The notes under the pieces: generated by a model
Database searches by the model: none
Told to the model about the DNA's origin: nothing
What the model saw: only the letters and a program-made list of their open reading frames with translations
Virus record (IMG/VR): IMGVR_UViG_3300032516_000004
Location: 113,942 to 177,941 of that record
Source: a virus
Reading direction: 5' to 3' (one strand)
Length of the DNA stretch: 64,000 bases
Shown: positions 1 to 64,000 of the stretch, piece after piece
Layout: each line of letters begins with the position of its first letter
Position numbering within the stretch: the first letter of the stretch is position 1
Position numbers and translations under genes: made by a program

Positions 1-12
1 GAAGATTCTGAC

Positions 13-936
13 ATGACACAGGAGCGCGCTAAGCCAGAAGATAGCGCCACTGAGGCTGGTGAGTCGGCTGATCGTCAAGAGACTCAGGAAGTTAAGGGTC
101 TTGGTGATAATGTTCTTGTGGATCGTGAAGTTGATGTAGAGGATGAGAAACATACTCGTGAGCCTGGTAAGGATCAATGGGGTGGCTTCAATATTCTTGA
201 GATGCAGGATGCCGACACTAAAGAGAAGCGGGAAAAGAAAGATGTTGGCAAGGATACGGTCGTGAAGAACATTCAAACAGACCATAAAGAGAAGGTAGCT
301 GAAAAGACAGAATCTAAGAAATATGATAATCAAGTTCACGCTGCCCGCTTAGAGGGTATTTACAAGGCACGACTGGAACGGAAGATTGCTGATTTGACCA
401 AAGAGAAGGAAGATTTCAAAAATAATCTTGTGGCTCGAGTTACCCGTGCTATGAAGCTGGTTGCTCATCGTCAAGCGCTGAATCTTGAATATTCGCCGCT
501 TAAGTTGGCTATGGGTGTTGCGCTTTGTAATAAGCGTGCCCTGAATGATAAAGAGTTTTATAATCCCATGGATCAGGGGACCGCAGTTCAGTTGATTGAG
601 GCGGCGTTCAGTGAGCCTATTATTGAGGGTGTGGATAAGGCGGCTTGGGAACACCATATCGATTCATTGATTGAACGCGCCGCGTCTGTAATGCAGATGA
701 ACGATGAAGCGCTTATGCAGGTGGAGACTGATCTTAGAAATATTAAGACAGCCACTATTCCGTTTGATGAAGCGGTTGTTAATACGGATGGTGATTTTGA
801 GTTGAAGCAGGCTGCTAAGCAGGGTAATTTGCAGCTTGCACCGAAGCCAGTTGATGACGCGCCAGCTATTAACAACAAGCGTGAAGCGATTCGACGTGCA
901 GTTGGTACAACTAAAGTGGCTAGTTTAGCGAGGTAA
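13..936 (+). CDS. probable capsid scaffolding / prohead core protein (5' end may be truncated)
   Basis: The product is 307 residues if it starts at the ATG at 13. The frame is open to the window edge and no clear ribosome binding site precedes that ATG, so the true start may lie outside. Residues 1-115 are highly charged and low in complexity. Residues ~115-150 are predicted coiled coil (KARLERKIADLTKEKEDF). The C-terminal half is mixed helical. It lies two genes upstream of the major capsid protein, where scaffold or core genes usually sit. Its C-terminus carries AIRRAVGTTK (residues 292-301), nearly repeated in the capsid protein N-terminal arm. The scaffold role is inferred from position and composition; no family match is visible. 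Confidence 0.55.
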   Translation: MTQERAKPEDSATEAGESADRQETQEVKGLGDNVLVDREVDVEDEKHTREPGKDQWGGFNILEMQDADTKEKREKKDVGKDTVVKNIQTDHKEKVAEKTESKKYDNQVHAARLEGIYKARLERKIADLTKEKEDFKNNLVARVTRAMKLVAHRQALNLEYSPLKLAMGVALCNKRALNDKEFYNPMDQGTAVQLIEAAFSEPIIEGVDKAAWEHHIDSLIERAASVMQMNDEALMQVETDLRNIKTATIPFDEAVVNTDGDFELKQAAKQGNLQLAPKPVDDAPAINNKREAIRRAVGTTKVASLAR

Positions 937-1015
937 GATTGCCTTCCTAGGACAAATGCATTGTGCATGAATCTAGAGAAGGTGTTTTGGCAAACCAATT
1001 TAAAGGAGAAAAACA

Positions 1016-1813
1016 ATGGGTTCTACAGGTTTGGCCAGTCCTAGGTTAGGCGCATTTCAGAATGCCGTCTTCCCGCGAGGACTAGATTTGGGTCGGTGTG
1101 TGATTCTTCAGGATCTTGGTGTCTTCCGCGCAGCATCAGCCGCCAGTTTCGAAGCTGGTATGTTGGTACGGCAAGACGCTACCGGTAACATTGAAAAATG
1201 TGCTGGTAAGTCAGTTCTCGGTGTGGCAAAGTGGAACAAATCTGTCGTTTTCACGGCAGCGTCGGTGGATGAGCCGATTTCGTTCCCAACCGCAACGGCA
1301 GCTGTGGCCTTGAAGCATCCAAATGTTAGCAACTTCCAATTGCGTAGTGCTGTGAGTCTTGGTGGTGTTAAGTACGTGCTCACAAACGATTACACCATTA
1401 ATACGACCAATGGTATTGTTACCCGAGTGAATCCGGGTACAACACCAATTCCGCTCAGCACAACGGTATATACAACATATACCTATGAGTTGGCTTCGGC
1501 GGATCTGGACTTCCAGGGTCGTAACTTCTGGAATTTCACGGACGATGTTACCATTCAGGATAACAGAATTACGGTTATCACCGATGCATCAGCTCTGTTT
1601 ACCTCAATGTATGACACATCTCGTGATGATTACGCGCTTACGGGTGCAGGGAAGAACCTGTACTGTGGTGGTGGCGTTACGGCAGCTCTGGCTGGTTTGT
1701 TCACGACAGACAGTGCTGAAGGTGAGTTCGTTGGACACGTTATCCAACCTCCGACAGCCGATGACCCGTTCCTCGGCGTTCGGTTGGGTGGCGATCCAGT
1801 GAAGTATGCATAA
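1016..1813 (+). CDS. virion structural protein, possible capsid decoration protein
   Basis: The product is 265 residues, starting at an ATG after a strong AAAGGAG site. It is rich in Thr, Ser, Val and Gly with alternating beta-strand-like segments and no membrane segment or signal peptide, as in capsid decoration or cement proteins. It lies between the scaffold-like gene and the capsid gene and shares their relatively GC-rich composition. A hairpin follows it directly. A minor head protein is an alternative. The role rests on position and composition, not on a recognised domain. Confidence 0.5.
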   Translation: MGSTGLASPRLGAFQNAVFPRGLDLGRCVILQDLGVFRAASAASFEAGMLVRQDATGNIEKCAGKSVLGVAKWNKSVVFTAASVDEPISFPTATAAVALKHPNVSNFQLRSAVSLGGVKYVLTNDYTINTTNGIVTRVNPGTTPIPLSTTVYTTYTYELASADLDFQGRNFWNFTDDVTIQDNRITVITDASALFTSMYDTSRDDYALTGAGKNLYCGGGVTAALAGLFTTDSAEGEFVGHVIQPPTADDPFLGVRLGGDPVKYA

Positions 1814-1827
1814 TTAACCCGGTGAAT

Positions 1828-1852
1828 GGGGTGGGACATTTTGTCCCACCCC
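1828..1852 (+). terminator. stem-loop between structural gene and capsid gene
   Basis: A perfect 10-bp stem (GGGGTGGGAC / GTCCCACCCC) closes a 5-nt loop. Only a weak pyrimidine run follows (TTCTCCC), so this may act as an attenuator or an mRNA 3'-end stabiliser rather than a strong intrinsic terminator. It lies 42 bases before the capsid start codon. Confidence 0.6.
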
Positions 1853-1893
1853 TTCTCCCACAAGGAAAGTTTATTAACTAGGAGGATTGGAAA

Positions 1894-3156
1894 ATGAGTG
1901 CAGTTATTAATCCGTACAAGCGTCTTGCTGCAGCCGGGGCGGCAAAGCCTACCAGCGAGCAACGTAAAATGGTTGCAAGTTCTGCCACGCCGAAGGCTGT
2001 TGAGCAACATAGGACAAAGGCGGCAGAAAACACTCATCTGGCTTCTCGTGAAGATGAGAAGGTATGGGATGAGAGTGGAACATTTAACCCCACCGCGTAT
2101 GCCGGTGAGACGACCCGCGATGGTATTCGTCAAGCGGTTGGCAACACCAAGCTGTCAGAGCGTATGTTCGACAAGCGTGGTGAAGTTAACGCGTATGATG
2201 ACAAGGACGCCCTGCAACAGATTGCCTACTTGCTCCAAAGTGTAACCAAGAAGGCATCTCCTGGCACCTTCTATCGTGAAGCGTCTACTGATATGCCAGC
2301 TGAGGAGCGCCGCAAGGTTCTCGCAGCCGCCATGCAGGATCCCTCGGGTGAGGGTTTCGCGATTGTTGGTCAGGAGTTGTTGCTCCCGATCAAGGACATC
2401 ATCGATTACGAAGGTTGGGCTCGGAAGATCTATCGGGTTCGGCCACTCGCTCAGGGTGAGTTGTTCCGTATCGCGAAGGATGTTCGTGCAACGGCTTGGG
2501 TTGTGGGACAAGATGGTCAGTCGATTGAGAGCCGTTTGTTCGGTCGTTTCATTCAGCCGTCAGAGTTCAAAGTTACGGCATTCCCGACCGTCGACATCGA
2601 AGACATCTATCAGATGAACTATGATGTTTTGGATCGCGCTCAGGATACCGCTCGTCAAGAGATCGAGTTGGAAGAGGACAAGCGAGGCTTGGCTCTTCTA
2701 GATCGAGCTGCTTTGACCGTGAATTCGGTTACGATTTTCGCGACTCTTGGAATTTCGGCGTTTGAAGACGTTCGATACCAGGTTGAGCGGCATCGTCTGA
2801 TGGTTGAGAAGTTCTTGATCAACCGTGCCGAGCTTTCTGATATCGTGAAGACCATGAGTACTCAGGTGGATCCGGTGACCGAGCGCGAGTTGATCCTCGC
2901 CGGTTATATTGGTAACATCTTGAATGCTCAGATCATCACGGCCGCTGGTACTGGAGTTGAGGAAGTGGTACCGAGAGGGACATTCTACGCAGCCACCGGT
3001 AGTGAGTATCTTGGCGAGATGGGTGTAAGGGTGGAACTGTTTTCTGAGCCCTTCAACATGTTTTCGCACCGTCGATTAACGAAGGGTTGGGCGTTTGGCG
3101 AGATCGTTGGGTTCGGTATTCCGAACCCACGTAGTGTCAGCAAGGGACACAAATAA
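1894..3156 (+). CDS. major capsid protein (HK97-fold type)
   Basis: The product is 420 residues, with a strong TAGGAGG site before the ATG. Residues 1-~110 form a charged, Ala-rich arm like the N-terminal delta/scaffold region of HK97-like capsid proteins. The remainder has the usual length and composition of the shell domain, including a long helix region (~250-330) and a beta-rich C-terminus (FGEIVGFGIPNPRSV). It is the last gene of the head block, followed by a stem-loop. The arm holds GIRQAVGNTK (77-86), nearly the same as the end of the scaffold-like protein at 13-936. The capsid call rests on size, layout and overall pattern; cleavage of the arm is inferred. Confidence 0.75.
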   Translation: MSAVINPYKRLAAAGAAKPTSEQRKMVASSATPKAVEQHRTKAAENTHLASREDEKVWDESGTFNPTAYAGETTRDGIRQAVGNTKLSERMFDKRGEVNAYDDKDALQQIAYLLQSVTKKASPGTFYREASTDMPAEERRKVLAAAMQDPSGEGFAIVGQELLLPIKDIIDYEGWARKIYRVRPLAQGELFRIAKDVRATAWVVGQDGQSIESRLFGRFIQPSEFKVTAFPTVDIEDIYQMNYDVLDRAQDTARQEIELEEDKRGLALLDRAALTVNSVTIFATLGISAFEDVRYQVERHRLMVEKFLINRAELSDIVKTMSTQVDPVTERELILAGYIGNILNAQIITAAGTGVEEVVPRGTFYAATGSEYLGEMGVRVELFSEPFNMFSHRRLTKGWAFGEIVGFGIPNPRSVSKGHK

Positions 3157-3184
3157 CGCAACGCGTTATGATTAAGTGATGATT

Positions 3185-3207
3185 TGTGGGGCGCTCGTCG
3201 CCCCACA
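3185..3207 (+). terminator. stem-loop terminator after capsid gene
   Basis: A perfect 9-bp GC-rich stem (TGTGGGGCG / CGCCCCACA) with a 5-nt loop lies 28 bases after the capsid stop codon and is followed by an AT-rich stretch (TTCATATTAAAT). It probably ends the head-gene transcript and separates it from the AT-rich homing endonuclease downstream. Confidence 0.7.
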
Positions 3208-3258
3208 TTCATATTAAATCTTACATAATTGGTATATTTTATGCAACTATAGAATAAT

Positions 3259-4680
3259 GTGGCTCAGCGCATTGATATATCTGAAGATGCTTTAATACAA
3301 GATTGTGAAAACGGTCTTTTACAATCTGAAATGGCCCGAAAGTATAATGTGAGCAAAACCACTATTAGTCAAAAGATTAAATTATATGGTATAAAATATA
3401 CACCACGTTCTCAAAATCCAAGATATAGTGCTTTAATGTCTCAAGCATCTAATAAAATGTGGGACAATCAGGAATTACGACAACAGACTGGCAATCGAGC
3501 TAAGCAGCGCTGGGCCACAGAGCAATATCGTGAGAAGATTCAAGAAACTTACCAGAAGACAGATTACGCGAAGCGTCAGGGTGAAATATCAAAGTTGGCG
3601 TGGCAGGATGATAAATATAGAAATCACTTAGTGTTATTATTTACATCTAATGAATTTAGAAATAAACAGCGTCAAAAATCTAATGATTGGTGGAATGATC
3701 CAAATAGAAGGCAGCAAGCTAGTAAAAGGACAAAACAAAATTGGACTAATGAAGAATTTCAACATAAGGTAGCAGTTGGTCAGAGTAAAGTTCCAAGAAC
3801 AATGACCACCCCACATAGGCAGGTATGTAATTTACTTGATGCTATGGGCATAGAATATCAAACAGAGGTTCCAATAGCTAAGTATAGATTTGATATTTTG
3901 ATACCTTCTCATAAGCTTTTTATTGAAACACAAGGTGATTATTGGCATGGTGAAAAGAAAAATGTAATCTGGCGAGATAGGGCTAAAGGATCATACATAG
4001 CCAACAATTTTCCGCAGTATAGGTATAAAGAATTATGGGAACATGAATGTGAGACCGAAGATTATGTTAGACATAAGCTAGAATATTGGCTTGGTGCTAA
4101 AATAAATCTTAAAGATTACAATTTTGACGATATACAAATTAAAACTGTAGATCGTGATGTGGCTAGTAAGTTTATTCGTGATTGGCACTATTTACATAAA
4201 GGCAGATTTGGTCTAGATATAGGTGGCTTTATAAGTGATCAGCTGGTTGTGTTGACTCGTTTTACGTCTGTTACTCGTCTCGAAATGGCTACAACAATAG
4301 GCTACCATCATAAAGAGGTATTGGAATTATCTAGATTATGTATCCATCCAGCATATCAGAAGAAGAATCTGGGTTCTTGGTTTTTGTCACGAGTTGAGGG
4401 TGTCATTAGACATTTAAGACCAGACATTAAGTGTTTGGTATCGTTTGCTGATATGACATATGGACATACGGGGGCAGTTTATAAGGCATCAAATTGGCAG
4501 TTAATATCAGAAACTAAACCAGATTATTGGTATGTGAAAGAGGATGGTTGGGTAATGCATAAGAAAACATTATGGAATAAGGCTAAGGATGTTGGATTAA
4601 CTGAAAACGATTTTGCTGCTAGATTTGGATATGTTAAAGTGTGGGGTAAAGAAAAATTTAAGTTTATTAAGAAACTGTAG
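3259..4680 (+). CDS. homing-type endonuclease: HTH, tryptophan repeats, Vsr-like nuclease and Mom-like C-terminal domain
   Basis: The product is 473 residues from a GTG start. Residues ~8-45 look like a helix-turn-helix (SEMARKYNVSKTTIS). Residues ~55-185 are repeats of a W-x-D/N-x-EYR type as in NUMOD DNA-binding modules. Residues ~190-285 resemble Vsr/EDxHD nucleases: RFDILIPS, then IETQGDYWHG, then ELWEHECE. Residues ~300-455 resemble the Mom-type GNAT-like fold: ELSRLCIHPAYQKKNLGSWF and SFADMTYGHTGAVYKASNW. It is a paralogue of the protein at 26658-28265. The AT-rich gene stands alone between the capsid operon and an oppositely oriented cluster, typical of a free-standing homing gene. An extended -10-like TGGTATATT lies just upstream. 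Confidence 0.75.
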   Translation: MAQRIDISEDALIQDCENGLLQSEMARKYNVSKTTISQKIKLYGIKYTPRSQNPRYSALMSQASNKMWDNQELRQQTGNRAKQRWATEQYREKIQETYQKTDYAKRQGEISKLAWQDDKYRNHLVLLFTSNEFRNKQRQKSNDWWNDPNRRQQASKRTKQNWTNEEFQHKVAVGQSKVPRTMTTPHRQVCNLLDAMGIEYQTEVPIAKYRFDILIPSHKLFIETQGDYWHGEKKNVIWRDRAKGSYIANNFPQYRYKELWEHECETEDYVRHKLEYWLGAKINLKDYNFDDIQIKTVDRDVASKFIRDWHYLHKGRFGLDIGGFISDQLVVLTRFTSVTRLEMATTIGYHHKEVLELSRLCIHPAYQKKNLGSWFLSRVEGVIRHLRPDIKCLVSFADMTYGHTGAVYKASNWQLISETKPDYWYVKEDGWVMHKKTLWNKAKDVGLTENDFAARFGYVKVWGKEKFKFIKKL

Positions 4681-4717
4681 AGGCTGACGAGGTAGAGCCT
4701 ACACCCATTAAGTCTGT

Positions 4718-4933
4718 TTACTGATGTTCTACAAGCACGACACGTATATCACTAGGTAGATTACTTGCAGAAGTTAGGTATAGCTTTGCTTTACAGTCTG
4801 GACAATGTACAATTACACCAGCGCTGTGTGACTGGCTTGCTCCCAAAGCACACTCTAAATTTAGTATTCTTTGGTTCTGCTGCCTCAAATCTTTGAGCAT
4901 CAATTCAATCGTGGCTGTTGGGTCAAGGGTCAT
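4718..4933 (-). CDS. small protein with a CxxC zinc-ribbon-like pair
   Basis: The product is 71 residues with an N-terminal helix (IELMLKDLRQQNQRILNLE) and a C-terminal half containing HCPDCKAKLYL. Its ATG overlaps the stop of the preceding 42-residue gene (ATGA), which suggests translational coupling. It is the last gene of the leftward cluster and converges on the homing endonuclease across only 37 bases. No family recognised. Confidence 0.65.
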   Translation of the reverse strand: MTLDPTATIELMLKDLRQQNQRILNLECALGASQSHSAGVIVHCPDCKAKLYLTSASNLPSDIRVVLVEHQ

Positions 4934-5058
4934 TTGTTATCCTTTTGTTTTCTCAGACACCCATCCTCTGGGGTTAATGCTGTAGTTTTAGTATCGGGAC
5001 ACCCATAGTATCCACAGTATTGATTCATTGAGTAATCAGTCAGAATGTTGGTTTTCAT
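4930..5058 (-). CDS. 42-residue hypothetical protein, Cys-containing
   Basis: The short frame (begins MKTNILTDYS, ends RKQKDNK) is supported by its ATGA junction with the next gene, a GAAAG-like site 7 bases before the ATG, and the tight packing of the cluster. It contains CGYYGCPD, a possible metal-binding pair. Its 5' end overlaps the gene upstream by 23 bases. Confidence 0.5.
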   Translation of the reverse strand: MKTNILTDYSMNQYCGYYGCPDTKTTALTPEDGCLRKQKDNK

Positions 5059-5185
5059 GGGCTACTTTCAAACATAAATCCAGATGATCGTCATCAACGC
5101 TGCCGTCGTCTAATGTAATGTGAAGACAACACCCCGCACAGTGTCGATCATAAATTTGATCAACTAATTGTTTGATTTCACTCAT
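5036..5185 (-). CDS. 49-residue hypothetical protein
   Basis: The frame begins MSEIKQLVDQIYDRHCAGCC and continues with an acidic segment (DDGSVDDDHLDL). An AAGGGA-like site lies just upstream. The start ATG would form a perfect TAATG junction with the upstream gene if the 41-bp duplication at 5304-5385 were collapsed to one copy, which supports this as a real start. Confidence 0.6.
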   Translation of the reverse strand: MSEIKQLVDQIYDRHCAGCCLHITLDDGSVDDDHLDLCLKVAHENQHSD

Positions 5186-5261
5186 TAGTATGTCCCTTTA
5201 AGGAAGGTGACGGGATAGAGCATATGTTCATCAGGTCTGTTCATTGGGGGTTTCATTTGTA

Positions 5262-5612
5262 CTAGCGCAGCCATTGCGCTAACTTTATGTAAACAATTAC
5301 CGTGAAAGTTAGGTGAATCACTATGGACCGGCTTAATTCTCCAGGAAAGTTAGGTGAATCACTATGGACCGGCTTAATTCTCCAGTAGATGTCTGTTATA
5401 CCATGTGATTCAGCGAGTTTTACAATTTGTTGATACAGGGTCTCAATATCAACATTGTTATCGCCAAAGTATATATTTTCTGGATATCTAGTCTGAACCA
5501 TCAAGTATTTATCATCAATGCGTTGTATGCTCGCAATACCTTCAACCATTTTTAATATTTCACCCTGTTCTAGAGTGTGTTCACGTAGATGGTAGCTTTC
5601 AGTCGTTGTCAT
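5262..5612 (-). pseudogene. hypothetical gene whose 3' end is frameshifted by a 41-bp tandem duplication
   Basis: As it stands the frame gives about 116 residues from the ATG at 5612 (MTTTESYHLREH) to a stop at 5262. A perfect 41-bp tandem repeat near the 3' end shifts the frame, since 41 is not a multiple of 3. The last ~25 residues are therefore the repeated DNA read in a second frame. Removing one copy gives an uninterrupted frame ending with TAA at 5185-5187, which overlaps the next gene's ATG as TAATG. The start overlaps the upstream gene by 14 bases. No domain is recognised; IYWRIKPVHS sits just before the shift. It may still make a functional protein with an altered tail. Confidence 0.65.
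5304..5385. repeat. perfect 41-bp tandem duplication (two copies)
   Basis: The copies occupy 5304-5344 and 5345-5385, are identical and abut without a spacer. The unit begins GAAAGTTAGGTGAATC and ends TTAATTCTCCAG. It lies inside a coding region and causes a frameshift. It could be a recent slippage or recombination event in this isolate, or an assembly artefact. Confidence 0.95.
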
Positions 5613-5877
5613 CTTTTGGTTCCTCGGTAATAGCACGCTCTTGAACCACGAATTGTCTTTGATGGTTAAACATGCCATTAGCATCGAAGACAGGAGCAAT
5701 TGCGGTATAGGCAGCAATTCGCATTCCACGTGGGACTTCGAACACCATCAGCTCTCTCGTGTGTTGATCTAGCATATTATCAATAGTTCGCCACCGATAA
5801 GTGGCGTCGAAACTTGACCAGTTATTGACACCGAACTTTGCCAATCGCTCTCCCACGATATCCATAATAGTTTTCAT
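5599..5877 (-). CDS. hypothetical protein, 92 residues
   Basis: The product starts MKTIMDIVGERLAKFG and ends in an acidic tail (EEPKDDND). It is mixed alpha/beta with no recognised motif. The start codon overlaps the stop of the upstream gene (ATGA), and its own 3' end overlaps the next gene by 14 bases, so it is part of a translationally coupled string. Confidence 0.65.
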   Translation of the reverse strand: MKTIMDIVGERLAKFGVNNWSSFDATYRWRTIDNMLDQHTRELMVFEVPRGMRIAAYTAIAPVFDANGMFNHQRQFVVQERAITEEPKDDND

Positions 5878-6110
5878 GGTTGTTCTGCAATCGCCCCGAT
5901 TTCGTGGATGGTTTTAATTAGACTATTAATCAAATCTTTATGTTGATCGTCGTACATTAAGTCAAGGGAGACAGTTAGCCGTACCTCGGGTGAGCAGTCC
6001 ATAGCAATTGGACGTCCCCAATTCTCGGTTGTCATTTCATGGGGCTCCGCGTATCGGGGCTTTACGTCTCGTGATTGGGATAGCTTAAATGGTGTTACAC
6101 AATGAATCAT
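5874..6110 (-). CDS. hypothetical protein, 78 residues
   Basis: I chose the ATG at 6110 (MIHCVTPFKLSQS) because AAGGAG lies 6 bases upstream. A longer in-frame start would run into the NADAR gene. The C-terminal half is an acidic amphipathic segment (DDQHKDLINSLIKTIHEIG). No family recognised. Confidence 0.65.
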   Translation of the reverse strand: MIHCVTPFKLSQSRDVKPRYAEPHEMTTENWGRPIAMDCSPEVRLTVSLDLMYDDQHKDLINSLIKTIHEIGAIAEQP

Positions 6111-6120
6111 TGGATTCTCC

Positions 6121-6570
6121 TTAGATTTTTTGGTCCCAGTACATACGACCTTCAATAATTTCTTGTCTTACACGCATTAGTATCTTACCCAGATGATTTT
6201 GTCCTTTGCCGCCACATACACCCCAGAACTTATCACCCCAGGTATTACCTTCGATCAATTCTACATTACCGGTTCCTAATAGATCTAGGGTCAACGATGG
6301 GCTGTTAGCAAACTTATTACGAACCAAATATTCCATGAGCGGTATTTTGATTTTGCTGAAGTCAGCACGCATGGTGACCTGTCTACCTAGAATCCTCGCA
6401 TCTCCTGGTGAATAAGTGTTTCGTATCGCCTCACTGGCCTGTGGATTAAACGTTTTGGTTGCTTGATATGCATGTTCTACAGATTTATATTCAATACCAT
6501 TTAAGTATACCGGTGATTCATAAAAATTAGACAGGAATCGATAAATACCTGTGAACCTATTAATTGCCAT
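6121..6570 (-). CDS. NADAR (YbiA-like) family protein
   Basis: The product is 149 residues, the usual size of the family. Matching features: the N-terminal FLSNFYESPVYLNG segment, EYKSVEHAYQATKT, then NTWGDKFWGVCGGKGQN and the C-terminal helix LGKILMRVRQEI. NADAR proteins act on N-glycosidic bonds of ADP-ribose-type substrates, and some are reported to remove ADP-ribose from guanine in DNA, countering DarT-type toxins. A counter-defence role here is inferred. It is the first gene of a leftward string and is divergent from the phosphoesterase at 6615. Confidence 0.88.
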   Translation of the reverse strand: MAINRFTGIYRFLSNFYESPVYLNGIEYKSVEHAYQATKTFNPQASEAIRNTYSPGDARILGRQVTMRADFSKIKIPLMEYLVRNKFANSPSLTLDLLGTGNVELIEGNTWGDKFWGVCGGKGQNHLGKILMRVRQEIIEGRMYWDQKI

Positions 6571-6614
6571 GTAGCGATATATAAATTTGATGTTCTATTA
6601 ATTTATAGTTAGAC
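6571..6614. promoter_or_regulatory. divergent AT-rich intergenic region
   Basis: These 44 bases separate two divergent start codons and are almost entirely A/T, with TATATAAAT and TTTATAG elements. Both flanking genes must be driven from here, but no convincing -35/-10 pair can be assigned on either strand. Neither start has a strong Shine-Dalgarno sequence. Confidence 0.4.
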
Positions 6615-7187
6615 ATGGCGATTTGGTTTACATCGGACACACATTTCAAACACGCTAACATCCTTAAGTATTGTGGTCGTCCATTTGACAATATTGGGAC
6701 TCATGATCAGACGCTAATTAAACGTTGGAATAATAAAGTTCAGCCAGATGATGTGGTATATCATTTGGGTGATTTTGCGTTTGGTAGATCAGAAGATTGG
6801 ATGACGATTATTAGACAATTAAATGGTTGTATTAATCTGATCAAGGGCAACCATGATCATAGTGATAAATTGAAGAAACTCAAGGAATTACCAGGCAAGA
6901 ATCTCAATTTCTTGGGTCACTATCACGAGGTAAAGGTTGACGATGAAGAAATGGATGTTACTCAGGTAATTGTGCTATTTCATTACCCGATTGAGTCATG
7001 GAATAAGCGACATCATGGGTCTTGGCACCTACACGGCCATACGCACAATAATCTTATGTCACCAGAGTATCAGGCTAGGCTGGATGTTAGCGTTGACAGT
7101 CACGATTATTCGCCGATTTCTTATGATGACGTGAAAACACTGATGACCCGAAAGGTATTCAAGGTAATCGATCACCACGGGTCATAG
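6615..7187 (+). CDS. calcineurin-like metallophosphoesterase
   Basis: The product is 190 residues. The family metal ligands appear in order: SDTHFKHANI, GDFAFG, KGNHDHSD, then LFHYPIESW and HGHTHNN near residue 145. These phosphoesterases hydrolyse phosphomono- or diesters with two metal ions; the substrate cannot be read from sequence. It is the only rightward gene between 4.7 and 11 kb. Its 3' end overlaps the convergent gene by 6 bases. Confidence 0.9.
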   Translation: MAIWFTSDTHFKHANILKYCGRPFDNIGTHDQTLIKRWNNKVQPDDVVYHLGDFAFGRSEDWMTIIRQLNGCINLIKGNHDHSDKLKKLKELPGKNLNFLGHYHEVKVDDEEMDVTQVIVLFHYPIESWNKRHHGSWHLHGHTHNNLMSPEYQARLDVSVDSHDYSPISYDDVKTLMTRKVFKVIDHHGS

Positions 7188-7412
7188 TGTATATTTACCA
7201 GTTTCCTGATATTGTTTTCTTAATTCTCGAATATCTTGTTCATTTAGGTAATGAATAAAAGTTTGCCATGGTTTTGGCTCTTGTCCAAATTCCCATATGA
7301 GGTTATATTTATTTCGTATGGCAAATCTTATTAACATGTGTTGTTTGTGGTTGGATAAGACCAACACTTCAAATGTGTCGTCGTCCATAGTTATTAAGGC
7401 ATTTAGGTCCAT
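7182..7412 (-). CDS. hypothetical protein, 76 residues
   Basis: The product begins MDLNALITMDDDTFEVLVL. It follows the gene upstream by one base and converges on the phosphoesterase with a 6-base overlap. It is mixed helical with several aromatic residues (KPWQTFIHYL) and has no recognised family. Confidence 0.6.
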   Translation of the reverse strand: MDLNALITMDDDTFEVLVLSNHKQHMLIRFAIRNKYNLIWEFGQEPKPWQTFIHYLNEQDIRELRKQYQETGKYTL

Positions 7413-7413
7413 G

Positions 7414-8019
7414 TTATTTCTTAACCGAGTTCATATAGAACCATCGATTCGGCGCATAGATGACCCATTGTTCACCGTCCCATCGTTTGAACACGTCATC
7501 GCCGGGATTGTAGTAACAATCACCAGTTGTGGGTGATTCTGGGCATTTGTCTTCCGCTTGTAACAGCATGCCGCTTCGGTCCACAGAGTTTTCTCGATGG
7601 ATCTTGATTGTTTCCCGATCGCTATTGATTAGTGCTAGAATTAATACAGAAACATGTGGGTCTTCACACGGTTTCCACATATTGTTACCTAACATGTCTT
7701 TACTTAGAAATTCACATTTAAGTTCGTAGTTCGAGGTATCATACGACTTTGGTACCCAGGCGGCTCGCCAAGTGTTTTCTTGATTTGTCCATTCCACATA
7801 TTGGGGTTTCTTATCACATCTACACCCAACATCTTTACAAGTAAGTTCTTTAGCCATTGATAGCTCCTCACAGCATTTTTGACAATCTCGATTGTCGTTT
7901 GCAATTAAATATAGGTTAATCGGCGATCCACCATTAAAGAAATGATTATTAATAGTATGGTCCAAATCTGGTAAAATGTCTTTCCAGTTTTGGAGTGACA
8001 CAACAGTTACTTTATTCAT
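7414..8019 (-). CDS. hypothetical protein with a Cys-rich centre, 201 residues
   Basis: The start at 8019 (MNKVTVVSLQNWKDILP) overlaps the 3' end of the HNH gene by 8 bases. A Cys cluster lies near residues 43-65 (CQKCCEE, then CKDVGCRCDKKP), and the C-terminal third contains CYYNPGDDVFKRWDGEQW, a Gly/Trp-rich beta pattern. The Cys cluster suggests a bound metal. Function unknown. Confidence 0.6.
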   Translation of the reverse strand: MNKVTVVSLQNWKDILPDLDHTINNHFFNGGSPINLYLIANDNRDCQKCCEELSMAKELTCKDVGCRCDKKPQYVEWTNQENTWRAAWVPKSYDTSNYELKCEFLSKDMLGNNMWKPCEDPHVSVLILALINSDRETIKIHRENSVDRSGMLLQAEDKCPESPTTGDCYYNPGDDVFKRWDGEQWVIYAPNRWFYMNSVKK

Positions 8020-8560
8020 TTTTGGTACTCTTGGCCCTTTTGGCTGCAAGCTTGGCAGTTTCTTGTTTGTGGCACTGGCAACATAGGGTTCTATAATTGT
8101 CGAGCCCACATTCGCCACCACCTTCAATGACCGGTATAATATGGTCAGCATCCCAAATTCCATACCAGGGTCTGGATCGATACCGATGAACCGGTATTTT
8201 GAGTTCTTGGAGCTTTGTCATTAGCTTAACGTTTTTGAGAATATTGTTTTCATATTCCCAGGTGTATTGATTCTTTGGGCCGTTTTTATCTTCAAGCTTT
8301 TCTAGTTTTTTGACCAGGGCTTTGCAATCTATACCACATATGGTACAAACACCGTGGTCTCGAGCATATAACTTGGTTCTTACATATGTAGGATTTGTTT
8401 TGATTTTCCAACGATCTACACATTGATCGCCACAAAATGATCGGCGACCCACTGGTACTTCAGCGTTACATTGCCGACATAAGGCTCTATCATTGGGTCC
8501 ACGAGGTAAAGCCTTGGGATTAACCCAGCCCCGCTGTCCGCTAACTCGCTGAGTGCTCAT
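8012..8560 (-). CDS. HNH endonuclease with N-terminal zinc-ribbon (ZRANB3-like HNH)
   Basis: The product is 182 residues. An N-terminal Cys-rich segment is CRQCNAEVPVGRRSFCGDQC. After a central CTICG pair comes the HNH core: DADHIIPVIEGGGECGLDN followed by LCCQCHKQETAKL. The H-x8-GGG-x-C-x-LxN-x4-LCxxCH arrangement matches the HNH domain found in ZRANB3-like proteins and many phage endonucleases. It sits inside a coupled leftward operon, overlapping neighbours on both sides, so it may be a resident gene rather than a recent homing insertion. Nuclease activity follows from the family; target unknown. Confidence 0.85.
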   Translation of the reverse strand: MSTQRVSGQRGWVNPKALPRGPNDRALCRQCNAEVPVGRRSFCGDQCVDRWKIKTNPTYVRTKLYARDHGVCTICGIDCKALVKKLEKLEDKNGPKNQYTWEYENNILKNVKLMTKLQELKIPVHRYRSRPWYGIWDADHIIPVIEGGGECGLDNYRTLCCQCHKQETAKLAAKRAKSTKNE

Positions 8561-8829
8561 TAGATACCATATCTAAATTTTTCATTGTGGAATTTTACTT
8601 GGCACTCTCTGTCGTCTCTTTTAATTACCACACCAAATGATTCTGAGTGCCCCATCATCGACACACTATCGCCCACCTTATAGTAATGAGAGGGATCAGG
8701 TATTGAAATTACTTCGGGATACATGTCATTTAAATATTCTTCTACTTCTTTCATCCATGGTTCTATAATCTCGGTTCTTTCAAAATTCTTCATGGCCTGG
8801 TACAATAACACGTCAGCGTTTGATCTCAT
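8560..8829 (-). CDS. hypothetical protein, 89 residues
   Basis: The product begins MRSNADVLLYQAMKNFERTE. Its C-terminal half (HYYKVGDSVSMMGHSE) looks like a small SH3/KOW-like beta barrel, a weak suggestion only. Its stop abuts the HNH start. Confidence 0.6.
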   Translation of the reverse strand: MRSNADVLLYQAMKNFERTEIIEPWMKEVEEYLNDMYPEVISIPDPSHYYKVGDSVSMMGHSESFGVVIKRDDRECQVKFHNEKFRYGI

Positions 8830-8839
8830 ATATATTCAC

Positions 8840-9211
8840 CTACTTCCACAATTTAATATCTTCCCATTGTTGTATGGTTAAGTAGTGGACTTCAGGCGCT
8901 AATCGTCCAAATTCAAGTAGAACCCTATACACTCTTACAAACTCTGTTAGTGGTTCACCGAGGAGTTGAACATTGCCACCTTGTAAAGCATCAAAACCTT
9001 TGGGAGAATTGATAAATTTATGAAATACTTCTATATCTTCTCGTCGTTTTTCTTTGGCTAACTCTTCAATAATCTGTGTGTTAGACCAATCCCGAAGACA
9101 ACGCATGGATTTTAAATCTTCAAACGATTCTTTAATACGTCCACCAACTTCAATCCCACGTGGTGTGATTGAATATTCGGTAAACTCTGCGTTTTTGATT
9201 ATTCGAGTCAT
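8840..9211 (-). CDS. hypothetical protein, 123 residues
   Basis: The start ATG at 9211 overlaps the stop of the upstream gene (ATGA), so a longer in-frame start inside that gene is unlikely. The sequence (MTRIIKNAEFTEYSITPRG) is mostly helical and charged. No family recognised. Confidence 0.6.
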   Translation of the reverse strand: MTRIIKNAEFTEYSITPRGIEVGGRIKESFEDLKSMRCLRDWSNTQIIEELAKEKRREDIEVFHKFINSPKGFDALQGGNVQLLGEPLTEFVRVYRVLLEFGRLAPEVHYLTIQQWEDIKLWK

Positions 9212-9681
9212 AAGTTTACTCCAGCTAACGCTATCTGATAGGCTTTGTGAATTGGTGGCCATTCCAATTCTATACCAACCTGACGCATGGTCTGGGTAAT
9301 ATTTACCCCCATGGCTTCAGGACAGGTAGTTATTCCATATAGGGTTGGATGTGTTCTGGTAGATAAAAATAATTTGATTTCGTTTTTCAATTGTTTTCTA
9401 GCGGTTCCTTGCCAGTATAAACAGTTAACTAGTTGTCGCCATGACCAATTTGGATGCTTTTGCTTCATCTTATTAACATGTTGTTCTAAATCAAAAATAT
9501 TATAAATAGCAAACACGTCATTTCTATGCGTGTCAAACATAGAATCATATACAGGCATATGTGGCGGGCAGGTAAGTTTCCTATTAAAATTTGGGCATCC
9601 CCGTGGATGTCCTGGATATGGCGCAGTACATAACCCGATAACATTTGGCTGTAAAATTGGTTTTATGGGCATAAATGGCAT
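9208..9681 (-). CDS. Cys-rich protein, possibly metal-binding
   Basis: The product is 157 residues from ATG 9681, which forms a TAATG junction with the upstream gene. Conserved-looking Cys/Pro motifs are GLCTAPYPGHPRGCPNF, KLTCPPHMPVYD and TTCPEAMGVNI. The CPP and CPEAMGV spacing recalls DUF2284-type predicted metal-binding proteins, but this is a loose resemblance. The N-terminus MPFMPIKPILQP is partly duplicated in the 16-codon frame at 9971-10021. Confidence 0.6.
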   Translation of the reverse strand: MPFMPIKPILQPNVIGLCTAPYPGHPRGCPNFNRKLTCPPHMPVYDSMFDTHRNDVFAIYNIFDLEQHVNKMKQKHPNWSWRQLVNCLYWQGTARKQLKNEIKLFLSTRTHPTLYGITTCPEAMGVNITQTMRQVGIELEWPPIHKAYQIALAGVNL

Positions 9682-9974
9682 TATGCTTTTACCACGATAT
9701 GGCACCCATCTTTTAAGTGGGCGTAAGATTCTTCGCGTAGTTTCAGATGATCTTTATAATTATTGATTGTAGCTTCTTCTTTTGTTGGCCAAAGGGCACG
9801 ATACCACCAAGTCAAAGTATCAGGGTCTACATCACGACCAAACTGCATATTAGCCATACCAAAAGACACCACGGCATCTCGAAAAGTTGTGCCATAGGCT
9901 TTTCCTGCTAGATGTACAGGACCGGGAGCATAACCACCGATGTCCTTGCTTACCCAGATTTCGTATTCCTTCAT
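9681..9974 (-). CDS. hypothetical protein, 97 residues
   Basis: The product begins MKEYEIWVSKDIGGYAPGP and contains an aromatic stretch (TLTWWYRALWPTKEEA). It resembles small beta-sheet phage proteins with no known function. The start overlaps the stop of the mini-frame at 9971 (ATGA), and the stop forms TAATG with the next gene. Confidence 0.6.
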   Translation of the reverse strand: MKEYEIWVSKDIGGYAPGPVHLAGKAYGTTFRDAVVSFGMANMQFGRDVDPDTLTWWYRALWPTKEEATINNYKDHLKLREESYAHLKDGCHIVVKA

Positions 9975-10021
9975 TTTTTGCTTTCTGGTTGTATAACCGG
10001 TTTTATGGGTATAAAGGTCAT
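9971..10021 (-). pseudogene. 16-codon remnant duplicating the N-terminus of the gene at 9208-9681
   Basis: The frame encodes MTFIPIKPVIQPESKK, closely matching the start of the Cys-rich protein two genes downstream (MPFMPIKPILQP). It has ATGA overlaps at both ends, so it is still wired into the coupled operon. It is most simply the leftover 5' end of a duplicated copy, or an accidental coupling peptide. Confidence 0.5.
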
Positions 10022-10245
10022 TTTAATGAGTTTCTAAACGCTTTCCATTGTTTGATCATATAGTTGGCAATTTCTAATCGCTCTTCAACGGTGAAGTGAT
10101 AGTCTCGATCCAAACAATCATCATATCCCGCCATAATTTTATCGATACGTCTAGGATTCATACATAACCCGATAGTATCTTCACAGGCTATAAGTTCCCG
10201 GTCAGAGCATTTAAGTTCAAAATTACCATTTTTAAGTAACTTCAT
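10018..10245 (-). CDS. hypothetical protein, 75 residues
   Basis: The product begins MKLLKNGNFELKCSDREL and ends in a basic amphipathic helix. The start overlaps the upstream stop (ATGA). It has three Cys residues but no clear metal site. No family recognised. Confidence 0.6.
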   Translation of the reverse strand: MKLLKNGNFELKCSDRELIACEDTIGLCMNPRRIDKIMAGYDDCLDRDYHFTVEERLEIANYMIKQWKAFRNSLK

Positions 10246-10493
10246 GATTCTTCTCGTGGTGGAACTGGTGATAGTCCTTGTTCAGCTCTTCTCATACATA
10301 TTCGACAGATTCCAAGCCCCGTGTTATTGCGCCAGATTGAGTAAGCGGTTCCCTGGTCTCGATTCCAACCACGTCGGCACATTGGCCATCCGGGATCACT
10401 AAAAGTACCCCGATATAGGTGGGCTCTGAACCGTTCGTCGGCCCGATAATCTCGGTCTAGACCCGGCATATATTCTTGTCCACCAATAATCAT
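10242..10493 (-). CDS. hypothetical protein, 83 residues, Cys/Trp-rich
   Basis: The product begins MIIGGQEYMPGLDRDYRAD. It contains GWPMCRRGWNRDQG and ICRICMRRAEQG, possibly a four-Cys/His zinc knuckle. It is coupled to both neighbours through 4-base overlaps. Confidence 0.6.
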   Translation of the reverse strand: MIIGGQEYMPGLDRDYRADERFRAHLYRGTFSDPGWPMCRRGWNRDQGTAYSIWRNNTGLGICRICMRRAEQGLSPVPPREES

Positions 10494-10741
10494 TTACTAT
10501 CTATTGTGTGAATTCGTATTACAGAACCGTCGTGGCCATGTATTACTTGTGGATAACACTTTAAGCACAACATTTTACCATCTGAACCACGATACATTCC
10601 AGTTGCTGCTATCACACCATGAACAGGACATTTAATTAAGTGTTCTAACGCATGTCCAACAATTTCTTCCATATACCAACCAGTTACTTGGTCTTTATTA
10701 ACCAATTCACCATTACGAACCACGTATTTGGTGCCCTTCAT
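10490..10741 (-). CDS. hypothetical zinc-ribbon-like protein, 83 residues
   Basis: The product begins MKGTKYVVRNGELVNKDQV. It holds HLIKCPVHGVIAATG and GKMLCLKCYPQV, consistent with a treble-clef or ribbon zinc site. It is coupled to the next gene by ATGA. Function unknown. Confidence 0.6.
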   Translation of the reverse strand: MKGTKYVVRNGELVNKDQVTGWYMEEIVGHALEHLIKCPVHGVIAATGMYRGSDGKMLCLKCYPQVIHGHDGSVIRIHTIDSK

Positions 10742-10774
10742 TTTACAATGCTCTTCAGTGCTTTTGAACTGTTC

Positions 10775-11002
10775 TCATTTTGTGACCCTGGTATTTATGT
10801 ATAGACCAATAATAAGCTGGTGATTTTTAAATCTTTGGTACGGCACTATCGTAGTATTTTCTGGTAGCATCCTGACCCCCAGATCATGAGACTGTGATAT
10901 TAAGTGTTGAATTCCTAGTTTTGCTGCCCGCCGAATTAGAATCTCTTCAGTTGATGGGTTTTCTAATTCCTTCTTAGTCATGTTTCTATATAGTAATCTC
11001 AT
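10775..11002 (-). CDS. hypothetical protein, 75 residues
   Basis: The first gene of the leftward cluster, divergent from the gene at 11020. It begins MRLLYRNMTKKELEN; a second ATG at 10981 is an alternative start. It contains GVRMLPENTTIVPYQRF and no recognised motif. Confidence 0.55.
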   Translation of the reverse strand: MRLLYRNMTKKELENPSTEEILIRRAAKLGIQHLISQSHDLGVRMLPENTTIVPYQRFKNHQLIIGLYINTRVTK

Positions 11003-11019
11003 GTGGTGCCGGTTATTAT

Positions 11020-11247
11020 ATGACGGGTATGGAACCCTTCAAACTGACCCCTGAAGAGATTAATGAGTTTTTGTTGATAGAGGCCGATGAGCGATGGCTA
11101 CGCGCTGAACATGAAAAGCTAGCATTACGTAAGCAGAATATATTTCTAAAATTATCTTTTCGTGTGAAAACAGAATTGGATAATTGGGGAGTTGATTTGT
11201 CTCGGGGCATGTGTGTTCCACCATTGCAGAACAAAAATCAAGAGTGA
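11020..11247 (+). CDS. hypothetical protein, 75 residues, helical
   Basis: The product begins MTGMEPFKLTPEEINEFL and is strongly helical and charged (WLRAEHEKLALRKQN). It is divergent from the leftward cluster across 17 bases, with no clear ribosome site before either candidate ATG (11020 or 11029). It precedes the ribonucleotide reductase gene. Confidence 0.5.
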   Translation: MTGMEPFKLTPEEINEFLLIEADERWLRAEHEKLALRKQNIFLKLSFRVKTELDNWGVDLSRGMCVPPLQNKNQE

Positions 11248-11345
11248 CCATATTTCTGTGTTTTCATGCTAATATGACTATTTGCTGGTGCCAGTTATAA
11301 ATTCTTTGTTAGTACACATCATATAATCTCTACAGGAGAACAAAC

Positions 11346-13646
11346 GTGCAGCAAATGAGTGTGTCCGTGTCTGATGTAACGCTCAACATGATGAAGAAGA
11401 GGATTTTATTCAAAAAGGAAAATGGTGAACATGAAACACCATTAGATGCGTATAAAAGAGTCGCCAAATTTGTCGCTACCGGTCATCGAGTATTTACTGA
11501 CGATAAAGAAGCAAAGAAATTTGAAGAGAAGACGATAGAAATGATGGGTGAGGGTAAATTCATGCCCAACACACCCATCATAGTTAATGCTGGTTTCTCG
11601 AACGCTCAGTGCTCGGCATGTTTTATTTTGCCAACTGAAGACACATTACAGTCTATTTATCAGACCCACTACAATCAGGGGGTAATTCAAGCGAGTGGTG
11701 GGGGTACAGGTATTTATTTGGGTAATATTCGATCTGCTGGAACCAAGGCATCACATGATAGATTCGTCACCAAGGGACCGATTAGCTGGCTTAAGATGTT
11801 CAATGAGAATGCTAGCCATGTTGTGCAGGGAATGCGTGACGGTGCCAACATGGCAATGCTTAATATTGGACATCCAGACATAGTTGACTTTATTACATGT
11901 AAAAATTCTGGATACAAATTAATAGATGAGGAATTGGCTGAGCAATTTGAAGTTTCACTAGAAGAAGCAAAACGTATTAAGTCGATAATTGGTATTGAGA
12001 AATTTAATACCTCAGTATCTATTACAGACAAATTTATGAACGCAGTGGAGAATGATGAGGATTGGTATTTAGTAGATCCACACACCAAGAAGCGTGTGAA
12101 AAATATCAAAGCTAAAGAATTATGGGACCTTATTGTTAAGAATGCGCATCAACATGGTGAACCTGGAGTATTTTTTGTTGACACGGCTAATCGGTACAAT
12201 ATGTTATCTAATATAGCCAAGATGGAATGTACTAACCCTTGCGGTGAGATCAGTGGTATTCCTAACACATCATGCACCCTAGGCCATGTAAATCTTAGCA
12301 AGTTTGTGATTGAGAATAACGTGGCATCAAAAATCAATTGGGATGGTCTTGAAGACGCGGTTCGATTTGGCACTCAATTCTTGGATGATGTGGTAGAAGT
12401 TAATCACCTACCAACTCCACAATTGGTTGAAATGAATAAGAATTCACGGCAAATTGGGCTGGGAATCATGGGGTGGGCTGACACGCTAATTAAACTTAGC
12501 ACGGCATATGATTCTGACCTTGCTATAGCTAAAGCTAATGAGATTGGAAAATTTATAGATGGGATATCTATGGATGAATGTCAACGATTAGGTAAGGACC
12601 GTGGTAACTATCCATATTTTGATGGTTCCCCAATGCAAAAGTCAGGCGTTAAACATATGCGGTGTGCTAATCGTACCACGATTGCGCCCACGGGTCAGAC
12701 ATCTATGTACGTTGGGTGCTCGTCGGGCATCGAGCCCATTATGTTTCCAATTATGAGGAGAGAACAAGCTGGAATGGTGCAAGTTGATTACCATCCGATC
12801 CTCATGCAGACTCTTAAAGATCGTGGTCTTGATACTCAGGAGATTAAAGATAAACTTGGTATTTTGGGGTCAGTTAGGAAGGCAGAATTCTTGCCTGAGG
12901 ACATTAGGAATCTGTTCCCATCAGCTCATGATATTGATTACACGTGGCATGTCAAACACCAGGCCACTTGGCAGCGACATATTACTTCGGCGGTATCGAA
13001 GACCATTAATTTACCGAAAGATGCTCCAGTCGATGATGTGTCGAACGCATATTTGCTGGCGTTTAAGAGTGGGTGTAAGGGGATCACCGTTTATCGAGAT
13101 GGATCCAGAACCGGTCAACCACTATCTTCTATGAAAGAGACCAAGAAGCTCGTTAAATCAAAGAATAAGCGTAGTGAAGTAACACATGGTACTAATCGGA
13201 AGATCCCCTGTGGGTGTGGTAATATCATGGCCTTCATAGGCGGTCAAGATGGTAAAGTTGAAGAGATAATTGCCCGTTTGGGTCGTGGTGGGTCATGTAG
13301 TTCCGCTCAAGTTGAGGCAATTAGTAGAATGGCCTCAATAGCAATGCAACACGGCGCAAATCCAGAATATGTTGCTAAACAGCTTGGCTCTATAAGATGT
13401 CATTTAAATGTTCTTTACAAGTCTAAATATACAGGAGATCGACCACGCACAATCACCTCATGCAGTGACGCCATGTCGGTTGCTTTATCAGAGCACATGC
13501 TGAATGGTACCGGTAATAAATTAGAAAAAGTTGACGCCATGGCCTATCATGCAGGCGCGTGTCCAGATTGTGGTGGGCAAGTTGCTTATGAAGAAGGCTG
13601 CATTAAATGTTATTCACCATCCTGTGGATATTCTAGATGTGGATGA
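11346..13646 (+). CDS. nrdJ: class II (cobalamin-dependent) ribonucleoside reductase
   Basis: It reduces ribonucleotides to deoxyribonucleotides. The 766-residue product starts at GTG with CAGGAG 7 bases upstream. Family features: SGGGTGI near residue 118, the radical-site loop TNPCGEISG near 297-304, PTGQTSM near 447, then a TSCPD-like region (IPCGCGNIMAFIGG to GSIRCH) and a terminal zinc finger (CPDCG, then CYSPSCGYSRC). The TSCPD module and the absence of an adjacent small subunit point to class II rather than class I. Such enzymes need adenosylcobalamin, presumably from the host. It is preceded by a 98-base noncoding stretch with a TATAAT element near 11318 but no good -35. Confidence 0.92.
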   Translation: MQQMSVSVSDVTLNMMKKRILFKKENGEHETPLDAYKRVAKFVATGHRVFTDDKEAKKFEEKTIEMMGEGKFMPNTPIIVNAGFSNAQCSACFILPTEDTLQSIYQTHYNQGVIQASGGGTGIYLGNIRSAGTKASHDRFVTKGPISWLKMFNENASHVVQGMRDGANMAMLNIGHPDIVDFITCKNSGYKLIDEELAEQFEVSLEEAKRIKSIIGIEKFNTSVSITDKFMNAVENDEDWYLVDPHTKKRVKNIKAKELWDLIVKNAHQHGEPGVFFVDTANRYNMLSNIAKMECTNPCGEISGIPNTSCTLGHVNLSKFVIENNVASKINWDGLEDAVRFGTQFLDDVVEVNHLPTPQLVEMNKNSRQIGLGIMGWADTLIKLSTAYDSDLAIAKANEIGKFIDGISMDECQRLGKDRGNYPYFDGSPMQKSGVKHMRCANRTTIAPTGQTSMYVGCSSGIEPIMFPIMRREQAGMVQVDYHPILMQTLKDRGLDTQEIKDKLGILGSVRKAEFLPEDIRNLFPSAHDIDYTWHVKHQATWQRHITSAVSKTINLPKDAPVDDVSNAYLLAFKSGCKGITVYRDGSRTGQPLSSMKETKKLVKSKNKRSEVTHGTNRKIPCGCGNIMAFIGGQDGKVEEIIARLGRGGSCSSAQVEAISRMASIAMQHGANPEYVAKQLGSIRCHLNVLYKSKYTGDRPRTITSCSDAMSVALSEHMLNGTGNKLEKVDAMAYHAGACPDCGGQVAYEEGCIKCYSPSCGYSRCG

Positions 13647-13690
13647 AATATGTGTAAATGTATTAATGTATCGAAAAGTATACGCCAACA

Positions 13691-13720
13691 TTGACGAATA
13701 TAGCCATAATATATTATAAT
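13691..13720 (+). promoter_or_regulatory. sigma70-type promoter for the HNH gene at 13728
   Basis: TTGACG (13691-13696) and TATAAT (13715-13720) are separated by 18 bases. The expected start of transcription, about 13727, coincides with the ATG of the following HNH gene, implying a leaderless or near-leaderless transcript. Confidence 0.65.
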
Positions 13721-13727
13721 TGTTTAT

Positions 13728-14555
13728 ATGATAATGAAATGTCGTGAATGTGGTATAGAATTTGTGGCCAATCCAATATTAAAGGGGAAACGGCGTAAAC
13801 GTAAAGCATATTGTTTTAAATGCCTACCTTTACACGCAACTAGACAGGACCAATTAAAAATAGCCAGTTTTTGTGGGAGACATTTAAATCCGATAGTTAG
13901 ATGTATTATATGTAATAAGGATTTTTTAAGATCAACCAAAATTAGTAATAAAATGGTTCGTAGAATCAGATATTGTCTAAAGTGTGTTCCGGCCAATTTA
14001 AGTAATAACGATAAATATGATTTAACCATTAAATACCTACCACAATTAAACAATGAAACTTTTAAATGTTTAAATTGTGGTAAAGAGTGTAGGGTTCATA
14101 CTTATATTAATGGTAAAAGATATACGAGACGTAAATATTGCCCTGAATGTTTAACTAGAAATCAAAGCCATTATAAGTATTCTTCGTTTAATGGTAAAGA
14201 AATGATGTGTCGATATTGTGGTAAAAAATTTATATTTAAAACCAATGCGCATAATACATCAGTAAAATGTGTGAAATGTTTTTGGAAACAAAGACTAAGT
14301 GCAATAAAGAAAAAAGCTGTTAAAGATAGGGGCGGAGAGTGTCAACTGTGTGGATATAAAAAACATAATTGCGCACTGGTGTTACATCATGTTGATCCTA
14401 GTAAGAAAGATATTAATTTTCACCATATAAATAGTTGGTCTAAGTTTAAGAAAGAAATTAAAAAATGTATCTTATTATGTTTTAACTGTCATCAGGAATT
14501 TCATAATGGCAGGATTAAGATACCTAAAAGAATCATAAAAAAGTGGATTAAATAG
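13728..14555 (+). CDS. HNH homing endonuclease with serial zinc ribbons
   Basis: The product is 275 residues; the start may be the ATG at 13728 or the one at 13734. The N-terminal ~185 residues hold several CxxC ribbons (MKCRECGIEF, YCFKCLP, CIICNK, CLNCGKEC, MCRYCGKKF). The C-terminal HNH core runs from GGECQLCGYKKHN through LVLHHVDPSKKD to CILLCFNCHQEFH. It is very AT-rich, with its own promoter, and is inserted between the RNR and PurZ regions, as expected of a free-standing homing gene. It is the same general type as the antisense gene inside the DnaE intein. Confidence 0.85.
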   Translation: MIMKCRECGIEFVANPILKGKRRKRKAYCFKCLPLHATRQDQLKIASFCGRHLNPIVRCIICNKDFLRSTKISNKMVRRIRYCLKCVPANLSNNDKYDLTIKYLPQLNNETFKCLNCGKECRVHTYINGKRYTRRKYCPECLTRNQSHYKYSSFNGKEMMCRYCGKKFIFKTNAHNTSVKCVKCFWKQRLSAIKKKAVKDRGGECQLCGYKKHNCALVLHHVDPSKKDINFHHINSWSKFKKEIKKCILLCFNCHQEFHNGRIKIPKRIIKKWIK

Positions 14556-14558
14556 TAG

Positions 14559-14587
14559 TTGTCAGCCAGTAAATTTTGTGATACAAT
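14559..14587 (+). promoter_or_regulatory. sigma70-type promoter for the HNH-AP2 gene
   Basis: TTGTCA (14559-14564) and TACAAT (14582-14587) are separated by 17 bases, a near-consensus host promoter. The ATG at 14603 follows about 9 bases after the expected transcription start, leaving almost no leader. Confidence 0.7.
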
Positions 14588-14602
14588 TCTCGTCACAATA
14601 AG

Positions 14603-15082
14603 ATGTCACGAGAAATTGAACTTACCCGTGGTCTCACTACCGTTGTTGATGATGATGATTATGACTGGTTGTCGGACATGGAATTTTATACACAAGTTGA
14701 TGAGCGGGGCAAAACATACGCCGCCACATCAATTCTCGGAGACATTGTTTATCTTCACAGGCTTTTGACCGACACTGAAGATGGCGATGTGGTGGTAGAT
14801 CATCGGAATGGTGACACTCTAGATAATCGTCGTGATAATCTTATAGTTAGTAGTTATCAAGAAAATGCGATGAACAAGTCCAAGACGAAGCATCATCGTA
14901 GTTCCAAATTCAAGGGTGTAACCAAGATGAAGAATGGGCGTTGGAAAGCCCATGTGGGGATTGATGATCGGGATATTCATCTCGGATATTTTGATACTGA
15001 AGAAGAAGCAGCTAGGGCATATGATGAAGCTGCTAAAGATAAATTTGGTGATCGTGCGAAACTAAATTTTCCAGAAGGATAA
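14603..15082 (+). CDS. HNH-AP2 homing endonuclease
   Basis: The product is 159 residues. The N-terminal part leads into an HNH_3-type core, VVVDHRNGDTLDNRRDNL, with its DH and the N-x-R-x-NL element. Residues ~95-155 are an AP2-like DNA-binding domain (SSKFKGVTKMKNGRWKAHV, IHLGYFDTEEEAARAYDEAA). Nuclease plus AP2 is a standard homing architecture in phages. It has its own promoter. Placed directly after another HNH gene, it forms a two-gene homing patch just upstream of the thioredoxin-like and PurZ genes. Confidence 0.92.
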   Translation: MSREIELTRGLTTVVDDDDYDWLSDMEFYTQVDERGKTYAATSILGDIVYLHRLLTDTEDGDVVVDHRNGDTLDNRRDNLIVSSYQENAMNKSKTKHHRSSKFKGVTKMKNGRWKAHVGIDDRDIHLGYFDTEEEAARAYDEAAKDKFGDRAKLNFPEG

Positions 15083-15086
15083 TAGA

Positions 15087-15323
15087 ATGCGTCTTTTGAT
15101 GTTTACCAGGAATGGAACTAAGAAGCTAAATACACCACCAGGATTAGATTTTCATCACATACCGTTTGAATCAAATAGGCTGTCAGATCTTCTCGACATA
15201 GCACGGCATCGGGTTATTAACTTCCCAACATCTATTCTGCTTAATGATAGAGGGAAGATTGTTTTACGTGTTAGGGGTATGCCTTCTAATACTATGTTGC
15301 AGCACGCGATGCAAAACCAATAA
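15087..15323 (+). CDS. small thioredoxin-fold protein lacking CxxC
   Basis: The product is 78 residues. The C-terminal half (RVINFPTSILLNDRGKIVL, then VRGMPSNTML) matches the cis-Pro strand and following strands of small thioredoxins, but there is no cysteine at all, so it cannot do thiol redox chemistry. It may be a divergent or decayed thioredoxin of the kind phages carry near RNR. An AAGGAT-like site lies before the ATG. Confidence 0.55.
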   Translation: MRLLMFTRNGTKKLNTPPGLDFHHIPFESNRLSDLLDIARHRVINFPTSILLNDRGKIVLRVRGMPSNTMLQHAMQNQ

Positions 15324-15339
15324 ACCCATATATATTTAG

Positions 15340-15348
15340 TGTTATACT
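15340..15348 (+). promoter_or_regulatory. extended -10 element upstream of purZ
   Basis: TGTTATACT is an extended -10 (TG-n-TATACT) in the 59-base gap before the PurZ-like gene; no good -35 lies at the right distance, as is common for extended -10 promoters. The start codon follows about 35 bases later after ACAGGAGAG. Confidence 0.5.
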
Positions 15349-15382
15349 GGGTTAACTAGCACTCTATTTACAGGAGAGTAAA

Positions 15383-16792
15383 ATGGTTAATAAATGTGTT
15401 GATATTGTGGTTGGATTGCAGGGTGGTTCAGAAGCAAAGGGAAAGTTAATTACTGCACTCCAGGATGTTTCATATAAAGCCATATGTCGTTCGGGCTCAA
15501 CTAATGCATCTCATGGTGTTGTATTTAATGGAAATAAGATTTTCTTTCATCAATTTCCGTGTGGTTGTCTACATTTTCCTAAAGCTAAAATTATTTTAAC
15601 TGGAAATGCACAAATTGATCACGAATATTTGAATAAGGAAATTCAGATTTTAAAGGATAACAATCGTTGGCTTGATGAAAATGGTAAACCGCGATTGATT
15701 ATTGATCCCAATGCCACCATTATTGATTCTGTTGATAAAATGGCTGAGAATGGTGGTCGTATGCCAGATTGCGGTGAGCTTTACTATCATCCTCGTGATT
15801 GTACGGTTCATAATCTTGCACATGATCGTCAAGCTGGTGATGAAAAGGCCTGGACTAAGGTTGCTGGTACATGTGTTGGGTGTCCCAAATTACCAGCTGA
15901 TAGCGCTTGGGCTAAATTAGGTAGTACAACACACGGTGGTGGTGCTAATTCGATTAGAAAGATTACGCGTGGCACCAAAATGGCAATTATGCTTGGTCAG
16001 GAATTTGATCTGGCTAAGTATTTTAGAAGTAAACTTCCAGAAGACGCTACCAATGACGAAATTCAAGAATTTATTCTTGAGACTGTAAATAATGGACCGA
16101 TTAGAGATTGGGCTCCTGCCGTTGAGGCGTCTCCAGTAAGATTTGCGTCTGACGATCAAGTAATCAAACCATTTATTGGAGACACAGTAGATATTTTAAA
16201 TAGAATGATTGATCATAATGAATCAATATTACTAGAGGGAACACAAGGATCTATTTTGTCTCTACACTTTGGCCCACAAGGGAAGACCACTAGTCGAGAT
16301 ACCAACGCATCCAATTGGGTGATGGAGGCTGGTATTAGCCCGCTAGCAGTACGTGATATTTATGGGGTATGTAGAACATTTCCCATTCGTGTTTTTGGTG
16401 ATTCAGGGCCGATGCCTGGTACAGAGATTACTTGGGAAGAAGTCACTAAGTTTTCTGGTTCACCAGAACCAATTGTAGAGTTAACGAGTGCAACCAAGAG
16501 AAAGAGACGTGTTTCTACGTTTGGAGAAGAGTCATTTAGACGTGCATTAGATCTTAATCGCCCCACCAAATTGATGCTGTCTTTTGTGGACTATCTAAAT
16601 TATGAAGATAAAGATAAGTCTTCTTGGGACAGCCTAACACAGAAAACGAGAGATTGGATTACCGTCTTGGAAACCAAGATGGGTATTTTCTTCAATTATT
16701 TGTCAACAGGCCCAGCACCGGAGCACACTATTATTCGTAAGTCGCCTGGTGAATTGGCGGTCCAAGCTCAGATTGGGCGGCAAACCCTGTAA
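15383..16792 (+). CDS. purZ: PurZ-like 2-aminodeoxyadenylosuccinate synthetase
   Basis: The product is 469 residues of the adenylosuccinate synthetase family. The P-loop reads GLQGGSEAKGK, where PurA has QWGDEGKGK: the catalytic Asp is replaced by Ser16, and the partner His is kept (NASH, His44). Further family blocks are GSTTHGGGA, EGTQGS (285-290), TSRDTNASN and a C-terminal STGPAPEHTI. The Asp-to-Ser/Gly change defines PurZ, which joins Asp to dGMP with ATP to give the precursor of 2-aminoadenine (Z) nucleotides. An insertion around residues 120-175 carries four Cys (130, 140, 164, 167), possibly a metal site. A strong CAGGAG site precedes the ATG. An ordinary PurA is unlikely given Ser16. 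Confidence 0.85.
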   Translation: MVNKCVDIVVGLQGGSEAKGKLITALQDVSYKAICRSGSTNASHGVVFNGNKIFFHQFPCGCLHFPKAKIILTGNAQIDHEYLNKEIQILKDNNRWLDENGKPRLIIDPNATIIDSVDKMAENGGRMPDCGELYYHPRDCTVHNLAHDRQAGDEKAWTKVAGTCVGCPKLPADSAWAKLGSTTHGGGANSIRKITRGTKMAIMLGQEFDLAKYFRSKLPEDATNDEIQEFILETVNNGPIRDWAPAVEASPVRFASDDQVIKPFIGDTVDILNRMIDHNESILLEGTQGSILSLHFGPQGKTTSRDTNASNWVMEAGISPLAVRDIYGVCRTFPIRVFGDSGPMPGTEITWEEVTKFSGSPEPIVELTSATKRKRRVSTFGEESFRRALDLNRPTKLMLSFVDYLNYEDKDKSSWDSLTQKTRDWITVLETKMGIFFNYLSTGPAPEHTIIRKSPGELAVQAQIGRQTL

Positions 16793-16806
16793 TCAGGAGA
16801 GAAATC

Positions 16807-16980
16807 ATGAAAAAGAAAAGTAAACGATCCGAAAGTAGTGTAACCTTAGAAATGCATGAAATTGAGTTGGAATTGTATAGATTAAAACTACATATAACTA
16901 ATAAATTATATACGGAAGTAGTAAATCAAGGTAATAAAATTACAATTGAACGATACCTTGCTTTACTAGCAACACTATAG
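16807..16980 (+). CDS. 57-residue hypothetical protein
   Basis: A strong CAGGAGAG site precedes the ATG 14 bases after the PurZ stop. The product begins MKKKSKRSESSVTLEMHEIE and is basic at the N-terminus then helical. Its TAG stop overlaps the GTG start of the next frame by one base. Probably co-transcribed with purZ; no function evident. Confidence 0.65.
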   Translation: MKKKSKRSESSVTLEMHEIELELYRLKLHITNKLYTEVVNQGNKITIERYLALLATL

Positions 16981-17432
16981 TGGACGCTAATATCTTTTTA
17001 TATTTTGGTTGTGGTATTATGCTGGTCATGATACTTATGTGGCTTTATGGAAAAGTTGGATGTACTCAAGATTGCAGTCATGCCAAGCGTTTACGAAATC
17101 GCACTCGATTTACACAAGGAGTAGTCACGATGATAGAAACCACTGAAATAGAGCGCGAGTATCTTCAACGACTGTACGCGAGCCTTCAATCTCTGGTTGA
17201 ATTGCAAATAACCTCCAGGTTGGTGCATGAAGTCGAAGAATTGTCACGCAGCACATTGGTTGCGCTTAAAGCGTCTGGTGAGCTTCGCACCTTTGATGAC
17301 CTTAGTGTAACAGTGGACGATATTCGTCATTACATATGCATCACTCCAGTAAAGCATCATGACTTGGGCATCCATCTTCTCTCGGGTGATGCACGTCTCT
17401 TGAAAATGAAGGAGAACAATTATGAATCGTGA
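16980..17432 (+). CDS. hypothetical protein; membrane-anchored if started at 16980, soluble if started at 17130
   Basis: The full frame from GTG 16980 is 150 residues with one membrane segment (IFLYFGCGIMLVMILMWLY). An in-frame ATG at 17130 has a textbook AAGGAG 8 bases upstream and would give a 100-residue soluble helical protein (MIETTEIEREYLQRL). Two products from one frame are possible. The second half is less AT-rich than its neighbours. No family recognised. Confidence 0.5.
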   Translation: MDANIFLYFGCGIMLVMILMWLYGKVGCTQDCSHAKRLRNRTRFTQGVVTMIETTEIEREYLQRLYASLQSLVELQITSRLVHEVEELSRSTLVALKASGELRTFDDLSVTVDDIRHYICITPVKHHDLGIHLLSGDARLLKMKENNYES

Positions 17433-17517
17433 CGAACTTCTGGCAGGGCTCAAGGATACGATAGACCGCATCCGACCGATGGGGATTGTGGTCTCATTTG
17501 TGAGGTACAGCACATAA
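17422..17517 (+). CDS. 31-codon frame with strong ribosome site, possible gene remnant
   Basis: AAGGAG lies 7 bases before the ATG. The product (MNRDELLAGLKDTIDRIRPM, continuing 11 more) stops at 17517. Another AAAGGAG plus ATG follows at 17536 but stops after 10 codons. The pattern of good initiation sites with very short frames suggests decayed genes. Confidence 0.35.
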   Translation: MNRDELLAGLKDTIDRIRPMGIVVSFVRYST

Positions 17518-17573
17518 AAGGAGTTGATATCATGACGAAGCGATGGCGAGTGGTGATGTCGTAGCCATGAGGG

Positions 17574-17780
17574 ATGCAATTGGGTGATGTAAAAATTCTT
17601 ATGGGTGAAGATGAACAACATCGACCAGTACCCTGTTTTAAGATGTTCAATATTCATGATTCTAAGGATGTAAGACTTATAGAATATGATATTTCAATCA
17701 AACATTTCATGGCGGAGTGTGAACGACTAACTGATGATGAAATTGCAATACTAGTTGCTAATATTGTACTCAATGCGTAA
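17574..17780 (+). CDS. hypothetical protein, 68 residues
   Basis: The product begins MQLGDVKILMGEDEQHRP and ends LTDDEIAILVANIVLNA. The ribosome site is poor (GAGGG abuts the ATG). The 3' end overlaps the start of the ImmA-like fragment. No family recognised. Confidence 0.45.
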   Translation: MQLGDVKILMGEDEQHRPVPCFKMFNIHDSKDVRLIEYDISIKHFMAECERLTDDEIAILVANIVLNA

Positions 17781-17997
17781 TCAAGAAGCTGAGGCAAATG
17801 CGTTTGCTATGGAATTGTTGATGCCATCTAATATGGTAAAGGAGGCTCTCAAACGATTATATAGTCGTCATCCGGACATTATGGATGATCAAGTAATTCA
17901 GGTGTTGGCTCGGAAGTTTGCGGTCCAGGAATATCTGATGACATTACGTCTACATCAGCTGGGCGCATTCAAGGATATAAATGCCAATGTGCTCTAG
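17773..17997 (+). CDS. ImmA/IrrE-type C-terminal fragment without the HExxH motif
   Basis: The product is 74 residues from ATG 17773. QEAEANAFAMELLMPSNMV and LARKFAVQEYLMTLRLHQLG match the segment that follows the catalytic HExxH helix in ImmA/IrrE metallopeptidases (E-x-AN-x-FA-x-x-LLMP, then the lA-x-x-f-V helix). The HExxH itself is absent upstream in every frame, so this is a truncated or stand-alone derivative. ImmA proteins normally cleave phage repressors. Confidence 0.6.
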   Translation: MRNQEAEANAFAMELLMPSNMVKEALKRLYSRHPDIMDDQVIQVLARKFAVQEYLMTLRLHQLGAFKDINANVL

Positions 17998-18193
17998 CTA
18001 CCAACATGTAGAAAATAAGGTTGATAAAATTAGCATGCTTGAATACGTACGGATATTGAAACAAAGCTGTGATGAGGATCCAGGTAATGAGGCATGTCAT
18101 ACATGTGCTCTCAGGAAAGACCATCGTAAGCTATTAATTTTCTTAGAAAAGGTATGCGTGTTATTTGAGTCTGCCATCGTGTATACCCCATAA
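17981..18193 (+). CDS. hypothetical protein, 70 residues, Cys-containing
   Basis: The product begins MPMCSSYQHVENKVDK. It contains CDEDPGNEACHTCALRKDH, a spacing that could bind zinc. It overlaps the preceding gene by 17 bases. Confidence 0.5.
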   Translation: MPMCSSYQHVENKVDKISMLEYVRILKQSCDEDPGNEACHTCALRKDHRKLLIFLEKVCVLFESAIVYTP

Positions 18194-18223
18194 ATTTGTC
18201 AGATGATTGTGTTATAGTTGGTC

Positions 18224-18493
18224 ATGCATAAGGTGACTATTAAACGAACATTTAATATTGGGAACTTTGAGTCATTGTCTCTTGAGTGGACAGGCGAACA
18301 TGAAGATGTCAACAAGGCTAGATTATTGGCTAATCGACAAATATTGGAGATTGTGCAGCGGGATCTTATTAGGATTATACATTCTAGGGAAGCAGCGGGA
18401 GTTACCACTCCGATAATTTATGAAACTCAGAACCATTTATGGTATCAGTTGTCATTAGAGCTTGATGGTATTAATCAGGAACTCAATCATTAG
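18224..18493 (+). CDS. hypothetical phage protein, 89 residues
   Basis: The product begins MHKVTIKRTFNIGNFESLSL and is a short beta-sheet followed by helices, resembling small proteins found beside phage single-strand-binding genes. A GTGTTATAGT element upstream resembles the extended -10 before purZ. It is nine bases from the SSB-like gene. Confidence 0.6.
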   Translation: MHKVTIKRTFNIGNFESLSLEWTGEHEDVNKARLLANRQILEIVQRDLIRIIHSREAAGVTTPIIYETQNHLWYQLSLELDGINQELNH

Positions 18494-18502
18494 GAGACAG
18501 CC

Positions 18503-20071
18503 ATGGCGTTTTTGCAGATTAAGCGAGACAGTATTTATTTGAGCATCGAATCTACCCCCAAGCCGATTAGACCGTTGATGTCAGAATCAAAGGGGAAGTT
18601 TGTGTATTCTATTCCGGCTTGTGTGCAGATTATCAACAACGTTAAGAAAGATCGTCGCAGATTTATGAGCCTGGACACTGATTTTTCTAGATGGCTTAAG
18701 AATAATCCAGATCCATTGTGGGATTTGCTAGATACAAAGGATAAATTTGATCGTGATGGTAAACGGCAAGATTTTGCGGTTCGCCCGCAACATATTTTAC
18801 CAATATGGTCTTATATGGATAATGACGTAAAGATTGTTAAGCAGGGAAATCAATTTTATGATGACATGGAAAAATATGATGAGGGTGGTGGTAAAGTTAC
18901 CGATTGTGATTGGATGGCGTGGACAGAGGGGAGTGGTTTTTCTAAGAGATATTTCACTTCTCGTCAAGATAGGTCACAATTTACACCACTTATTGATCCT
19001 AAACTTCTAGCACAGAAAATCCAAGTGCTGATTCAGCAGGCTTTAAGTGATTTGGTTCCATTTAAAACAGAAGATGAGATGCTTAGGTATATTTATGGTA
19101 GTGTGGTAGAAGAAGCTGCGGCGTTTCCGCATGGGGTAAATGCTCCGGCTCAGATTCCAGAGCAAACTGGTATGCCGTATAATGTTATGCCAGCGTATAT
19201 GCCTGGTGGAACCCCACCAATTCAACATGGCGCTTTGCCGACTCCACAACAATGGCAACAGCCACAGCCACAGCCACAGCCACAGCCACCACAGCAGCAA
19301 CCACAACCTCCACAGCAACAATGGTCTCCTCCTGGACCCCAACAACAGATGCCTCAGCAACAAGTGTCTCAGCAGCAATGGACCGCTCCAGTACCACAAC
19401 AAGCATGGACTCCACCAGCACCACAACAAGCGTGGACTCCACCGGTACCACAACAAACTTCACAGCCACAGTGGACACCGGTACAGCAACCACCGGCACA
19501 GCAAGCACCAGTGCAGCAGCCACCGACCCAGTGGACACCCCCACAACCTCAACAGCAGTGGACACCACCTAAAGTTGATGTGCCAAATGCACCGGTTACA
19601 TCTCAACCGGTATTTGCCCCACCAGCTCAACCATCTCAACAGGCACAACCAATGCAGGTTGGTGGACCGGGACAGGTCGTTGTAAGTGGTGGTAAACATG
19701 ATGGTAAAACTTTGGGCTGGATTAAAGACAATGACGCTAGTTATCTCTCATTTTTAAAGGGGAACAAGAAGGAACTTGCACCGGCCATCGAAGCTCTATT
19801 GGGTGGAACCCAACTACCAACACAGACACCTAGCGCTCAACCACAGGCACAACAAGTTAATCCAGATGCTGAGGCAGTAAGATCACAATTGGTAAAAGAG
19901 ATAAACCAAAAAATCATGTCTATTCCCGAATTTCAGGGGCAGGGTGTGGTAACTGCGATGATGCCGTTCTTACAACAAGTAATTGGCACTACCAAATTCT
20001 CTGATGCCCCAATTGATCAACTGCAGACTCTTAAGATGGCTGTTGATACTAAATTAGCTCCAAGAGCGTAA
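18503..20071 (+). CDS. putative single-stranded-DNA-binding protein with Pro/Gln-rich linker and ExoX-C-like module
   Basis: The product is 522 residues. Residues 1-~220 resemble phage SSB/OB-fold proteins (FAVRPQHILPIWSY, KVTDCDWMAWTEGSGFSKRY). Residues ~235-390 are a Gln/Pro-rich linker with repeated QQ-W-TPP-PQQ units. Residues ~394-435 (GGKHDGKTLGWIKDNDASYL) match the small module found at the C-terminus of ExoX-like exonucleases. The last ~75 residues are helical. It is immediately upstream of recA, as expected for a presynaptic partner. The SSB role is inferred. Confidence 0.6.
   Translation: MAFLQIKRDSIYLSIESTPKPIRPLMSESKGKFVYSIPACVQIINNVKKDRRRFMSLDTDFSRWLKNNPDPLWDLLDTKDKFDRDGKRQDFAVRPQHILPIWSYMDNDVKIVKQGNQFYDDMEKYDEGGGKVTDCDWMAWTEGSGFSKRYFTSRQDRSQFTPLIDPKLLAQKIQVLIQQALSDLVPFKTEDEMLRYIYGSVVEEAAAFPHGVNAPAQIPEQTGMPYNVMPAYMPGGTPPIQHGALPTPQQWQQPQPQPQPQPPQQQPQPPQQQWSPPGPQQQMPQQQVSQQQWTAPVPQQAWTPPAPQQAWTPPVPQQTSQPQWTPVQQPPAQQAPVQQPPTQWTPPQPQQQWTPPKVDVPNAPVTSQPVFAPPAQPSQQAQPMQVGGPGQVVVSGGKHDGKTLGWIKDNDASYLSFLKGNKKELAPAIEALLGGTQLPTQTPSAQPQAQQVNPDAEAVRSQLVKEINQKIMSIPEFQGQGVVTAMMPFLQQVIGTTKFSDAPIDQLQTLKMAVDTKLAPRA
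19252..19570 (+). repeat. low-complexity CAGCCA/CACAAC-type coding repeat
   Basis: Within the Gln/Pro linker there is a short CAGCCA tandem array (about 19260-19290), then longer imperfect repeats of the block encoding PQQAWTPPAPQQ. Such arrays vary in length through slippage. The linker is probably disordered. Confidence 0.8.
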
Positions 20072-20075
20072 AAAT

Positions 20076-21236
20076 ATGAAGAAGAAAGATGAAAAAGTAG
20101 CCCCAACCATATCTCAAAGTGGGGATGTGAAGAAAATAAGGGATACCTTAAACACACAGCTTAAGGCCAATGTGGCCCAGGAAATAAAGGAAAAGCCAAC
20201 GATTGTGTTGTCTTCTGGTATTCTATCAATGGATCTTGCTGTCAGTAATGGTGGTTTAGTTCTTGGACGAGTGATGGACATATTTGGTTGGGAGGGCACG
20301 GGTAAAACCTTGATGTGTATGACCATAGGCGGTTATATACAAAGATGTACTAAACTTGATAAAGATGGAAAAGCTGTTAATAGAGTAGTGGCTTTCCTTG
20401 ATGCAGAAGGCACGTTCTCTAGGAGTTTTGCCGCTAGTGCTGGTTTAAATACAGACGAATTGATCCTTGTTCAGAGCACGCCTGAGAAAATTATTTCTGG
20501 TGAAGAATATTTTGATATTATGGCCACATTAATTGGTCTTGGTGCTGATTACATCATTCTTGATTCATGTCCGGCTCTTAATCCTAGTCAAGTAATGATG
20601 AATGTTACCGGTCATGGTCAAAAATCACCTATTGGTCAGCTAATGTCTAGTGGGTTAAATAAGATCACGCCAATAGTTAATGCGAATGGACAAACATTGG
20701 TTCATTTTATTAATCAGAAACGTGGTCGGCCAATGGCTAAGCCGTGGGAAAGCTCTGAGATAGAGACCGGTGGAAATGCATTAAAATTTTATTCGTCATA
20801 TCGATTTGAGGTAGTGCACGCAGAAGATATTCATAAAAATGTGTTGGGTGCTGATGGTGTCTATCGTGAGAAGAAAGTTGGCGTAACATCAAAAGTTAGA
20901 ATTATTAAGAATAAAACAGCACCAATTCCACCATATTTACCCAGTGTTAATTATCATTTTGAGTTCGATGTATATTTTGAGCCATTTAAAGATGAAACAG
21001 GAATGGAGTATCATCGTGGGGTTGATGTTGTAAAAGATTTTGTAGCCACAGGTATTCGTACGGGTGTTATTGTTCAGAAAAGTTCATGGTTTAGTTTTGG
21101 GCCTATTAGTGCTAATGGTGAACAGGCCATGATTCTAAAGGTTAGAGATAAACCAGAAACCATGAATGAAATCAGAGCTGAAGTGTTTGATAAGATGAAT
21201 GGGAAAACTCCTAAAGTAGAGGCACAAGATGGGTAG
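20076..21236 (+). CDS. recA: RecA family recombinase
   Basis: The product is 386 residues. Features: LSSGILSMDLAVSNGGLVLG, Walker A GWEGTGKT near residue 70, the catalytic-Glu block FLDAEGTFS, Walker B YIILDSCPAL and the L2-proximal LVHFINQKRGRPMAKPWES. It forms filaments on single-stranded DNA for strand exchange and replication repair. It follows the SSB-like gene and precedes a resolvase-like nuclease, forming a recombination cassette. The ribosome site is weak, suggesting coupling to the upstream gene. Confidence 0.92.
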   Translation: MKKKDEKVAPTISQSGDVKKIRDTLNTQLKANVAQEIKEKPTIVLSSGILSMDLAVSNGGLVLGRVMDIFGWEGTGKTLMCMTIGGYIQRCTKLDKDGKAVNRVVAFLDAEGTFSRSFAASAGLNTDELILVQSTPEKIISGEEYFDIMATLIGLGADYIILDSCPALNPSQVMMNVTGHGQKSPIGQLMSSGLNKITPIVNANGQTLVHFINQKRGRPMAKPWESSEIETGGNALKFYSSYRFEVVHAEDIHKNVLGADGVYREKKVGVTSKVRIIKNKTAPIPPYLPSVNYHFEFDVYFEPFKDETGMEYHRGVDVVKDFVATGIRTGVIVQKSSWFSFGPISANGEQAMILKVRDKPETMNEIRAEVFDKMNGKTPKVEAQDG

Positions 21237-21810
21237 TAGTAGAGTACAAGTAAAGTGCCCACAGTGTGCGTGTGTTTTTCTTCCATCTCTTGAAGAGACA
21301 CAATCTAGAGCAGGAGCAAGTGCGCGTAGGAAAGGACATGCTTTTGAACGTATCGTAGCTAAGAAACTTCAAACCTGGTGGAATCAAGATGGTAAATTCC
21401 AGTTCGAATTCAAAAGAACTCCGCAAAGTGGGGGCTCTAGTCTTAAACAAGGATGGGGTCTTGCTGGGGATATTGCAACTACCGCTCAAAATTGGCCATA
21501 TCACGTTGAATGTAAAAATGCTCCCGGCAGTTTTGCTGGATTACATCAATTCTTGTCCGCTGAAAAATTCAAATTCTGGGAATGGTTAGAGCAGTGTGGG
21601 CGAGACAGGCCCATTAATAAGTTAATTTTAATAATTTTTAATAGATTTGATCAACCTACCTGGTGCGCGTCACCGGAGGATAGCCTTATAGTGACCGCAC
21701 TTAATGGAACTAATATTAATTATTTTAATCTAGTTAAACGTCCAAGGTATAGTATTTATATTTGGAAGTTAGAGGATATGTTAGCCACCTCTCCGGAGAA
21801 ATGGAAATGA
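21229..21810 (+). CDS. Holliday-junction-resolvase-like PD-(D/E)XK nuclease
   Basis: The product is 193 residues with an N-terminal CPQCACVF half-ribbon. The nuclease core reads RRKGHAFERIVAKKL, FKRTPQSGGS, LAGDIATT and YHVECKNAP, matching the E / GD / E-x-K layout of Hjc-type resolvases. It would cut branched DNA during recombination or packaging. The start overlaps the recA stop by 8 bases. Confidence 0.8.
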   Translation: MGSSRVQVKCPQCACVFLPSLEETQSRAGASARRKGHAFERIVAKKLQTWWNQDGKFQFEFKRTPQSGGSSLKQGWGLAGDIATTAQNWPYHVECKNAPGSFAGLHQFLSAEKFKFWEWLEQCGRDRPINKLILIIFNRFDQPTWCASPEDSLIVTALNGTNINYFNLVKRPRYSIYIWKLEDMLATSPEKWK

Positions 21811-22007
21811 ATAAACCGAATCCAAGATTTCCAATTTGGCCTAATGCAAAGTGTGGACACTGCGGTCATGACGCATCAAAAGATCCTGAGGATCCATATC
21901 ACTATAAGCTTACGTGTCCCACATGCTTTCGTGACGGTTGTGGTGGGCGTATGCCAATGGGACGAGACTGTGAGTGTCCTGAATGTGAGAATGGAGATAA
22001 TGAATGA
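21807..22007 (+). CDS. small zinc-finger protein, 66 residues
   Basis: The start is at the ATGA overlap with the nuclease stop; CCGGAG lies just upstream. It contains CGHCGHDA, LTCPTCFRDGCGG and CECPECENG, eight Cys forming two probable zinc sites. No enzymatic domain. Confidence 0.65.
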   Translation: MNKPNPRFPIWPNAKCGHCGHDASKDPEDPYHYKLTCPTCFRDGCGGRMPMGRDCECPECENGDNE

Positions 22008-22210
22008 AAAAGTTGAATACGTATTGTGTTATGGCCGATATTGAACTTTTCGGCACTAATATAGAGATCGAGGCTAAATCGTTGGAAGAAGCGTTGGAAG
22101 AAGCGTTGGAAAAATCCAAGGAATTAGATATTAACGATTTTATTGATATTAAGGGTCAACATAATGACGATACGTGTCACATAACAGGTTTATGGGAAGA
22201 CAGGAGATAA
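22004..22210 (+). CDS. hypothetical protein, 68 residues
   Basis: The product begins MKKLNTYCVMADIELFGTN. The helical middle is encoded by a 12-bp direct repeat (TTGGAAGAAGCG, about 22082-22110), giving LEEALEEALEKS. It resembles the short beta-alpha-beta DpnD/PcfM-like proteins only loosely. ATGA-coupled to the gene before. Confidence 0.6.
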   Translation: MKKLNTYCVMADIELFGTNIEIEAKSLEEALEEALEKSKELDINDFIDIKGQHNDDTCHITGLWEDRR

Positions 22211-22211
22211 T

Positions 22212-22430
22212 ATGTCATTTCGTTGTGAACAGTGTAATGAGGCTCAGCCGCAAAGATCAAAACCTAATGTGGTGGTGACTGAATGGTATGGTGGTCATGA
22301 TGGATCACGACAGATTAAGCGTGAAAAGAGGCTTTGCGACCGGTGTGCTGGTAAGGATATTAAGTCAGTTGAGCCTGTAATTCTTACACCGCTCGATACC
22401 ATTGCGGTAAAACTTGAGATTCCCGGATGA
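22212..22430 (+). CDS. small zinc-ribbon protein, 72 residues
   Basis: CEQCNEAQPQRSKPN and RLCDRCAGKD give a four-Cys site around a beta core. AGGAGATAAT precedes the ATG. Overlaps the next gene by 4 bases. Confidence 0.65.
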   Translation: MSFRCEQCNEAQPQRSKPNVVVTEWYGGHDGSRQIKREKRLCDRCAGKDIKSVEPVILTPLDTIAVKLEIPG

Positions 22431-22726
22431 TTGCTCCTAGGCCAAGTGCTTGGGCACATGAAATAGCGACTAGCATCATCAATAAGCAGCTTGATTGGAA
22501 GCGGGATAGAACCGCTTTATTACGCGACATGACGCTGGAACTAGAAAAGGCTTACGCGGCAGGTATTGATTGTGGGACTCAAACAGAGCGAAAGAATCAA
22601 ACCTCTCATTTGTTTAATGATTTAGTGCTTATGTGTAGAGCAAGTCCAGAATATAAGAATCACCTTCAAGAACTATGTGCTCGGTACATTGCTAATGAAA
22701 CTGAATGTAATGTGAGGATAGAATAA
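22427..22726 (+). CDS. hypothetical helical protein, 99 residues
   Basis: The product begins MIAPRPSAWAHEIATSIIN and is nearly all helix. It overlaps both neighbours by 1-4 bases. I checked it for MazG motifs and found none. Confidence 0.6.
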   Translation: MIAPRPSAWAHEIATSIINKQLDWKRDRTALLRDMTLELEKAYAAGIDCGTQTERKNQTSHLFNDLVLMCRASPEYKNHLQELCARYIANETECNVRIE

Positions 22727-23130
22727 TGGTCGTTTGTAATGACCCGATTACTATTACCAATATTCTGATTAAGAAACCAGAAGAGGTTACGGCATATATT
22801 AATACTCACGTCTTGTCTCATAAAGTACCACAGTTTACACCAAATCATCCCATTAATGTAACTGATCTAGTGCCGCTTTTATCAATTTTTGCGAATAGTC
22901 ATAGTTATATTACTGAATTATATAACGTGGTGTTTTGCGCCTTATATGAGCAGAAGAAACATAAGCGTTCCAAAGACGGACAACACAGCGAGGATCAATA
23001 CACGGATTTAGAGGCTAAAAAGGAAGTATTGTATCGGACTGCCCAGTCATTGGATAGGATGTATGAAGCAGCGTCGAGAATTATGACGGGGATTGGAGCC
23101 CCTGATCCTAGACAAAGTAGACACCCATAG
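22726..23130 (+). CDS. hypothetical helical protein, 134 residues
   Basis: The product begins MVVCNDPITITNILIKKPE and has a basic centre (QKKHKRSKDGQH) and a long C-terminal helix. TAATG-type junction with the gene before. Position next to recombination genes suggests a DNA-transaction accessory, unproven. Confidence 0.6.
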   Translation: MVVCNDPITITNILIKKPEEVTAYINTHVLSHKVPQFTPNHPINVTDLVPLLSIFANSHSYITELYNVVFCALYEQKKHKRSKDGQHSEDQYTDLEAKKEVLYRTAQSLDRMYEAASRIMTGIGAPDPRQSRHP

Positions 23131-23139
23131 GAGATCAAC

Positions 23140-23430
23140 ATGGCAAACATTAAAGAACGATCATTTGGTGGTACAACCTTTAACTCTGTTAGTCCTAAGG
23201 TGCCAGTTGGTAGAGGCATTAGTAGGAATGAAGCATCGATGTATAATCTTAATCTGTCATATGAAGGATGGTTAAGGTTAGCACAGGCCAGTCATAACGT
23301 CACCGCGTATCTCAGCGAATTCAAAGAACAGTCAAAGGCACATAAACAGGGCGTTAATTTGGTGGTGAATTTTGAGACTGGTAGAGTAGAAGCGGTTGCA
23401 GTTGGCAAGAAACAACTTAACTTGTTCTAA
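23140..23430 (+). CDS. hypothetical protein, 96 residues
   Basis: A GGAGATCAAC site precedes the ATG. The product begins MANIKERSFGGTTFNSVSP and ends GKKQLNLF, which resembles a short C-terminal clamp-binding peptide (QLNLF). That hint is notable because QxxLF-type tails bind sliding clamps, but it is only a motif match. Confidence 0.55.
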   Translation: MANIKERSFGGTTFNSVSPKVPVGRGISRNEASMYNLNLSYEGWLRLAQASHNVTAYLSEFKEQSKAHKQGVNLVVNFETGRVEAVAVGKKQLNLF

Positions 23431-24860
23431 TGTATAACGTTGTTGTTGATTATGCGTATTCTAGAATAGAACCAAAACTATCTTCTGAAATACTCGTAAA
23501 ATTATCAAATAAACTAAGTTACTATCAAGAAGGCTATCGCTTTATGCGAGCCTTTAAACTCAAGAAGTGGGATGGGAAGACGTACCTATTTAATATGCTG
23601 GACCAATCATTTCGTACGGGTCTTTTATGGCGGGTTTGTAGAATATTAAGTCAGGAGAATGTGGAGCATAAAATTCATGATCTGCGGGTTAAGAAGTCAA
23701 ACATTAAATATTTAGAAAATATAGATGTTGGTGTTAATCCACATGAGTTTCAACTAGAAGCCGCTAAATCTACCATTAATTGTACTCATGGGATAATCGC
23801 GTCACCTACTGGTACTGGTAAAACGGTTGCGATGGCGCTGACTGTTAAGCTTAATAACACGCAAACATTAATTATTGAAAATAGTCGTGTATTATTAGAT
23901 CAAGTCTACGAGTATTTTGATAGTATAATTCCTGGTAAAGTGGGTATTATTGGTGATGGTGATTTTGAATTAAATGATGTGGTGGTGGCCACCTACCAAT
24001 CTCTAGCATCTATTCTTGGGATAGGAAGAAAACAAGAACCAAGCGATAAGGCATCATTATTAAAAGGATGGTTAGATCAAGTTGGTCTTTTGATTGATGA
24101 CGAAGTTCACGAAGCAGATACTGATAGCATGACCGGTATTTGTTCGTTAGTTAAAGCTGATCGGTTTATCGGTACTACTGCTACCCCATATTCTTGGGCA
24201 CATGCTTCTGAAAAGACCGCTAATTTACCACTCGAGCAAAATTTTGGTATTAAATGCTATGATTCTCGAGATATCGTTGACTTTATTAAACTTGGTCTTA
24301 CGGTGCCATTATATATTTTGAGACCGATTGCGCCGTCAGTAGATATATATAAAAATTATTCACCAGAAGATAAATCTGAGGGTGAATTTAGAAATGTGAT
24401 CGATGCACAAGTGATTAATAATCAAGCTCGTATAGAAATGATCGCTGAACGCACGAGACATTATGTTACAAATGGAATGTCAACGTATGTTTATTATAAC
24501 AGGATAGCATTTGGAGAGGCGATCTGCAATGCTACTAGCAATATGGATCCAGTTATGTTACAAGGTAGTACTTCTCGTGATAAAAGACAGAAAATATTTA
24601 AAGACTTAGAAGATAAGAAAAAGTTGCTGGTTGTATCTGACATCGGGAGTTACGGATTAAACATAAAATCTTTAAATACAATAATAGTCGGATACCCACC
24701 GAAAGATGTTCGACAAATTAAAGGTCGTGTGTGTAGAAAAGCAAACGGTAAAGAATACGGTATGGTTGAGGATTTAGTAGATTATGCGCCATATTTGTTT
24801 TATCATAGTGGTTTGCGTGCTAAACAGTACAAAAAAGACAATGACGTCATGTTAGGGTGA
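23430..24860 (+). CDS. SF2 DNA helicase (UvsW-like)
   Basis: The product is 476 residues. An N-terminal domain is followed by the motor: HEFQLEAAK, Walker A ASPTGTGKT (~residue 128), motif II LIDDEVHEA, motif III GTTATP, then C-lobe motifs including LLVVSDIGSYGLN and RQIKGRVCRKANGK. UvsW-type helicases remodel branched DNA at replication forks. TAATG coupling with the gene before. The order SSB, RecA, resolvase, SF2 helicase is a coherent recombination set. Confidence 0.88.
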   Translation: MYNVVVDYAYSRIEPKLSSEILVKLSNKLSYYQEGYRFMRAFKLKKWDGKTYLFNMLDQSFRTGLLWRVCRILSQENVEHKIHDLRVKKSNIKYLENIDVGVNPHEFQLEAAKSTINCTHGIIASPTGTGKTVAMALTVKLNNTQTLIIENSRVLLDQVYEYFDSIIPGKVGIIGDGDFELNDVVVATYQSLASILGIGRKQEPSDKASLLKGWLDQVGLLIDDEVHEADTDSMTGICSLVKADRFIGTTATPYSWAHASEKTANLPLEQNFGIKCYDSRDIVDFIKLGLTVPLYILRPIAPSVDIYKNYSPEDKSEGEFRNVIDAQVINNQARIEMIAERTRHYVTNGMSTYVYYNRIAFGEAICNATSNMDPVMLQGSTSRDKRQKIFKDLEDKKKLLVVSDIGSYGLNIKSLNTIIVGYPPKDVRQIKGRVCRKANGKEYGMVEDLVDYAPYLFYHSGLRAKQYKKDNDVMLG

Positions 24861-24863
24861 TTT

Positions 24864-25436
24864 ATGGGTATGTACACAAGCATAATTGTTGGTGGTAAAG
24901 AGTACCAAATCAAATGTGGGTATGATGATGGCGACCGATATGGAATTGGTGATACTGTAGATTGGAAAATTTGGCCAGATCAACCAGGTGAAGGTAAATT
25001 ATTGGATGGTGTGTATGATGGGTGTTGTTACCCGGATGAAGATAAGTGGGTAATTATCAAGGATCATAAAGTCTTTCGTACATTTCCTAAAGTAAATGCT
25101 GGTATTCCGGTATCGTGTGATGATTTGGAAATCGCCTACAGTATTGTTGAATACGACCGTGAATGGTGGACTGATAGGGCCTGGATACGTGAGGATATTA
25201 AAAGTGCTAGAAGTGATATCAAGTACCTTAAATGGAAATTAGAAGACAACAAAAAGACACTAAGATTTTTAAGATCCATTGCTCGTTTACCGGAAGAACA
25301 AATTAAATCACGTCGTAAGGAATTTAATCAAAAACGTATGTCTAAAATACTGGCTAAACCTATTATTAAAATGTTGAATTATAAGGGTTTTGTTAGAAAG
25401 ATATTTAAGGTCAAGAAATTGAAGAGCGAGAAATGA
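24864..25436 (+). CDS. hypothetical protein, 190 residues
   Basis: The N-terminal half is beta-rich and Gly/Trp-containing (DDGDRYGIGDTVDWKIWPD). The C-terminal half is a strongly basic helical region (KWKLEDNKKTLRFLRS), suggesting nucleic-acid contact. No family recognised. Confidence 0.6.
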   Translation: MGMYTSIIVGGKEYQIKCGYDDGDRYGIGDTVDWKIWPDQPGEGKLLDGVYDGCCYPDEDKWVIIKDHKVFRTFPKVNAGIPVSCDDLEIAYSIVEYDREWWTDRAWIREDIKSARSDIKYLKWKLEDNKKTLRFLRSIARLPEEQIKSRRKEFNQKRMSKILAKPIIKMLNYKGFVRKIFKVKKLKSEK

Positions 25437-25591
25437 AATATCTGATATTAAGTTTTGGTTTGTTTATTTTTGCGTGTGATGACTGTTTGGAGAAATGTAA
25501 GCCGTTGTTTAGATGTGATGATGTTGATTATGGTTGCCAGTCTTTAGCAATTGACTGTATGGTTAAATGTGAGAAAAACCATGAAAGTTAG
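25433..25591 (+). CDS. small Cys-rich lipoprotein, 52 residues
   Basis: ATGA overlap with the gene before. A signal peptide MKYLILSFGLFIFAC ends in a lipobox-like IFAC, and the mature part has six further Cys (DDCLEKCKPLFRCDD). It would be anchored to a membrane facing the periplasm or outside. Possible roles include superinfection exclusion, not shown. Confidence 0.6.
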   Translation: MKYLILSFGLFIFACDDCLEKCKPLFRCDDVDYGCQSLAIDCMVKCEKNHES

Positions 25592-25832
25592 AGACTTAAT
25601 AGATAGGTTGAATTATTTGGCTAATAATGGGTTTGGCAATGTGGATGTGGGCCTCATATTTCACAATACTGTTCATAATATAGACCAGATTCTAGTAGGC
25701 ACTAATGATGATAGTGTTGAGGATGTTGTTGGTTTGAATCCACAACAAGCAAAGGTTATATATATGACCCGTGACATGAAACCAACATATTTTATGTATC
25801 AAACCAATAAATGGAAGAGAATAGATGAATGA
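25581..25832 (+). CDS. hypothetical protein, 83 residues
   Basis: I chose the ATG at 25581 (MKVRDLIDRLNYLANNGFG), within the lipoprotein 3' end. The sequence shows the pattern of small phage proteins beginning with a KVRDLI-x-x-L helix followed by strands (NVDVGLIF). Function unknown. Confidence 0.6.
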   Translation: MKVRDLIDRLNYLANNGFGNVDVGLIFHNTVHNIDQILVGTNDDSVEDVVGLNPQQAKVIYMTRDMKPTYFMYQTNKWKRIDE

Positions 25833-26268
25833 ATTAGAGTACAAAATGACAGGTGGTATGATTCGACCAACCTTCCAGCACATTTATATGCAATTAGCAC
25901 ATGCTTTAGCCGCTAGATCTACATGTTCCCGTTTACAGGTTGGTGCTGTAATTACTAGTGTTGATTTTCGTAAAGTTCTTTCTATAGGTTATAATGGGAA
26001 TGCTACAGGTTTTTCTAACAAATGCGACCGTGAAGACCCAGGTAATTGTGGTTGTCTACACGCAGAAGACAATGCAGTAATAAACTGTGATGCTCCTAGA
26101 TTCATGGAAAAGATAGTGTTTGTGACACATATGCCGTGTGTTATGTGTGCTAAAAGACTAATAAATCTGGGTAATGTAAGGGCTGTGTATTATGCTCAAG
26201 ATTATAGGGTTACTGATTCAATCGAGATGTTAGAAAAGTCTAGAATTAGCACAATAAAGTTGAAGTGA
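25825..26268 (+). CDS. dcd: deoxycytidylate deaminase
   Basis: The product is 147 residues of the cytidine/deoxycytidylate deaminase family. HAEDNAV (zinc His and proton-shuttle Glu) and PCVMCAKRL (two zinc Cys) are intact, with ARSTCSRLQVGAVI and GYNGNATGF before them. It converts dCMP to dUMP, feeding the ThyX at 37728. The start overlaps the previous gene by 8 bases. The gene symbol is tentative. Confidence 0.9.
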   Translation: MNELEYKMTGGMIRPTFQHIYMQLAHALAARSTCSRLQVGAVITSVDFRKVLSIGYNGNATGFSNKCDREDPGNCGCLHAEDNAVINCDAPRFMEKIVFVTHMPCVMCAKRLINLGNVRAVYYAQDYRVTDSIEMLEKSRISTIKLK

Positions 26269-26271
26269 GCC

Positions 26272-26661
26272 ATGGGTTTATATGACAGAATTAAAGATAC
26301 GATTAACAAGCTTAAACCAACGCTGGCTGTTCAGCCTGCCCTGCGGCCTATTAAAGAACCAATTGATATAGAAGAACCAGAAGTTCCAGAACCCATAAGA
26401 AAAGCTAGTTATATTAATGAGGCCAGCATTGTTTATGCTATTCGACAGGCGGCGCGTCACAGGTTACTGGTGCAGGTGTATTATAATTTGGTCTGGCGGT
26501 ATGTAGAGCCATATTCCATGCGCATGGGTAAATATGGTACATTATTTTATGGACACGATCTTACAAGGAATAATACTCGTTCGTTTTATATTCATAAGAT
26601 AGTGGAACTTAAGGGTACAGACATTCCATTTAATCCTAGATGGTTTATAGAAATTCAATGA
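26272..26661 (+). CDS. WYL-like domain protein, 129 residues
   Basis: After a Pro-rich N-terminus (PTLAVQPALRPIKEPID) comes a pattern close to the WYL fold: IVYAIRQAARHRLLVQVYY, WRYVEPYSMR, then a strand with FYGHDL and RSFYIHKIVEL. WYL domains often sense nucleotide ligands or single-stranded DNA and regulate partners. No HTH is present. The homing endonuclease starts on its stop codon. Confidence 0.6.
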   Translation: MGLYDRIKDTINKLKPTLAVQPALRPIKEPIDIEEPEVPEPIRKASYINEASIVYAIRQAARHRLLVQVYYNLVWRYVEPYSMRMGKYGTLFYGHDLTRNNTRSFYIHKIVELKGTDIPFNPRWFIEIQ

Positions 26662-28265
26662 AAATAGTGGACGATCAGATAAGAAAAGATTGTGCAATTG
26701 GTATGCTGGTATGTGAAATGGCCAAAAAATATGACGTTAGTATACGTAGTATTCGTATTTACATAAAAACACACAGTATTAACTATATAATGGATAAAAA
26801 TAGACATAGAGCATATTTATCTACTAAATTAAAAGAAAAATGGACCGACCCCAAATTTAGAGAAAGAGCTACTAACGCCGCTATTGAGACTTGTAAAAGT
26901 AAACAATATAAAGATAATGTGTCATTAGCAACTAAAAAAGCAATGGATACTCCAGAGATTAAAGCTAAACTGTCAAGAGCTTCAAAAGACAAATGGAATA
27001 ACCCAGAATATAGAAATAATTTAATGGCATTATATTCTACTGAAGAGTATAAAAATAAATTATCATCTATATCTATGGAAAGATGGAAAGATCCTGGTAG
27101 AAGACATAAAATATCGGTCGCTATTAAGAAAAGATGGAGCGATCTGGGGTATAGGCAAAAATCGTCAGAATCTTCAGCTATTAGACAGAACACGACAAGT
27201 CATAAATTAAAAATGTCCGATATATCTAAAGATGTATGGAAGAATCCAAACCATCGATTGAAAATGAGGAATATATGGATCAGTGATGAATATAAACAGA
27301 AAAAATCAAAAATAGCTCGAGGTCTATGGGAAGATGATGAATATAGAAACAAACTAGCGGTTGCCCAAAGAACAAATAAAAAATCGCTAACCAAACCACA
27401 CAATAAGGTCATAACGATACTGGACGCATTAAATGTTCAATATGAAGTTGAGTATGTTATTGGTCCTTGGACTTTTGATGTTTTTATACCAACACATAAT
27501 ATATTAATTGAGGTTCAAGGTAACTATTGGCATAGCTTTAAGGATCAGATTAGAAGAGACAACAGCAAATTGTCTTATATATCTAAGTATTTTCCTCAGT
27601 ATAAATTAAAATATATATGGGAACATGAATGTTTTACTGATAGACAAGTAGAAAGTAAATTAAAATATTGGCTTGGCATTACTTTACAAGAAGTGAAGGA
27701 ATTTAATTTTAACGATCTCGTCATAAAAACACCCAATATTAAAGAAGCAGATGACTTTCTATATAACTGGCACTATATGTATCGTGGAACACATGGTATA
27801 GATTATGGTGGGTATATTAATGGTCAATTAATAGTATTGGCTAGATTCACCTCGCCGCATAGAAAAGAAGTCGCAACATCATTAGGGTATTCTCATAAAA
27901 ATGTATTAGAACTGTCTAGGTTGTGTGTACACCCGCAATTTCAAAAGAAAAATTTGCTTAGTTGGTTTCTATCTAAAATTAAAAATCTAATTAATGTAAA
28001 AATTAAATGTCTTGTATCATTTGCTGATACTACATACGGACATACAGGAGCTGTATATAAAGCAAGTAATTGGGAATTGCATTCGATGGTAAGGCCAGAC
28101 TATTATTATGTATCACCAGATGGGTGGGTAATGCATAAAAAGACCCTGTGGAATCGTGCTAGTAGTTTAAGTATGAAAGAATTAGAATATGCAAATAAAA
28201 TTGGGTATATTAAAGTTTTGGGGAAAGAAAAGCTAAAATTTATATACAGATTTTATAGAGATTAA
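26658..28265 (+). CDS. homing-type endonuclease: HTH, tryptophan repeats, Vsr-like nuclease and Mom-like domain (paralogue of 3259-4680)
   Basis: The product is 535 residues starting at an ATGA overlap with the WYL gene. An HTH (CEMAKKYDVSIRSIR) is followed by about eight repeats (KWNNPEYRNNL, RWKDPGRRHKI, LWEDDEYRNKL), a Vsr-like nuclease core (WTFDVFIPTH, LIEVQGNYWHS, YIWEHECF) and a Mom-like domain (ELSRLCVHPQFQKKNLLSWF, SFADTTYGHTGAVYKASNW). It is clearly homologous to 3259-4680 over its length but has more repeats. It is more AT-rich than its operon, consistent with homing insertion. Confidence 0.78.
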   Translation: MKIVDDQIRKDCAIGMLVCEMAKKYDVSIRSIRIYIKTHSINYIMDKNRHRAYLSTKLKEKWTDPKFRERATNAAIETCKSKQYKDNVSLATKKAMDTPEIKAKLSRASKDKWNNPEYRNNLMALYSTEEYKNKLSSISMERWKDPGRRHKISVAIKKRWSDLGYRQKSSESSAIRQNTTSHKLKMSDISKDVWKNPNHRLKMRNIWISDEYKQKKSKIARGLWEDDEYRNKLAVAQRTNKKSLTKPHNKVITILDALNVQYEVEYVIGPWTFDVFIPTHNILIEVQGNYWHSFKDQIRRDNSKLSYISKYFPQYKLKYIWEHECFTDRQVESKLKYWLGITLQEVKEFNFNDLVIKTPNIKEADDFLYNWHYMYRGTHGIDYGGYINGQLIVLARFTSPHRKEVATSLGYSHKNVLELSRLCVHPQFQKKNLLSWFLSKIKNLINVKIKCLVSFADTTYGHTGAVYKASNWELHSMVRPDYYYVSPDGWVMHKKTLWNRASSLSMKELEYANKIGYIKVLGKEKLKFIYRFYRD

Positions 28266-28298
28266 CTAATTATAACTGGCATACTATAGGATAATATC

Positions 28299-28565
28299 AT
28301 GGCCGTTTTTCATGTAGATCAAAGAATACACAAATTAGTTCAACAGTATTGTAAGAACAATGGGTTTCAAATAAAACAATGGGTAATAGCTGCCTTAGAG
28401 AAAGCAATGTACGATGGTGTTGGATATGTAGAAGGAAATATGAAGATCAATCCATCCAAGAAAATGAGATTGGACAAGGTTGTTCAGAAACAGCTGGTTG
28501 ATAACACACCCGCACCATCAGACGATGATCTGTGGTTTAAGCCGCCATTTTGGGCTAAGAACTAA
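28299..28565 (+). CDS. hypothetical protein, 88 residues, ribbon-helix-helix-like N-terminus
   Basis: VDQRIHKLVQQYCKNNGFQ followed by IKQWVIAALEKAM has the strand-helix-helix spacing of RHH-type proteins. The C-terminal tail ends LWFKPPFWAKN. AGGATAATATC precedes the ATG. A regulatory role is possible, unproven. Confidence 0.55.
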   Translation: MAVFHVDQRIHKLVQQYCKNNGFQIKQWVIAALEKAMYDGVGYVEGNMKINPSKKMRLDKVVQKQLVDNTPAPSDDDLWFKPPFWAKN

Positions 28566-29356
28566 TGGGCGGCTGGTTAAACCACCCAACACTTAAGGTT
28601 GTAATGAGTCGAGAAGCACGACAGCTACGTGATGCTGTCGTGGATAAATCCATAGAGTGCGGTACTAGTGGCATGCTGCCAGCAGACATGAAAAAATTTA
28701 TTGACACGTTCATGGCGGCATATAACCCAATGGTTTGGGAATGTCCTGTAATGTACGCACATGTTTCTGAGATCTGGAATGCGTTTCTACGTATGACATC
28801 TGCCGCATATAAGGACCAACAAAAAGCGGGTCGAGAGACTAGAGGTAATGTGACGGGGATACGCAGGAAGGACATAGATTGGCTTTCTATAATAATATCG
28901 TTTCCAGATACGTGGTGGATGTCGTCTGTTCAAGAAAAACGTAAAGGAAGTATTGCTCTGTGTAACCTTGATGGGGTTCTGAAACCATTCGAAGATATGT
29001 ATCGATTATATACTAACTGGTTAATAGCTGACTTTAGCGTTAAGACCTTGTTTGGAATATTTGATGTATCTAAGAGGTATTCTATTGAAATAGTCAAAGA
29101 GTGTATGGATGCAGTAGATAATGTTCGTAATAGGTCATTTGAATATTTAATGGCCATTATTGATAGAGAATTTGCGGCTAGACAGATTGAAATGATGCAG
29201 AATAAAGAGTTACTAGATAAGTCGAAAGACATATTAAATGCTGTAATAGATATGGCACGTAGTAAGTCTGAACATATAGATTGGGAGTTTATTGAGAAAG
29301 ACACCAGCACTATTAAAGAAAATGAAGATGAGTTTGATAAAATCAAATTAACATGA
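28565..29356 (+). CDS. hypothetical protein upstream of primase-helicase, 263 residues
   Basis: The product is mostly helical, with the Trp-rich middle WLSIIISFPDTWWMSS and an acidic C-terminus. It is coupled to the RHH-like gene (TAATG) and overlaps the primase-helicase start by 4 bases. A helicase loader or primase accessory is a guess from position alone. Confidence 0.6.
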   Translation: MGGWLNHPTLKVVMSREARQLRDAVVDKSIECGTSGMLPADMKKFIDTFMAAYNPMVWECPVMYAHVSEIWNAFLRMTSAAYKDQQKAGRETRGNVTGIRRKDIDWLSIIISFPDTWWMSSVQEKRKGSIALCNLDGVLKPFEDMYRLYTNWLIADFSVKTLFGIFDVSKRYSIEIVKECMDAVDNVRNRSFEYLMAIIDREFAARQIEMMQNKELLDKSKDILNAVIDMARSKSEHIDWEFIEKDTSTIKENEDEFDKIKLT

Positions 29357-31995
29357 AAAAATTAGCTAATGCAACCGCCGCTAAAGAATATCTACGTGAG
29401 CGAGTTGATATATTACAGCTCATAAGAGAAGATGTCGGGGATAAAGAATGGAAACAAGAGGGTAGTGATGTATGGGTAACTACGTCACCGTTTAGAGAAG
29501 AATCACACCCATCGTTTAAGGTTAGTCTTAGGACAAAGAAATTTAAAGATTGGGGTGGTGAGCAACATAGTGGAGATATTTTCGCGTGGGTAATGCTTAA
29601 TCAGTGTTATAGATTTGAAGAATCAATTATATATCTAGCTGATCGGTTTAAAATAGATATTACTCAGTTTCTTAGAGACCCAACACCAGAAGAGGTGCAG
29701 CAATATCGATATAAACAGATTAATACCATAGCAGCTGATTTTATGCAGCAGCTTCTTAGAGAAAACGCTGTAATTCGTGATAATTATCTGTCTCGATCTG
29801 GATTTACTTGGGATCAAATTGTACCGTATCAGATAGGGTATAGCCCGACTAAAGACCTATTAATTAGTCATGTTAGCGGCAAAATTCGTCTTACAGAAGA
29901 CGATGTATATAAATTAGAATTTAATAGAGATGATGTGTTTACGGATGCTTTAGTATATCCGGTTCACAATCATTCTGGTGAGGTTGTATACTTTAGATCT
30001 CAAAAGCTGAATCCACCAGGCTCACCGCGTATTGGGTGTAGATCAACTCACCCGCTATTTGATTTAAGCATATTATATGGTTTTCATGAGGCTAAAAAGG
30101 ACATTCGTAAAAATAACGGTAGATTGGTTATAGTTGAAGGAGAACGAGACGCGATTGCCCTAAGAGCAGCTGCCGTTATGGGTAGTGAACTATCTGACAA
30201 ACAAATAACTGAACTTAATAAATATAAAGTCACACAGTTAGTTATCTGTTATGATGGTGATGAGACTGGTTGGAAGAAAACGCTAAAGATGATTAGCGCC
30301 CCGCAGGATCATGGGAATATGCTGGTCCTAGTGGCGCGTCCAGATGCCGATAAAGATCCACACGATGTGTGGAAAGAAGGTGGTGACGAAGCAGTATATA
30401 GAATGCTAAGTAAGGCGGTCTTACCTATCGAGCATTATATTACCACTACATTTGGTGATCCTGGAACACTTAGTCTTGCTGAAAAATATAAGTTGCTTAG
30501 CACATTAAAGGAATATCTTAACCAGATTTCGGGTGTACGTCTTGATATGGTGGCTGCTTATCTAGCCAAAATGTTAGAGAGTACGCAGGCTAGTGTTCTC
30601 GATTATGTTTCAGAAATTAAAGCGAGTTACAGTCAATTATTTAATTTAGAGGCTGAACGAACGTTAATTCATTATGTGGTCAGTAATTCGGTGTCGTATA
30701 ATGCGGCTGTTGCAGCTAGTATTAGGAAGGAAGCATTTACATTATCAGGATATCAAAAATTATTTGAAGCATGTGGTTTTGCGTATAAGAAATTTGCTGA
30801 TAAGTATACAACACAGGCTGTTCTTGATGAAGCGATGGCCTACTTTGCCGCACCAGACTTACCGGTCATATTACAAACAGTCATGGAGGGTGAATACAAA
30901 TACACTGAAGGCGCAGCAGTAGACATAGTTCTTGATATGTGGAGGCGTAGAAGGGCATCAGAACAGGCAAAACGACTAATATTGTCGTCGCGTGACCTAG
31001 CGGCCTCATTTGTTGAGATAGTTAATGAACATAGAAGAACATTGGTTGATGCCGTTTCTAGTAGTCGCCCACAAGCTAGAACTCCAAGAGAACTGGCCAA
31101 TGAATTTTGGGATACACTTAAAGATAGACAACAAGCTGGTGGTAATTTAATAATTGGCTATGATTTTTATTCGTTACCGTCAATTAATCTTATTCTCGGT
31201 GGCGTACAAAACGGGCACTATACTGTGGTTGCTGGCGATACAGGATCTGGTAAATCTGCTTTTGGTATGAATGCTGTGAAATGCGTTGCTATTGATGCTG
31301 GTGTGCCAACACTATGGATTGGTCAAGAGATGCAAAGCGTTGAGAATACTCAACGTCTTATTTCGATAATGACCGGTATACACAATAGCAGGATTCAATC
31401 TGGTGGTATTACCCAAGCACAAGCAAAAATAGTTGCAGAGGCAAAAGAGAAGATTGCTAGTTCAGGGTATTATTTTGCTAAGCCACGTGATGGAACGATT
31501 GACGAAATATTAGCTATTATAGATGAATATCGATTTAAGTATGGGATCAAAGTAGTGTTTTGGGATTATATTCAACTTGTATCACAGTCGTCCTATCAAA
31601 ATAAGGTGGCACGAGAACAAGTAATTGGTAATGCATCTAAGATAATTAAAAATCGAGTTACTGAGGATATGGGGCTTGCAGCGATTATTATCGCGCAACA
31701 AAATCGCGATTTAAATAACAATGCTAAAACGACACAGCGTATTGGTGGTTCTTATCAGATTGCACAAGATTGTGATAATTTTATTGAGATCATGACTAAA
31801 ACAAAGAAACAACTGATTGAAGATGGTGCCCATAATGGTAATCGATATATAAAAGTTGGTAAACGTCGTGGGGGCATTTCTGATTACATGGTGCATGCGT
31901 TTTTGGATACTGATGAACGTAGCGCATCACTTAGATTAATAGAGATGACTAAACCGAGTGAACAGGCAGAATTATACGCTAGACTATCAACATGA
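29353..31995 (+). CDS. primase-helicase fusion (DnaG-type TOPRIM plus DnaB-type helicase)
   Basis: The product is 880 residues. The N-terminal ~90 residues align with the DnaG zinc domain, but the Cys/His ligands are replaced (SPFREESHPSF, KDWGGEQHSGD). The TOPRIM catalytic Glu is in VIVEGERDAIA (~residue 260) and the acidic pair in CYDGDETGWKK. After a helical linker, the RecA-like helicase has Walker A GDTGSGKSAFG (~residue 627), WIGQEMQS, VVFWDYIQLVS and AAIIIAQQNRD. It makes primers and unwinds at the fork, like phage gp4-type proteins. Confidence 0.92.
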   Translation: MKKLANATAAKEYLRERVDILQLIREDVGDKEWKQEGSDVWVTTSPFREESHPSFKVSLRTKKFKDWGGEQHSGDIFAWVMLNQCYRFEESIIYLADRFKIDITQFLRDPTPEEVQQYRYKQINTIAADFMQQLLRENAVIRDNYLSRSGFTWDQIVPYQIGYSPTKDLLISHVSGKIRLTEDDVYKLEFNRDDVFTDALVYPVHNHSGEVVYFRSQKLNPPGSPRIGCRSTHPLFDLSILYGFHEAKKDIRKNNGRLVIVEGERDAIALRAAAVMGSELSDKQITELNKYKVTQLVICYDGDETGWKKTLKMISAPQDHGNMLVLVARPDADKDPHDVWKEGGDEAVYRMLSKAVLPIEHYITTTFGDPGTLSLAEKYKLLSTLKEYLNQISGVRLDMVAAYLAKMLESTQASVLDYVSEIKASYSQLFNLEAERTLIHYVVSNSVSYNAAVAASIRKEAFTLSGYQKLFEACGFAYKKFADKYTTQAVLDEAMAYFAAPDLPVILQTVMEGEYKYTEGAAVDIVLDMWRRRRASEQAKRLILSSRDLAASFVEIVNEHRRTLVDAVSSSRPQARTPRELANEFWDTLKDRQQAGGNLIIGYDFYSLPSINLILGGVQNGHYTVVAGDTGSGKSAFGMNAVKCVAIDAGVPTLWIGQEMQSVENTQRLISIMTGIHNSRIQSGGITQAQAKIVAEAKEKIASSGYYFAKPRDGTIDEILAIIDEYRFKYGIKVVFWDYIQLVSQSSYQNKVAREQVIGNASKIIKNRVTEDMGLAAIIIAQQNRDLNNNAKTTQRIGGSYQIAQDCDNFIEIMTKTKKQLIEDGAHNGNRYIKVGKRRGGISDYMVHAFLDTDERSASLRLIEMTKPSEQAELYARLST

Positions 31996-32117
31996 CAATA
32001 AATGAAGCATTATTTGAGTTTTGGGATCATAAGAACATTGTGGTATTTACGTTCTTGCTCTTACTTGGTGTGACGGTTGTTGCAGCAATAATTAAAGAAT
32101 ATACAAAAAACGAGTAA
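31992..32117 (+). CDS. 41-residue single-pass membrane protein
   Basis: ATGA overlap with the primase-helicase stop. The product has one membrane segment (VVFTFLLLLGVTVVAAII) followed by a basic/acidic tail (KEYTKNE). Function unknown. Confidence 0.6.
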   Translation: MTINEALFEFWDHKNIVVFTFLLLLGVTVVAAIIKEYTKNE

Positions 32118-32121
32118 TTAA

Positions 32122-32718
32122 ATGGTGAGATATCAAAACTTATTAAAACCTCTTAGTGGTCGTTGTGTGTGGGTATTCGGTCTACCATGCTCTGGTAAGA
32201 GTACTGTAATTCAAGCACTGATCGACTCGAGTAGAGAAATTTTGGCTAGAATTAGTAGTGGTGATATAGCCCGCAGATTATCCACAACCGTAGAAACTCA
32301 ACATATGGCTGAAGGTAATTTGTTTCCACACGAACAACCTTTACGTGAGGAAATATTAAATACCATTAATAAGCGTAAAGCTTCGGGTAGCGAAATTGTA
32401 TTTATTGATGGATTTCCAAGAACTCCAGAACAAGTAAAATGGTGTGCAGATAATCAGTTGGCGGGAACTATCATGGAGGGGTGCTTCGTTCAAATATTTT
32501 CTGATGGTGACACGTTGGTTACACGTGCCAAGCATCGTATGAGGGATGATCAGGATAAATTTGAAGCGCTAATAAAAAAGATTAATACACAACAACAATT
32601 GATTTATAAGTTAGACAAAACACTGCTAGAATATGGGTTTCCGTATTATACTGTTGTAAATCAAGACATTACATTAGCAGTTAAACAGCTAGCTAAATTT
32701 GTGGGGCTTAAGAAATGA
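32122..32718 (+). CDS. adenylate-kinase-like nucleotide kinase
   Basis: The product is 198 residues. P-loop WVFGLPCSGKST (residues 17-28), the NMP-binding region SSGDIARRLS, and IDGFPRTPEQ, a hallmark of adenylate kinases. A long lid and CxxC zinc motif are absent. It probably phosphorylates a (deoxy)nucleoside monophosphate. In this phage dZMP, dAMP or dTMP are all candidates; the substrate cannot be read from sequence. Confidence 0.8.
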   Translation: MVRYQNLLKPLSGRCVWVFGLPCSGKSTVIQALIDSSREILARISSGDIARRLSTTVETQHMAEGNLFPHEQPLREEILNTINKRKASGSEIVFIDGFPRTPEQVKWCADNQLAGTIMEGCFVQIFSDGDTLVTRAKHRMRDDQDKFEALIKKINTQQQLIYKLDKTLLEYGFPYYTVVNQDITLAVKQLAKFVGLKK

Positions 32719-32936
32719 GTCGGTTTGTTTATGGAAATGACGATAATGTCTACATTGATCATGACGGGATCAAATTTGAGACTAAAAAGGGAGTAGATGA
32801 TGAGGGGGCCATTTTATTTTCAATTAAAGGTCAGGACGTTTGGATTCCTAAGAAGCTAATTGAAGATTATAATGATGACCTCGTGGCAGTTAAACGATGG
32901 TGGGCTGATAAGAATGGTTTTAAGGGAGACTGGTAG
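32715..32936 (+). CDS. hypothetical protein, 73 residues
   Basis: The product begins MSRFVYGNDDNVYIDHDG and ends WWADKNGFKGDW. It is beta-rich at first, then helical. ATGA-coupled to the kinase. Confidence 0.6.
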   Translation: MSRFVYGNDDNVYIDHDGIKFETKKGVDDEGAILFSIKGQDVWIPKKLIEDYNDDLVAVKRWWADKNGFKGDW

Positions 32937-32937
32937 C

Positions 32938-33327
32938 ATGCCAAATTGTGAAAAGTGTGGTATAGATATGTTGTTAGCTCCTGGTTCAATAGCTGATTTT
33001 TATTGTCCTATTTGTAGTGTTACTAATAAAATGTCGGTTACAGTTCAAGAAACAATCGGTGCTTCTGTAAGAGATTATAGCTGCGTTTTATGTGAGTGTC
33101 AAGAAGCTAAACATGTGTTGAAACCATTAGTTGATATTGCGGACGCTTACGATGAGAACGCATTGGATGATGAGGCTCGTAAGATTTGGGGAAAGAATGA
33201 CGAGCATTACAATACAACTCCGTCAGACGACATTATTTTATATTCGGGTCGCGGTGGCAAAACGTTGTTAACACTTGGTGATTGTTTGAGGGCTAGAGAA
33301 GTATATAATAGAAAGGAAAGATTATGA
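32938..33327 (+). CDS. zinc-ribbon protein, 129 residues
   Basis: The start at 32938 follows the preceding stop at once. The N-terminus MPNCEKCGIDM and FYCPICSV form a four-Cys ribbon. The rest is acidic and helical. No enzymatic motif. Confidence 0.6.
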   Translation: MPNCEKCGIDMLLAPGSIADFYCPICSVTNKMSVTVQETIGASVRDYSCVLCECQEAKHVLKPLVDIADAYDENALDDEARKIWGKNDEHYNTTPSDDIILYSGRGGKTLLTLGDCLRAREVYNRKERL

Positions 33328-33569
33328 AAATTTCATTAGGTGATACAGTAATAGATACGATTACTGGATTTAAAGGTAGAGTTACCGGACGCGCAGAATA
33401 CATTTCAGGATGCATACAATATTCTGTTACCCCACCCGTTAATAAGGATGGTGAAATGTCTGATTCTAATTGGATTGACGAACAGAGGATTGAAATTCTT
33501 GAGTCTAAACAAGTAGTGGGTAGGCCAACTGGTGGCCCACAAGCTGATGCCCCTAAAAATGTTCGGTAG
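33324..33569 (+). CDS. small KOW/SH3-like protein, 81 residues
   Basis: SLGDTVIDTITGFKGRVTG is typical of small phage beta-barrel proteins in which a D-x-x-TGF-x-G element forms the turn. AGGAAAG precedes the ATG. Function unknown. Confidence 0.65.
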   Translation: MKISLGDTVIDTITGFKGRVTGRAEYISGCIQYSVTPPVNKDGEMSDSNWIDEQRIEILESKQVVGRPTGGPQADAPKNVR

Positions 33570-33616
33570 TGGTTTTAAGTGTGTGCCTGATATTGAAAAG
33601 ACAATAGGAAATAATT

Positions 33617-33820
33617 ATGTCATTTAAAGAAACGTATAATGATATTATATGCAATCGTAAGAAGTTGTCGATAACCATAGATGTTGTAAGTCTTATGTTT
33701 TTTATAACATTCATGTGGTATGTGTGGGTAGCCAGTTCAACGATTGAAAGATTACTTGCCTTAATTGGTATGTTTTTAGTGCTTAGGGGAAATAATTACG
33801 CACATGAAGGAAAATTTTAA
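33617..33820 (+). CDS. 67-residue membrane protein
   Basis: A strong AGGAAATAATT site precedes the ATG. Two hydrophobic segments (VSLMFFITFMWYVWVA and LLALIGMFLVL) would form a helical hairpin in the inner membrane. No family recognised. Confidence 0.6.
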   Translation: MSFKETYNDIICNRKKLSITIDVVSLMFFITFMWYVWVASSTIERLLALIGMFLVLRGNNYAHEGKF

Positions 33821-33884
33821 GCTTAGAATGATGAATACATAGTTGTGAGCAAACCATAGGAATTATGAAAACAGCGGTGGAATC

Positions 33885-34499
33885 ATGAGAATATATTTAG
33901 CAGGCCCCATTGATATGGTGGTAGATCGTGGTGCTGATTGGCGAGACACACTTAAGAAGAACATGAATGGAAATAAGAGTGTTGTGTTCTTTGATCCTGT
34001 AGTGCCATACCATTTTAATGGTATTACACCATCAATTTCTGCCTACATACATGACATAAATATGTTTGCTCTATATGAGTCTGATGTGGTGGTGGCTAGA
34101 ATTATGAAGGATCAGGTTTCTATAGGAACCCCCATAGAATTATATGAGGCTATTAAGAAGAATAAGCCTATTATTCTAATTACTGACATGGACACGTCGG
34201 TGTATATGAATTATATTGGCAGCAGGTCCATTAAAGTTGATAATGTTTATGACGTGGGCACTAAAATCGTAGAACTACAAAGAACCTGTAAATGTGGTGG
34301 CATGGATGCTCCAGACGGGACGCAGCATCAATGTATCCTCAAGAAAATTGATGAAGATTCTTCACGACTCTTAAAGCAACTAGAAAAACCTGGCAGCAAT
34401 TTAAGTGGAGAATTAATGAAGGACGATTATGGTAATCTGGTACCAGTAAGTTTACGAAAACTGAAGTTCGTGGGTGATAAGAAGGAAGACGAAGAATGA
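33885..34499 (+). CDS. nucleoside 2-deoxyribosyltransferase-like protein
   Basis: The product is 204 residues. YLAGPIDMV and the later SDVVVARI...SIGTPIELYEA elements match the nucleoside 2-deoxyribosyltransferase/DUF4406 fold, where the Glu of the last element is catalytic. The final ~70 residues are an extra tail with CKCGG. It could exchange or salvage bases on deoxynucleosides, consistent with a phage that edits its nucleotide pool. Confidence 0.75.
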   Translation: MRIYLAGPIDMVVDRGADWRDTLKKNMNGNKSVVFFDPVVPYHFNGITPSISAYIHDINMFALYESDVVVARIMKDQVSIGTPIELYEAIKKNKPIILITDMDTSVYMNYIGSRSIKVDNVYDVGTKIVELQRTCKCGGMDAPDGTQHQCILKKIDEDSSRLLKQLEKPGSNLSGELMKDDYGNLVPVSLRKLKFVGDKKEDEE

Positions 34500-35008
34500 T
34501 TCCAGAACTGCAACACACACGATACTTTTTGTGTCCGTCGTGTAATCAGTATAAGTTTGAAGTAGAGCATTTGATGGGCAATAATACTTCGTTTGGGCCA
34601 TGGTATTGTGAGACAGATCGTTGCGATTGTGTGGTTCGAGGTCAGGTGCAAGATGGGAAAGTTACCGTTGAACAATCAGAACGAGATGGAAATCAATACT
34701 CCACGCTATCTTTATTGAAATTTAGAGATATTTATTTAGTGGTTAAACATAGTGTAATTGGCGACCAAAATGGACATATTGATCATTGGGATTATTTCTT
34801 CCATAGTCATCAGTGTCCCAGTAATTTATTCAGAACAGTAACTCACGTATTTGATAATCAAGAGAGTGATCCACATGGAATTGTGAGGTTTGTGGCCAGT
34901 ATACCAGGAACAGATACTAATCACAGTAAAATAGATGAGACATACACTACCAATGATTTGTTAGTATTATTCAAAACCAATGGGGAACTACCGCCTAGTG
35001 AGTGGTAA
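34496..35008 (+). CDS. hypothetical protein, 170 residues, zinc-ribbon N-terminus
   Basis: An N-terminal CPSCNQYKFEVEH pair and a later CETDRCDC element suggest a zinc ribbon. The C-terminal ~100 residues are beta-rich (YLVVKHSVIGDQNGHIDHW). ATGA-coupled to the deoxyribosyltransferase-like gene. Confidence 0.6.
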   Translation: MIPELQHTRYFLCPSCNQYKFEVEHLMGNNTSFGPWYCETDRCDCVVRGQVQDGKVTVEQSERDGNQYSTLSLLKFRDIYLVVKHSVIGDQNGHIDHWDYFFHSHQCPSNLFRTVTHVFDNQESDPHGIVRFVASIPGTDTNHSKIDETYTTNDLLVLFKTNGELPPSEW

Positions 35009-35075
35009 CCTGAAAATAAAGGTGTACTTGATTGGATCGCTAATCTCCGTAGAAATTCGAAAACCAGAGAAAATA

Positions 35076-35573
35076 ATGAATAAGATTGTATTTTGGTTAT
35101 TTGGTGTATTGCCACGCATTCTATTTAGAGAATTGAAAATCAAGGTAGATCCTAGATGTCCAAATAGGCAACCAATTTTGCCCCCAGCTAAACCAGGTGA
35201 TGTTGGTATGGACATGGTTTGCTGGGTTGACGATATTAATTGTAAGATATCTGTTCCACCACATAAAATGGTGAATGTACCAATAGGTGCCAGCATTAAG
35301 CTACCACCAAATACTTGGGGCTCTATTAGATCAAGATCTAGCACATTTGCCAAACGAGAACTGTTTGTAATGGACGGCACTATAGATGAAGCGTATGTTG
35401 GCCCATTGTTCATTTACGTGTGGAACCCAGGGTCAAAAGCACATGAAATTTCAAATGGTGAACGGTTAGCTCAGTTGATAATCATGCCGAGGATTGTTCC
35501 AAAACTTAAATATGTGGATGAACTTCCTGTAACAGAACGAGCAGAAACCGGGTTTGGATCGACAGGATATTAA
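35076..35573 (+). CDS. dut: dUTP pyrophosphatase
   Basis: All five trimeric dUTPase motifs are present in order: KPGDVGMDM, RSRSSTFAKR, GTIDEAYVGPL, ISNGERLAQLI and ETGFGSTGY. The enzyme removes dUTP and supplies dUMP. The start at 35076 (MNKIVFWLFGVLP) is chosen because an AGAG site precedes it and earlier in-frame starts overlap the previous gene. The extra ~15 hydrophobic N-terminal residues are unusual. Confidence 0.9.
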   Translation: MNKIVFWLFGVLPRILFRELKIKVDPRCPNRQPILPPAKPGDVGMDMVCWVDDINCKISVPPHKMVNVPIGASIKLPPNTWGSIRSRSSTFAKRELFVMDGTIDEAYVGPLFIYVWNPGSKAHEISNGERLAQLIIMPRIVPKLKYVDELPVTERAETGFGSTGY

Positions 35574-35574
35574 T

Positions 35575-36009
35575 ATGCGTAAATCACGAACACGTAAAAA
35601 GTGTAAGAGTGCAATCAAGAAACTTACTTCTGTGTTTGAGAAACCCGTTGAATCACTTTCTGAGATAGCAGTGTGGGAGATCCAAGAAGAGGAAGATAGG
35701 CGGTGTCTTGATTTATTGTGTAGAAGGGTTACCGAAATGAAAGCAAAACACGATGTAAAGGAAGGGCGATTGTTAACTACAAAAGATGTTGAAATGGTAG
35801 ATCATCCGGCTCATTATGGGGGTGCCGATAATCCATATGAGGCCATCAAGGTAATTGAAGCGTGGGGTCTTGGATTTCATCTCGGGTCGGCGGTGAAGTA
35901 TATTTCACGTCTCAATAAAAAGGCCGGGAATTCAGGGTTACAAGACGCCCGTAAGTGTTTGTGGTATATTAAGCGATATGTTGAACTACTTGAGAAAAAG
36001 AACGCGTGA
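35575..36009 (+). CDS. DUF3310 (SaV-like) protein
   Basis: The product is 144 residues. The C-terminal ~75 residues hold the family signature: VDHPAHYGGADNPYEAI, EAWGLGFHLGSAVKYISR and ARKCLWYIKRY. The N-terminus is basic (RKSRTRKKCKS). These proteins are common beside phage nucleotide-metabolism genes, often near MazG-type enzymes, but their function is unknown. The start at 35575 follows GGATATTAAT. Confidence 0.85.
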   Translation: MRKSRTRKKCKSAIKKLTSVFEKPVESLSEIAVWEIQEEEDRRCLDLLCRRVTEMKAKHDVKEGRLLTTKDVEMVDHPAHYGGADNPYEAIKVIEAWGLGFHLGSAVKYISRLNKKAGNSGLQDARKCLWYIKRYVELLEKKNA

Positions 36010-36344
36010 TTGTTATTCCATTATATGATTCTACTGGTGAATATGGATATACCACCAATTTTAATTCTACGAGTACCGGTACTGACTATATAGTTCCAAT
36101 TCGTCGTGGTTCAATCTCGTGCACTTATGCGGCAGACGAGCCAAGACCAGAACCTAGTCGTGACGCCAAATGGGAGGCTTACCTAGCTAAGCGAGCCCTG
36201 TCTATTGCTGGTCAAAATAAATGTTTGGCACAACATAATGATTTTCGATATCGAGCAAATTATACTCCGGAATGTAAACGATATTTTAGACTAGGACGTT
36301 CGCCAGCAAACACCGGAGTACAATATCGAGCAGGTAAACAATGA
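36006..36344 (+). CDS. hypothetical protein, 112 residues
   Basis: GTG/ATG-type 4-base overlap with DUF3310. The N-terminal part is Thr/Tyr-rich (YGYTTNFNSTSTGTDYIV); the C-terminal part is basic and Arg/Tyr-rich. No family recognised. Confidence 0.55.
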   Translation: MIVIPLYDSTGEYGYTTNFNSTSTGTDYIVPIRRGSISCTYAADEPRPEPSRDAKWEAYLAKRALSIAGQNKCLAQHNDFRYRANYTPECKRYFRLGRSPANTGVQYRAGKQ

Positions 36345-36646
36345 GTAGAGTTCATTATAATATTGAATGTAATGGTGTTTTTCCAACTTTGGTTGATGAG
36401 GCCAAATGTATACGATGTAGGAAAATTAGGAATAAAAAAGTTATCCTTCAACCCCAGGAATTCGACGTTGAAGTGGCGGGCAAAAATGGGATTCGTGTAC
36501 GTGGCACAAGTTCACACGATTGTATGATTGAGTTCAAAGATGGTGACGAGTGGAAACCATTGAAATACGTACAGAGCCTCACAATTGAATTAAACGTAGA
36601 TAATCCGCTCCCTAAAATTAAAATCGGGTATATTGTGGTGTCATAA
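36341..36646 (+). CDS. hypothetical protein, 101 residues
   Basis: Contains CIRCRKIRNKK near residue 23 and a beta-rich C-terminus (SLTIELNVDNPLPKIKI). ATGA-coupled on the 5' side and TAATG-coupled on the 3' side. Confidence 0.6.
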   Translation: MSRVHYNIECNGVFPTLVDEAKCIRCRKIRNKKVILQPQEFDVEVAGKNGIRVRGTSSHDCMIEFKDGDEWKPLKYVQSLTIELNVDNPLPKIKIGYIVVS

Positions 36647-36942
36647 TGAATGAACCAGTGATAGACGATGTTCCGATGAAAGAATTTCTAGAACATGTTA
36701 AGTATGTGTATCAGAATAGTATTTGTAAATATTCTGCGTCAGATAGAACTTATGAGTCTGAGTTATTTTATGTGTTGATTCCACAAATGATTAAGAGGCT
36801 GGGACAGGCGGCTGATCTTAGTTGTGTACCACGAGAAATATTACAAAGAATAGATAGGTTAGAAGCAGTAACCATGCTTATGAAATCTGGAGTTGAAGCA
36901 GCGGTTCGATCGGCTGGATTAGAATACAAGGAAACTAAGTGA
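36646..36942 (+). CDS. hypothetical helical protein, 98 residues
   Basis: The product begins MNEPVIDDVPMKEFLEHVK and is all helical. No MazG or HD motif was found when I looked for Z-pathway partners. Confidence 0.6.
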   Translation: MNEPVIDDVPMKEFLEHVKYVYQNSICKYSASDRTYESELFYVLIPQMIKRLGQAADLSCVPREILQRIDRLEAVTMLMKSGVEAAVRSAGLEYKETK

Positions 36943-37166
36943 AATTTCCATTATGCTCAGAAGTGTGTTCAGATTGTAAATCTGGTAATCATATATTTCA
37001 TGTCTTGAATGAGCTTGGTGACATGTGGGCGGAGAAAGTAACCATCAGTGTTGATGGTGAAACCCGTGAAGTAATAAGAATTTTTGGTCATGCAGAAGAT
37101 GAATTGTGGTTTGAAGATCTACTCAAAATGGTTACATATATAATGACTAAAGATAGGGCACCATAA
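36939..37166 (+). CDS. hypothetical protein, 75 residues
   Basis: GTG start overlapping the previous TGA. Contains CSEVCSDCKSGNH at the N-terminus, a possible zinc site, then strand-helix. Its TAA overlaps the next ATG (TAATG). Confidence 0.55.
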   Translation: MKFPLCSEVCSDCKSGNHIFHVLNELGDMWAEKVTISVDGETREVIRIFGHAEDELWFEDLLKMVTYIMTKDRAP

Positions 37167-37297
37167 TGTTTTATCAAGAATTCGAACGTAATAGACAGGA
37201 ATTTGTTAAGTATTTAGAAAAACTTCGTGAACACATATTTAGTTTAATAGAGAAGCACAATGTGATAACAAGAGGTTTGCGTAAGGACATTAAATAA
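37166..37297 (+). CDS. 43-residue helical protein
   Basis: TAATG junctions at both ends support this short gene. The product (begins MFYQEFERNRQEFVKYLEKL) is one long amphipathic helix, probably coiled coil. Confidence 0.6.
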   Translation: MFYQEFERNRQEFVKYLEKLREHIFSLIEKHNVITRGLRKDIK

Positions 37298-37725
37298 TGT
37301 TTACTAGAAGACCAGTTAGATGTTTACTTGAGTCAAATGGTGATATCCACGTAATATTTGATGATAATGGTGAACACTTGATTCTTGATTTATTAACTTC
37401 TGGTTTATCAGTAGGAAGACACGGTGGAACTGGTAATCCAAATGATTTCAGTGTTTATTTCAATGACAATGTGGTACCACCATTACAAGTAGGTGAAATA
37501 ATATGGTGTTTTTGTATTGGATGTGGCATGGATCATTTGGGTTGGCCTGGTGAGTGTACTTGTGGTAATAAAACATATGAAAAACTTGGAACCATGCAAG
37601 GCGCAAAATGGCGTCACATCAGGTTTGGTAATAATTTTAAACATAAAGCTGTTAATTGGATTTGGAATAAAGCTGAATATGAAGAAGCTGTTAGAAAATT
37701 AAATAAGTTATTGTGGGGGATATAA
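37297..37725 (+). CDS. hypothetical protein, 142 residues, Cys-rich centre
   Basis: The middle contains IWCFCIGCGMDHLGWPGEC and TCGNKTY, five or six Cys that could form a zinc ribbon. The C-terminal ~40 residues are helical and Trp-rich. Directly upstream of thyX. Confidence 0.6.
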   Translation: MFTRRPVRCLLESNGDIHVIFDDNGEHLILDLLTSGLSVGRHGGTGNPNDFSVYFNDNVVPPLQVGEIIWCFCIGCGMDHLGWPGECTCGNKTYEKLGTMQGAKWRHIRFGNNFKHKAVNWIWNKAEYEEAVRKLNKLLWGI

Positions 37726-37727
37726 TA

Positions 37728-38396
37728 ATGAAGATAGTCGCGACATCATATGTGGTTGAGGATCCAGATCACGGGACTAATGGTATGGATTTATTGCGTC
37801 GGATTGAACGTTCTGGTAGAACCTGCTATAAGAGTGAAGAGCAAAATTCTCGTATTGGCTATATGGCGGGTGGATGGGATCCCGAGAAAACCAAAAAATT
37901 TGTGAAAATGTTAATTGAACGTAGTCATGAGTCGGTGCTCGAGCATGAAAAACTTACGGTGCGTATTATATTTGACCGTGGCTGCTCGCATGAGTTAGTC
38001 AGACATCGAATTGCAAGCTTTAGTCAAGAAAGTACTCGATATTGTAATTATTCAAAGGACAAATTTGGTAACGAAGTAACATTTATTGATCTACGACATC
38101 TTTTGAAGAATCCAAAATCCGCTGATGTGTGGCTGCGAGCACTTAAACAATCGGAAGAGAATTATTTGGAGATGTTGGATCTTGGTGAATCTCCACAGAT
38201 AGCTCGATCTGTGTTAGTAAATAGTCTGAAAACGGAACTTGTAATTACAGGAAATATTAGAGAATGGCGGCTAATATTTAAACAACGTACATCAAGTGCA
38301 GCCCACCCACAGATGCGTGAAATTATGATTCCGTTACTTAAAGAATTGCAACAACGTATTCCAATAGTCTTTGACGACATAAAAGAAAATGCCTAG
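37728..38396 (+). CDS. thyX: flavin-dependent thymidylate synthase
   Basis: The product is 222 residues. The ThyX signature RHRxxSxxxxSxR is exact (RHRIASFSQESTR). SHESVLEHEKLTVRI and the C-terminal WRLIFKQRTSSAAHPQMREI also match. It converts dUMP to dTMP using FAD, folate and NADPH. The ATG at 37728 is chosen after a GTGGGGGA site. Together with the dCMP deaminase and dUTPase it gives a complete dTMP supply route. Confidence 0.95.
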   Translation: MKIVATSYVVEDPDHGTNGMDLLRRIERSGRTCYKSEEQNSRIGYMAGGWDPEKTKKFVKMLIERSHESVLEHEKLTVRIIFDRGCSHELVRHRIASFSQESTRYCNYSKDKFGNEVTFIDLRHLLKNPKSADVWLRALKQSEENYLEMLDLGESPQIARSVLVNSLKTELVITGNIREWRLIFKQRTSSAAHPQMREIMIPLLKELQQRIPIVFDDIKENA

Positions 38397-38580
38397 ATTA
38401 ATTACAATATTCTTATTTTTGGTGTCGTGTGCGGCACCAAATCAAAATCAAGGAGTCTGTCTTTATGGTGACTTTATCCCCTATTATGAATTGGTGGGGC
38501 CGGTCCAAGATCCTATTAAAGAAGTGATGCAGAGGGCTGAAGTAATTAAATGTGTTGACGGGAAGATCTCGCAGAAGTAA
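38389..38580 (+). CDS. small lipoprotein, 63 residues
   Basis: Signal peptide MPRLITIFLFLVSC with lipobox LVSC at residue 14, then a short mature domain with two Cys. It overlaps the thyX 3' end by 8 bases. It would sit on the outer leaflet of the inner membrane or in the outer membrane. Role unknown. Confidence 0.65.
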   Translation: MPRLITIFLFLVSCAAPNQNQGVCLYGDFIPYYELVGPVQDPIKEVMQRAEVIKCVDGKISQK

Positions 38581-38583
38581 AAT

Positions 38584-38772
38584 ATGATTTCCATGCCAAT
38601 TACGGCTGACATATTATTAGCATTACTCGCAAAAATAGTGGCAAGATATCCTAACGCAGAAGTCAAGTCTGTCATTATATGGCCTAATCACTGGCTTATG
38701 TTTGTGGTTAATAATGAAATAGTCGCTAAATTATGCGTTGAAACTGGCGAGATAAAATGGTCCGTAAAATAA
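38584..38772 (+). CDS. hypothetical protein, 62 residues
   Basis: The product begins MISMPITADILLALLAKIV and then shows strand pattern SVIIWPNHWLMFVVN. It overlaps the start of the HNH gene by 16 bases. Confidence 0.55.
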   Translation: MISMPITADILLALLAKIVARYPNAEVKSVIIWPNHWLMFVVNNEIVAKLCVETGEIKWSVK

Positions 38773-39113
38773 CATTGACCAAACAACAATTTAAATTGGC
38801 CCGTCGTTTACGAGGTCGAGTTAGCAGTCAAATAAGACGTATCACCAAAGGTAAATGTAAAGCTGGCTCTGCGGTTAGTGACCTCGGGTGCTCTCTTAAG
38901 TTTCTCAAAGAATACCTCGAAAAACAATTCCAACCTGGCATGATTTGGGAAAACCATGGTTTATATGGATGGCATATAGATCATATTAAACCATTAGTCG
39001 ATTTTGATCTTACTGACAGAGAGCAATTCTTACAGGCTTGCCACTATACAAACTTGCAGCCATTGTGGGCCAAGGATAACACGAGTAAGTGGATTCGACA
39101 TGTCAAAAAATAA
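38757..39113 (+). CDS. HNH endonuclease, 118 residues
   Basis: Features of the small phage HNH family: DLGCSLKFLKEYLEKQF, GWHIDHIKPLVDFDL and HYTNLQPLWAKDN. It overlaps both neighbours, so it is embedded in the operon. It could be a homing gene or a DNA-processing nuclease. Confidence 0.85.
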   Translation: MVRKITLTKQQFKLARRLRGRVSSQIRRITKGKCKAGSAVSDLGCSLKFLKEYLEKQFQPGMIWENHGLYGWHIDHIKPLVDFDLTDREQFLQACHYTNLQPLWAKDNTSKWIRHVKK

Positions 39114-39870
39114 TAAACAAAAATGTAACAGTTGTAGATATCTTGAAAAATGTTTTGCGCCTAGTGCGTCCCCACGAAATGTAACTCTCAATATACTTGC
39201 TTGTCGTATAAGAAACTCGATTGACAAAGAAGCTAGTTCAAAGTTATTGTTGGATATGGTTAGACCAGGAATTGTTAGATTAATTGCTAATGCTAGGGAT
39301 AGGGTTGGTAGTGGTTATATAGATGTTGAATCACTACTGCCTGACATAGAGTCACGGGTAATAGAAAGTCTTCTCTCCGATGAGGGGTATAAGCTCGGCG
39401 AACGGAGCTACCTGTCAACGTTTTGGTTTGGAAACGACCCACGAACGGGTTGGATCAAGAAGTGGATACTATGGGGATTTTCTAAGGATCAAAGATTTTA
39501 TAAACGTCATACACTATTTGGTGTGAACCCAAAATCGGATTCAGAAGAAGAAATATCTGAAGCAGACAGATCTGCGATTTGTGATTTCGAAACTAGTCAG
39601 CATGTTGAACCAGATGAATCATGCGCCGATGCCATTAACGCTATTAAAAATATTATTGATGATGGCATTAGTCTTAATACTAATGAATATCGAGTGATAT
39701 CATTTTGCATGGCACACGCTAACGAATCTAATAAAGCTAGATTAATAGATGGTACCCATACATATTTAGCTGAGGTTATGGGTGTGTCCAGGCCAAGAAT
39801 TACACACTTATTTTTTATCTCTAAAGAGAAATTAAAACAAGAGGCTATAAATCGAGGAATACAAATATGA
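39100..39870 (+). CDS. divergent sigma-factor-like protein
   Basis: The product is 256 residues from ATG 39100. It starts with a Cys segment (QKCNSCRYLEKC). A middle part (IVRLIANARDRVGSG through SYLSTFWFGNDP and GWIKKWILWGF) resembles sigma region 2. The C-terminus (LNTNEYRVISFCMAHANES, then LAEVMGVSRPRITHLF) resembles region 4 with its HTH. Phages use such factors to redirect host RNA polymerase to late promoters. The resemblance is by pattern, not strong identity. Confidence 0.55.
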   Translation: MSKNNKQKCNSCRYLEKCFAPSASPRNVTLNILACRIRNSIDKEASSKLLLDMVRPGIVRLIANARDRVGSGYIDVESLLPDIESRVIESLLSDEGYKLGERSYLSTFWFGNDPRTGWIKKWILWGFSKDQRFYKRHTLFGVNPKSDSEEEISEADRSAICDFETSQHVEPDESCADAINAIKNIIDDGISLNTNEYRVISFCMAHANESNKARLIDGTHTYLAEVMGVSRPRITHLFFISKEKLKQEAINRGIQI

Positions 39871-40025
39871 TTCATTCATTGCTTTGCCCGCATTGTATCA
39901 TGGTTGCACTGGTGATTGGTATTCCATTGATTTCTAGTATTATACAAAGACTACATTATAGACATAAATGTAAATGTAAAGGAGAAAAACATGAGAGGGA
40001 GTGCGGTCAACAACACCAAGGTTAA
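39867..40025 (+). CDS. 52-residue membrane protein
   Basis: ATGA overlap with the sigma-like gene. One membrane segment (MVALVIGIPLISSII) preceded by CPHC and followed by a His/Cys/Lys-rich tail (HYRHKCKCKGEKHER). Its 3' end overlaps the next gene by 35 bases. Confidence 0.5.
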   Translation: MIHSLLCPHCIMVALVIGIPLISSIIQRLHYRHKCKCKGEKHERECGQQHQG

Positions 40026-40626
40026 TGCTAATCAAAAAATAGTTCCATGTTCTGTATGTAATGAGCCGGTATTAGTTGGAAAATTTGACAAAAAGGATCA
40101 AAAATGTGAAAAGTGTAAGAATATTCCTAAGGGACGAAATACAGCGGTAAGGAAGTTACCATCAAAGCCAGTAGTAAAATTACCATCTAAACCAAGTTCA
40201 TTTGCAGTCGCGCTTGGTGAGCTGGCTGTAAAATTAGGGTTTGAGATTAACGAGAAAAGGTTATGGAAGAAGAAATATGCTATAGATGGTGGGGGTGTTG
40301 CTACCGTACATATTATGATAGATATGGGGCTTTCTGGTCAAGAGCCACGAATTGGGTATTTTAGTTTAACGGTACAGCGGGCTGTTGGTATTAATGATAA
40401 CTTTAGAAAATTTATGCCGCCCGACGCAGCGTCTGATTGTGAACTTTTAGCGTCAGAACTGGGCGGGGTAGAAATACAAAAACCACAAATTGGCCAAGAA
40501 AAGTGTGATCAGTGTGGTATTTTAACTGATCAATTTGGGGTAAAGGGAAATAAAGTTTTGTGTATACGAAAAGGTGGATGTTTCAAAAAAGCATTTACTA
40601 GTGGGGGAGCGGAATCCGTTGAATAA
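39991..40626 (+). CDS. hypothetical protein with two zinc ribbons, 211 residues
   Basis: AAAGGAG precedes the ATG. An N-terminal CSVCNEPVLVGKFDKKDQKC element and a C-terminal CDQCG...CIRKGGC element flank a central alpha/beta domain (residues ~70-160) preceded by a Lys/Pro linker. It precedes the polymerase gene. Function unknown. Confidence 0.6.
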   Translation: MRGSAVNNTKVNANQKIVPCSVCNEPVLVGKFDKKDQKCEKCKNIPKGRNTAVRKLPSKPVVKLPSKPSSFAVALGELAVKLGFEINEKRLWKKKYAIDGGGVATVHIMIDMGLSGQEPRIGYFSLTVQRAVGINDNFRKFMPPDAASDCELLASELGGVEIQKPQIGQEKCDQCGILTDQFGVKGNKVLCIRKGGCFKKAFTSGGAESVE

Positions 40627-40672
40627 ATATACGTTGTAGTGATGTGAATTATAAGTTTGTATTGGAGATCAT

Positions 40673-40702
40673 ATGCACTATCAATGCTGTAGATCACTTT
40701 AG
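40673..40702 (+). promoter_or_regulatory. possible 9-codon leader peptide before dnaE
   Basis: TTGGAGATCAT precedes an ATG encoding MHYQCCRSL and a TAG stop. The frame is the same as dnaE, whose ATG comes only two codons after that stop and has no good ribosome site of its own. This could be a translational-coupling leader. TAG ends many other genes here, so stop recoding is unlikely. Confidence 0.4.
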
Positions 40703-40705
40703 AAA

Positions 40706-43700
40706 ATGTCCGTAATATTTACGTCTGGTGAACCACAAATGTGGTTAAAAACTTGCGGGTGTCAAAATCCAGCAATTTATTGGAGCAGTGATTTTAATGC
40801 CAGAATTTGCGGTAATTGTGGTATGGTAATTATGGAAAAGCAGGGCGAAGAAGTCAAAATTGATTTTGTGCACTTGGTTGTTCATACCCACCTAAGTTTT
40901 CTGAAGGCAACATGCAAAATTGAGGATTTAATTAATAAAGCCAAAGAATATGGTATGTCAGCTTTGGCCAAGACAGAATTAGGAAATTTATGTGGCGCAC
41001 CGTCTTTTGTAAAAGAATGTAAAGAAGCTGGTATTAAACCTATTTTAGGTACCACATTTAATACAAAAATTGGTGAAATATTTCATCCTATTACTATTAT
41101 AGCCACTAATCATGCGGGGTATAAGAATTTAGTGCGTCTTAATACGTTAGCATGGCAAATTAGGTTTGGTAAGGAACACGGTCCGTCAATACAAATAAAT
41201 GATATTATTAGTTCAGATGGCTTAATAGCCATTATTGGAGTAGAGCAATCTGGCCTGGGATTCGAATCACTTGTTACCATGTTGGCGGGTAAGATACAGC
41301 CGACATTAGCAGCTACCTGGTACAACCAACAAGATAATGATAATTTAGCAATATTAAGAGTGGTGGCTGATAAGCTACATTTACCAGTTGTTGCCACTAA
41401 TAATGTACGATATGTAAATCAGTCGGATCATGACGCATATAAAATAGCACTTAAAATAGGACACTACGATTATTTACTTCAAGATCCTGAATATTATTTT
41501 AAATCACCTGCTGAGATGGCCCAACTACCATTTGATGAAGAGTGGTATCGAAATACAATTCGCATAGCTGATTCGGTACAAGATTATCAGATCATCAACA
41601 AGGAATTTATTGTACCAACCTTTAAGGATCAGAACGGTGAGTGGGGAATAGAAGAGTCATTTGGAAAATTACAAATAGAAACCTGGAACGGGTTGGCTGC
41701 AAAAGGCTTAATTGATAAGCCAGAGTACATTAAGAGACTCGAGTATGAGCTTGACGTAATTAAGAGAAAGAAATTTGCTAGTTACTTTCTAATCATTGCT
41801 GAGATTGTTGATTATATTAAATCCAGAGGTTGGCTATCTCCTTTTGGCAGGGGATCTTCTTGCGGAAGTATGATTTGTTATTGTCTTGATATTATAGCCA
41901 TAGACCCTATTAAGTGGAGCATACCATTTGAACGATTTATTAATGAAGGTCGTATTGATTTACCAGACATTGATACCGATATCACACAAGAAGGTCGCGG
42001 CGACGTATTAAAACATATTGCTGAAGTACATGGACATGATCGTGTGGCACAGATCGCTACTTTTCAGACCATGGGTCTTAAGGCATCGATTGATAATGTA
42101 GGTAGAGCATTAGATGTTGCGTTTGTACAAAATAGAGAGCTACGCAATAAAATTCCTGAAGAGGTCGAAGAAATTGATGATCTATCAGACGATGTGAAGA
42201 AGGAACTCAATACAGTTAAGGGGTGGGCTGACAACGCTAAGTCTCTGTCTGGTATAACGAAGAATTTTGGTGTACACGCTGCTGGTATCGCAATCGCCAA
42301 TAATCCAATAGGTGATTTGGTGCCACTATTGCCTGAGATTGATGGTGTTCAGGGTGTTCAATATGATATGAAAGACCTAGAAATACTTGGTCTATTAAAA
42401 CTTGATATGTTAGGTTTGCGAAATCTTGATGTTATTCAAAATACCTTAGCCATAATTAAACAGGTTCATAATGTAGACATTGATGTTCATAATCTTCCGT
42501 TAGATGATAATCAAACATATGATATGATATCTACTGGAGATTATGTTTCAGTATTCCAGCTTGATTCGCCGGGTTACAGGAAATTAGCTCGTCAACTTAA
42601 ACCAGATAAATACGAACACATCATGGCCTTGAATGCCCTGTTCCGTCCAGGGCCACTTGGTGGTGGTATGACAGATGAATATGTTGAGAGAAGACATGGA
42701 CGTAAACCTTCTGAGAGCATGCATCCATGGTTAGATGAAGATTTATCAACAACTTATCAGCTTATTGTATTCCAGGAGCAACTGTTGGCTTTAGCAAAGA
42801 AAATTGCTGGTTTTAATGGTGTTGAAGCAGATAAATTTAGACATGCCGTAGGTAAAAAGTCACAGGTAGAATTTGATAGGGCCATGTCTAAATTTAAAGA
42901 CGGCGCTTTGAATAGAGAAGGTCTAATCCCTCCACCTGGATGTGGTAAATCTCTTGAGGCTTGGGTGGATGATCTTATAAAGAAAATATCCGGTCATGCA
43001 CGTTACAGTTGGAACCGAGGGCACTGCCTGGATGGAAGCTCGTTAGTGTTAACATGTGGTCGTGGGTTGGTTCCAATTAAATATATAAATATCGGAGAAG
43101 AGGTTTGGTCAATTAGAGAGAAGACTGGAGATATTTTTAGAAATAGAGTTATGAATGTTATTAACAATGGTAGGCGCGATACTGTGCGTGTTAGATCCAG
43201 CGATGGTAGAGAGCTTGTGACCACATCTAATCATAGGTATTTTACCTCCAAACAACAGTATAAACACGCGTCTGAGCTGAACTATACTGATAGCCTGAAG
43301 ATGCTTGATAAGGGGATTTTTAGAAGACATTTCAACATCTTTGTGACATCTATTACAAACCGTAACAAGGTTCCATTCGTCGTCAGCCTTTACAATTTCA
43401 TATGGTATAATGTGGTGAAGGCTAAGTCTTTTTTTGGTTCCACAAAAGACGCACATACACCAATCTCGTTCAAGAAGTTTATATCTAAGAGATCTGCTAA
43501 TTTTCCTAGTTTTTCGTATTTTAATACCAGATCGTCCATCTCTGAAGAACTTATAAATACTTCTGGGATTAATAAAGATCTTTCTTTCAGCCAGTCTCCT
43601 AGAGATTGCAATTTGGCTTTTGTACCCCATACTTCTTATTTCAAGGATTGCCTTTCTTACTTTTGGCGTAATTGCATAAACGCGGTTACCACTCAGACCA

Positions 43701-45325
43701 CACTCTTTGATAAATCTGGAGAGGGCAGCGGGGCTAGCTTTAAATGGAAGTTCCTCAAGTATATTCTTGCTGCCAAATCCCTGTGCGTGCAGCTTCCTAA
43801 TCAACTTTTCATGTTTATAATAGGGGTTCCGTTTTCTATTGCATATGATGCAGAGGCTATTGTTTTTGGCCGTTCTGTGAACCGTAATCTTTTTACGGCA
43901 GTCACCGCATCTGATACTCTTTGTATTCTTGGACCTGTTAAGACATCTGGGGCAATGATAGATAGGGATATTATTAGGAGTGACGAAGATATTGGAACAT
44001 TTAACACAGACTACTTCAATCTCTTTCATATAAAACCTCTGGAACAAAAGGATATTACCGACGTTACTTTTAATTCTATCACACCAGAATCAAATCGTGA
44101 AGTCTGGGATCTTACCATGGAACAAGACCCAAACTTTATAGCTAATGGTTTTGTAGTTCATAATTCAGCGGGTTACGGAATGATTACGTATGTTACTGCA
44201 TATCTTGAGACCCACTATCCGGCTGAGTATTATACTACTCTTTTAGATTCAACTGATAAAGCTGACAAGATCACTACATTAATGCGTGGTATTATGCATA
44301 AAAATTATGCGGTAGTTCCACCCGATGTAAATGAGTCTGGTGTAGGGTATGCCACTAACAATAATGTTATTTACATGGGGCTTGGTTCGGTAAGAAATGT
44401 TGGCAATTCAGCGGGTGAGATTGTTGAAGAACGTGATCGAAATGGTAAGTTTGGGTCATTTATTGAGTTTTGTCAACGTTTGTCGTCTGTTAATAAAACA
44501 GCAAAAATAAATTTGATAAAAGCCGGTGCATTTAAGTGGGATAAATCACTATGTGATCGAGATAAAGCCGATAATATTGACGTTATTAATAAGGCCGTTA
44601 GACGTAAGAACAAAAAATTTGATGGCACTAAAGTAGCGCCCATTGAGATAGCCACTGAATGTTACATTACGGGTATCGATTTCACCGATATTCAACGGCA
44701 GCAGAATGAACGAGAAGTACTAAATTCATTTATTACTGGTCATCCAGCGGCAGTTTATCAACGTCTTGCCCCGTATTTGGAAAGAGCAGACTCTCATGTT
44801 GTGTGCCCGTCCATGATTAAGGACTGTCAAGTTGGAGAAACGGTATTGTTGGTTGGCATGGTTGACACAATAAATAAGAAATTCATTACTAAAGAAGGAA
44901 GGAATCAGGGTAATCCTTATTTAGTGGTACATATTAGTGATGAACGCGATTCAACAATGACTAATATATGGTATCCAATGTGTAATGATATGGAAAAAAT
45001 ATTAGTACCTGGACAAGTTGGTATGTTTGAGTGTATAACTAGGGCAGATAAATTTAGAGAAGGTAGAATATCGTTGTCAGTTAAACATGCTGTTATGTTA
45101 ACTCATGGTTTACCAATACAAGGAATTTTTGTAAATAACGGTCATGCTCCAGAGGCCGTGTTAGCTAAAATAGGTGGCATGCTAAATCAGATTATCGATG
45201 TTGGTAATAAAAAATATGCCTCTATACGAGGTAGAATAACTGTAAATCCAGATGTTCTTGAAAATGCAGCTCACGAATTTGATGGTGTTAAATTTTTAAT
45301 CTGTATGGAGGCGTCAGATGGCTAA
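40706..45325 (+). CDS. dnaE: DNA polymerase III alpha subunit (DnaE type) containing an intein
   Basis: The precursor is 1539 residues; without the intein (774-1153) it is 1159, the normal DnaE length. Residues ~12-42 add a Cys ribbon (CGCQ, then CGNCG). The PHP domain (VHLVVHTHLSFL, ALAKTELGNL) has lost several metal ligands. Polymerase motifs: PFGRGSSCGSM, LPDIDTDITQ with the two catalytic Asp (~residues 420 and 422), and LKLDMLGLRNL with the third. A C-terminal OB-like region follows. The intein splits the conserved SH/SAxY element (NRGH, then SAGYGMITY). It is the replicative polymerase; proofreading would come from the DnaQ-type protein at 46678. Confidence 0.95.
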   Translation: MSVIFTSGEPQMWLKTCGCQNPAIYWSSDFNARICGNCGMVIMEKQGEEVKIDFVHLVVHTHLSFLKATCKIEDLINKAKEYGMSALAKTELGNLCGAPSFVKECKEAGIKPILGTTFNTKIGEIFHPITIIATNHAGYKNLVRLNTLAWQIRFGKEHGPSIQINDIISSDGLIAIIGVEQSGLGFESLVTMLAGKIQPTLAATWYNQQDNDNLAILRVVADKLHLPVVATNNVRYVNQSDHDAYKIALKIGHYDYLLQDPEYYFKSPAEMAQLPFDEEWYRNTIRIADSVQDYQIINKEFIVPTFKDQNGEWGIEESFGKLQIETWNGLAAKGLIDKPEYIKRLEYELDVIKRKKFASYFLIIAEIVDYIKSRGWLSPFGRGSSCGSMICYCLDIIAIDPIKWSIPFERFINEGRIDLPDIDTDITQEGRGDVLKHIAEVHGHDRVAQIATFQTMGLKASIDNVGRALDVAFVQNRELRNKIPEEVEEIDDLSDDVKKELNTVKGWADNAKSLSGITKNFGVHAAGIAIANNPIGDLVPLLPEIDGVQGVQYDMKDLEILGLLKLDMLGLRNLDVIQNTLAIIKQVHNVDIDVHNLPLDDNQTYDMISTGDYVSVFQLDSPGYRKLARQLKPDKYEHIMALNALFRPGPLGGGMTDEYVERRHGRKPSESMHPWLDEDLSTTYQLIVFQEQLLALAKKIAGFNGVEADKFRHAVGKKSQVEFDRAMSKFKDGALNREGLIPPPGCGKSLEAWVDDLIKKISGHARYSWNRGHCLDGSSLVLTCGRGLVPIKYINIGEEVWSIREKTGDIFRNRVMNVINNGRRDTVRVRSSDGRELVTTSNHRYFTSKQQYKHASELNYTDSLKMLDKGIFRRHFNIFVTSITNRNKVPFVVSLYNFIWYNVVKAKSFFGSTKDAHTPISFKKFISKRSANFPSFSYFNTRSSISEELINTSGINKDLSFSQSPRDCNLAFVPHTSYFKDCLSYFWRNCINAVTTQTTLFDKSGEGSGASFKWKFLKYILAAKSLCVQLPNQLFMFIIGVPFSIAYDAEAIVFGRSVNRNLFTAVTASDTLCILGPVKTSGAMIDRDIIRSDEDIGTFNTDYFNLFHIKPLEQKDITDVTFNSITPESNREVWDLTMEQDPNFIANGFVVHNSAGYGMITYVTAYLETHYPAEYYTTLLDSTDKADKITTLMRGIMHKNYAVVPPDVNESGVGYATNNNVIYMGLGSVRNVGNSAGEIVEERDRNGKFGSFIEFCQRLSSVNKTAKINLIKAGAFKWDKSLCDRDKADNIDVINKAVRRKNKKFDGTKVAPIEIATECYITGIDFTDIQRQQNEREVLNSFITGHPAAVYQRLAPYLERADSHVVCPSMIKDCQVGETVLLVGMVDTINKKFITKEGRNQGNPYLVVHISDERDSTMTNIWYPMCNDMEKILVPGQVGMFECITRADKFREGRISLSVKHAVMLTHGLPIQGIFVNNGHAPEAVLAKIGGMLNQIIDVGNKKYASIRGRITVNPDVLENAAHEFDGVKFLICMEASDG
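43025..44164 (+). other. intein in DnaE (residues 774-1153, 380 aa) with antisense endonuclease gene
   Basis: Splicing blocks are complete. Cys1 begins CLDGSSLVLTCGRG. The N-terminal Hint block continues with IKYINIGEEVWS, block B is TTSNHRYF, block F is EVWDLTMEQDPNFIANG, and block G is FVVHN with Ser+1 of SAGYG. It sits in the highly conserved DnaE element before the polymerase thumb/finger region. Between about 43320 and 44030 the sense protein has no DOD or HNH motif and reads as filler; that stretch is the complement of an HNH gene. Removal leaves a normal-length polymerase. Confidence 0.92.
43109..44029 (-). CDS. HNH homing endonuclease encoded antisense inside the DnaE intein
   Basis: The product is 306 residues from ATG 44029 (MKEIEVVCVKCSNIF), with CAGAGG 6 bases upstream. 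An N-terminal series of zinc ribbons (CVKCSN, CPRCLN, CGDCRKK, CIICNRK) is followed by HTH-like helices (SPAALSRFIKECGLS, YKSQIAISRRLAERK). The HNH core has CVFCG, LSLHHIIPYEIV and EWNLVTVCNRCHKDVE at about 43343-43460. The last ~60 residues overlap the intein splicing blocks on the other strand. The layout is like the free-standing HNH gene at 13728. Its presence explains how this intein could home without an in-frame endonuclease. Confidence 0.88.
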   Translation of the reverse strand: MKEIEVVCVKCSNIFVTPNNIPIYHCPRCLNRSKNTKSIRCGDCRKKITVHRTAKNNSLCIICNRKRNPYYKHEKLIRKLHAQGFGSKNILEELPFKASPAALSRFIKECGLSGNRVYAITPKVRKAILEIRSMGYKSQIAISRRLAERKIFINPRSIYKFFRDGRSGIKIRKTRKISRSLRYKLLERDWCMCVFCGTKKRLSLHHIIPYEIVKADDEWNLVTVCNRCHKDVEMSSKNPLIKHLQAISIVQLRRVFILLFGGKIPMIRCGHKLSTIAGSNTHSIAPTIVNNIHNSISKNISSLLSN

Positions 45326-45575
45326 AATATCTGATGCTGATGTTATTACTACGGTACAACAATTGCGTCGTATGATTACCATATTTGATTCGTTTGGGTG
45401 TCCCATTAAAACATTTATGGAAGACGATGAATTAGTTAGGGTTGTTCCTGATGATTTACCCAATAAAATAATTAACGTAAGTCGTACCATACACCATATG
45501 TTGGTTGAGTTTGAAAAACATCCAAGATATAAAATGGCGGTTAAGACCATGCTCGAATTAAAAGGAAGAGGATAG
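45318..45575 (+). CDS. hypothetical protein, 85 residues
   Basis: The product begins MAKISDADVITTVQQLRRM and is helical. It overlaps the dnaE 3' end by 8 bases; GGAGGCGTC precedes the ATG. A polymerase accessory is possible from position only. Confidence 0.6.
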   Translation: MAKISDADVITTVQQLRRMITIFDSFGCPIKTFMEDDELVRVVPDDLPNKIINVSRTIHHMLVEFEKHPRYKMAVKTMLELKGRG

Positions 45576-45624
45576 CGATTTTGAAAATATTGCCAAATCA
45601 AAATCATTATGATATTCTTTAGGA

Positions 45625-46425
45625 ATGATTAAATGTAATAGATGTGGTATTATGAAATTACGACGCGAACTTGTAAATAGCAAACAGCGATCAAAGGGTT
45701 ATAGACCCTTATGTAAACAATGTTATAATAAACATAGACGATTAGTTTGGCGACGATATGCTGGTTTGGTTAGGAAAGCTATTTTGAAGTATTTACAAAA
45801 ACACCCGTGTGTTGATTGTGGTGAGACTAATCCAATTGCCTTAGAATTTCATCATTTGAAGAATAAAAAATATAATATAGCTCCATTAATTGGTAAAGGA
45901 TGTAAACTTTCACGTATTATGAGTGAAATTGCTAAGTGTGATGTAGTTTGTGCTAACTGTCACAAGAAAAGAACTGCCAAACAACAAAATTGGTATAATA
46001 TGAAAACTAAGAAGTGCTGTAATTGTAAAGAAATTAAATCAGTAAAGCTATTTAATAAGCGTGGTACGGGTTATAATTCTTGGTGTAAAAAATGTTGTAA
46101 TAAATATCATAAAAAATATTATAGTAATACACGAGCAATACACTATGAGATAACTACAAGACGTAGAATAGTGTTAAGACAAAAGTTATTAGAATATCTT
46201 AAAGAACACCCGTGTGTTGATTGTGGTGAGAGTAACCCAATAACTTTAGAGTTTCATCATCTGAAGAATAAAAAATATAATATAGCTAATATTATTAAAT
46301 ATGTGTCCTCTTGGGACACTGTTTTAAAGGAAATTGCTAAGTGTGATATAGTTTGTTCTAATTGCCATAAGAAAAGAACCGCTAAACAACAAAATTGGTA
46401 CAGTAAATCCAGAAAGGTTGGATAA
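45625..46425 (+). CDS. HNH endonuclease made of two tandem copies
   Basis: The product is 266 residues. Each ~133-residue half has a zinc ribbon (MIKCNRCGIMKL; KKCCNCKEIKSV), a basic helix, and an HNH core: HPCVDCGETNPIALEFHH...VVCANCHKKRTAKQQNWY and HPCVDCGESNPITLEFHH...IVCSNCHKKRTAKQQNWY. The HNH-encoding DNA repeats at 405-bp spacing with few differences, so the duplication is fairly recent. The second half starts with an in-frame ATG and could be expressed alone. AT-rich, probably a homing gene. Confidence 0.85.
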   Translation: MIKCNRCGIMKLRRELVNSKQRSKGYRPLCKQCYNKHRRLVWRRYAGLVRKAILKYLQKHPCVDCGETNPIALEFHHLKNKKYNIAPLIGKGCKLSRIMSEIAKCDVVCANCHKKRTAKQQNWYNMKTKKCCNCKEIKSVKLFNKRGTGYNSWCKKCCNKYHKKYYSNTRAIHYEITTRRRIVLRQKLLEYLKEHPCVDCGESNPITLEFHHLKNKKYNIANIIKYVSSWDTVLKEIAKCDIVCSNCHKKRTAKQQNWYSKSRKVG

Positions 46426-46426
46426 T

Positions 46427-46681
46427 ATGTGTGCGGAAACAATTGTTGGTGATCTAATTACCGCAGCGGGTCGTAGTATTAAATTTGGTAAAGACACCGG
46501 CATTCCGTGTCCAGATTGTGGTAAGGGTGAAAAGCCAAATATGCTTCATGTTAGGTCTATTATAGATAACACAGCCTCGTTAGAATGTCCAGCCTGCGGA
46601 TGTGTTATGAATAGGCCAAAGGAAGAAATTGAAGAAGTGCGTGACATGAAGGGTCGTTTAGTCAAAGTTCCCAAGACATGA
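46427..46681 (+). CDS. zinc-ribbon protein, 84 residues
   Basis: Start at ATG 46427 directly after the HNH stop. CPDCGKGEKPNM and LECPACGCVMNR form a four-Cys ribbon. ATGA-coupled to the exonuclease gene. Confidence 0.65.
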   Translation: MCAETIVGDLITAAGRSIKFGKDTGIPCPDCGKGEKPNMLHVRSIIDNTASLECPACGCVMNRPKEEIEEVRDMKGRLVKVPKT

Positions 46682-47340
46682 TCCCAAGCTATCTAAAACA
46701 AGACATACTGTGTCTAGACACCGAAACTAGTGTTTTAGGTGATCACGTGTGTGAAATTGGTTTTACATTATTTAGAAATACTGAACAGGTGTCGTCTTGG
46801 AATTCATTTGTTAAGCCTGGAATACCAATTAATCCCGAAGCAACTAAAATACACAATATTAAAAATGAAGATGTAGAAAATTCCCCATCATTCAATGATT
46901 TATCGTGGTTTATTTATAACAATATGAACGCCGCTGATTTTTGGTGTATGTACAATGCCGACTATGATATTGGTGTATTGAAAAAAGAATTCGAAAGACT
47001 CGGAATGAAGTTGCCGCCTAAGTATGTGATTGACCCGTTTATTTTGTTTAAAAGGTGGCATAAGTTCAATAAAGGCAAAAAATTAGTCAACGCTGCTGAA
47101 ACATGTGGTATACCTTATGTTGGCGCACATAGAGCTGGAAATGATGCGGCTGTAACTGGTCGTGTTCTATTTAAAATTGCTGCCACTAGGACTGATTTTC
47201 CAAAGACAATTGTTGATTACGTGAAGAAGCAACGTAAATGGTGCGAAGAACAATTTGAGGATTTGCAGGCTTATTTTGTTAAAGTTGGTAGGGGACCAAT
47301 TGATAAACCCAATTATGCTTTCTATGAGGGAATTTATTGA
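46678..47340 (+). CDS. DnaQ-like 3'-5' exonuclease (DEDDh)
   Basis: The product is 220 residues. ExoI: CLDTETSVLGDHVCEIG with the DxE pair. ExoII: MYNADYDIGVLKKEF. ExoIII: HRAGNDAAVTG with the catalytic His and Asp. It is a stand-alone proofreading subunit for the DnaE-type polymerase upstream, whose own PHP domain looks inactive. An extra ~40-residue C-terminal tail follows the fold. Confidence 0.9.
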   Translation: MIPSYLKQDILCLDTETSVLGDHVCEIGFTLFRNTEQVSSWNSFVKPGIPINPEATKIHNIKNEDVENSPSFNDLSWFIYNNMNAADFWCMYNADYDIGVLKKEFERLGMKLPPKYVIDPFILFKRWHKFNKGKKLVNAAETCGIPYVGAHRAGNDAAVTGRVLFKIAATRTDFPKTIVDYVKKQRKWCEEQFEDLQAYFVKVGRGPIDKPNYAFYEGIY

Positions 47341-47352
47341 GGAGGATTTACA

Positions 47353-47655
47353 ATGATTGTTGATGCCGTGGTAAGAAAAGTAAACATAGACAGTAAAAAT
47401 CAAAGATTAGATGTGTTGTCCCCCAAATACCCCAATGGACAACCACTATCATATTTATCCATTAATAATGAAGGTCGCGACATAAAATTTATCACTGGGT
47501 GGGATGACGTTAAGGACAAAAAGAAACCATTTAAAATTAATGGTGGCACAATTCAAGATGGATTAGTTGGTAATTCCACGCTTATTAGAGGCATGATTAT
47601 TGAAACTGCTAGTGATAGTGTGATCTATATTGTAATGGATCCATCTTTACTATAA
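47353..47655 (+). CDS. hypothetical beta-rich protein, 100 residues
   Basis: AGGAGG precedes the ATG. The product begins MIVDAVVRKVNIDSKNQRL and shows regular strand alternation with no Cys. TAATG-coupled to the next gene. Confidence 0.6.
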   Translation: MIVDAVVRKVNIDSKNQRLDVLSPKYPNGQPLSYLSINNEGRDIKFITGWDDVKDKKKPFKINGGTIQDGLVGNSTLIRGMIIETASDSVIYIVMDPSLL

Positions 47656-47924
47656 TGTGCGATCATAAGAAATTACATTTTGGATGTAACGACTGTCGAT
47701 CCTCTGTCAAATTTTTTGATGGAGAAATCGATATACACATTAATTATATAAGAGGTATACGTGATAAACTGAGTGTATTTATAGAAAATAATAAATTGGG
47801 TGGGAAAACAGTCAATGTAATAGATGAATGTATTGACGAGCTTGATTCAGCAATAAAATTGATAGAGCGTGAAACAAAAGCATTACAACAAAATATACAT
47901 GGTTTTTCCAGTACAGTAAAATAA
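47655..47924 (+). CDS. hypothetical protein, 89 residues
   Basis: An N-terminal CDHKKLHFGCNDC zinc-like motif followed by a long helical region. Coupled to the SbcD-like gene by a one-base overlap. Confidence 0.6.
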   Translation: MCDHKKLHFGCNDCRSSVKFFDGEIDIHINYIRGIRDKLSVFIENNKLGGKTVNVIDECIDELDSAIKLIERETKALQQNIHGFSSTVK

Positions 47925-49003
47925 TGTTAGATTTTTTAGCCTTCAGTGACATACATCATGACGTTTATACTAATGGGATAACATTAGATGACACTATTTC
48001 TATAGAAGATCAAATCACCACATATGCTCTTGAGCATAGAATCAAACACGTAATATTTGATGGGGATCAATTTAGAGCCACCAATCCAACGCAGCAGGTT
48101 ATTAAGGCGGCTGAGGCTTCATGGAAACGCAGATCAGATGCTGGCATTACCACATACGCAGTAATAGGAAACCATGATTGGTGGTTCAAATCGTCGGTTG
48201 GTGGACATGCCTTTGCGTCAGTCGGCATATTTACATCCGATTTGAAAAATGTGCGAGTAATAGATAATTATTCTATTCGGGATATTGATGGTGTTTGGTT
48301 TACATTTATTCCAGCAGGTCATTCACTAGACCGCCCACACCAAAAAGGCACAATAGTTGTGTTTCATGGGATGGTGGCTGGTTCCACATTGGAAAATGGT
48401 GGTACCGCTCGGGGCATGTCGATTGAGAGCCTTCGTAATTTAGAAGGCATTCTTTATATTGGTGGTGACAATCATACACCGCAACAATTAAAAGGTATAA
48501 ATGGCGTATATTTAGGGGCACCAATCCAGCACACATGGGGGGCAAGAGGTCAGGATCGTGGATTTTGGCGTTTTCAGATAGATCAGACGATAAATACCAT
48601 ATTTGTTCCAACTATATCTCCTAGGTTTATCAGGATCAAGATTCAAGCATCAAATGACATAGAAACATTGTGCAGGATTACAGAAGTGATATCTAAAGAT
48701 GCTGGTAATAATCCAATAATTGTTGACGTGACACTTATTGGTAAAGATGCTGGAAATATAAATACTAAATTTATTCATGACAGTATGTCTTCTATATTTA
48801 AGACTAGACAGATTCGTATTTCTATTGATCGAACGTTTGAAAAAATAGAGATTGCACCAAACATTCAACAATTGTCTACACCAGAGGATAAATGGAATGC
48901 ATACGTGGCTTCTGGTGTTGGCCCAAATATGGATGGGTTACAACCGAAAATGCTGTCAGACATCGGGGTCTGGGCAATTCAGGAAGCAAGGAAAACACTA
49001 TGA
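47924..49003 (+). CDS. sbcD: SbcD/Mre11-like nuclease subunit (T4 gp47 type)
   Basis: The product is 359 residues. Calcineurin-fold metal motifs: AFSDIHHDVY, VIFDGDQF, VIGNHDWW, VVFHGMVA and IGGDNHTPQQ. With the SbcC-like ATPase at 49647 it would form the end-processing nuclease complex, which in T4 supports recombination and host DNA breakdown. Two small genes lie between the pair. Confidence 0.88.
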   Translation: MLDFLAFSDIHHDVYTNGITLDDTISIEDQITTYALEHRIKHVIFDGDQFRATNPTQQVIKAAEASWKRRSDAGITTYAVIGNHDWWFKSSVGGHAFASVGIFTSDLKNVRVIDNYSIRDIDGVWFTFIPAGHSLDRPHQKGTIVVFHGMVAGSTLENGGTARGMSIESLRNLEGILYIGGDNHTPQQLKGINGVYLGAPIQHTWGARGQDRGFWRFQIDQTINTIFVPTISPRFIRIKIQASNDIETLCRITEVISKDAGNNPIIVDVTLIGKDAGNINTKFIHDSMSSIFKTRQIRISIDRTFEKIEIAPNIQQLSTPEDKWNAYVASGVGPNMDGLQPKMLSDIGVWAIQEARKTL

Positions 49004-49299
49004 GTGATATTTTTGATGAGAAAGAGGATTTGAAATCTACCCGAGGCATTATGTTTGCCCTTCAACGTCGATATAACGAGAAGTTACAACATAGGGGTGA
49101 TGAGGCTGAATATATGATTGGACATGTAACAACCTCATATAATGTAGAGCCGCGCTATCTTAGGGATCCAGATGAAATGGCTAGATGTACGGCTTTAGCA
49201 CTTCATTGGCCTGGTGACGATGTGACTCGACAAATAATTTTTGACACAATAAGAACATTAATTGAAAATAGTATAGATCCAAAATCTGTAGTGTGGTAG
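49000..49299 (+). CDS. hypothetical protein, 99 residues
   Basis: Start ATG 49000 at the ATGA overlap, AAGGA upstream. Begins MSDIFDEKEDLKSTRGIMF; helical and acidic. No family recognised. Confidence 0.6.
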   Translation: MSDIFDEKEDLKSTRGIMFALQRRYNEKLQHRGDEAEYMIGHVTTSYNVEPRYLRDPDEMARCTALALHWPGDDVTRQIIFDTIRTLIENSIDPKSVVW

Positions 49300-49306
49300 G
49301 TGATAC

Positions 49307-49660
49307 ATGAACATTGAAAATGAGCCAGGGAACATTTCGTTTCGCGTAGGCGACGGTACAGAAATTATGCGGTTTACTGCTAGTGGGCAGTGCTTTATTC
49401 GTGGTGAAAAAGTAGATGATAATCAAGCCATATATTTAGCGATAAAGGACTTTGTTCGTGGTGGTCTTGAATTACATAGACGTGCCGTGAATGCAGAGAA
49501 TGATCTAAATTTAGTAAGACAAGAACGAACACTACTTATGCTTCGTAATTCAGCGCTACAGGACATGATTGTAAAGTTGACCGGCAAAGATCACATGACC
49601 GCTCATTGTGAATGTTGTCCAGGTATTGATAAGCCGCACGGACCACATGATAATACTTGA
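49307..49660 (+). CDS. hypothetical protein, 117 residues, C-terminal His/Cys tail
   Basis: The product begins MNIENEPGNISFRVGDGTE, with a small beta domain, a coiled-coil-like middle (RRAVNAENDLNLVRQERTL) and the tail HCECCPGIDKPHGPHDNT. It overlaps the SbcC start by 14 bases. Confidence 0.6.
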   Translation: MNIENEPGNISFRVGDGTEIMRFTASGQCFIRGEKVDDNQAIYLAIKDFVRGGLELHRRAVNAENDLNLVRQERTLLMLRNSALQDMIVKLTGKDHMTAHCECCPGIDKPHGPHDNT

Positions 49661-51677
49661 AAAAGTAAACTGTTCTGGGGCCTTTAGTTTTGGTTTGTGT
49701 CCCACTATATCATTAGAAAATATTGGCACAATATTTGTACGTGGAATAAATAAAGATCATGGCGGCTCATCTAATGGGGCTGGTAAATCTAGTATTTTAA
49801 ATGTGATAAAAGAAATTATTTATGAAGAAAATGATACGGAAAAGTCTGGACCACAAGTAATAAATAAACATAAAGATTGGAATAACGGATATTTTATGAT
49901 TCTTTGGTTTAGGGACAGCATGTCCCAACGTTGGCGTATATCGTCAATACGCAAATGGAAAGATGAACCCCCAGACAGTTCCATACTATCTGAACCGAGT
50001 GATGTTATTACTCGTGGTGGAAAATACCAGGGTAGTGACTTATTTCTTGATAGATGGGATGGAGAAAACTGGGTGGATGAGAGACCAACATCAATTAACA
50101 ATAAAACAACAAGCAGCACAAGAGATCGAATTATAGAAATTATTGGTATGACTTATGAACAATTTTCAGCTTATGTCTGTCTCGGGCAACAATCTGAGTC
50201 AGCACTCGTGTCAGGTACTAGTGGTGAAAGAGAAAAAATAATACAAGCAGTAACGGACGTTTCGTTGTGGGAACGTGCTGTGATGTCAGTAAATAAACTA
50301 ATAGATACTAATACAACAAACCACCAACAATTGGTGGCTAAGTTTAATGGTTTAGATTTAGCAGTAAAAGCCATTACTGTTCCATCCTTAGATGAAATTG
50401 ATTTTGCCAATTATGAGCTTGAAATGATTAAGAATGAATATACTAACATAGGAACACTATTAAATAAATTGTTGGTGGATGAGACCATTACTAAGAATGA
50501 ACTTGAGTTTGTTAAGAATGAAGTGGGAAATGTTAATCAAGAACTAGATCTATTAAATGCTGAAGAACGATGGTCACAAGAAAGATTACAAACCATAGAA
50601 TGCCCAGAACCACCAGAAATTGCGGTTCTTAGTAAAGAAATCTCAGATACATCATCCTCTGTTGCTCGAAATAATCAGTTGATTAACAAATATCGCTTAT
50701 TGGGTGAGGGTGATTGTTCAATGTGTGGTCAAAAAGTCACACAAGATCATTTAAATACAGAAATTGGAATTCTTGAAACTAATAATCAATTACTTTCACA
50801 ATCACTAGCGTTACTTGTAACACAAAAGACTCAAATAGTGTGTCAACACGAACACACTATAAAAGAAGCTCGTAATGCCACTAAACAAAAATTCGAGCAT
50901 GAGATGGATGGAATTAGGCAAGCTAGGGAAAAGTTAATTGCAAAAACCACTGTTCCCATGACTATAGAAATGAAATTGGAAGCTATTAGGGGTGAAATAA
51001 AATCTATAAGGTCACAGTCGTTGGTACAAGAAAGTAAAATATCTTCTGTAAATAGCCGTATAAAGATGTTAACCAATAAGATTAATGAATATAAACAACT
51101 TAATGAAACACTTGCTGGATTGCAAGCGGCTGTAATTAGTTCTAATCATGAAATTGATCATTTAAGTTGGGTGTCACGTAACCTTAAGAAAATTAAATTA
51201 ACAGAATATGAGTCGGCTATCGAGAGATTAAATATTTTACTTGACGAAGAGCTTTATAAAGTGTGGGGTCCCGGATTGACCGCAAGATTTGTTACCGCCA
51301 AAGATAAAGCAAAAGGCGGAATCAAACAAGAAATAGATCTTATGGTATATACCCCAAATGTTGATGAGGTGCCTATTGAAATGCACTCTGGTGGGGAAAA
51401 GAAGGCAGTTGTTATCGCAACATTTAAGGCCATGAAACGATTAGCTCATGAACGTGGTCTCGGGATTAATTTGGCGGCTATTGATGAAATAGACAAAGAC
51501 CTAGATGATGCTAATACAGATCGTTTGATTGAGGCATTTGAATCAATAGCTAATGATAGTCCATCCTGTATTGTGATATCTCACAACGCTAGATTATTAA
51601 ATACCATGCAATTTGATGGTATCTGGACAGTGCTTAAGTCTAATGAATTTTCTACTATTGAACTAGGAGAAACATAA
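49647..51677 (+). CDS. sbcC: SbcC/Rad50-like ATPase (T4 gp46 type)
   Basis: The product is 676 residues from ATG 49647; an earlier ATG lies inside the preceding gene. Walker A SSNGAGKSS (~residues 41-49), a long coiled coil broken by the zinc hook CSMCGQ (~residue 356), the signature-like HSGGEKKAVVI and Walker B LAAIDEIDKDL, then VISHNARL. It partners the SbcD-like nuclease. Length is similar to phage gp46 proteins and shorter than bacterial SbcC. Confidence 0.9.
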   Translation: MIILEKVNCSGAFSFGLCPTISLENIGTIFVRGINKDHGGSSNGAGKSSILNVIKEIIYEENDTEKSGPQVINKHKDWNNGYFMILWFRDSMSQRWRISSIRKWKDEPPDSSILSEPSDVITRGGKYQGSDLFLDRWDGENWVDERPTSINNKTTSSTRDRIIEIIGMTYEQFSAYVCLGQQSESALVSGTSGEREKIIQAVTDVSLWERAVMSVNKLIDTNTTNHQQLVAKFNGLDLAVKAITVPSLDEIDFANYELEMIKNEYTNIGTLLNKLLVDETITKNELEFVKNEVGNVNQELDLLNAEERWSQERLQTIECPEPPEIAVLSKEISDTSSSVARNNQLINKYRLLGEGDCSMCGQKVTQDHLNTEIGILETNNQLLSQSLALLVTQKTQIVCQHEHTIKEARNATKQKFEHEMDGIRQAREKLIAKTTVPMTIEMKLEAIRGEIKSIRSQSLVQESKISSVNSRIKMLTNKINEYKQLNETLAGLQAAVISSNHEIDHLSWVSRNLKKIKLTEYESAIERLNILLDEELYKVWGPGLTARFVTAKDKAKGGIKQEIDLMVYTPNVDEVPIEMHSGGEKKAVVIATFKAMKRLAHERGLGINLAAIDEIDKDLDDANTDRLIEAFESIANDSPSCIVISHNARLLNTMQFDGIWTVLKSNEFSTIELGET

Positions 51678-52912
51678 TGACATCAAAGAATACACCAAAA
51701 GAATATACGATTACCACCAATGAAAAGGATGGGTGTATTGCAATAGAGTTAATTATTTCCAAGAAACAAGCTCAAGCTATGACTAAATCATTTTGGAAGT
51801 CATTCTCCAAAAATATGAAAATTAGAGGTTTCAGACCTGGTAAAATTCCCATGTCGGTAGCCAAGAAACGTAAAATACCTATTGAAGATATGATAGGCGA
51901 GGTGTATAGTCAATATGCTAATATTAAATTTGCCGAGACCACACCTAGAAAAGTTATTTTGACGTCGGATCATGTGGTATCAGGGACTAATATCAAATTC
52001 AATGCCTGGTTAGAACCGGACACACAGATTACTACAAATGACGTTGATCGAATATTGTCTGACACCCATGAAATGCCAACTTTTGATATAGATAAATATG
52101 TGGATGGAAGGATTAATTCGTTTACAAAAATGCATCCATACCTACGAAATAAGGAAGATGAGAAAGGAAATCCACTTCCGGCCCAAGAAAATAATACTGT
52201 AGAGGTATCTATAAATTGTATGGTTGACGGGGTACCATACCCAGATGGTTGTGAGTCAGCGACTAGGATTCGACTAATACGGGATCATGTACACCCAGAA
52301 TCACTATATGAAAAATTGATTGGGGTACTTCCAAATGATTCGTTTACAATTGAAACTAATGATATACCCCCATCATGGGGTAGTAAGCTGGCTGGTAAAC
52401 AGATGCGATTAGACGTAAAGGTTATTAGGGTATATTCATGTGAAGAAGCCGAAATAAATGAAGACATGGCAATATCAGCTGGATTTAAGAATATGGAGGA
52501 ATGGAAAAGAACATTAAAGGATTCTGTTACCAGGCAGGCAACTGCACAATATGAAATAGTTAAGAGACAGCTAATATTGTCATCCATCCTCAAGACTGCG
52601 GTGGTTGGTGATTTTCCAGACAGATGGTTAGATGAAAAAGTCAAAGAATTAAAAAGTGATAGTAATCCTGACCCACGAGGCAGAATACATGAGGTTGCTA
52701 AACAGATAGTAGCTCTCAAGAAAGTTGGACAATTATTAAATATTGAATATGATGACGCAGATAAGGTAAATGTTATGAGAGACGACGCGGTATACGCACA
52801 AAAAGTATTGTCAGTTTTAATTCAAAAGGCAAAATTTGAATATGTTGACTCCATACCATCGAAGGTTGTTGATGGAGATAAACCAGTCACCACACAAGAG
52901 CAACCTGCATGA
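51677..52912 (+). CDS. trigger-factor-like chaperone
   Basis: The product is 411 residues, near the ~430 of bacterial Tig. The ribosome-binding signature is clear: MKIRGFRPGKIPMSVAKK (GFRxGKxP, residues 51-58). A middle segment around residues 165-235 occupies the place of the PPIase domain (NNTVEVSINCMVDGVPY). The C-terminal helical part has the SurA-like arm pattern (ATAQYEIVKRQLILSSIL). Bacterial trigger factor binds nascent chains at the ribosome; here it may help fold phage proteins or compete with the host factor. It follows sbcC with a TAATG junction. Confidence 0.8.
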   Translation: MTSKNTPKEYTITTNEKDGCIAIELIISKKQAQAMTKSFWKSFSKNMKIRGFRPGKIPMSVAKKRKIPIEDMIGEVYSQYANIKFAETTPRKVILTSDHVVSGTNIKFNAWLEPDTQITTNDVDRILSDTHEMPTFDIDKYVDGRINSFTKMHPYLRNKEDEKGNPLPAQENNTVEVSINCMVDGVPYPDGCESATRIRLIRDHVHPESLYEKLIGVLPNDSFTIETNDIPPSWGSKLAGKQMRLDVKVIRVYSCEEAEINEDMAISAGFKNMEEWKRTLKDSVTRQATAQYEIVKRQLILSSILKTAVVGDFPDRWLDEKVKELKSDSNPDPRGRIHEVAKQIVALKKVGQLLNIEYDDADKVNVMRDDAVYAQKVLSVLIQKAKFEYVDSIPSKVVDGDKPVTTQEQPA

Positions 52913-53048
52913 ATTTGAAGTTGAATGGCTGAAACATCTTAGCATTAAATATGCTAACGAGGAGTCGCCATGCGAGACATCAATCAAAATGCTGAAGTTA
53001 ATACACAAGAAAGCCACGACCAAAGATCTCAAACTACCATGGGAATAG
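52872..53048 (+). CDS. possible overlapping small gene, 58 residues
   Basis: A frame starting inside the trigger-factor 3' end and ending inside the next gene. The product contains HEFEVEWLKHLSIKYANEES, which reads like a real helix. The ribosome site is poor. Low certainty. Confidence 0.3.
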   Translation: MEINQSPHKSNLHEFEVEWLKHLSIKYANEESPCETSIKMLKLIHKKATTKDLKLPWE

Positions 53049-53290
53049 ATCCAGCAATTGGAGAAGATAAAACGACAATGTTAATGTTCAAAATAGATAA
53101 ACAAAATAAAGTTTTACTTTATAATATTATGGTTACACGTAATCATAATGTATTCTCAGATACCCTTTTAACATTGATCTGGGAAGAGACCAAACGAATG
53201 CAAGAGAAAGAAGCTGAACGAATTCAAGAAAAAGTTAAACGAGACGCAATTAAAATAGAATCGATAGGAGGATGTCATGATATTGCATGA
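52970..53290 (+). CDS. hypothetical protein, 106 residues
   Basis: GAGGAG precedes the ATG. GIDPAIGEDKTTMLMFKID recalls the first strand-loop of ribonuclease-H-like folds (terminase nuclease/RuvC type), but later motifs are lacking; the C-terminal half is a charged helix. Function unknown. Confidence 0.55.
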   Translation: MRDINQNAEVNTQESHDQRSQTTMGIDPAIGEDKTTMLMFKIDKQNKVLLYNIMVTRNHNVFSDTLLTLIWEETKRMQEKEAERIQEKVKRDAIKIESIGGCHDIA

Positions 53291-53453
53291 CTTTGAATGT
53301 TCTAATCATGGTAAAAAACCTTATGAATTTGAGGCATCAATAGCTCTGAATTCTAAGTCCAAGCCGAAGTGTCCAAAGTGTAAAGCCTCTGGTAAAGTTA
53401 AAAAAGTGATCAAGAAGGCTTTCCCGGTGTCACAATCATGGCGTACAACATGA
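53277..53453 (+). CDS. 58-residue FmdB-like zinc-ribbon protein
   Basis: AGGAGG precedes the ATG. HDFECSNHGKKPYEFEAS and KPKCPKCKASGKVKK match the C-x2-3-C / CPxC layout of FmdB-like ribbons. Overlaps the previous gene by 14 bases. Confidence 0.65.
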   Translation: MILHDFECSNHGKKPYEFEASIALNSKSKPKCPKCKASGKVKKVIKKAFPVSQSWRTT

Positions 53454-53517
53454 AAAATGTTCTAGATGTAAGAAAAGAAAGCCTAAAACAGAATTTAATA
53501 AGGGGATTAAAAATGTT

Positions 53518-53772
53518 ATGAAGATTTTGTTCCTCCTGATTTTGGTTGCGCTGGTTTCCTGTGACAGGAAGCCAGCCACTTGTGTCATGACCATGGAGCC
53601 TGAACTGATCACTTGTGACTGTGAAGAGGAAAAGATTGAGATCGTTAATCTCAAGAATGATTTGAGTGTTGTGTGGGGTTCTATGGAGCATTTGGTAATA
53701 ACACGAATACAGCTAGACCAGGAGTTGAAGAAAGCCAAAGAGATAGCTTGTGAGAAAAAGAAGAAGAAATAA
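53518..53772 (+). CDS. small lipoprotein, 84 residues, with poly-Lys 3' end
   Basis: Signal peptide MKILFLLILVALVSC with lipobox LVSC, then a Cys-containing part and a helical coiled-coil-like region (LVITRIQLDQELKKAKEIA). It ends in CEKKKKK on an A-rich run. The -1 frame stays open for another ~118 codons after that run, and an 8-bp inverted repeat follows. An outer-membrane spanin-like or superinfection role is possible. Confidence 0.65.
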   Translation: MKILFLLILVALVSCDRKPATCVMTMEPELITCDCEEEKIEIVNLKNDLSVVWGSMEHLVITRIQLDQELKKAKEIACEKKKKK

Positions 53773-53782
53773 CCACTCAAGA

Positions 53783-53818
53783 TCTACAGCAGTATGACCG
53801 CGCCCAGTCCGCTGTAGA
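53783..53818 (+). other. inverted repeat after the lipoprotein gene
   Basis: TCTACAGC (53783-53790) and GCTGTAGA (53811-53818) can form an 8-bp stem with a 20-nt loop, starting about 22 bases after the AAAAAG run. It lacks a T-tract, so it is a poor terminator; a recoding stimulator or chance is possible. Confidence 0.4.
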
Positions 53819-53870
53819 CCGGATTGAGCACATAACCTTTCTTCTTGCTGATGCACTACGCAAGAGCAAG

Positions 53871-54116
53871 ATGGCAGATAAACTCTTGGGTGTTCTTCGT
53901 CATAACCATAAAGCGACCTCACATGTAGCACAGATTATAGCCTTGGCTCGTGAGATTAGAGGCATTCTACACGAAGTAGAACGGGGCGTACGGGAGCGAG
54001 TATGTGGGGACAACCGTGCAAAGTCTACAAGTCACAGGCTTGTTGGGACTGTTGGCAAGTCTTTAGGGAGATGGTCAAACGGGAAAAAACTACAGAAGAA
54101 AATCGTCACACGTTGA
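53871..54116 (+). CDS. hypothetical helical protein, 81 residues (frame open upstream to 53754)
   Basis: From ATG 53871 the product is MADKLLGVLRHNHK and on, with a weak ribosome site. The frame extends upstream without ATG, GTG or TTG to the lipoprotein 3' end, reading as convincing helix (DRIEHITFLLADALRKSK). The last third overlaps the next gene and looks less protein-like. It may normally be expressed as a -1 extension of the lipoprotein. Confidence 0.4.
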   Translation: MADKLLGVLRHNHKATSHVAQIIALAREIRGILHEVERGVRERVCGDNRAKSTSHRLVGTVGKSLGRWSNGKKLQKKIVTR

Positions 54117-54247
54117 ACAACCTGGTGCAGTTAATCGCTGCTGCGTGTTTCAATGAGGATGGAGTAGAGTATCTAATCAACAGAGGAAAACTTTTGATGG
54201 CAATGGGAAAGACATTGTACGACGTAATGAGGTTACAAAAACAATGA
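54002..54247 (+). CDS. hypothetical protein, 81 residues
   Basis: GGGAG precedes the ATG by 5 bases. The product begins MWGQPCKVYKSQACWDCWQV, with a CxxC pair and a helical remainder. ATGA-coupled to the next gene. Confidence 0.55.
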   Translation: MWGQPCKVYKSQACWDCWQVFREMVKREKTTEENRHTLNNLVQLIAAACFNEDGVEYLINRGKLLMAMGKTLYDVMRLQKQ

Positions 54248-54381
54248 ACTGGTTTTGCTGCATAACTGGGAACTCATTCTTCGACGTTTGGACTTTGGCA
54301 CACCTGGCGTTCTGGATTTTTGTAGGGTCGTGTTTGTGGTGGCTCAAGGCCAATAAGTGGATTTCTGTTGACTTTCCTTGA
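54244..54381 (+). CDS. 45-residue single-pass membrane protein
   Basis: ATGA overlap with the gene before. The product contains SFFDVWTLAHLAFWIFVGSC, a Trp-rich membrane segment of a type seen in small phage proteins. It is the last gene of the rightward block. Confidence 0.6.
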   Translation: MNWFCCITGNSFFDVWTLAHLAFWIFVGSCLWWLKANKWISVDFP

Positions 54382-54632
54382 CTGGTTATGTCATGATATT
54401 TTATTTCATGGTTCATGTTGCCTCCGGATTAGTCTTGTTGGTGGACACATCAAGATTATGTTGAACGGTGCCCACTGGCTCCTCACCTGCCATACCAAAT
54501 TTCACCACACCCGACCGAGACCTAACCCCACCACATTACACCACACCTGCCTTACCAAACCTAGATCTACCAGACCATACCTGATTGCACCAGAGTCGAC
54601 CCGATCCGGCCTAACCTCACCCGACCTGCCAC
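54382..54632. other. intergenic region between convergent operons
   Basis: No convincing gene is present. The first ~100 bases are featureless. The rest (54485-54633) is the 5-nt-period repeat listed separately. No U-tract terminator is visible for either side. Confidence 0.7.
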
Positions 54633-54633
54633 C
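54485..54633. repeat. degenerate pentanucleotide-period repeat, (N)2ACC type
   Basis: ACC (or GCC) recurs at 5-nt steps with few phase slips: examples are TTACCAAACC, AGACCATACC and TAACCTCACCCGACC. About 30 units are recognisable. The positions between ACC vary freely. Read on the other strand it is GGTNN. It lies exactly between the two convergent gene blocks. Confidence 0.85.
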
Positions 54634-55124
54634 TATGCCGCTCGTTTTCTAACCAAGGTAATCATTTTAAATATTTCCGCAAGTTCAACGTAATCTTCAT
54701 ATCTTTTTCGCCACTGTTCAAGTTCAGCTAACGCCTGTTTAATAACCAAACGACGAAGTTTTGGATTGTTCATCGCGTCATAGATATGAACATTTTCCCG
54801 TTTATTTTTGTGTGCACCATTTTGAATATTAACCCACATTTTAGTTGGCGCACATTTTTGACCATTGGGTAAAGTGCAAATCACAATAGAGCGTAATATG
54901 TATTTTGCTTGATCTAAACGGTACAGATCAGCCGCACGTGTATTATTCCATTCAAATGCCTTATGGAGAACGGAATTTTTCGGTTTAGCGTCTGATACAA
55001 TAATCTTTGGAGTGATTTTCCTGTGTTTCTGTCGTAAATATTCTAGTCGCTCACCTACAGTTTGTGCTGGTATGCCAACACGAACATATGGTTTCCATTG
55101 GTATTTGATTTGAATATTTAACAT
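54633..55124 (-). CDS. hypothetical protein, 163 residues
   Basis: Basic, helical at the C-terminus, with FEWNNTRAADLYRLDQAKYI and a CTLPNGQKCAP element. TAATG junction with the gene upstream suggests the two act together. Its stop touches the pentanucleotide repeat. No function assigned. Confidence 0.6.
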   Translation of the reverse strand: MLNIQIKYQWKPYVRVGIPAQTVGERLEYLRQKHRKITPKIIVSDAKPKNSVLHKAFEWNNTRAADLYRLDQAKYILRSIVICTLPNGQKCAPTKMWVNIQNGAHKNKRENVHIYDAMNNPKLRRLVIKQALAELEQWRKRYEDYVELAEIFKMITLVRKRAA

Positions 55125-55756
55125 TATGCTGCCTTCTTGTTTGATCTCTTAGATTTAATGCTTTCAATGTGAAATAGACCGAAACTATCACCACATTGTT
55201 GTGGGCGGCGTTCAGCAACTCCCATAGTCTTACCAGCCAAATTAAGAAGATTAATAATATGTTCTGGAGAAATAATGTTTGGATTATATTGAATTGTTAA
55301 TTCCACTTCCCACTCAGGAAATTCAGCCCTATATCTCAAATCAGTAGCCCCCGTACTAAGTCTTACAACATCCTCCCGCATATGCTTCTTACCAATAATC
55401 TGGGCGTATTCACCCAGGATATAAAATGCGCCGCGCACACTTGTTTTTGTGACATTTGCACAGTGCGTGCAGGCATTAATAGCGGCTGTCTTAAAACTAA
55501 TACAACGGATAAAATCGCCCCTGTGACCATCAACCTTATATGTAGAATTTTCATATTCTGTTACGGGATCTTTATCTGGCCTACCACCAACCTGAACACC
55601 TTTGCTTTTCTTTTGCATAGAAGCCAGTAGTTGTTTTCTATGTTTTTCACTCATAGCATGCATAATTAGTGGTGAGTCGCCAACGGCTTTTACGACCATC
55701 ATTTCTGTACGTGGTGGCTCAACAATAATAAATTCTTGTTTTTTACCAAACGCCAT
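55124..55756 (-). CDS. conserved-type phage protein of unknown function, 210 residues
   Basis: Contains GDSPLIMHAMSEKHRKQLL, a central IRCISFKTAAINACTHCAN, DLRYRAEFPEWEVELTIQY and GKTMGVAERRPQQCGDSFG. This ordered pattern looks like a compact conserved family seen in other phages, but I cannot name it. Two genes away from ligase, so a DNA-transaction role is possible. Confidence 0.6.
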   Translation of the reverse strand: MAFGKKQEFIIVEPPRTEMMVVKAVGDSPLIMHAMSEKHRKQLLASMQKKSKGVQVGGRPDKDPVTEYENSTYKVDGHRGDFIRCISFKTAAINACTHCANVTKTSVRGAFYILGEYAQIIGKKHMREDVVRLSTGATDLRYRAEFPEWEVELTIQYNPNIISPEHIINLLNLAGKTMGVAERRPQQCGDSFGLFHIESIKSKRSNKKAA

Positions 55757-55776
55757 GATTTAATCCTCCTATATGT

Positions 55777-57657
55777 TTACGATACCATCTTTACAAATTC
55801 GTTCTCAGACACACATTTCGTTCCGAGCTTCCGTGCTTTTTCAGCCTTAGAACTGGTACTGTTTGAGTCCGCCATTACCAGCATTGTCAATCCGGCACCA
55901 ACAGAGTTTTTGACCTCTAGCCCAGCCGCCTCGGCCATTTCTGATAGTTCTTTGCGTGAATGTGACGACTTCCCGGTAAAGCATACACTTTGACCATTCA
56001 ATTTCCCCATTTTAGGCTCCTTAATTGTTACGTGTTTAACGAGTTCACGAATTACTGGTTCCAATTGTTTAATCCCTCGACTAATAAATTTTGCCTTTAC
56101 TGGTCCAATACCAGGAATCGCTGCAAGGGTCGTGCTATCTAGAGCTAGAAACTTATCTGCAGTATCGTAACCAGCTGACACTATGTCACGACTCGTTGTT
56201 TGACACTGCCTAATGTTGAGTGCCGTAATAAATTGAACCATAGACATCCTTTCATGTTCTTTCAGAGATACCATCGCTCTAGTTGCAATACCACCACCAT
56301 GTTCAACACTAAATCGATCCCACTTGATCTTGTAAATGTCCGGAAGAGTTTTCACATATTCACCATCAATTAGTTGGTCGATTAGGGCGTCTCCCCAATG
56401 GAGAACATCAAGTCTTTCAGTCCATACCTTGACGGCACTATGAAGCACTGATGGACATAGTCCGTTATTGCATTGTAGATATTCACCATCCCAATCCAAG
56501 AGTTCACTACAAACTGGACACCCTCGTGGTACTTCAACCTTTACTGGTGTAAGAACTTCTTCAACATATGGGATCACATCATTCCGACGACTGACCAAAA
56601 CTTTGGAACCTGGTCCTGCTTTCAATTCAACGGCCATCTTGGCGGTATGCAGGGACACTCTGCTAATTGTTACACCCCCAATATCCACCGCCTCCAATTC
56701 AGCAACTGGACACACACGACCAATACGTCCCACTTGCCACACGATATTTTTTACAGTCGTAACTTTTGTCTCTGGTGGCGGTTTATACGCGATAGCACCA
56801 CGAGGTCGCATATCTAGATCACCTAGACTATCAAATGTTTCTTGGTTGTCGATTCGAACCACCAAACCATCAATTTCGTATGGGATCTTGTCACGTTCCT
56901 TAAGTCGATCTTCTACCCATTTGGGAACATCAGCACCTTTGCAAAATCCATAGTTAGGAACCTGGAGACCCAGGGTCTTTAGGAAACACAATTGGTCAAC
57001 GTGGGTTGGCAGTTTTACGTCGCCGATTACCTCATAAAAGATAACTGTCAAATGCTGACAACCACTACCATCCAACCGTTTAGCGGTTCCAGAACAGCCA
57101 TTTCGTGGGTTTTTCATGTCTGGCATATGACGAAGCCAGTCTTCTTTCAGCAACACAATCTCACCACGAAGTGACCCAGTGAATGGTTCTGGCAGAATCC
57201 GCCGAACACCCTTCATTTTCAAGACATTCTGACTGATATCTTCTCCTTGATATCCATTTCCTCTGGTAGATGCTACTTGGAACGATCCCTTCAAATATTC
57301 TACTTCGATTGAAATGCCGTCTAGTTTATCGGTAATGCTGTATGTGGTCTTGGGATCAAGTTTATTGGCCCATTTAACAAATTCTTGTTCATTTTGAGCC
57401 TTGTCCAACGAACCCATAGGGATTACATGCTGATGCTTCTCCCAGGCACTTGCTGGTTCTGCTCCGACCCTCTTTAACACTTGGTGGTCAGCGTCCAATT
57501 TGCGGAGTTCACTTTCTAGAGCATCATATTCATCATCTGACATTGACGGAGTGCCATTATAGTATTCGTCACGAGCCACCAAAATCTGGTTGGCAAGTTT
57601 ATCAACATATTCTTTCATTTTGAGATACATCTCATGTTCAGCGTCTCTATTGTTCAT
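55777..57657 (-). CDS. ligA: NAD-dependent DNA ligase
   Basis: The product is 626 residues, slightly short of the ~670 of bacterial LigA. Ia domain (DEYYNGTPSMSDDEYD), adenylation Lys111 in ITDKLDGISIE, the zinc finger CPVCSELLDW...CNNGLCPS near residue 390, HhH region (TLAAIPGIGPVKAKF) and BRCT domain from ~553 (GQSVCFTGKSSHSRKEL). It seals Okazaki nicks using NAD+. Its start overlaps the upstream stop (ATGA). Confidence 0.95.
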   Translation of the reverse strand: MNNRDAEHEMYLKMKEYVDKLANQILVARDEYYNGTPSMSDDEYDALESELRKLDADHQVLKRVGAEPASAWEKHQHVIPMGSLDKAQNEQEFVKWANKLDPKTTYSITDKLDGISIEVEYLKGSFQVASTRGNGYQGEDISQNVLKMKGVRRILPEPFTGSLRGEIVLLKEDWLRHMPDMKNPRNGCSGTAKRLDGSGCQHLTVIFYEVIGDVKLPTHVDQLCFLKTLGLQVPNYGFCKGADVPKWVEDRLKERDKIPYEIDGLVVRIDNQETFDSLGDLDMRPRGAIAYKPPPETKVTTVKNIVWQVGRIGRVCPVAELEAVDIGGVTISRVSLHTAKMAVELKAGPGSKVLVSRRNDVIPYVEEVLTPVKVEVPRGCPVCSELLDWDGEYLQCNNGLCPSVLHSAVKVWTERLDVLHWGDALIDQLIDGEYVKTLPDIYKIKWDRFSVEHGGGIATRAMVSLKEHERMSMVQFITALNIRQCQTTSRDIVSAGYDTADKFLALDSTTLAAIPGIGPVKAKFISRGIKQLEPVIRELVKHVTIKEPKMGKLNGQSVCFTGKSSHSRKELSEMAEAAGLEVKNSVGAGLTMLVMADSNSTSSKAEKARKLGTKCVSENEFVKMVS

Positions 57658-57857
57658 GTTCCATCTCCATATCTTTCATCTGCTAGGCGACCAGCCCCAA
57701 TCGCTAAGTTATCTAATTTCTTATTTAGCAAGCAGCATTGATTATACAGATACCTAAGTTCTCCACTTTTCATGCGGTGAGTTTCTGTGTTTCTTTCCAT
57801 CTCATGAATTAGTGAGTATACTTTGTTGTACCATGATTCTACATCTCTATGGCTCAT
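57654..57857 (-). CDS. hypothetical helical protein, 67 residues
   Basis: Begins MSHRDVESWYNKVYSLIHE and is all helical. ATGA-coupled to ligA. Confidence 0.55.
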   Translation of the reverse strand: MSHRDVESWYNKVYSLIHEMERNTETHRMKSGELRYLYNQCCLLNKKLDNLAIGAGRLADERYGDGT

Positions 57858-57860
57858 TTA

Positions 57861-58154
57861 CTACCTCATGCCTCGTTTAGTGGACCAAATAATGGTGGCC
57901 TTAGCAGTAAATACACCTTCACACTTAGGACATCCAATAAGTTCATAACCGGGGCCACACACCAAACTATCTATTCCTCTGCGACGATCAATGAACCCAA
58001 GTCCCGTAAGCATTACGATTTGTTCTATACGATCCGTACCGATGCAATGCTCAAGTGGTATCCGCTTAATAGGAAATTTATATCCACAGCATGGACAAAC
58101 CATACATTTCTGATTTTTAGTGTTAATCTTTTTATTCGGTTGGTTCGTCGTCAT
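57861..58154 (-). CDS. zinc-ribbon protein, 97 residues (paralogue of the next gene upstream)
   Basis: From ATG 58154, INTKNQKCMVCPCCGYKFP aligns with LNTKNQRSPVCPHCGYQCP in the gene at 58132-58440. A second Cys pair (CGPGYELIGCPKCEG) and the IIWSTKR end are shared with it as well. Overlaps that gene by 23 bases in another frame. A local duplication. Confidence 0.65.
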   Translation of the reverse strand: MTTNQPNKKINTKNQKCMVCPCCGYKFPIKRIPLEHCIGTDRIEQIVMLTGLGFIDRRRGIDSLVCGPGYELIGCPKCEGVFTAKATIIWSTKRGMR

Positions 58155-58440
58155 ATTCTTCATCCTTTCGTTTACGATATTTACGGGTTGACCATACCAC
58201 ATTGCCGGTAGCTACAAAGTAATGGTCGCACCTTATACATATAACGGGGGCAAGAGTGTCACCATCCTCTATTGGCACGTGCCATTTCTTGTATGGGCAT
58301 TGATACCCACAGTGTGGACATACTGGAGATCTTTGATTTTTAGTATTTAATTTTGTAGTGCCCGCCCCATTTGGCCGAACAGTTGTTGGTAGTGAGTTTA
58401 TACCACCCTTTCTAACATTAGTTAATTTCAATGGTTTCAT
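58132..58440 (-). CDS. zinc-ribbon protein, 102 residues
   Basis: The N-terminal ~30 residues are basic, then VCPHCGYQCPYKKWHVP, ICIRCDHYF and NVVWSTRKYRKRK form a zinc ribbon like that of its neighbour. The acidic tail ends DEEYDDEPTE. ATGA-coupled to the 58-residue gene upstream. Confidence 0.65.
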   Translation of the reverse strand: MKPLKLTNVRKGGINSLPTTVRPNGAGTTKLNTKNQRSPVCPHCGYQCPYKKWHVPIEDGDTLAPVICIRCDHYFVATGNVVWSTRKYRKRKDEEYDDEPTE

Positions 58441-58613
58441 GTTCCATCACTTCCATTTTGAGTCTTAATCTGATCAACATAAATCTTAAGAGCTTCGTAT
58501 ACTTCAGGCTCCAAGTGGATGGTATTGGTAACGTTAATCCCGTCTTCAGTGGTAAGTGTGATCATATATCCATCAAAATCGGCATATACCGCATCTCCTA
58601 GGTAGAGTTTCAT
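58437..58613 (-). CDS. 58-residue hypothetical protein
   Basis: The product begins MKLYLGDAVYADFDGYMITL, with a small beta sheet then a helix (EPEVYEALKIYVDQIK), resembling short phage proteins that start with a GD-x-V-Y-A-D-FDG turn. ATGA overlaps at both ends. Confidence 0.65.
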   Translation of the reverse strand: MKLYLGDAVYADFDGYMITLTTEDGINVTNTIHLEPEVYEALKIYVDQIKTQNGSDGT

Positions 58614-58756
58614 TGATCAAGCTCCAATTGGTAGTATAGTTGACGTAACGTGAGTCTTAGTCCCTGATCTAAATATTGGTCAATAATGCCATTACATTGT
58701 TCAATACGAGCCGCACTAACAGATTTGAATTTTGTAACCCTAAATTTTTGTTTCAT
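58610..58756 (-). pseudogene. 48-codon N-terminal fragment of a RQLYYQ-motif phage protein
   Basis: The frame (begins MKQKFRVTKFKSVSAARIEQ) ends soon after LRLTLRQLYYQLEL. That element is the start of a larger phage protein family with a topoisomerase VI A/TOPRIM-like core, in which RQLYYQ is followed by ~200 more residues. Here it stops at once. The coupling overlap with the next gene persists. Likely a truncated remnant. Confidence 0.5.
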
Positions 58757-58807
58757 TACAATTTCCATTCTCGAGGAATAGGAAAACTATTGGGCTTTAG
58801 ATGTCGT

Positions 58808-59260
58808 TCATATACAATTTTTCGACATTTTTCTCCTCCGTTCCAAATAACAGGTCTGACAAATACAGGAGTTGTGGGCCTCTTTATCGGTACAGTTGTG
58901 AGTGCAACACTGTCTGCCGCAAACCATGCACGTCCACAGCACAACTTTTCGCTTGGACTCGTGGTAGCAGTGAAAGCACACACGGCCCTCCGGTTTCGCT
59001 ACTTCCCTCATTTGCCCCTCAGATTTAGTATCATGAAGGTTTAGCATTAAGTTAATTGGTGCGGTGTTCACGATCGTCGCCCGAACAAGGTCGTCGACAA
59101 AGGCTGAGGTACCACGAGCTACGGCGTCCGGATCGTGGCCGGCTTCGCGCAGAACAGCGTCGATTTCCTCTTCGCTCTCCGGTCCCTTGACGTTTTCGAG
59201 AACATCACCAAGAGCCGCCACCAAGTCCAGGTCTGTGTTGACGGATCGTTGCTTGCTCAT
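58808..59260 (-). CDS. hypothetical protein with C-terminal Cys/His zinc finger, 150 residues
   Basis: Residues 1-~85 are acidic and helical and encoded by unusually GC-rich DNA. Residues ~92-145 hold VCFHCYHESK, TCMVCGRQCCTHNC and CICQTCYLERR, a dense set resembling a B-box/RING-like double zinc site. AAGGTGG precedes the ATG. The two halves differ in composition. Confidence 0.6.
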   Translation of the reverse strand: MSKQRSVNTDLDLVAALGDVLENVKGPESEEEIDAVLREAGHDPDAVARGTSAFVDDLVRATIVNTAPINLMLNLHDTKSEGQMREVAKPEGRVCFHCYHESKRKVVLWTCMVCGRQCCTHNCTDKEAHNSCICQTCYLERRRKMSKNCI

Positions 59261-59302
59261 GGTTTCACCACCTTGGCCGCGCAGCGGTCGAGACGTTTTG
59301 AT

Positions 59303-59449
59303 CTACTGTAGATATCTGCCGCCGAGACACCCAGGTGTTGAGCCAATAGGCGGGGCTAATATGTTAGTAAATGCCTCGCTGTATTGTGCTTGTGCCACTT
59401 CCACGCGTGCCTTCAACCGTTCAAGGATCGAATCAGCGACTGGTTTCAT
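59303..59449 (-). CDS. 48-residue hypothetical protein
   Basis: From ATG 59449 inside the purB 3' end. Begins MKPVADSILERLKARVEVAQ, a helix, then a Gly/Pro-rich tail. Shares the GC-rich character of the next gene. Confidence 0.5.
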   Translation of the reverse strand: MKPVADSILERLKARVEVAQAQYSEAFTNILAPPIGSTPGCLGGRYLQ

Positions 59450-60689
59450 GTTTGTCCTCAAATCTGCTGAATATCTCATCCACATGTTTCAAGTGTCGTG
59501 CCAATCGTTCATCGGTGGTTGGTATTGGTTCATCATTTGTTCTACTAAATAGGTCATGTTGGACCGCAGTATGTGCTTCTTGTCTTGACATTCCTTGATC
59601 GATAAGATCCAACATAATCGATTGTGAGGTCCACTGATATACTGATTCTCGAACCCTAGACTCCATTTTCTGTTTATCAACCCATAATTCTTTTATAACT
59701 TTAGTCATTCGTTTAATCATGTAGTATACAATTCCAAAGGCGTCTGGAATAACTAAGCGTTCTACTGAAGAGTGTGAGATGTCACGTTCATGCCAAAGTG
59801 CTACATCTTCAAGCATTGGGGCCACATAACTGCGAACCACTCTAGTCAGCCCACATAAATTTTCGCAAACGATCGGGTTAACTTTATGAGGCATACTAGA
59901 TGATCCTTTATAACCTGATCCGTGACCTTCTGCTAATTCTTGAACATCTGACCTAGCCAGCAATCTGATTTCTAGGGCAAGGCGCTCAATAGCGGTGGCA
60001 AGAAGTGCCAATTCACTAATAAGTTCGGCATGTCGATCACGGGCTACGATTTGACTTGAAATTGGCTCAGCGGTTAACTCAAGAACTTTCATGAGTTCTT
60101 GTTCAATGGTTGGTGGAACATAGGCATATAGACCAATAGAACCTGAAAGTTTGCCCACCGCAACCATGGATTTTACGTTAACAAGTCTCGTTATATGTCG
60201 ACACAATTCACTATAATGATTCAATAATACTAAACCAAATGTTGACGGCTCAGCGAAACGTCCATGAGTACGGGCCATAATAAGTGTGTTTTTGTGTTCA
60301 ACAGCTTTTTCTAATACAGCACTGCATAGAACAGCCAATGTATCTTGTATGAGGCCCACGGACTCTTTCATTTGAAGCGCTAGTCCAGTGTCTACCAGAT
60401 CGCTAGAGGTCATTCCGTAATGAATATACCTGCCAGGTTTACCAAGAGCATCTTCTAATACAGATAGAAAAGCAACTACATCGTGTTGGGTTGATTTTTC
60501 TTTTTCTTTACAGGCGCTAATGAATTCCTGTGAACTGGCATCGTTGATTGAAAATGTGATTCTTTCTGGAATGGCTCCGTGTTTATGCATTACATTCATG
60601 GCTGTCTGTTCAATCCTCAGCCATAACTTAATCTTATGCTCGTCGGTCCAAATTGCTTCTAATTCGGGGATAGAATATCTAGGGATCAT
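59433..60689 (-). CDS. purB: adenylosuccinate lyase
   Basis: The product is 418 residues of the fumarase/aspartase superfamily. Signature GSSSMPHKVNPI near residue 270 holds the catalytic Ser loop; other blocks are HYGMTSSDLVDTGLAL, ARTHGRFAEPSTFG and KLSGSIG. It removes fumarate from adenylosuccinate-type substrates. In Z-genome phages the host PurB normally processes the PurZ product to dZMP; here the phage brings its own. An all-purine salvage role is the alternative. Coupled by overlaps to small genes on both sides. Confidence 0.93.
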   Translation of the reverse strand: MIPRYSIPELEAIWTDEHKIKLWLRIEQTAMNVMHKHGAIPERITFSINDASSQEFISACKEKEKSTQHDVVAFLSVLEDALGKPGRYIHYGMTSSDLVDTGLALQMKESVGLIQDTLAVLCSAVLEKAVEHKNTLIMARTHGRFAEPSTFGLVLLNHYSELCRHITRLVNVKSMVAVGKLSGSIGLYAYVPPTIEQELMKVLELTAEPISSQIVARDRHAELISELALLATAIERLALEIRLLARSDVQELAEGHGSGYKGSSSMPHKVNPIVCENLCGLTRVVRSYVAPMLEDVALWHERDISHSSVERLVIPDAFGIVYYMIKRMTKVIKELWVDKQKMESRVRESVYQWTSQSIMLDLIDQGMSRQEAHTAVQHDLFSRTNDEPIPTTDERLARHLKHVDEIFSRFEDKHETSR

Positions 60690-60757
60690 TTGCCCGCCTC
60701 TTTAAACACAGCGTCTCCAAGCTCATGCGCCAATTTTTCACGGTCACCACGAATCAT
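60686..60757 (-). CDS. possible 23-residue coupling peptide upstream of purB
   Basis: ATGA overlaps at both ends link it to the gene before and to purB. The product is MIRGDREKLAHELGDAVFKE plus three residues. Its size makes it uncertain; it may serve only to pass ribosomes to purB. Confidence 0.35.
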   Translation of the reverse strand: MIRGDREKLAHELGDAVFKEAGK

Positions 60758-60960
60758 GCGTCCTCCCACACAATTTCAAGCACTCGGTCAGCTCTTACAC
60801 GGCGTAATTCATGACCGTTTTGATCAAAGACAATTAGCCAATCTACATCATATTCACCATGAAACTCGTTTTGTAGTTCACAGGTTTGATTTTCGGCAAG
60901 TGTTGCTCGTGTTTCGTTATCATACCAAAATTCTCGTACTTTTACATTTTCGGTGTTCAT
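60754..60960 (-). CDS. hypothetical protein, 68 residues
   Basis: GGAGGATAAAAT precedes the ATG. Begins MNTENVKVREFWYDNETRAT, a small beta sheet with an acidic middle. Overlaps the gene before by 41 bases. Confidence 0.55.
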   Translation of the reverse strand: MNTENVKVREFWYDNETRATLAENQTCELQNEFHGEYDVDWLIVFDQNGHELRRVRADRVLEIVWEDA

Positions 60961-61165
60961 ATTTTATCCTCCACATATCGATGGTGGCTTCACATTCGTG
61001 GGCTTGTCTGGTACTTAAAAAGTCTGCAAATTGTTCACTATTGAGACTTATTTCAGCAATCAAAGTATGGCTTTTACCGTCTTCAATTTGAAGATGGAAC
61101 AAATCAAGACTGGATCTAGACATTTGCAGTGTTACGATGGTTTTAATCGGTTTTCCACGAATCAT
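60920..61165 (-). CDS. hypothetical protein, 81 residues
   Basis: Begins MIRGKPIKTIVTLQMSRSSL; beta strands, then a helix containing LNSEQFADFLSTRQAHECEA. ATGA-coupled to the gene before. Confidence 0.55.
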   Translation of the reverse strand: MIRGKPIKTIVTLQMSRSSLDLFHLQIEDGKSHTLIAEISLNSEQFADFLSTRQAHECEATIDMWRIKYEHRKCKSTRILV

Positions 61166-61548
61166 GTCTTATCCCACACTTTAAATTGAACCAGTTTTCC
61201 AAGCGTCAATTTAGCTTCACAATCCCTAATACCGCACGTATCGCCAACCTTCTTATTCTTGAAATCTGGTCTTTCTTCACCATGGACTAGGCATTTAATG
61301 TTGTATACAGCCGTTACATATCCACAACCATTCTTCCGGACACCAATAATACCGTTGATTAACCCTAGGGGTCCTACCATGGTAATTCTACCGAGCCCGC
61401 TTACCTGAATGGTTGGATCGTTAGTGAGTTTTTGGTTGCATCGAATACGTGCCGTCATCAATTTACGGATCGATTTAGGGTCCTCTTTCAATGCTCGGTT
61501 TAGAACTTTAACTGCTTGTTGGGCGAACTTCAAAGATAAGTTCTTCAT
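61162..61548 (-). CDS. hypothetical protein, 128 residues, C-terminal Cys pair
   Basis: The N-terminal third is a basic helix (FAQQAVKVLNRALKEDPKSI). The middle is Gly-rich beta (LGRITMVGPLGLINGIIGV). The end has KCLVHGEERP and DTCGIRDCEAK, a possible zinc site. No family recognised. Confidence 0.6.
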   Translation of the reverse strand: MKNLSLKFAQQAVKVLNRALKEDPKSIRKLMTARIRCNQKLTNDPTIQVSGLGRITMVGPLGLINGIIGVRKNGCGYVTAVYNIKCLVHGEERPDFKNKKVGDTCGIRDCEAKLTLGKLVQFKVWDKT

Positions 61549-61763
61549 GTTTTATCCCTCATCAATCGGTAGCAAACACCGGTAAGTAATTGAAGACATC
61601 TAAATACTTCATGGGAACAAGTACCATGTTTCGGAAGCGTACTAAGATGTTTAAGTAATTCCTGAACCTCTACCAGAGCCACAAAATTAGGGTCTCGGGG
61701 TAGACGACCACATTGTGGACATTTATCGATTAACTCTACGCCGTCACACATTTGGCATGGCAT
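61545..61763 (-). CDS. small zinc-ribbon protein, 72 residues
   Basis: ATG 61763 is chosen because TGAGG lies 6 bases upstream. MPCQMCDGVELIDKCPQCG is a four-Cys ribbon, followed by helices with CSHEVFRCLQLL. Follows the VWA gene by 10 bases. Confidence 0.6.
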   Translation of the reverse strand: MPCQMCDGVELIDKCPQCGRLPRDPNFVALVEVQELLKHLSTLPKHGTCSHEVFRCLQLLTGVCYRLMRDKT

Positions 61764-61773
61764 ATTTACCTCA

Positions 61774-63081
61774 TCAAACACTAAAGATTGTATTCAAAGC
61801 TGGATCTGCCTGGGTTAAATCATCTAATGTAAACAAATGATCTGATACTCGTTCCAATACACTTTTAGTAACCCCAATTAGTATAGAGATAATGTTGCAC
61901 TCAGTTAATCGTTTGGCTTCTGTAAATACCCGGAGCCATTCTTCAGTAATGTTGGCATCACCATCTGTGATCATGATAATGTCAGAATCCTTGTAGGTAG
62001 AATCTTCTTTGATGATTTGAATGGCTTCGTTTAGAGGTTCCATGAAATTTGTGCCACCTCCATCGAAATGTGAGATCGCGTCCATAACATCGTTAGGATT
62101 TACCTTGCCTGAAAATTTATCGACCCTAACTACTGATCCACTGAAATGAACAATCGCAAATGCCCGTTTTTGTGTCTGTGCGACTTGGAGGAGTGCCATA
62201 CATACAGCCTTGCACCACACGTCTGGCTCGCCTTGCATGGAACTACTTTCGTCCACGAGACATACGATCGGACCTCGTGAAAGTTTCTCTCGTCCACGAA
62301 GCCTGTATTGGACAAGTTGTTTCTCTAAGTACCGCTTCTGGAAATCCTTTTTGAGTAATGGATGAGCCAGTTTAGATAGTTCTGACGGCACTAATCTAGC
62401 CAGATCATCCCCCAACATAATGTCAGCCAGCTCATCAACTCCATGTCGGGTCTTCTGTTTCTGTTTTTCTACTGCGATGCGTCGGAAGCGACCCGCTAGT
62501 TCGGCGATCCGTTTCAGGTGATCATTGTCCATCAATCGTCCTGCAATTTCCCGTTTCATGGTAGGTGATGCATATTGGGGACGACCATCTCCTGATCCAT
62601 ATCCGAACGCCCCCAACATTTCATTGGTTTTATCGGCCTCTTCAGCGGCTTCGGTGCATGCTTGTCTCGCAGCTCTCCTTACGAGCGACATATCAAAATT
62701 ATCGGGGTCAGGTACCCCGGTGCCTCCGGATTCTCGGTTGTTGGCCCTAGGCAGAGCTTCCATAAAATCACCGCAAAATTTCACACAGGCAGAAGCTGTT
62801 GCCTCTTCGTTAAGCTTTGTTCTTTCGCGAAGTGTACGCCATTCCTGTAATTGGGTGATTTCATTATAAATTTTATGCGCCCATTTATATTCTGGAGGTA
62901 CTTGGTCTTCTGGAATAGTTTCTGGTGCCAGTTTGTAGGCAGACGAGAAAATATCCTTCATGAATTCCGAATAATTAAATGCTCTACTAGACCCTTCCTT
63001 TTCAATTTCTGACATGTGAGGGTTAGATGCCATGGCCTCATTAAACATTCTAGTGTCCCATTTGTCGCACGGTACTAGCAT
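61774..63081 (-). CDS. VWA-domain protein, ViaA/CobT-like partner of the AAA+ ATPase
   Basis: The product is 435 residues. The helical N-terminal ~265 residues include a Gly-rich linker (GAFGYGSGDGRPQYASP). The VWA domain follows with an intact MIDAS: DESSS (277-281), FDGGGTNFMEP and IMITDGD. Domain order and the neighbouring MoxR/RavA-type ATPase match RavA-ViaA and related pairs, in which the ATPase remodels a target chosen with the VWA partner. Target unknown. A cobaltochelatase CobT-like role is an alternative. Confidence 0.8.
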   Translation of the reverse strand: MLVPCDKWDTRMFNEAMASNPHMSEIEKEGSSRAFNYSEFMKDIFSSAYKLAPETIPEDQVPPEYKWAHKIYNEITQLQEWRTLRERTKLNEEATASACVKFCGDFMEALPRANNRESGGTGVPDPDNFDMSLVRRAARQACTEAAEEADKTNEMLGAFGYGSGDGRPQYASPTMKREIAGRLMDNDHLKRIAELAGRFRRIAVEKQKQKTRHGVDELADIMLGDDLARLVPSELSKLAHPLLKKDFQKRYLEKQLVQYRLRGREKLSRGPIVCLVDESSSMQGEPDVWCKAVCMALLQVAQTQKRAFAIVHFSGSVVRVDKFSGKVNPNDVMDAISHFDGGGTNFMEPLNEAIQIIKEDSTYKDSDIIMITDGDANITEEWLRVFTEAKRLTECNIISILIGVTKSVLERVSDHLFTLDDLTQADPALNTIFSV

Positions 63082-63089
63082 GTTGTCTC

Positions 63090-63278
63090 CTACTTATCAC
63101 AAAGCCTAACAAATTGACATACTTCATATATTGCATTATTACATCGAGTTGAGATGCACAGACTCACAAATAAAGCCGCGAAAATTGAGAATTTAAATGC
63201 ATTATATATAAATTTTAATAGTATTAGTAAAGGATTTCGTCTTAATCGTTCTACATCCTCATCGTAATATTCACCCAT
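63090..63278 (-). CDS. 62-residue membrane protein
   Basis: One hydrophobic segment (FKFSIFAALFVSLCIST) after a charged N-terminus, with several Cys after it. Its ATG directly follows the ATPase stop (TAG ATG), so it lies between the AAA+ and VWA genes and may tie them to the membrane. Confidence 0.6.
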   Translation of the reverse strand: MGEYYDEDVERLRRNPLLILLKFIYNAFKFSIFAALFVSLCISTRCNNAIYEVCQFVRLCDK

Positions 63279-64000
63279 CTAAATCTCCAATGCCGCAATG
63301 GTTTGTCGATACATACTCTTAATAGATTCTCGAACTTCAAGCAATTTCCTGGTCTTACCCTTGTCAGCGATTTTTACAGTGTCATCAATTTTACTCATTG
63401 CCTGTTTCAATTTGGCGGCAATTTCTTCTTTCAAATGGGACGGTGCATTAGGACTAAATTGTGAAAATACCCCCATACAGTCGTCATAATATCGGGTTGC
63501 TTCCAGGTCCAATGGGTTAGTAACCGACAAAATCTTAGATACCAGGGTTGTCCTTTGTTCCGGTTCTTGCCACAACATATCACACAGCAATTCCAAGTCT
63601 TGTTCAGTAACCTCGTCACGACCGTCAAGCCAGGCCCATGCTTGAAGAACACGAACCGTCTGCTTCCAACGTCTATCACTGGCTACGATACCTTCACGCT
63701 CCAGGGTCATCTTGATGTCCCGCATAGTACTTATAACAAGCTCTGGAAACTTAACTCGTGCAACCTCCTGTTGAGCCGATTCAAGTTCTTCCAAGGTGAT
63801 AGTGGTCTCATTATTACTATTGGTTGCATTAACCGCACCAGCCATCAACGAACACCAGTTTTTGCTGTCTTGAATGTATTTAACGTTATATCTGAGAATA
63901 AATCGATCATACAAAGCTGCTAGCTCTTCATCTTGGGGGAGTTCGTTACTTGCTCCCACAACACTGATTAATGGTATGCTAGTTCTACTTCTGCCATTAT
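63279..64000 (-). CDS. RavA/MoxR-type AAA+ ATPase, C-terminal part (runs off the window)
   Basis: Only about 240 residues are visible; the frame is open to the window end and the Walker A/B part lies beyond it. The sensor-1 block VVGASNELPQDEELAALYDR and the following FILRYNV are typical of the RavA branch of MoxR ATPases. The helical C-terminal region includes RRWKQTVRVLQAWAWLDGRD, the sensor-2 region. It pairs with the VWA protein downstream. Confidence 0.85.
   Translation of the reverse strand, partial: NGRSRTSIPLISVVGASNELPQDEELAALYDRFILRYNVKYIQDSKNWCSLMAGAVNATNSNNETTITLEELESAQQEVARVKFPELVISTMRDIKMTLEREGIVASDRRWKQTVRVLQAWAWLDGRDEVTEQDLELLCDMLWQEPEQRTTLVSKILSVTNPLDLEATRYYDDCMGVFSQFSPNAPSHLKEEIAAKLKQAMSKIDDTVKIADKGKTRKLLEVRESIKSMYRQTIAALEI

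Follow-up and report, generated by a model that had tools for sequence, protein, structure and literature searches.

A phage DnaE intein with an HNH homing endonuclease gene on its opposite strand

We analyzed a 64,000-nucleotide stretch of viral DNA (the window; positions 113,942 to 177,941 of the 177,941-base virus record IMGVR_UViG_3300032516_000004) in which the gene for a DnaE-type DNA polymerase III alpha subunit contains an intein that holds, on the opposite strand, a complete gene for an HNH homing endonuclease. The motifs of both elements are intact, the same arrangement recurs in a second phage contig (L098), and both reading frames bear the mark of constraint. We have good confidence in the reading that a mini-intein was invaded by a stand-alone antisense HNH homing gene and that both strands have been selected to stay open. 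This is a real, maintained variant of the partnership between inteins and homing endonucleases, and one that has apparently not been described. The features of the region are the following:

40706-45325, plus strand: phage DnaE-type DNA polymerase III alpha subunit, the host gene (Pfam PHP, DNA_pol3_alpha, finger and HHH_6; alignment to the solved E. coli DnaE).
43025-44164, plus strand: intein of 380 aa, insertion site YSWNRGH/SAGYG, the slash marking the junction (PF14890; N- and C-terminal intein models; uninterrupted site in DnaE relatives).
43025-43297, plus strand: N-terminal splicing segment, residues 1-91, with Cys1 and TxxH at 67-70 (splicing blocks; conserved with the L098 intein; sense constraint).
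43109-44029, minus strand: gene for an HNH homing endonuclease, its 306 codons and stop aligned codon by codon with the intein (PF01844; phrog_144; 45% identical antisense ORF in L098).
43295-44026, both strands: intein residues 91-334, where constraint at the protein level acts on the antisense frame, and the sense frame is mainly maintained without stops (codon comparison, simulations).
43337-43453, minus strand: HNH nuclease core, CxxC..HHIIPY..NLVTVCNRCH (Pfam match, residues 199-237 in 312-aa numbering).
43535-43810, minus strand: helical region, probably helix-turn-helix DNA-binding modules (low-confidence model secondary structure).
43841-44008, minus strand: two putative zinc ribbons with four CxxC pairs, invariant in both phages (alignment; weak Zn_ribbon_6 match).
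44030-44164, plus strand: C-terminal splicing segment, residues 336-380, ending VVHN/S (conserved with the L098 intein; antisense not conserved).
44036-44041, minus strand: Shine-Dalgarno-like CAGAGG, 6 nt ahead of the HNH ATG (sequence).
44073-44101, minus strand: speculative sigma-70-like promoter candidate, TTCACG-17-TAGAAT, its -10 element preceded by TG (promoter scan).

The host gene is one unbroken frame of 1539 codons, with its N-extein at 40706-43024 and its C-extein at 44165-45325. A preliminary description of this DNA had reported a 380-residue intein in DnaE with all splicing blocks, no endonuclease in its sense frame, and a complete minus-strand HNH gene inside it (306 residues, CAGAGG ribosome site, HNH core), and all three observations hold up. 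Every catalytic residue of the intein is present (Cys1, T67xxH70, His379-Asn380 at the C-terminal VVHN, and Ser at position +1), and the Pfam model Intein_splicing (PF14890) matches the 380 residues with E=5.6e-17. Among the NCBIfam models, the C-terminal TIGR01443 scores above its cut-off and the N-terminal TIGR01445 just under it, and a profile of the window and L098 inteins recovers solved mini-inteins such as those of DnaB and DnaX. The window intein is predicted to be capable of protein splicing. Its ends are fixed by nearly 80 viral and phage DnaE relatives that read through the insertion site uninterrupted (..NRAH/AASY..). A family profile search of the sense frame of the intein gave no match to endonuclease families at E<=0.1; where a canonical intein has its endonuclease in frame, the nuclease here is antisense. 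An intron was also considered and rejected: no intron family was detected up to E=1 over 42500-44700, and neither a group I or II intron nor any other RNA family accounts for the insert.

Two further observations concern DnaE and the inteins of this virus. The DnaE N-terminus (window 40706-40860) has an extra segment of ~50 residues ahead of the PHP domain that is cysteine-rich and zinc-ribbon-like. A second intein in the same virus (G000:C1:57946-58974) is a conventional-looking in-frame insert, with LAGLIDADG and a portal-like host protein recognized by eye only.

On the minus strand, the HNH gene begins with an ATG at 44029 and ends with a stop at 43109-43111, giving a product of 306 aa; in the list of open reading frames it appears as a 312-aa version with an upstream TTG start. 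The protein matches PF01844 (E=6.6e-8), phrog_144 (E=9.8e-11) and many HNH PHROGs, and the Pfam match is above cut-off for both the window and the L098 genes. Its N-terminal 177 residues are orphan. AlphaFold models were built from two-sequence alignments, with few relatives, and are of low confidence and too poor for fold comparison; their secondary structure suggests that the helical region probably consists of helix-turn-helix DNA-binding modules. The promoter-like site lies 44-72 bases upstream of the HNH start, and such sites are barely above chance in this region. A free-standing HNH gene is located directly downstream of dnaE (window 45625-46425) and encodes a duplicated HPCVDCGE...ANCHKKRTAKQQ unit, with matches to phrog_2255 in two stretches.

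The codons of the intein and of the HNH gene are in exact register, so every TTA, CTA or TCA codon of the HNH gene would put a stop into the sense frame. None of these occurs among its 24 leucine and 27 serine codons, against 17.3 expected with the HNH protein fixed and the codon usage of the window genes (P=3.5e-10). In the window's other genes, TTA or CTA accounts for 44% of leucine codons and TCA for 25% of serine codons, and the longest stretch free of all three in 33 other gene segments is 138 codons, compared with 307 at the HNH gene. The remaining two frames opposite the HNH gene contain 13 and 41 stops. In L098 the HNH ORF likewise has 0 of these codons vs. 6.7 expected (P=5.6e-4), a count that is not fully independent of the first because the two phages share ancestry. 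The excess of stop-codon avoidance in the sense frame, which the preliminary description had proposed to look for, is therefore found in both phages.

These counts bear on the suggestion that chance alone accounts for the open sense frame and that either the intein or the endonuclease is a relic. Antisense frames in codon register are indeed the ones that stay open most easily, and some inteins of high-GC cellular genomes contain long but empty antisense ORFs. Against this, P is 3.5e-10 at 38% GC, in a phage that commonly uses TTA, CTA and TCA. Moreover, the avoidance is seen again in L098, both the intein and the nuclease match their families, and each frame is conserved in its own segments. 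Chance openness of the sense frame is rejected by the stop avoidance in both phages, and together with the constraint data this already largely refutes the suggestion, which we regard as scarcely credible.

The second phage is represented by a 98-kb viral contig (L098; IMGVR_UViG_3300023174_000101) that was located with a DNA pattern, deduced from peptide sequence, spanning the point where dnaE and the intein meet. It encodes a DnaE of 1529 aa with an intein of 371 aa at the same dnaE site (YNWNKGH/CLKEG ... VVHN/SIAYS) and, antisense and in register, an HNH ORF of 303 codons whose product is 45% identical to the window HNH protein. All eight zinc-ribbon cysteines are kept, as are the HNH residues bar one Asn that is changed to Asp, and there is no Shine-Dalgarno sequence before the first ATG of the L098 gene. 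The C-terminal splicing segments (residues 335-380) are 57% identical. The N-exteins of the two DnaE proteins are only about 46% identical, which indicates that the arrangement is old; its presence in a distantly related second phage therefore points to a maintained design and not to an accident.

The element is known from these two genomes, both of which are metagenomic. No confirmed relatives came from scanning viral contigs with one protein at a time (the HNH protein, the intein or a portion of the C-extein), nor from a genome contig scan with the HNH pair. The viral contig scan with both DnaEs recovered L098 and two distant intein-free DnaEs, and no intein-free allele of the window/L098 dnaE clade. 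At the same dnaE site, a third phage contig (IMGVR_UViG_3300009149_006183) contains a short, nuclease-free intein (FNRAH/CISGK...VISKN/S), in which a penultimate Lys replaces the usual His.

In a rival reading, the HNH gene is a stand-alone homing gene that has some other target and merely shelters in the loop of the intein, which would then move by a different route or be immobile. This would be in keeping with the orphan N-terminal 177 residues, with the other HNH gene just downstream of dnaE (45625-46425), and with the existence of inteins that hold out-of-frame genes of a different nuclease family (below). However, the intein and the HNH gene have remained associated at one dnaE site in two widely diverged phages, and the pair would be kept together most simply if the homing gene cut the empty site. 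We thus consider a foreign target unlikely and favor an endonuclease that homes with the intein.

We then asked which strand is constrained where by aligning the window and L098 genes by codon and by simulations that either fixed the HNH proteins and redrew synonymous codons or fixed the sense proteins. Over HNH residues 1-245, conservation is seen at the first two positions of the HNH codons but not at the third. Residues 246-306 are encoded opposite the N-terminal splicing segment; there it is the sense frame that is conserved, and its conservation exceeds the HNH-only expectation by a z of about 5.7-6.1. From the other side, antisense identity over intein residues 91-334 is ~12 standard deviations above the sense-only expectation, and there is no conservation of the antisense in the C-terminal splicing segment, which the HNH gene does not reach (z=-1.3). 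The antisense excess over intein residues 29-90 (z=2.8) is hardly above that over residues 1-28, outside the gene (z=2.5), and the last ~60 HNH residues therefore look like passive read-through into the intein. The codon constraint is thus split between a mini-intein of ~135 residues, located at the two ends, and a backwards endonuclease gene that forms the middle. On the basis of these comparisons, the main requirement on the sense translation of the middle is that it stay open.

The same data address the idea that the sense middle is a functional but unrecognized third domain, such as a stabilizing insert, that is itself selected. Sense identity over HNH residues 1-245 is slightly above expectation (z=1.9, p=0.03), which leaves room for weak constraint on the sense sequence of the linker, and in some inteins a long linker is required where the endonuclease is located (PMC6801210). 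Yet over HNH residues 41-245 the sense similarity matches the HNH-only expectation (z=0.1-1.1; BLOSUM z=0.1), and the sense frame of the middle matches no family. A selected third domain is accordingly very unlikely, and a linker that is open but otherwise mostly free to vary remains our preferred reading of the middle.

We propose a composite selfish element built on a dnaE mini-intein (residues 1 to ~90 and ~336-380), into the loop of which a stand-alone HNH homing gene would have been inserted backwards and in codon register. From the plus strand, the whole insert would be translated within DnaE, where it would act as a long linker, and protein splicing would then excise the 380-residue intein from the DnaE precursor. 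From the minus strand, separate transcription and translation would produce an endonuclease with zinc-ribbon, helix-turn-helix-like and HNH parts. This enzyme may cleave intein-free dnaE at or near NRGH/SAGYG, and repair of the cut dnaE would copy the intein and the endonuclease gene together. Selection would preserve the endonuclease sequence while purging TTA, CTA and TCA codons, allowing read-through of DnaE. The two reading frames, the intact motifs, the recurrence and the pattern of constraint on both frames are established from sequence, and from these we infer splicing, minus-strand expression, cleavage and homing. The preliminary description had already envisaged that a free-standing HNH gene, the antisense translation of which stayed open, had invaded a mini-intein, and the recurrence, the split constraint and the stop avoidance in both phages fit this.

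The entry of endonucleases into inteins is an old question and is usually pictured as an in-frame domain fusion. An antisense gene cannot arise by fusion, and the element therefore points directly to a stand-alone homing gene having been captured. It is also a rare case in which two coding frames overlap completely in antisense, over ~300 codons, and in which constraint is measurable for each strand by itself.

Several known systems share part of this organization; the nearest are fractured genes with split inteins and, closest among published reports, the ShiLan insertion. Antisense homing endonuclease genes occur in some group I introns, and there too the gene is on the strand opposite the host gene; such a carrier, however, splices as RNA and needs no open frame, whereas the window carrier must stay translatable. 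Fractured genes, in which split inteins have a nuclease gene between their halves, were reportedly described by Dassa and colleagues in 2009 (cited in PMC10448857). They likewise have a free-standing homing gene inside an intein, but both the intein and the host gene are broken in two, whereas the window dnaE is a single ORF (40706-45325). Hidden out-of-frame HNH insertions on the same strand, with no splicing domain, have been reported in methylases of the phages ShiLan and Pacc40, and the insert is thought to remain in the methylase (Arsenault et al., 2025; PMC11855218). The likeness is that an HNH gene is hidden outside a host frame that stays open; the window element differs in that its gene is on the opposite strand and within a complete splicing domain. 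Among endonuclease-containing inteins, of which the cyanophage CL131 dCTP deaminase intein is an example (PMC6293099), the homing endonuclease is also located in the loop that joins the two splicing segments, and according to a structural study the endonucleases of inteins are domains nested within them, at a position that is conserved (PMC6801210). In those inteins the nuclease, LAGLIDADG or HNH, is an in-frame domain of the intein, whereas in the window it has a gene of its own on the other strand. In agreement with the earlier statement that antisense homing genes are not known in inteins, a search of the open-access literature brought up no account of an intein with an antisense endonuclease.

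Endonuclease genes in other frames were identified in further inteins. A helicase intein of IMGVR_UViG_3300009149_006183 (CITGD...MLVHN/CQH) includes, on the same strand but out of frame, a LAGLIDADG_2 gene of ~314 codons (E=3e-24), and the intein frame has 0 stops vs. 12.1 expected. The isolated Xanthomonas phage FoX3 (MT161383.1) has the same-strand out-of-frame arrangement in its putative DNA helicase gp40 (L231 1908-4274). Here an unannotated LAGLIDADG_2 gene (L231 2297-3094; E=1e-21) is detected in the shifted frame only, and the intein frame has 0 stops vs. 4.4 expected. Out-of-frame homing genes in inteins are therefore not unique to the window dnaE. The search of inteins for antisense HNH frames that had been suggested at the outset was successful for the L098 phage dnaE and not for cellular inteins: pattern matching in 114 of them, a sample biased to one C-terminal motif, revealed no HNH motif in any antisense ORF, although some of these ORFs were long, high-GC genomes having the longest. 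Among cellular inteins the arrangement is therefore not common.

We lean slightly toward the general view that inteins can carry a homing endonuclease as a separate, overlapping, out-of-frame gene on either strand. The dnaE inteins with antisense HNH genes and the helicase inteins with out-of-frame LAGLIDADG genes on the same strand (G002, FoX3) would then be independent cases of one general route, the colonization of mini-inteins by stand-alone homing genes, with in-frame fusion or fractured genes as alternative outcomes. The presence of a related out-of-frame arrangement in an isolated phage, FoX3, makes this general idea testable. In Pectobacterium phage Ymer and Escherichia phage AN_ECEAS, the helicase is encoded in two ORFs with intein halves and a related LAGLIDADG gene overlaps both, which is a fractured-gene version of the nested arrangement.
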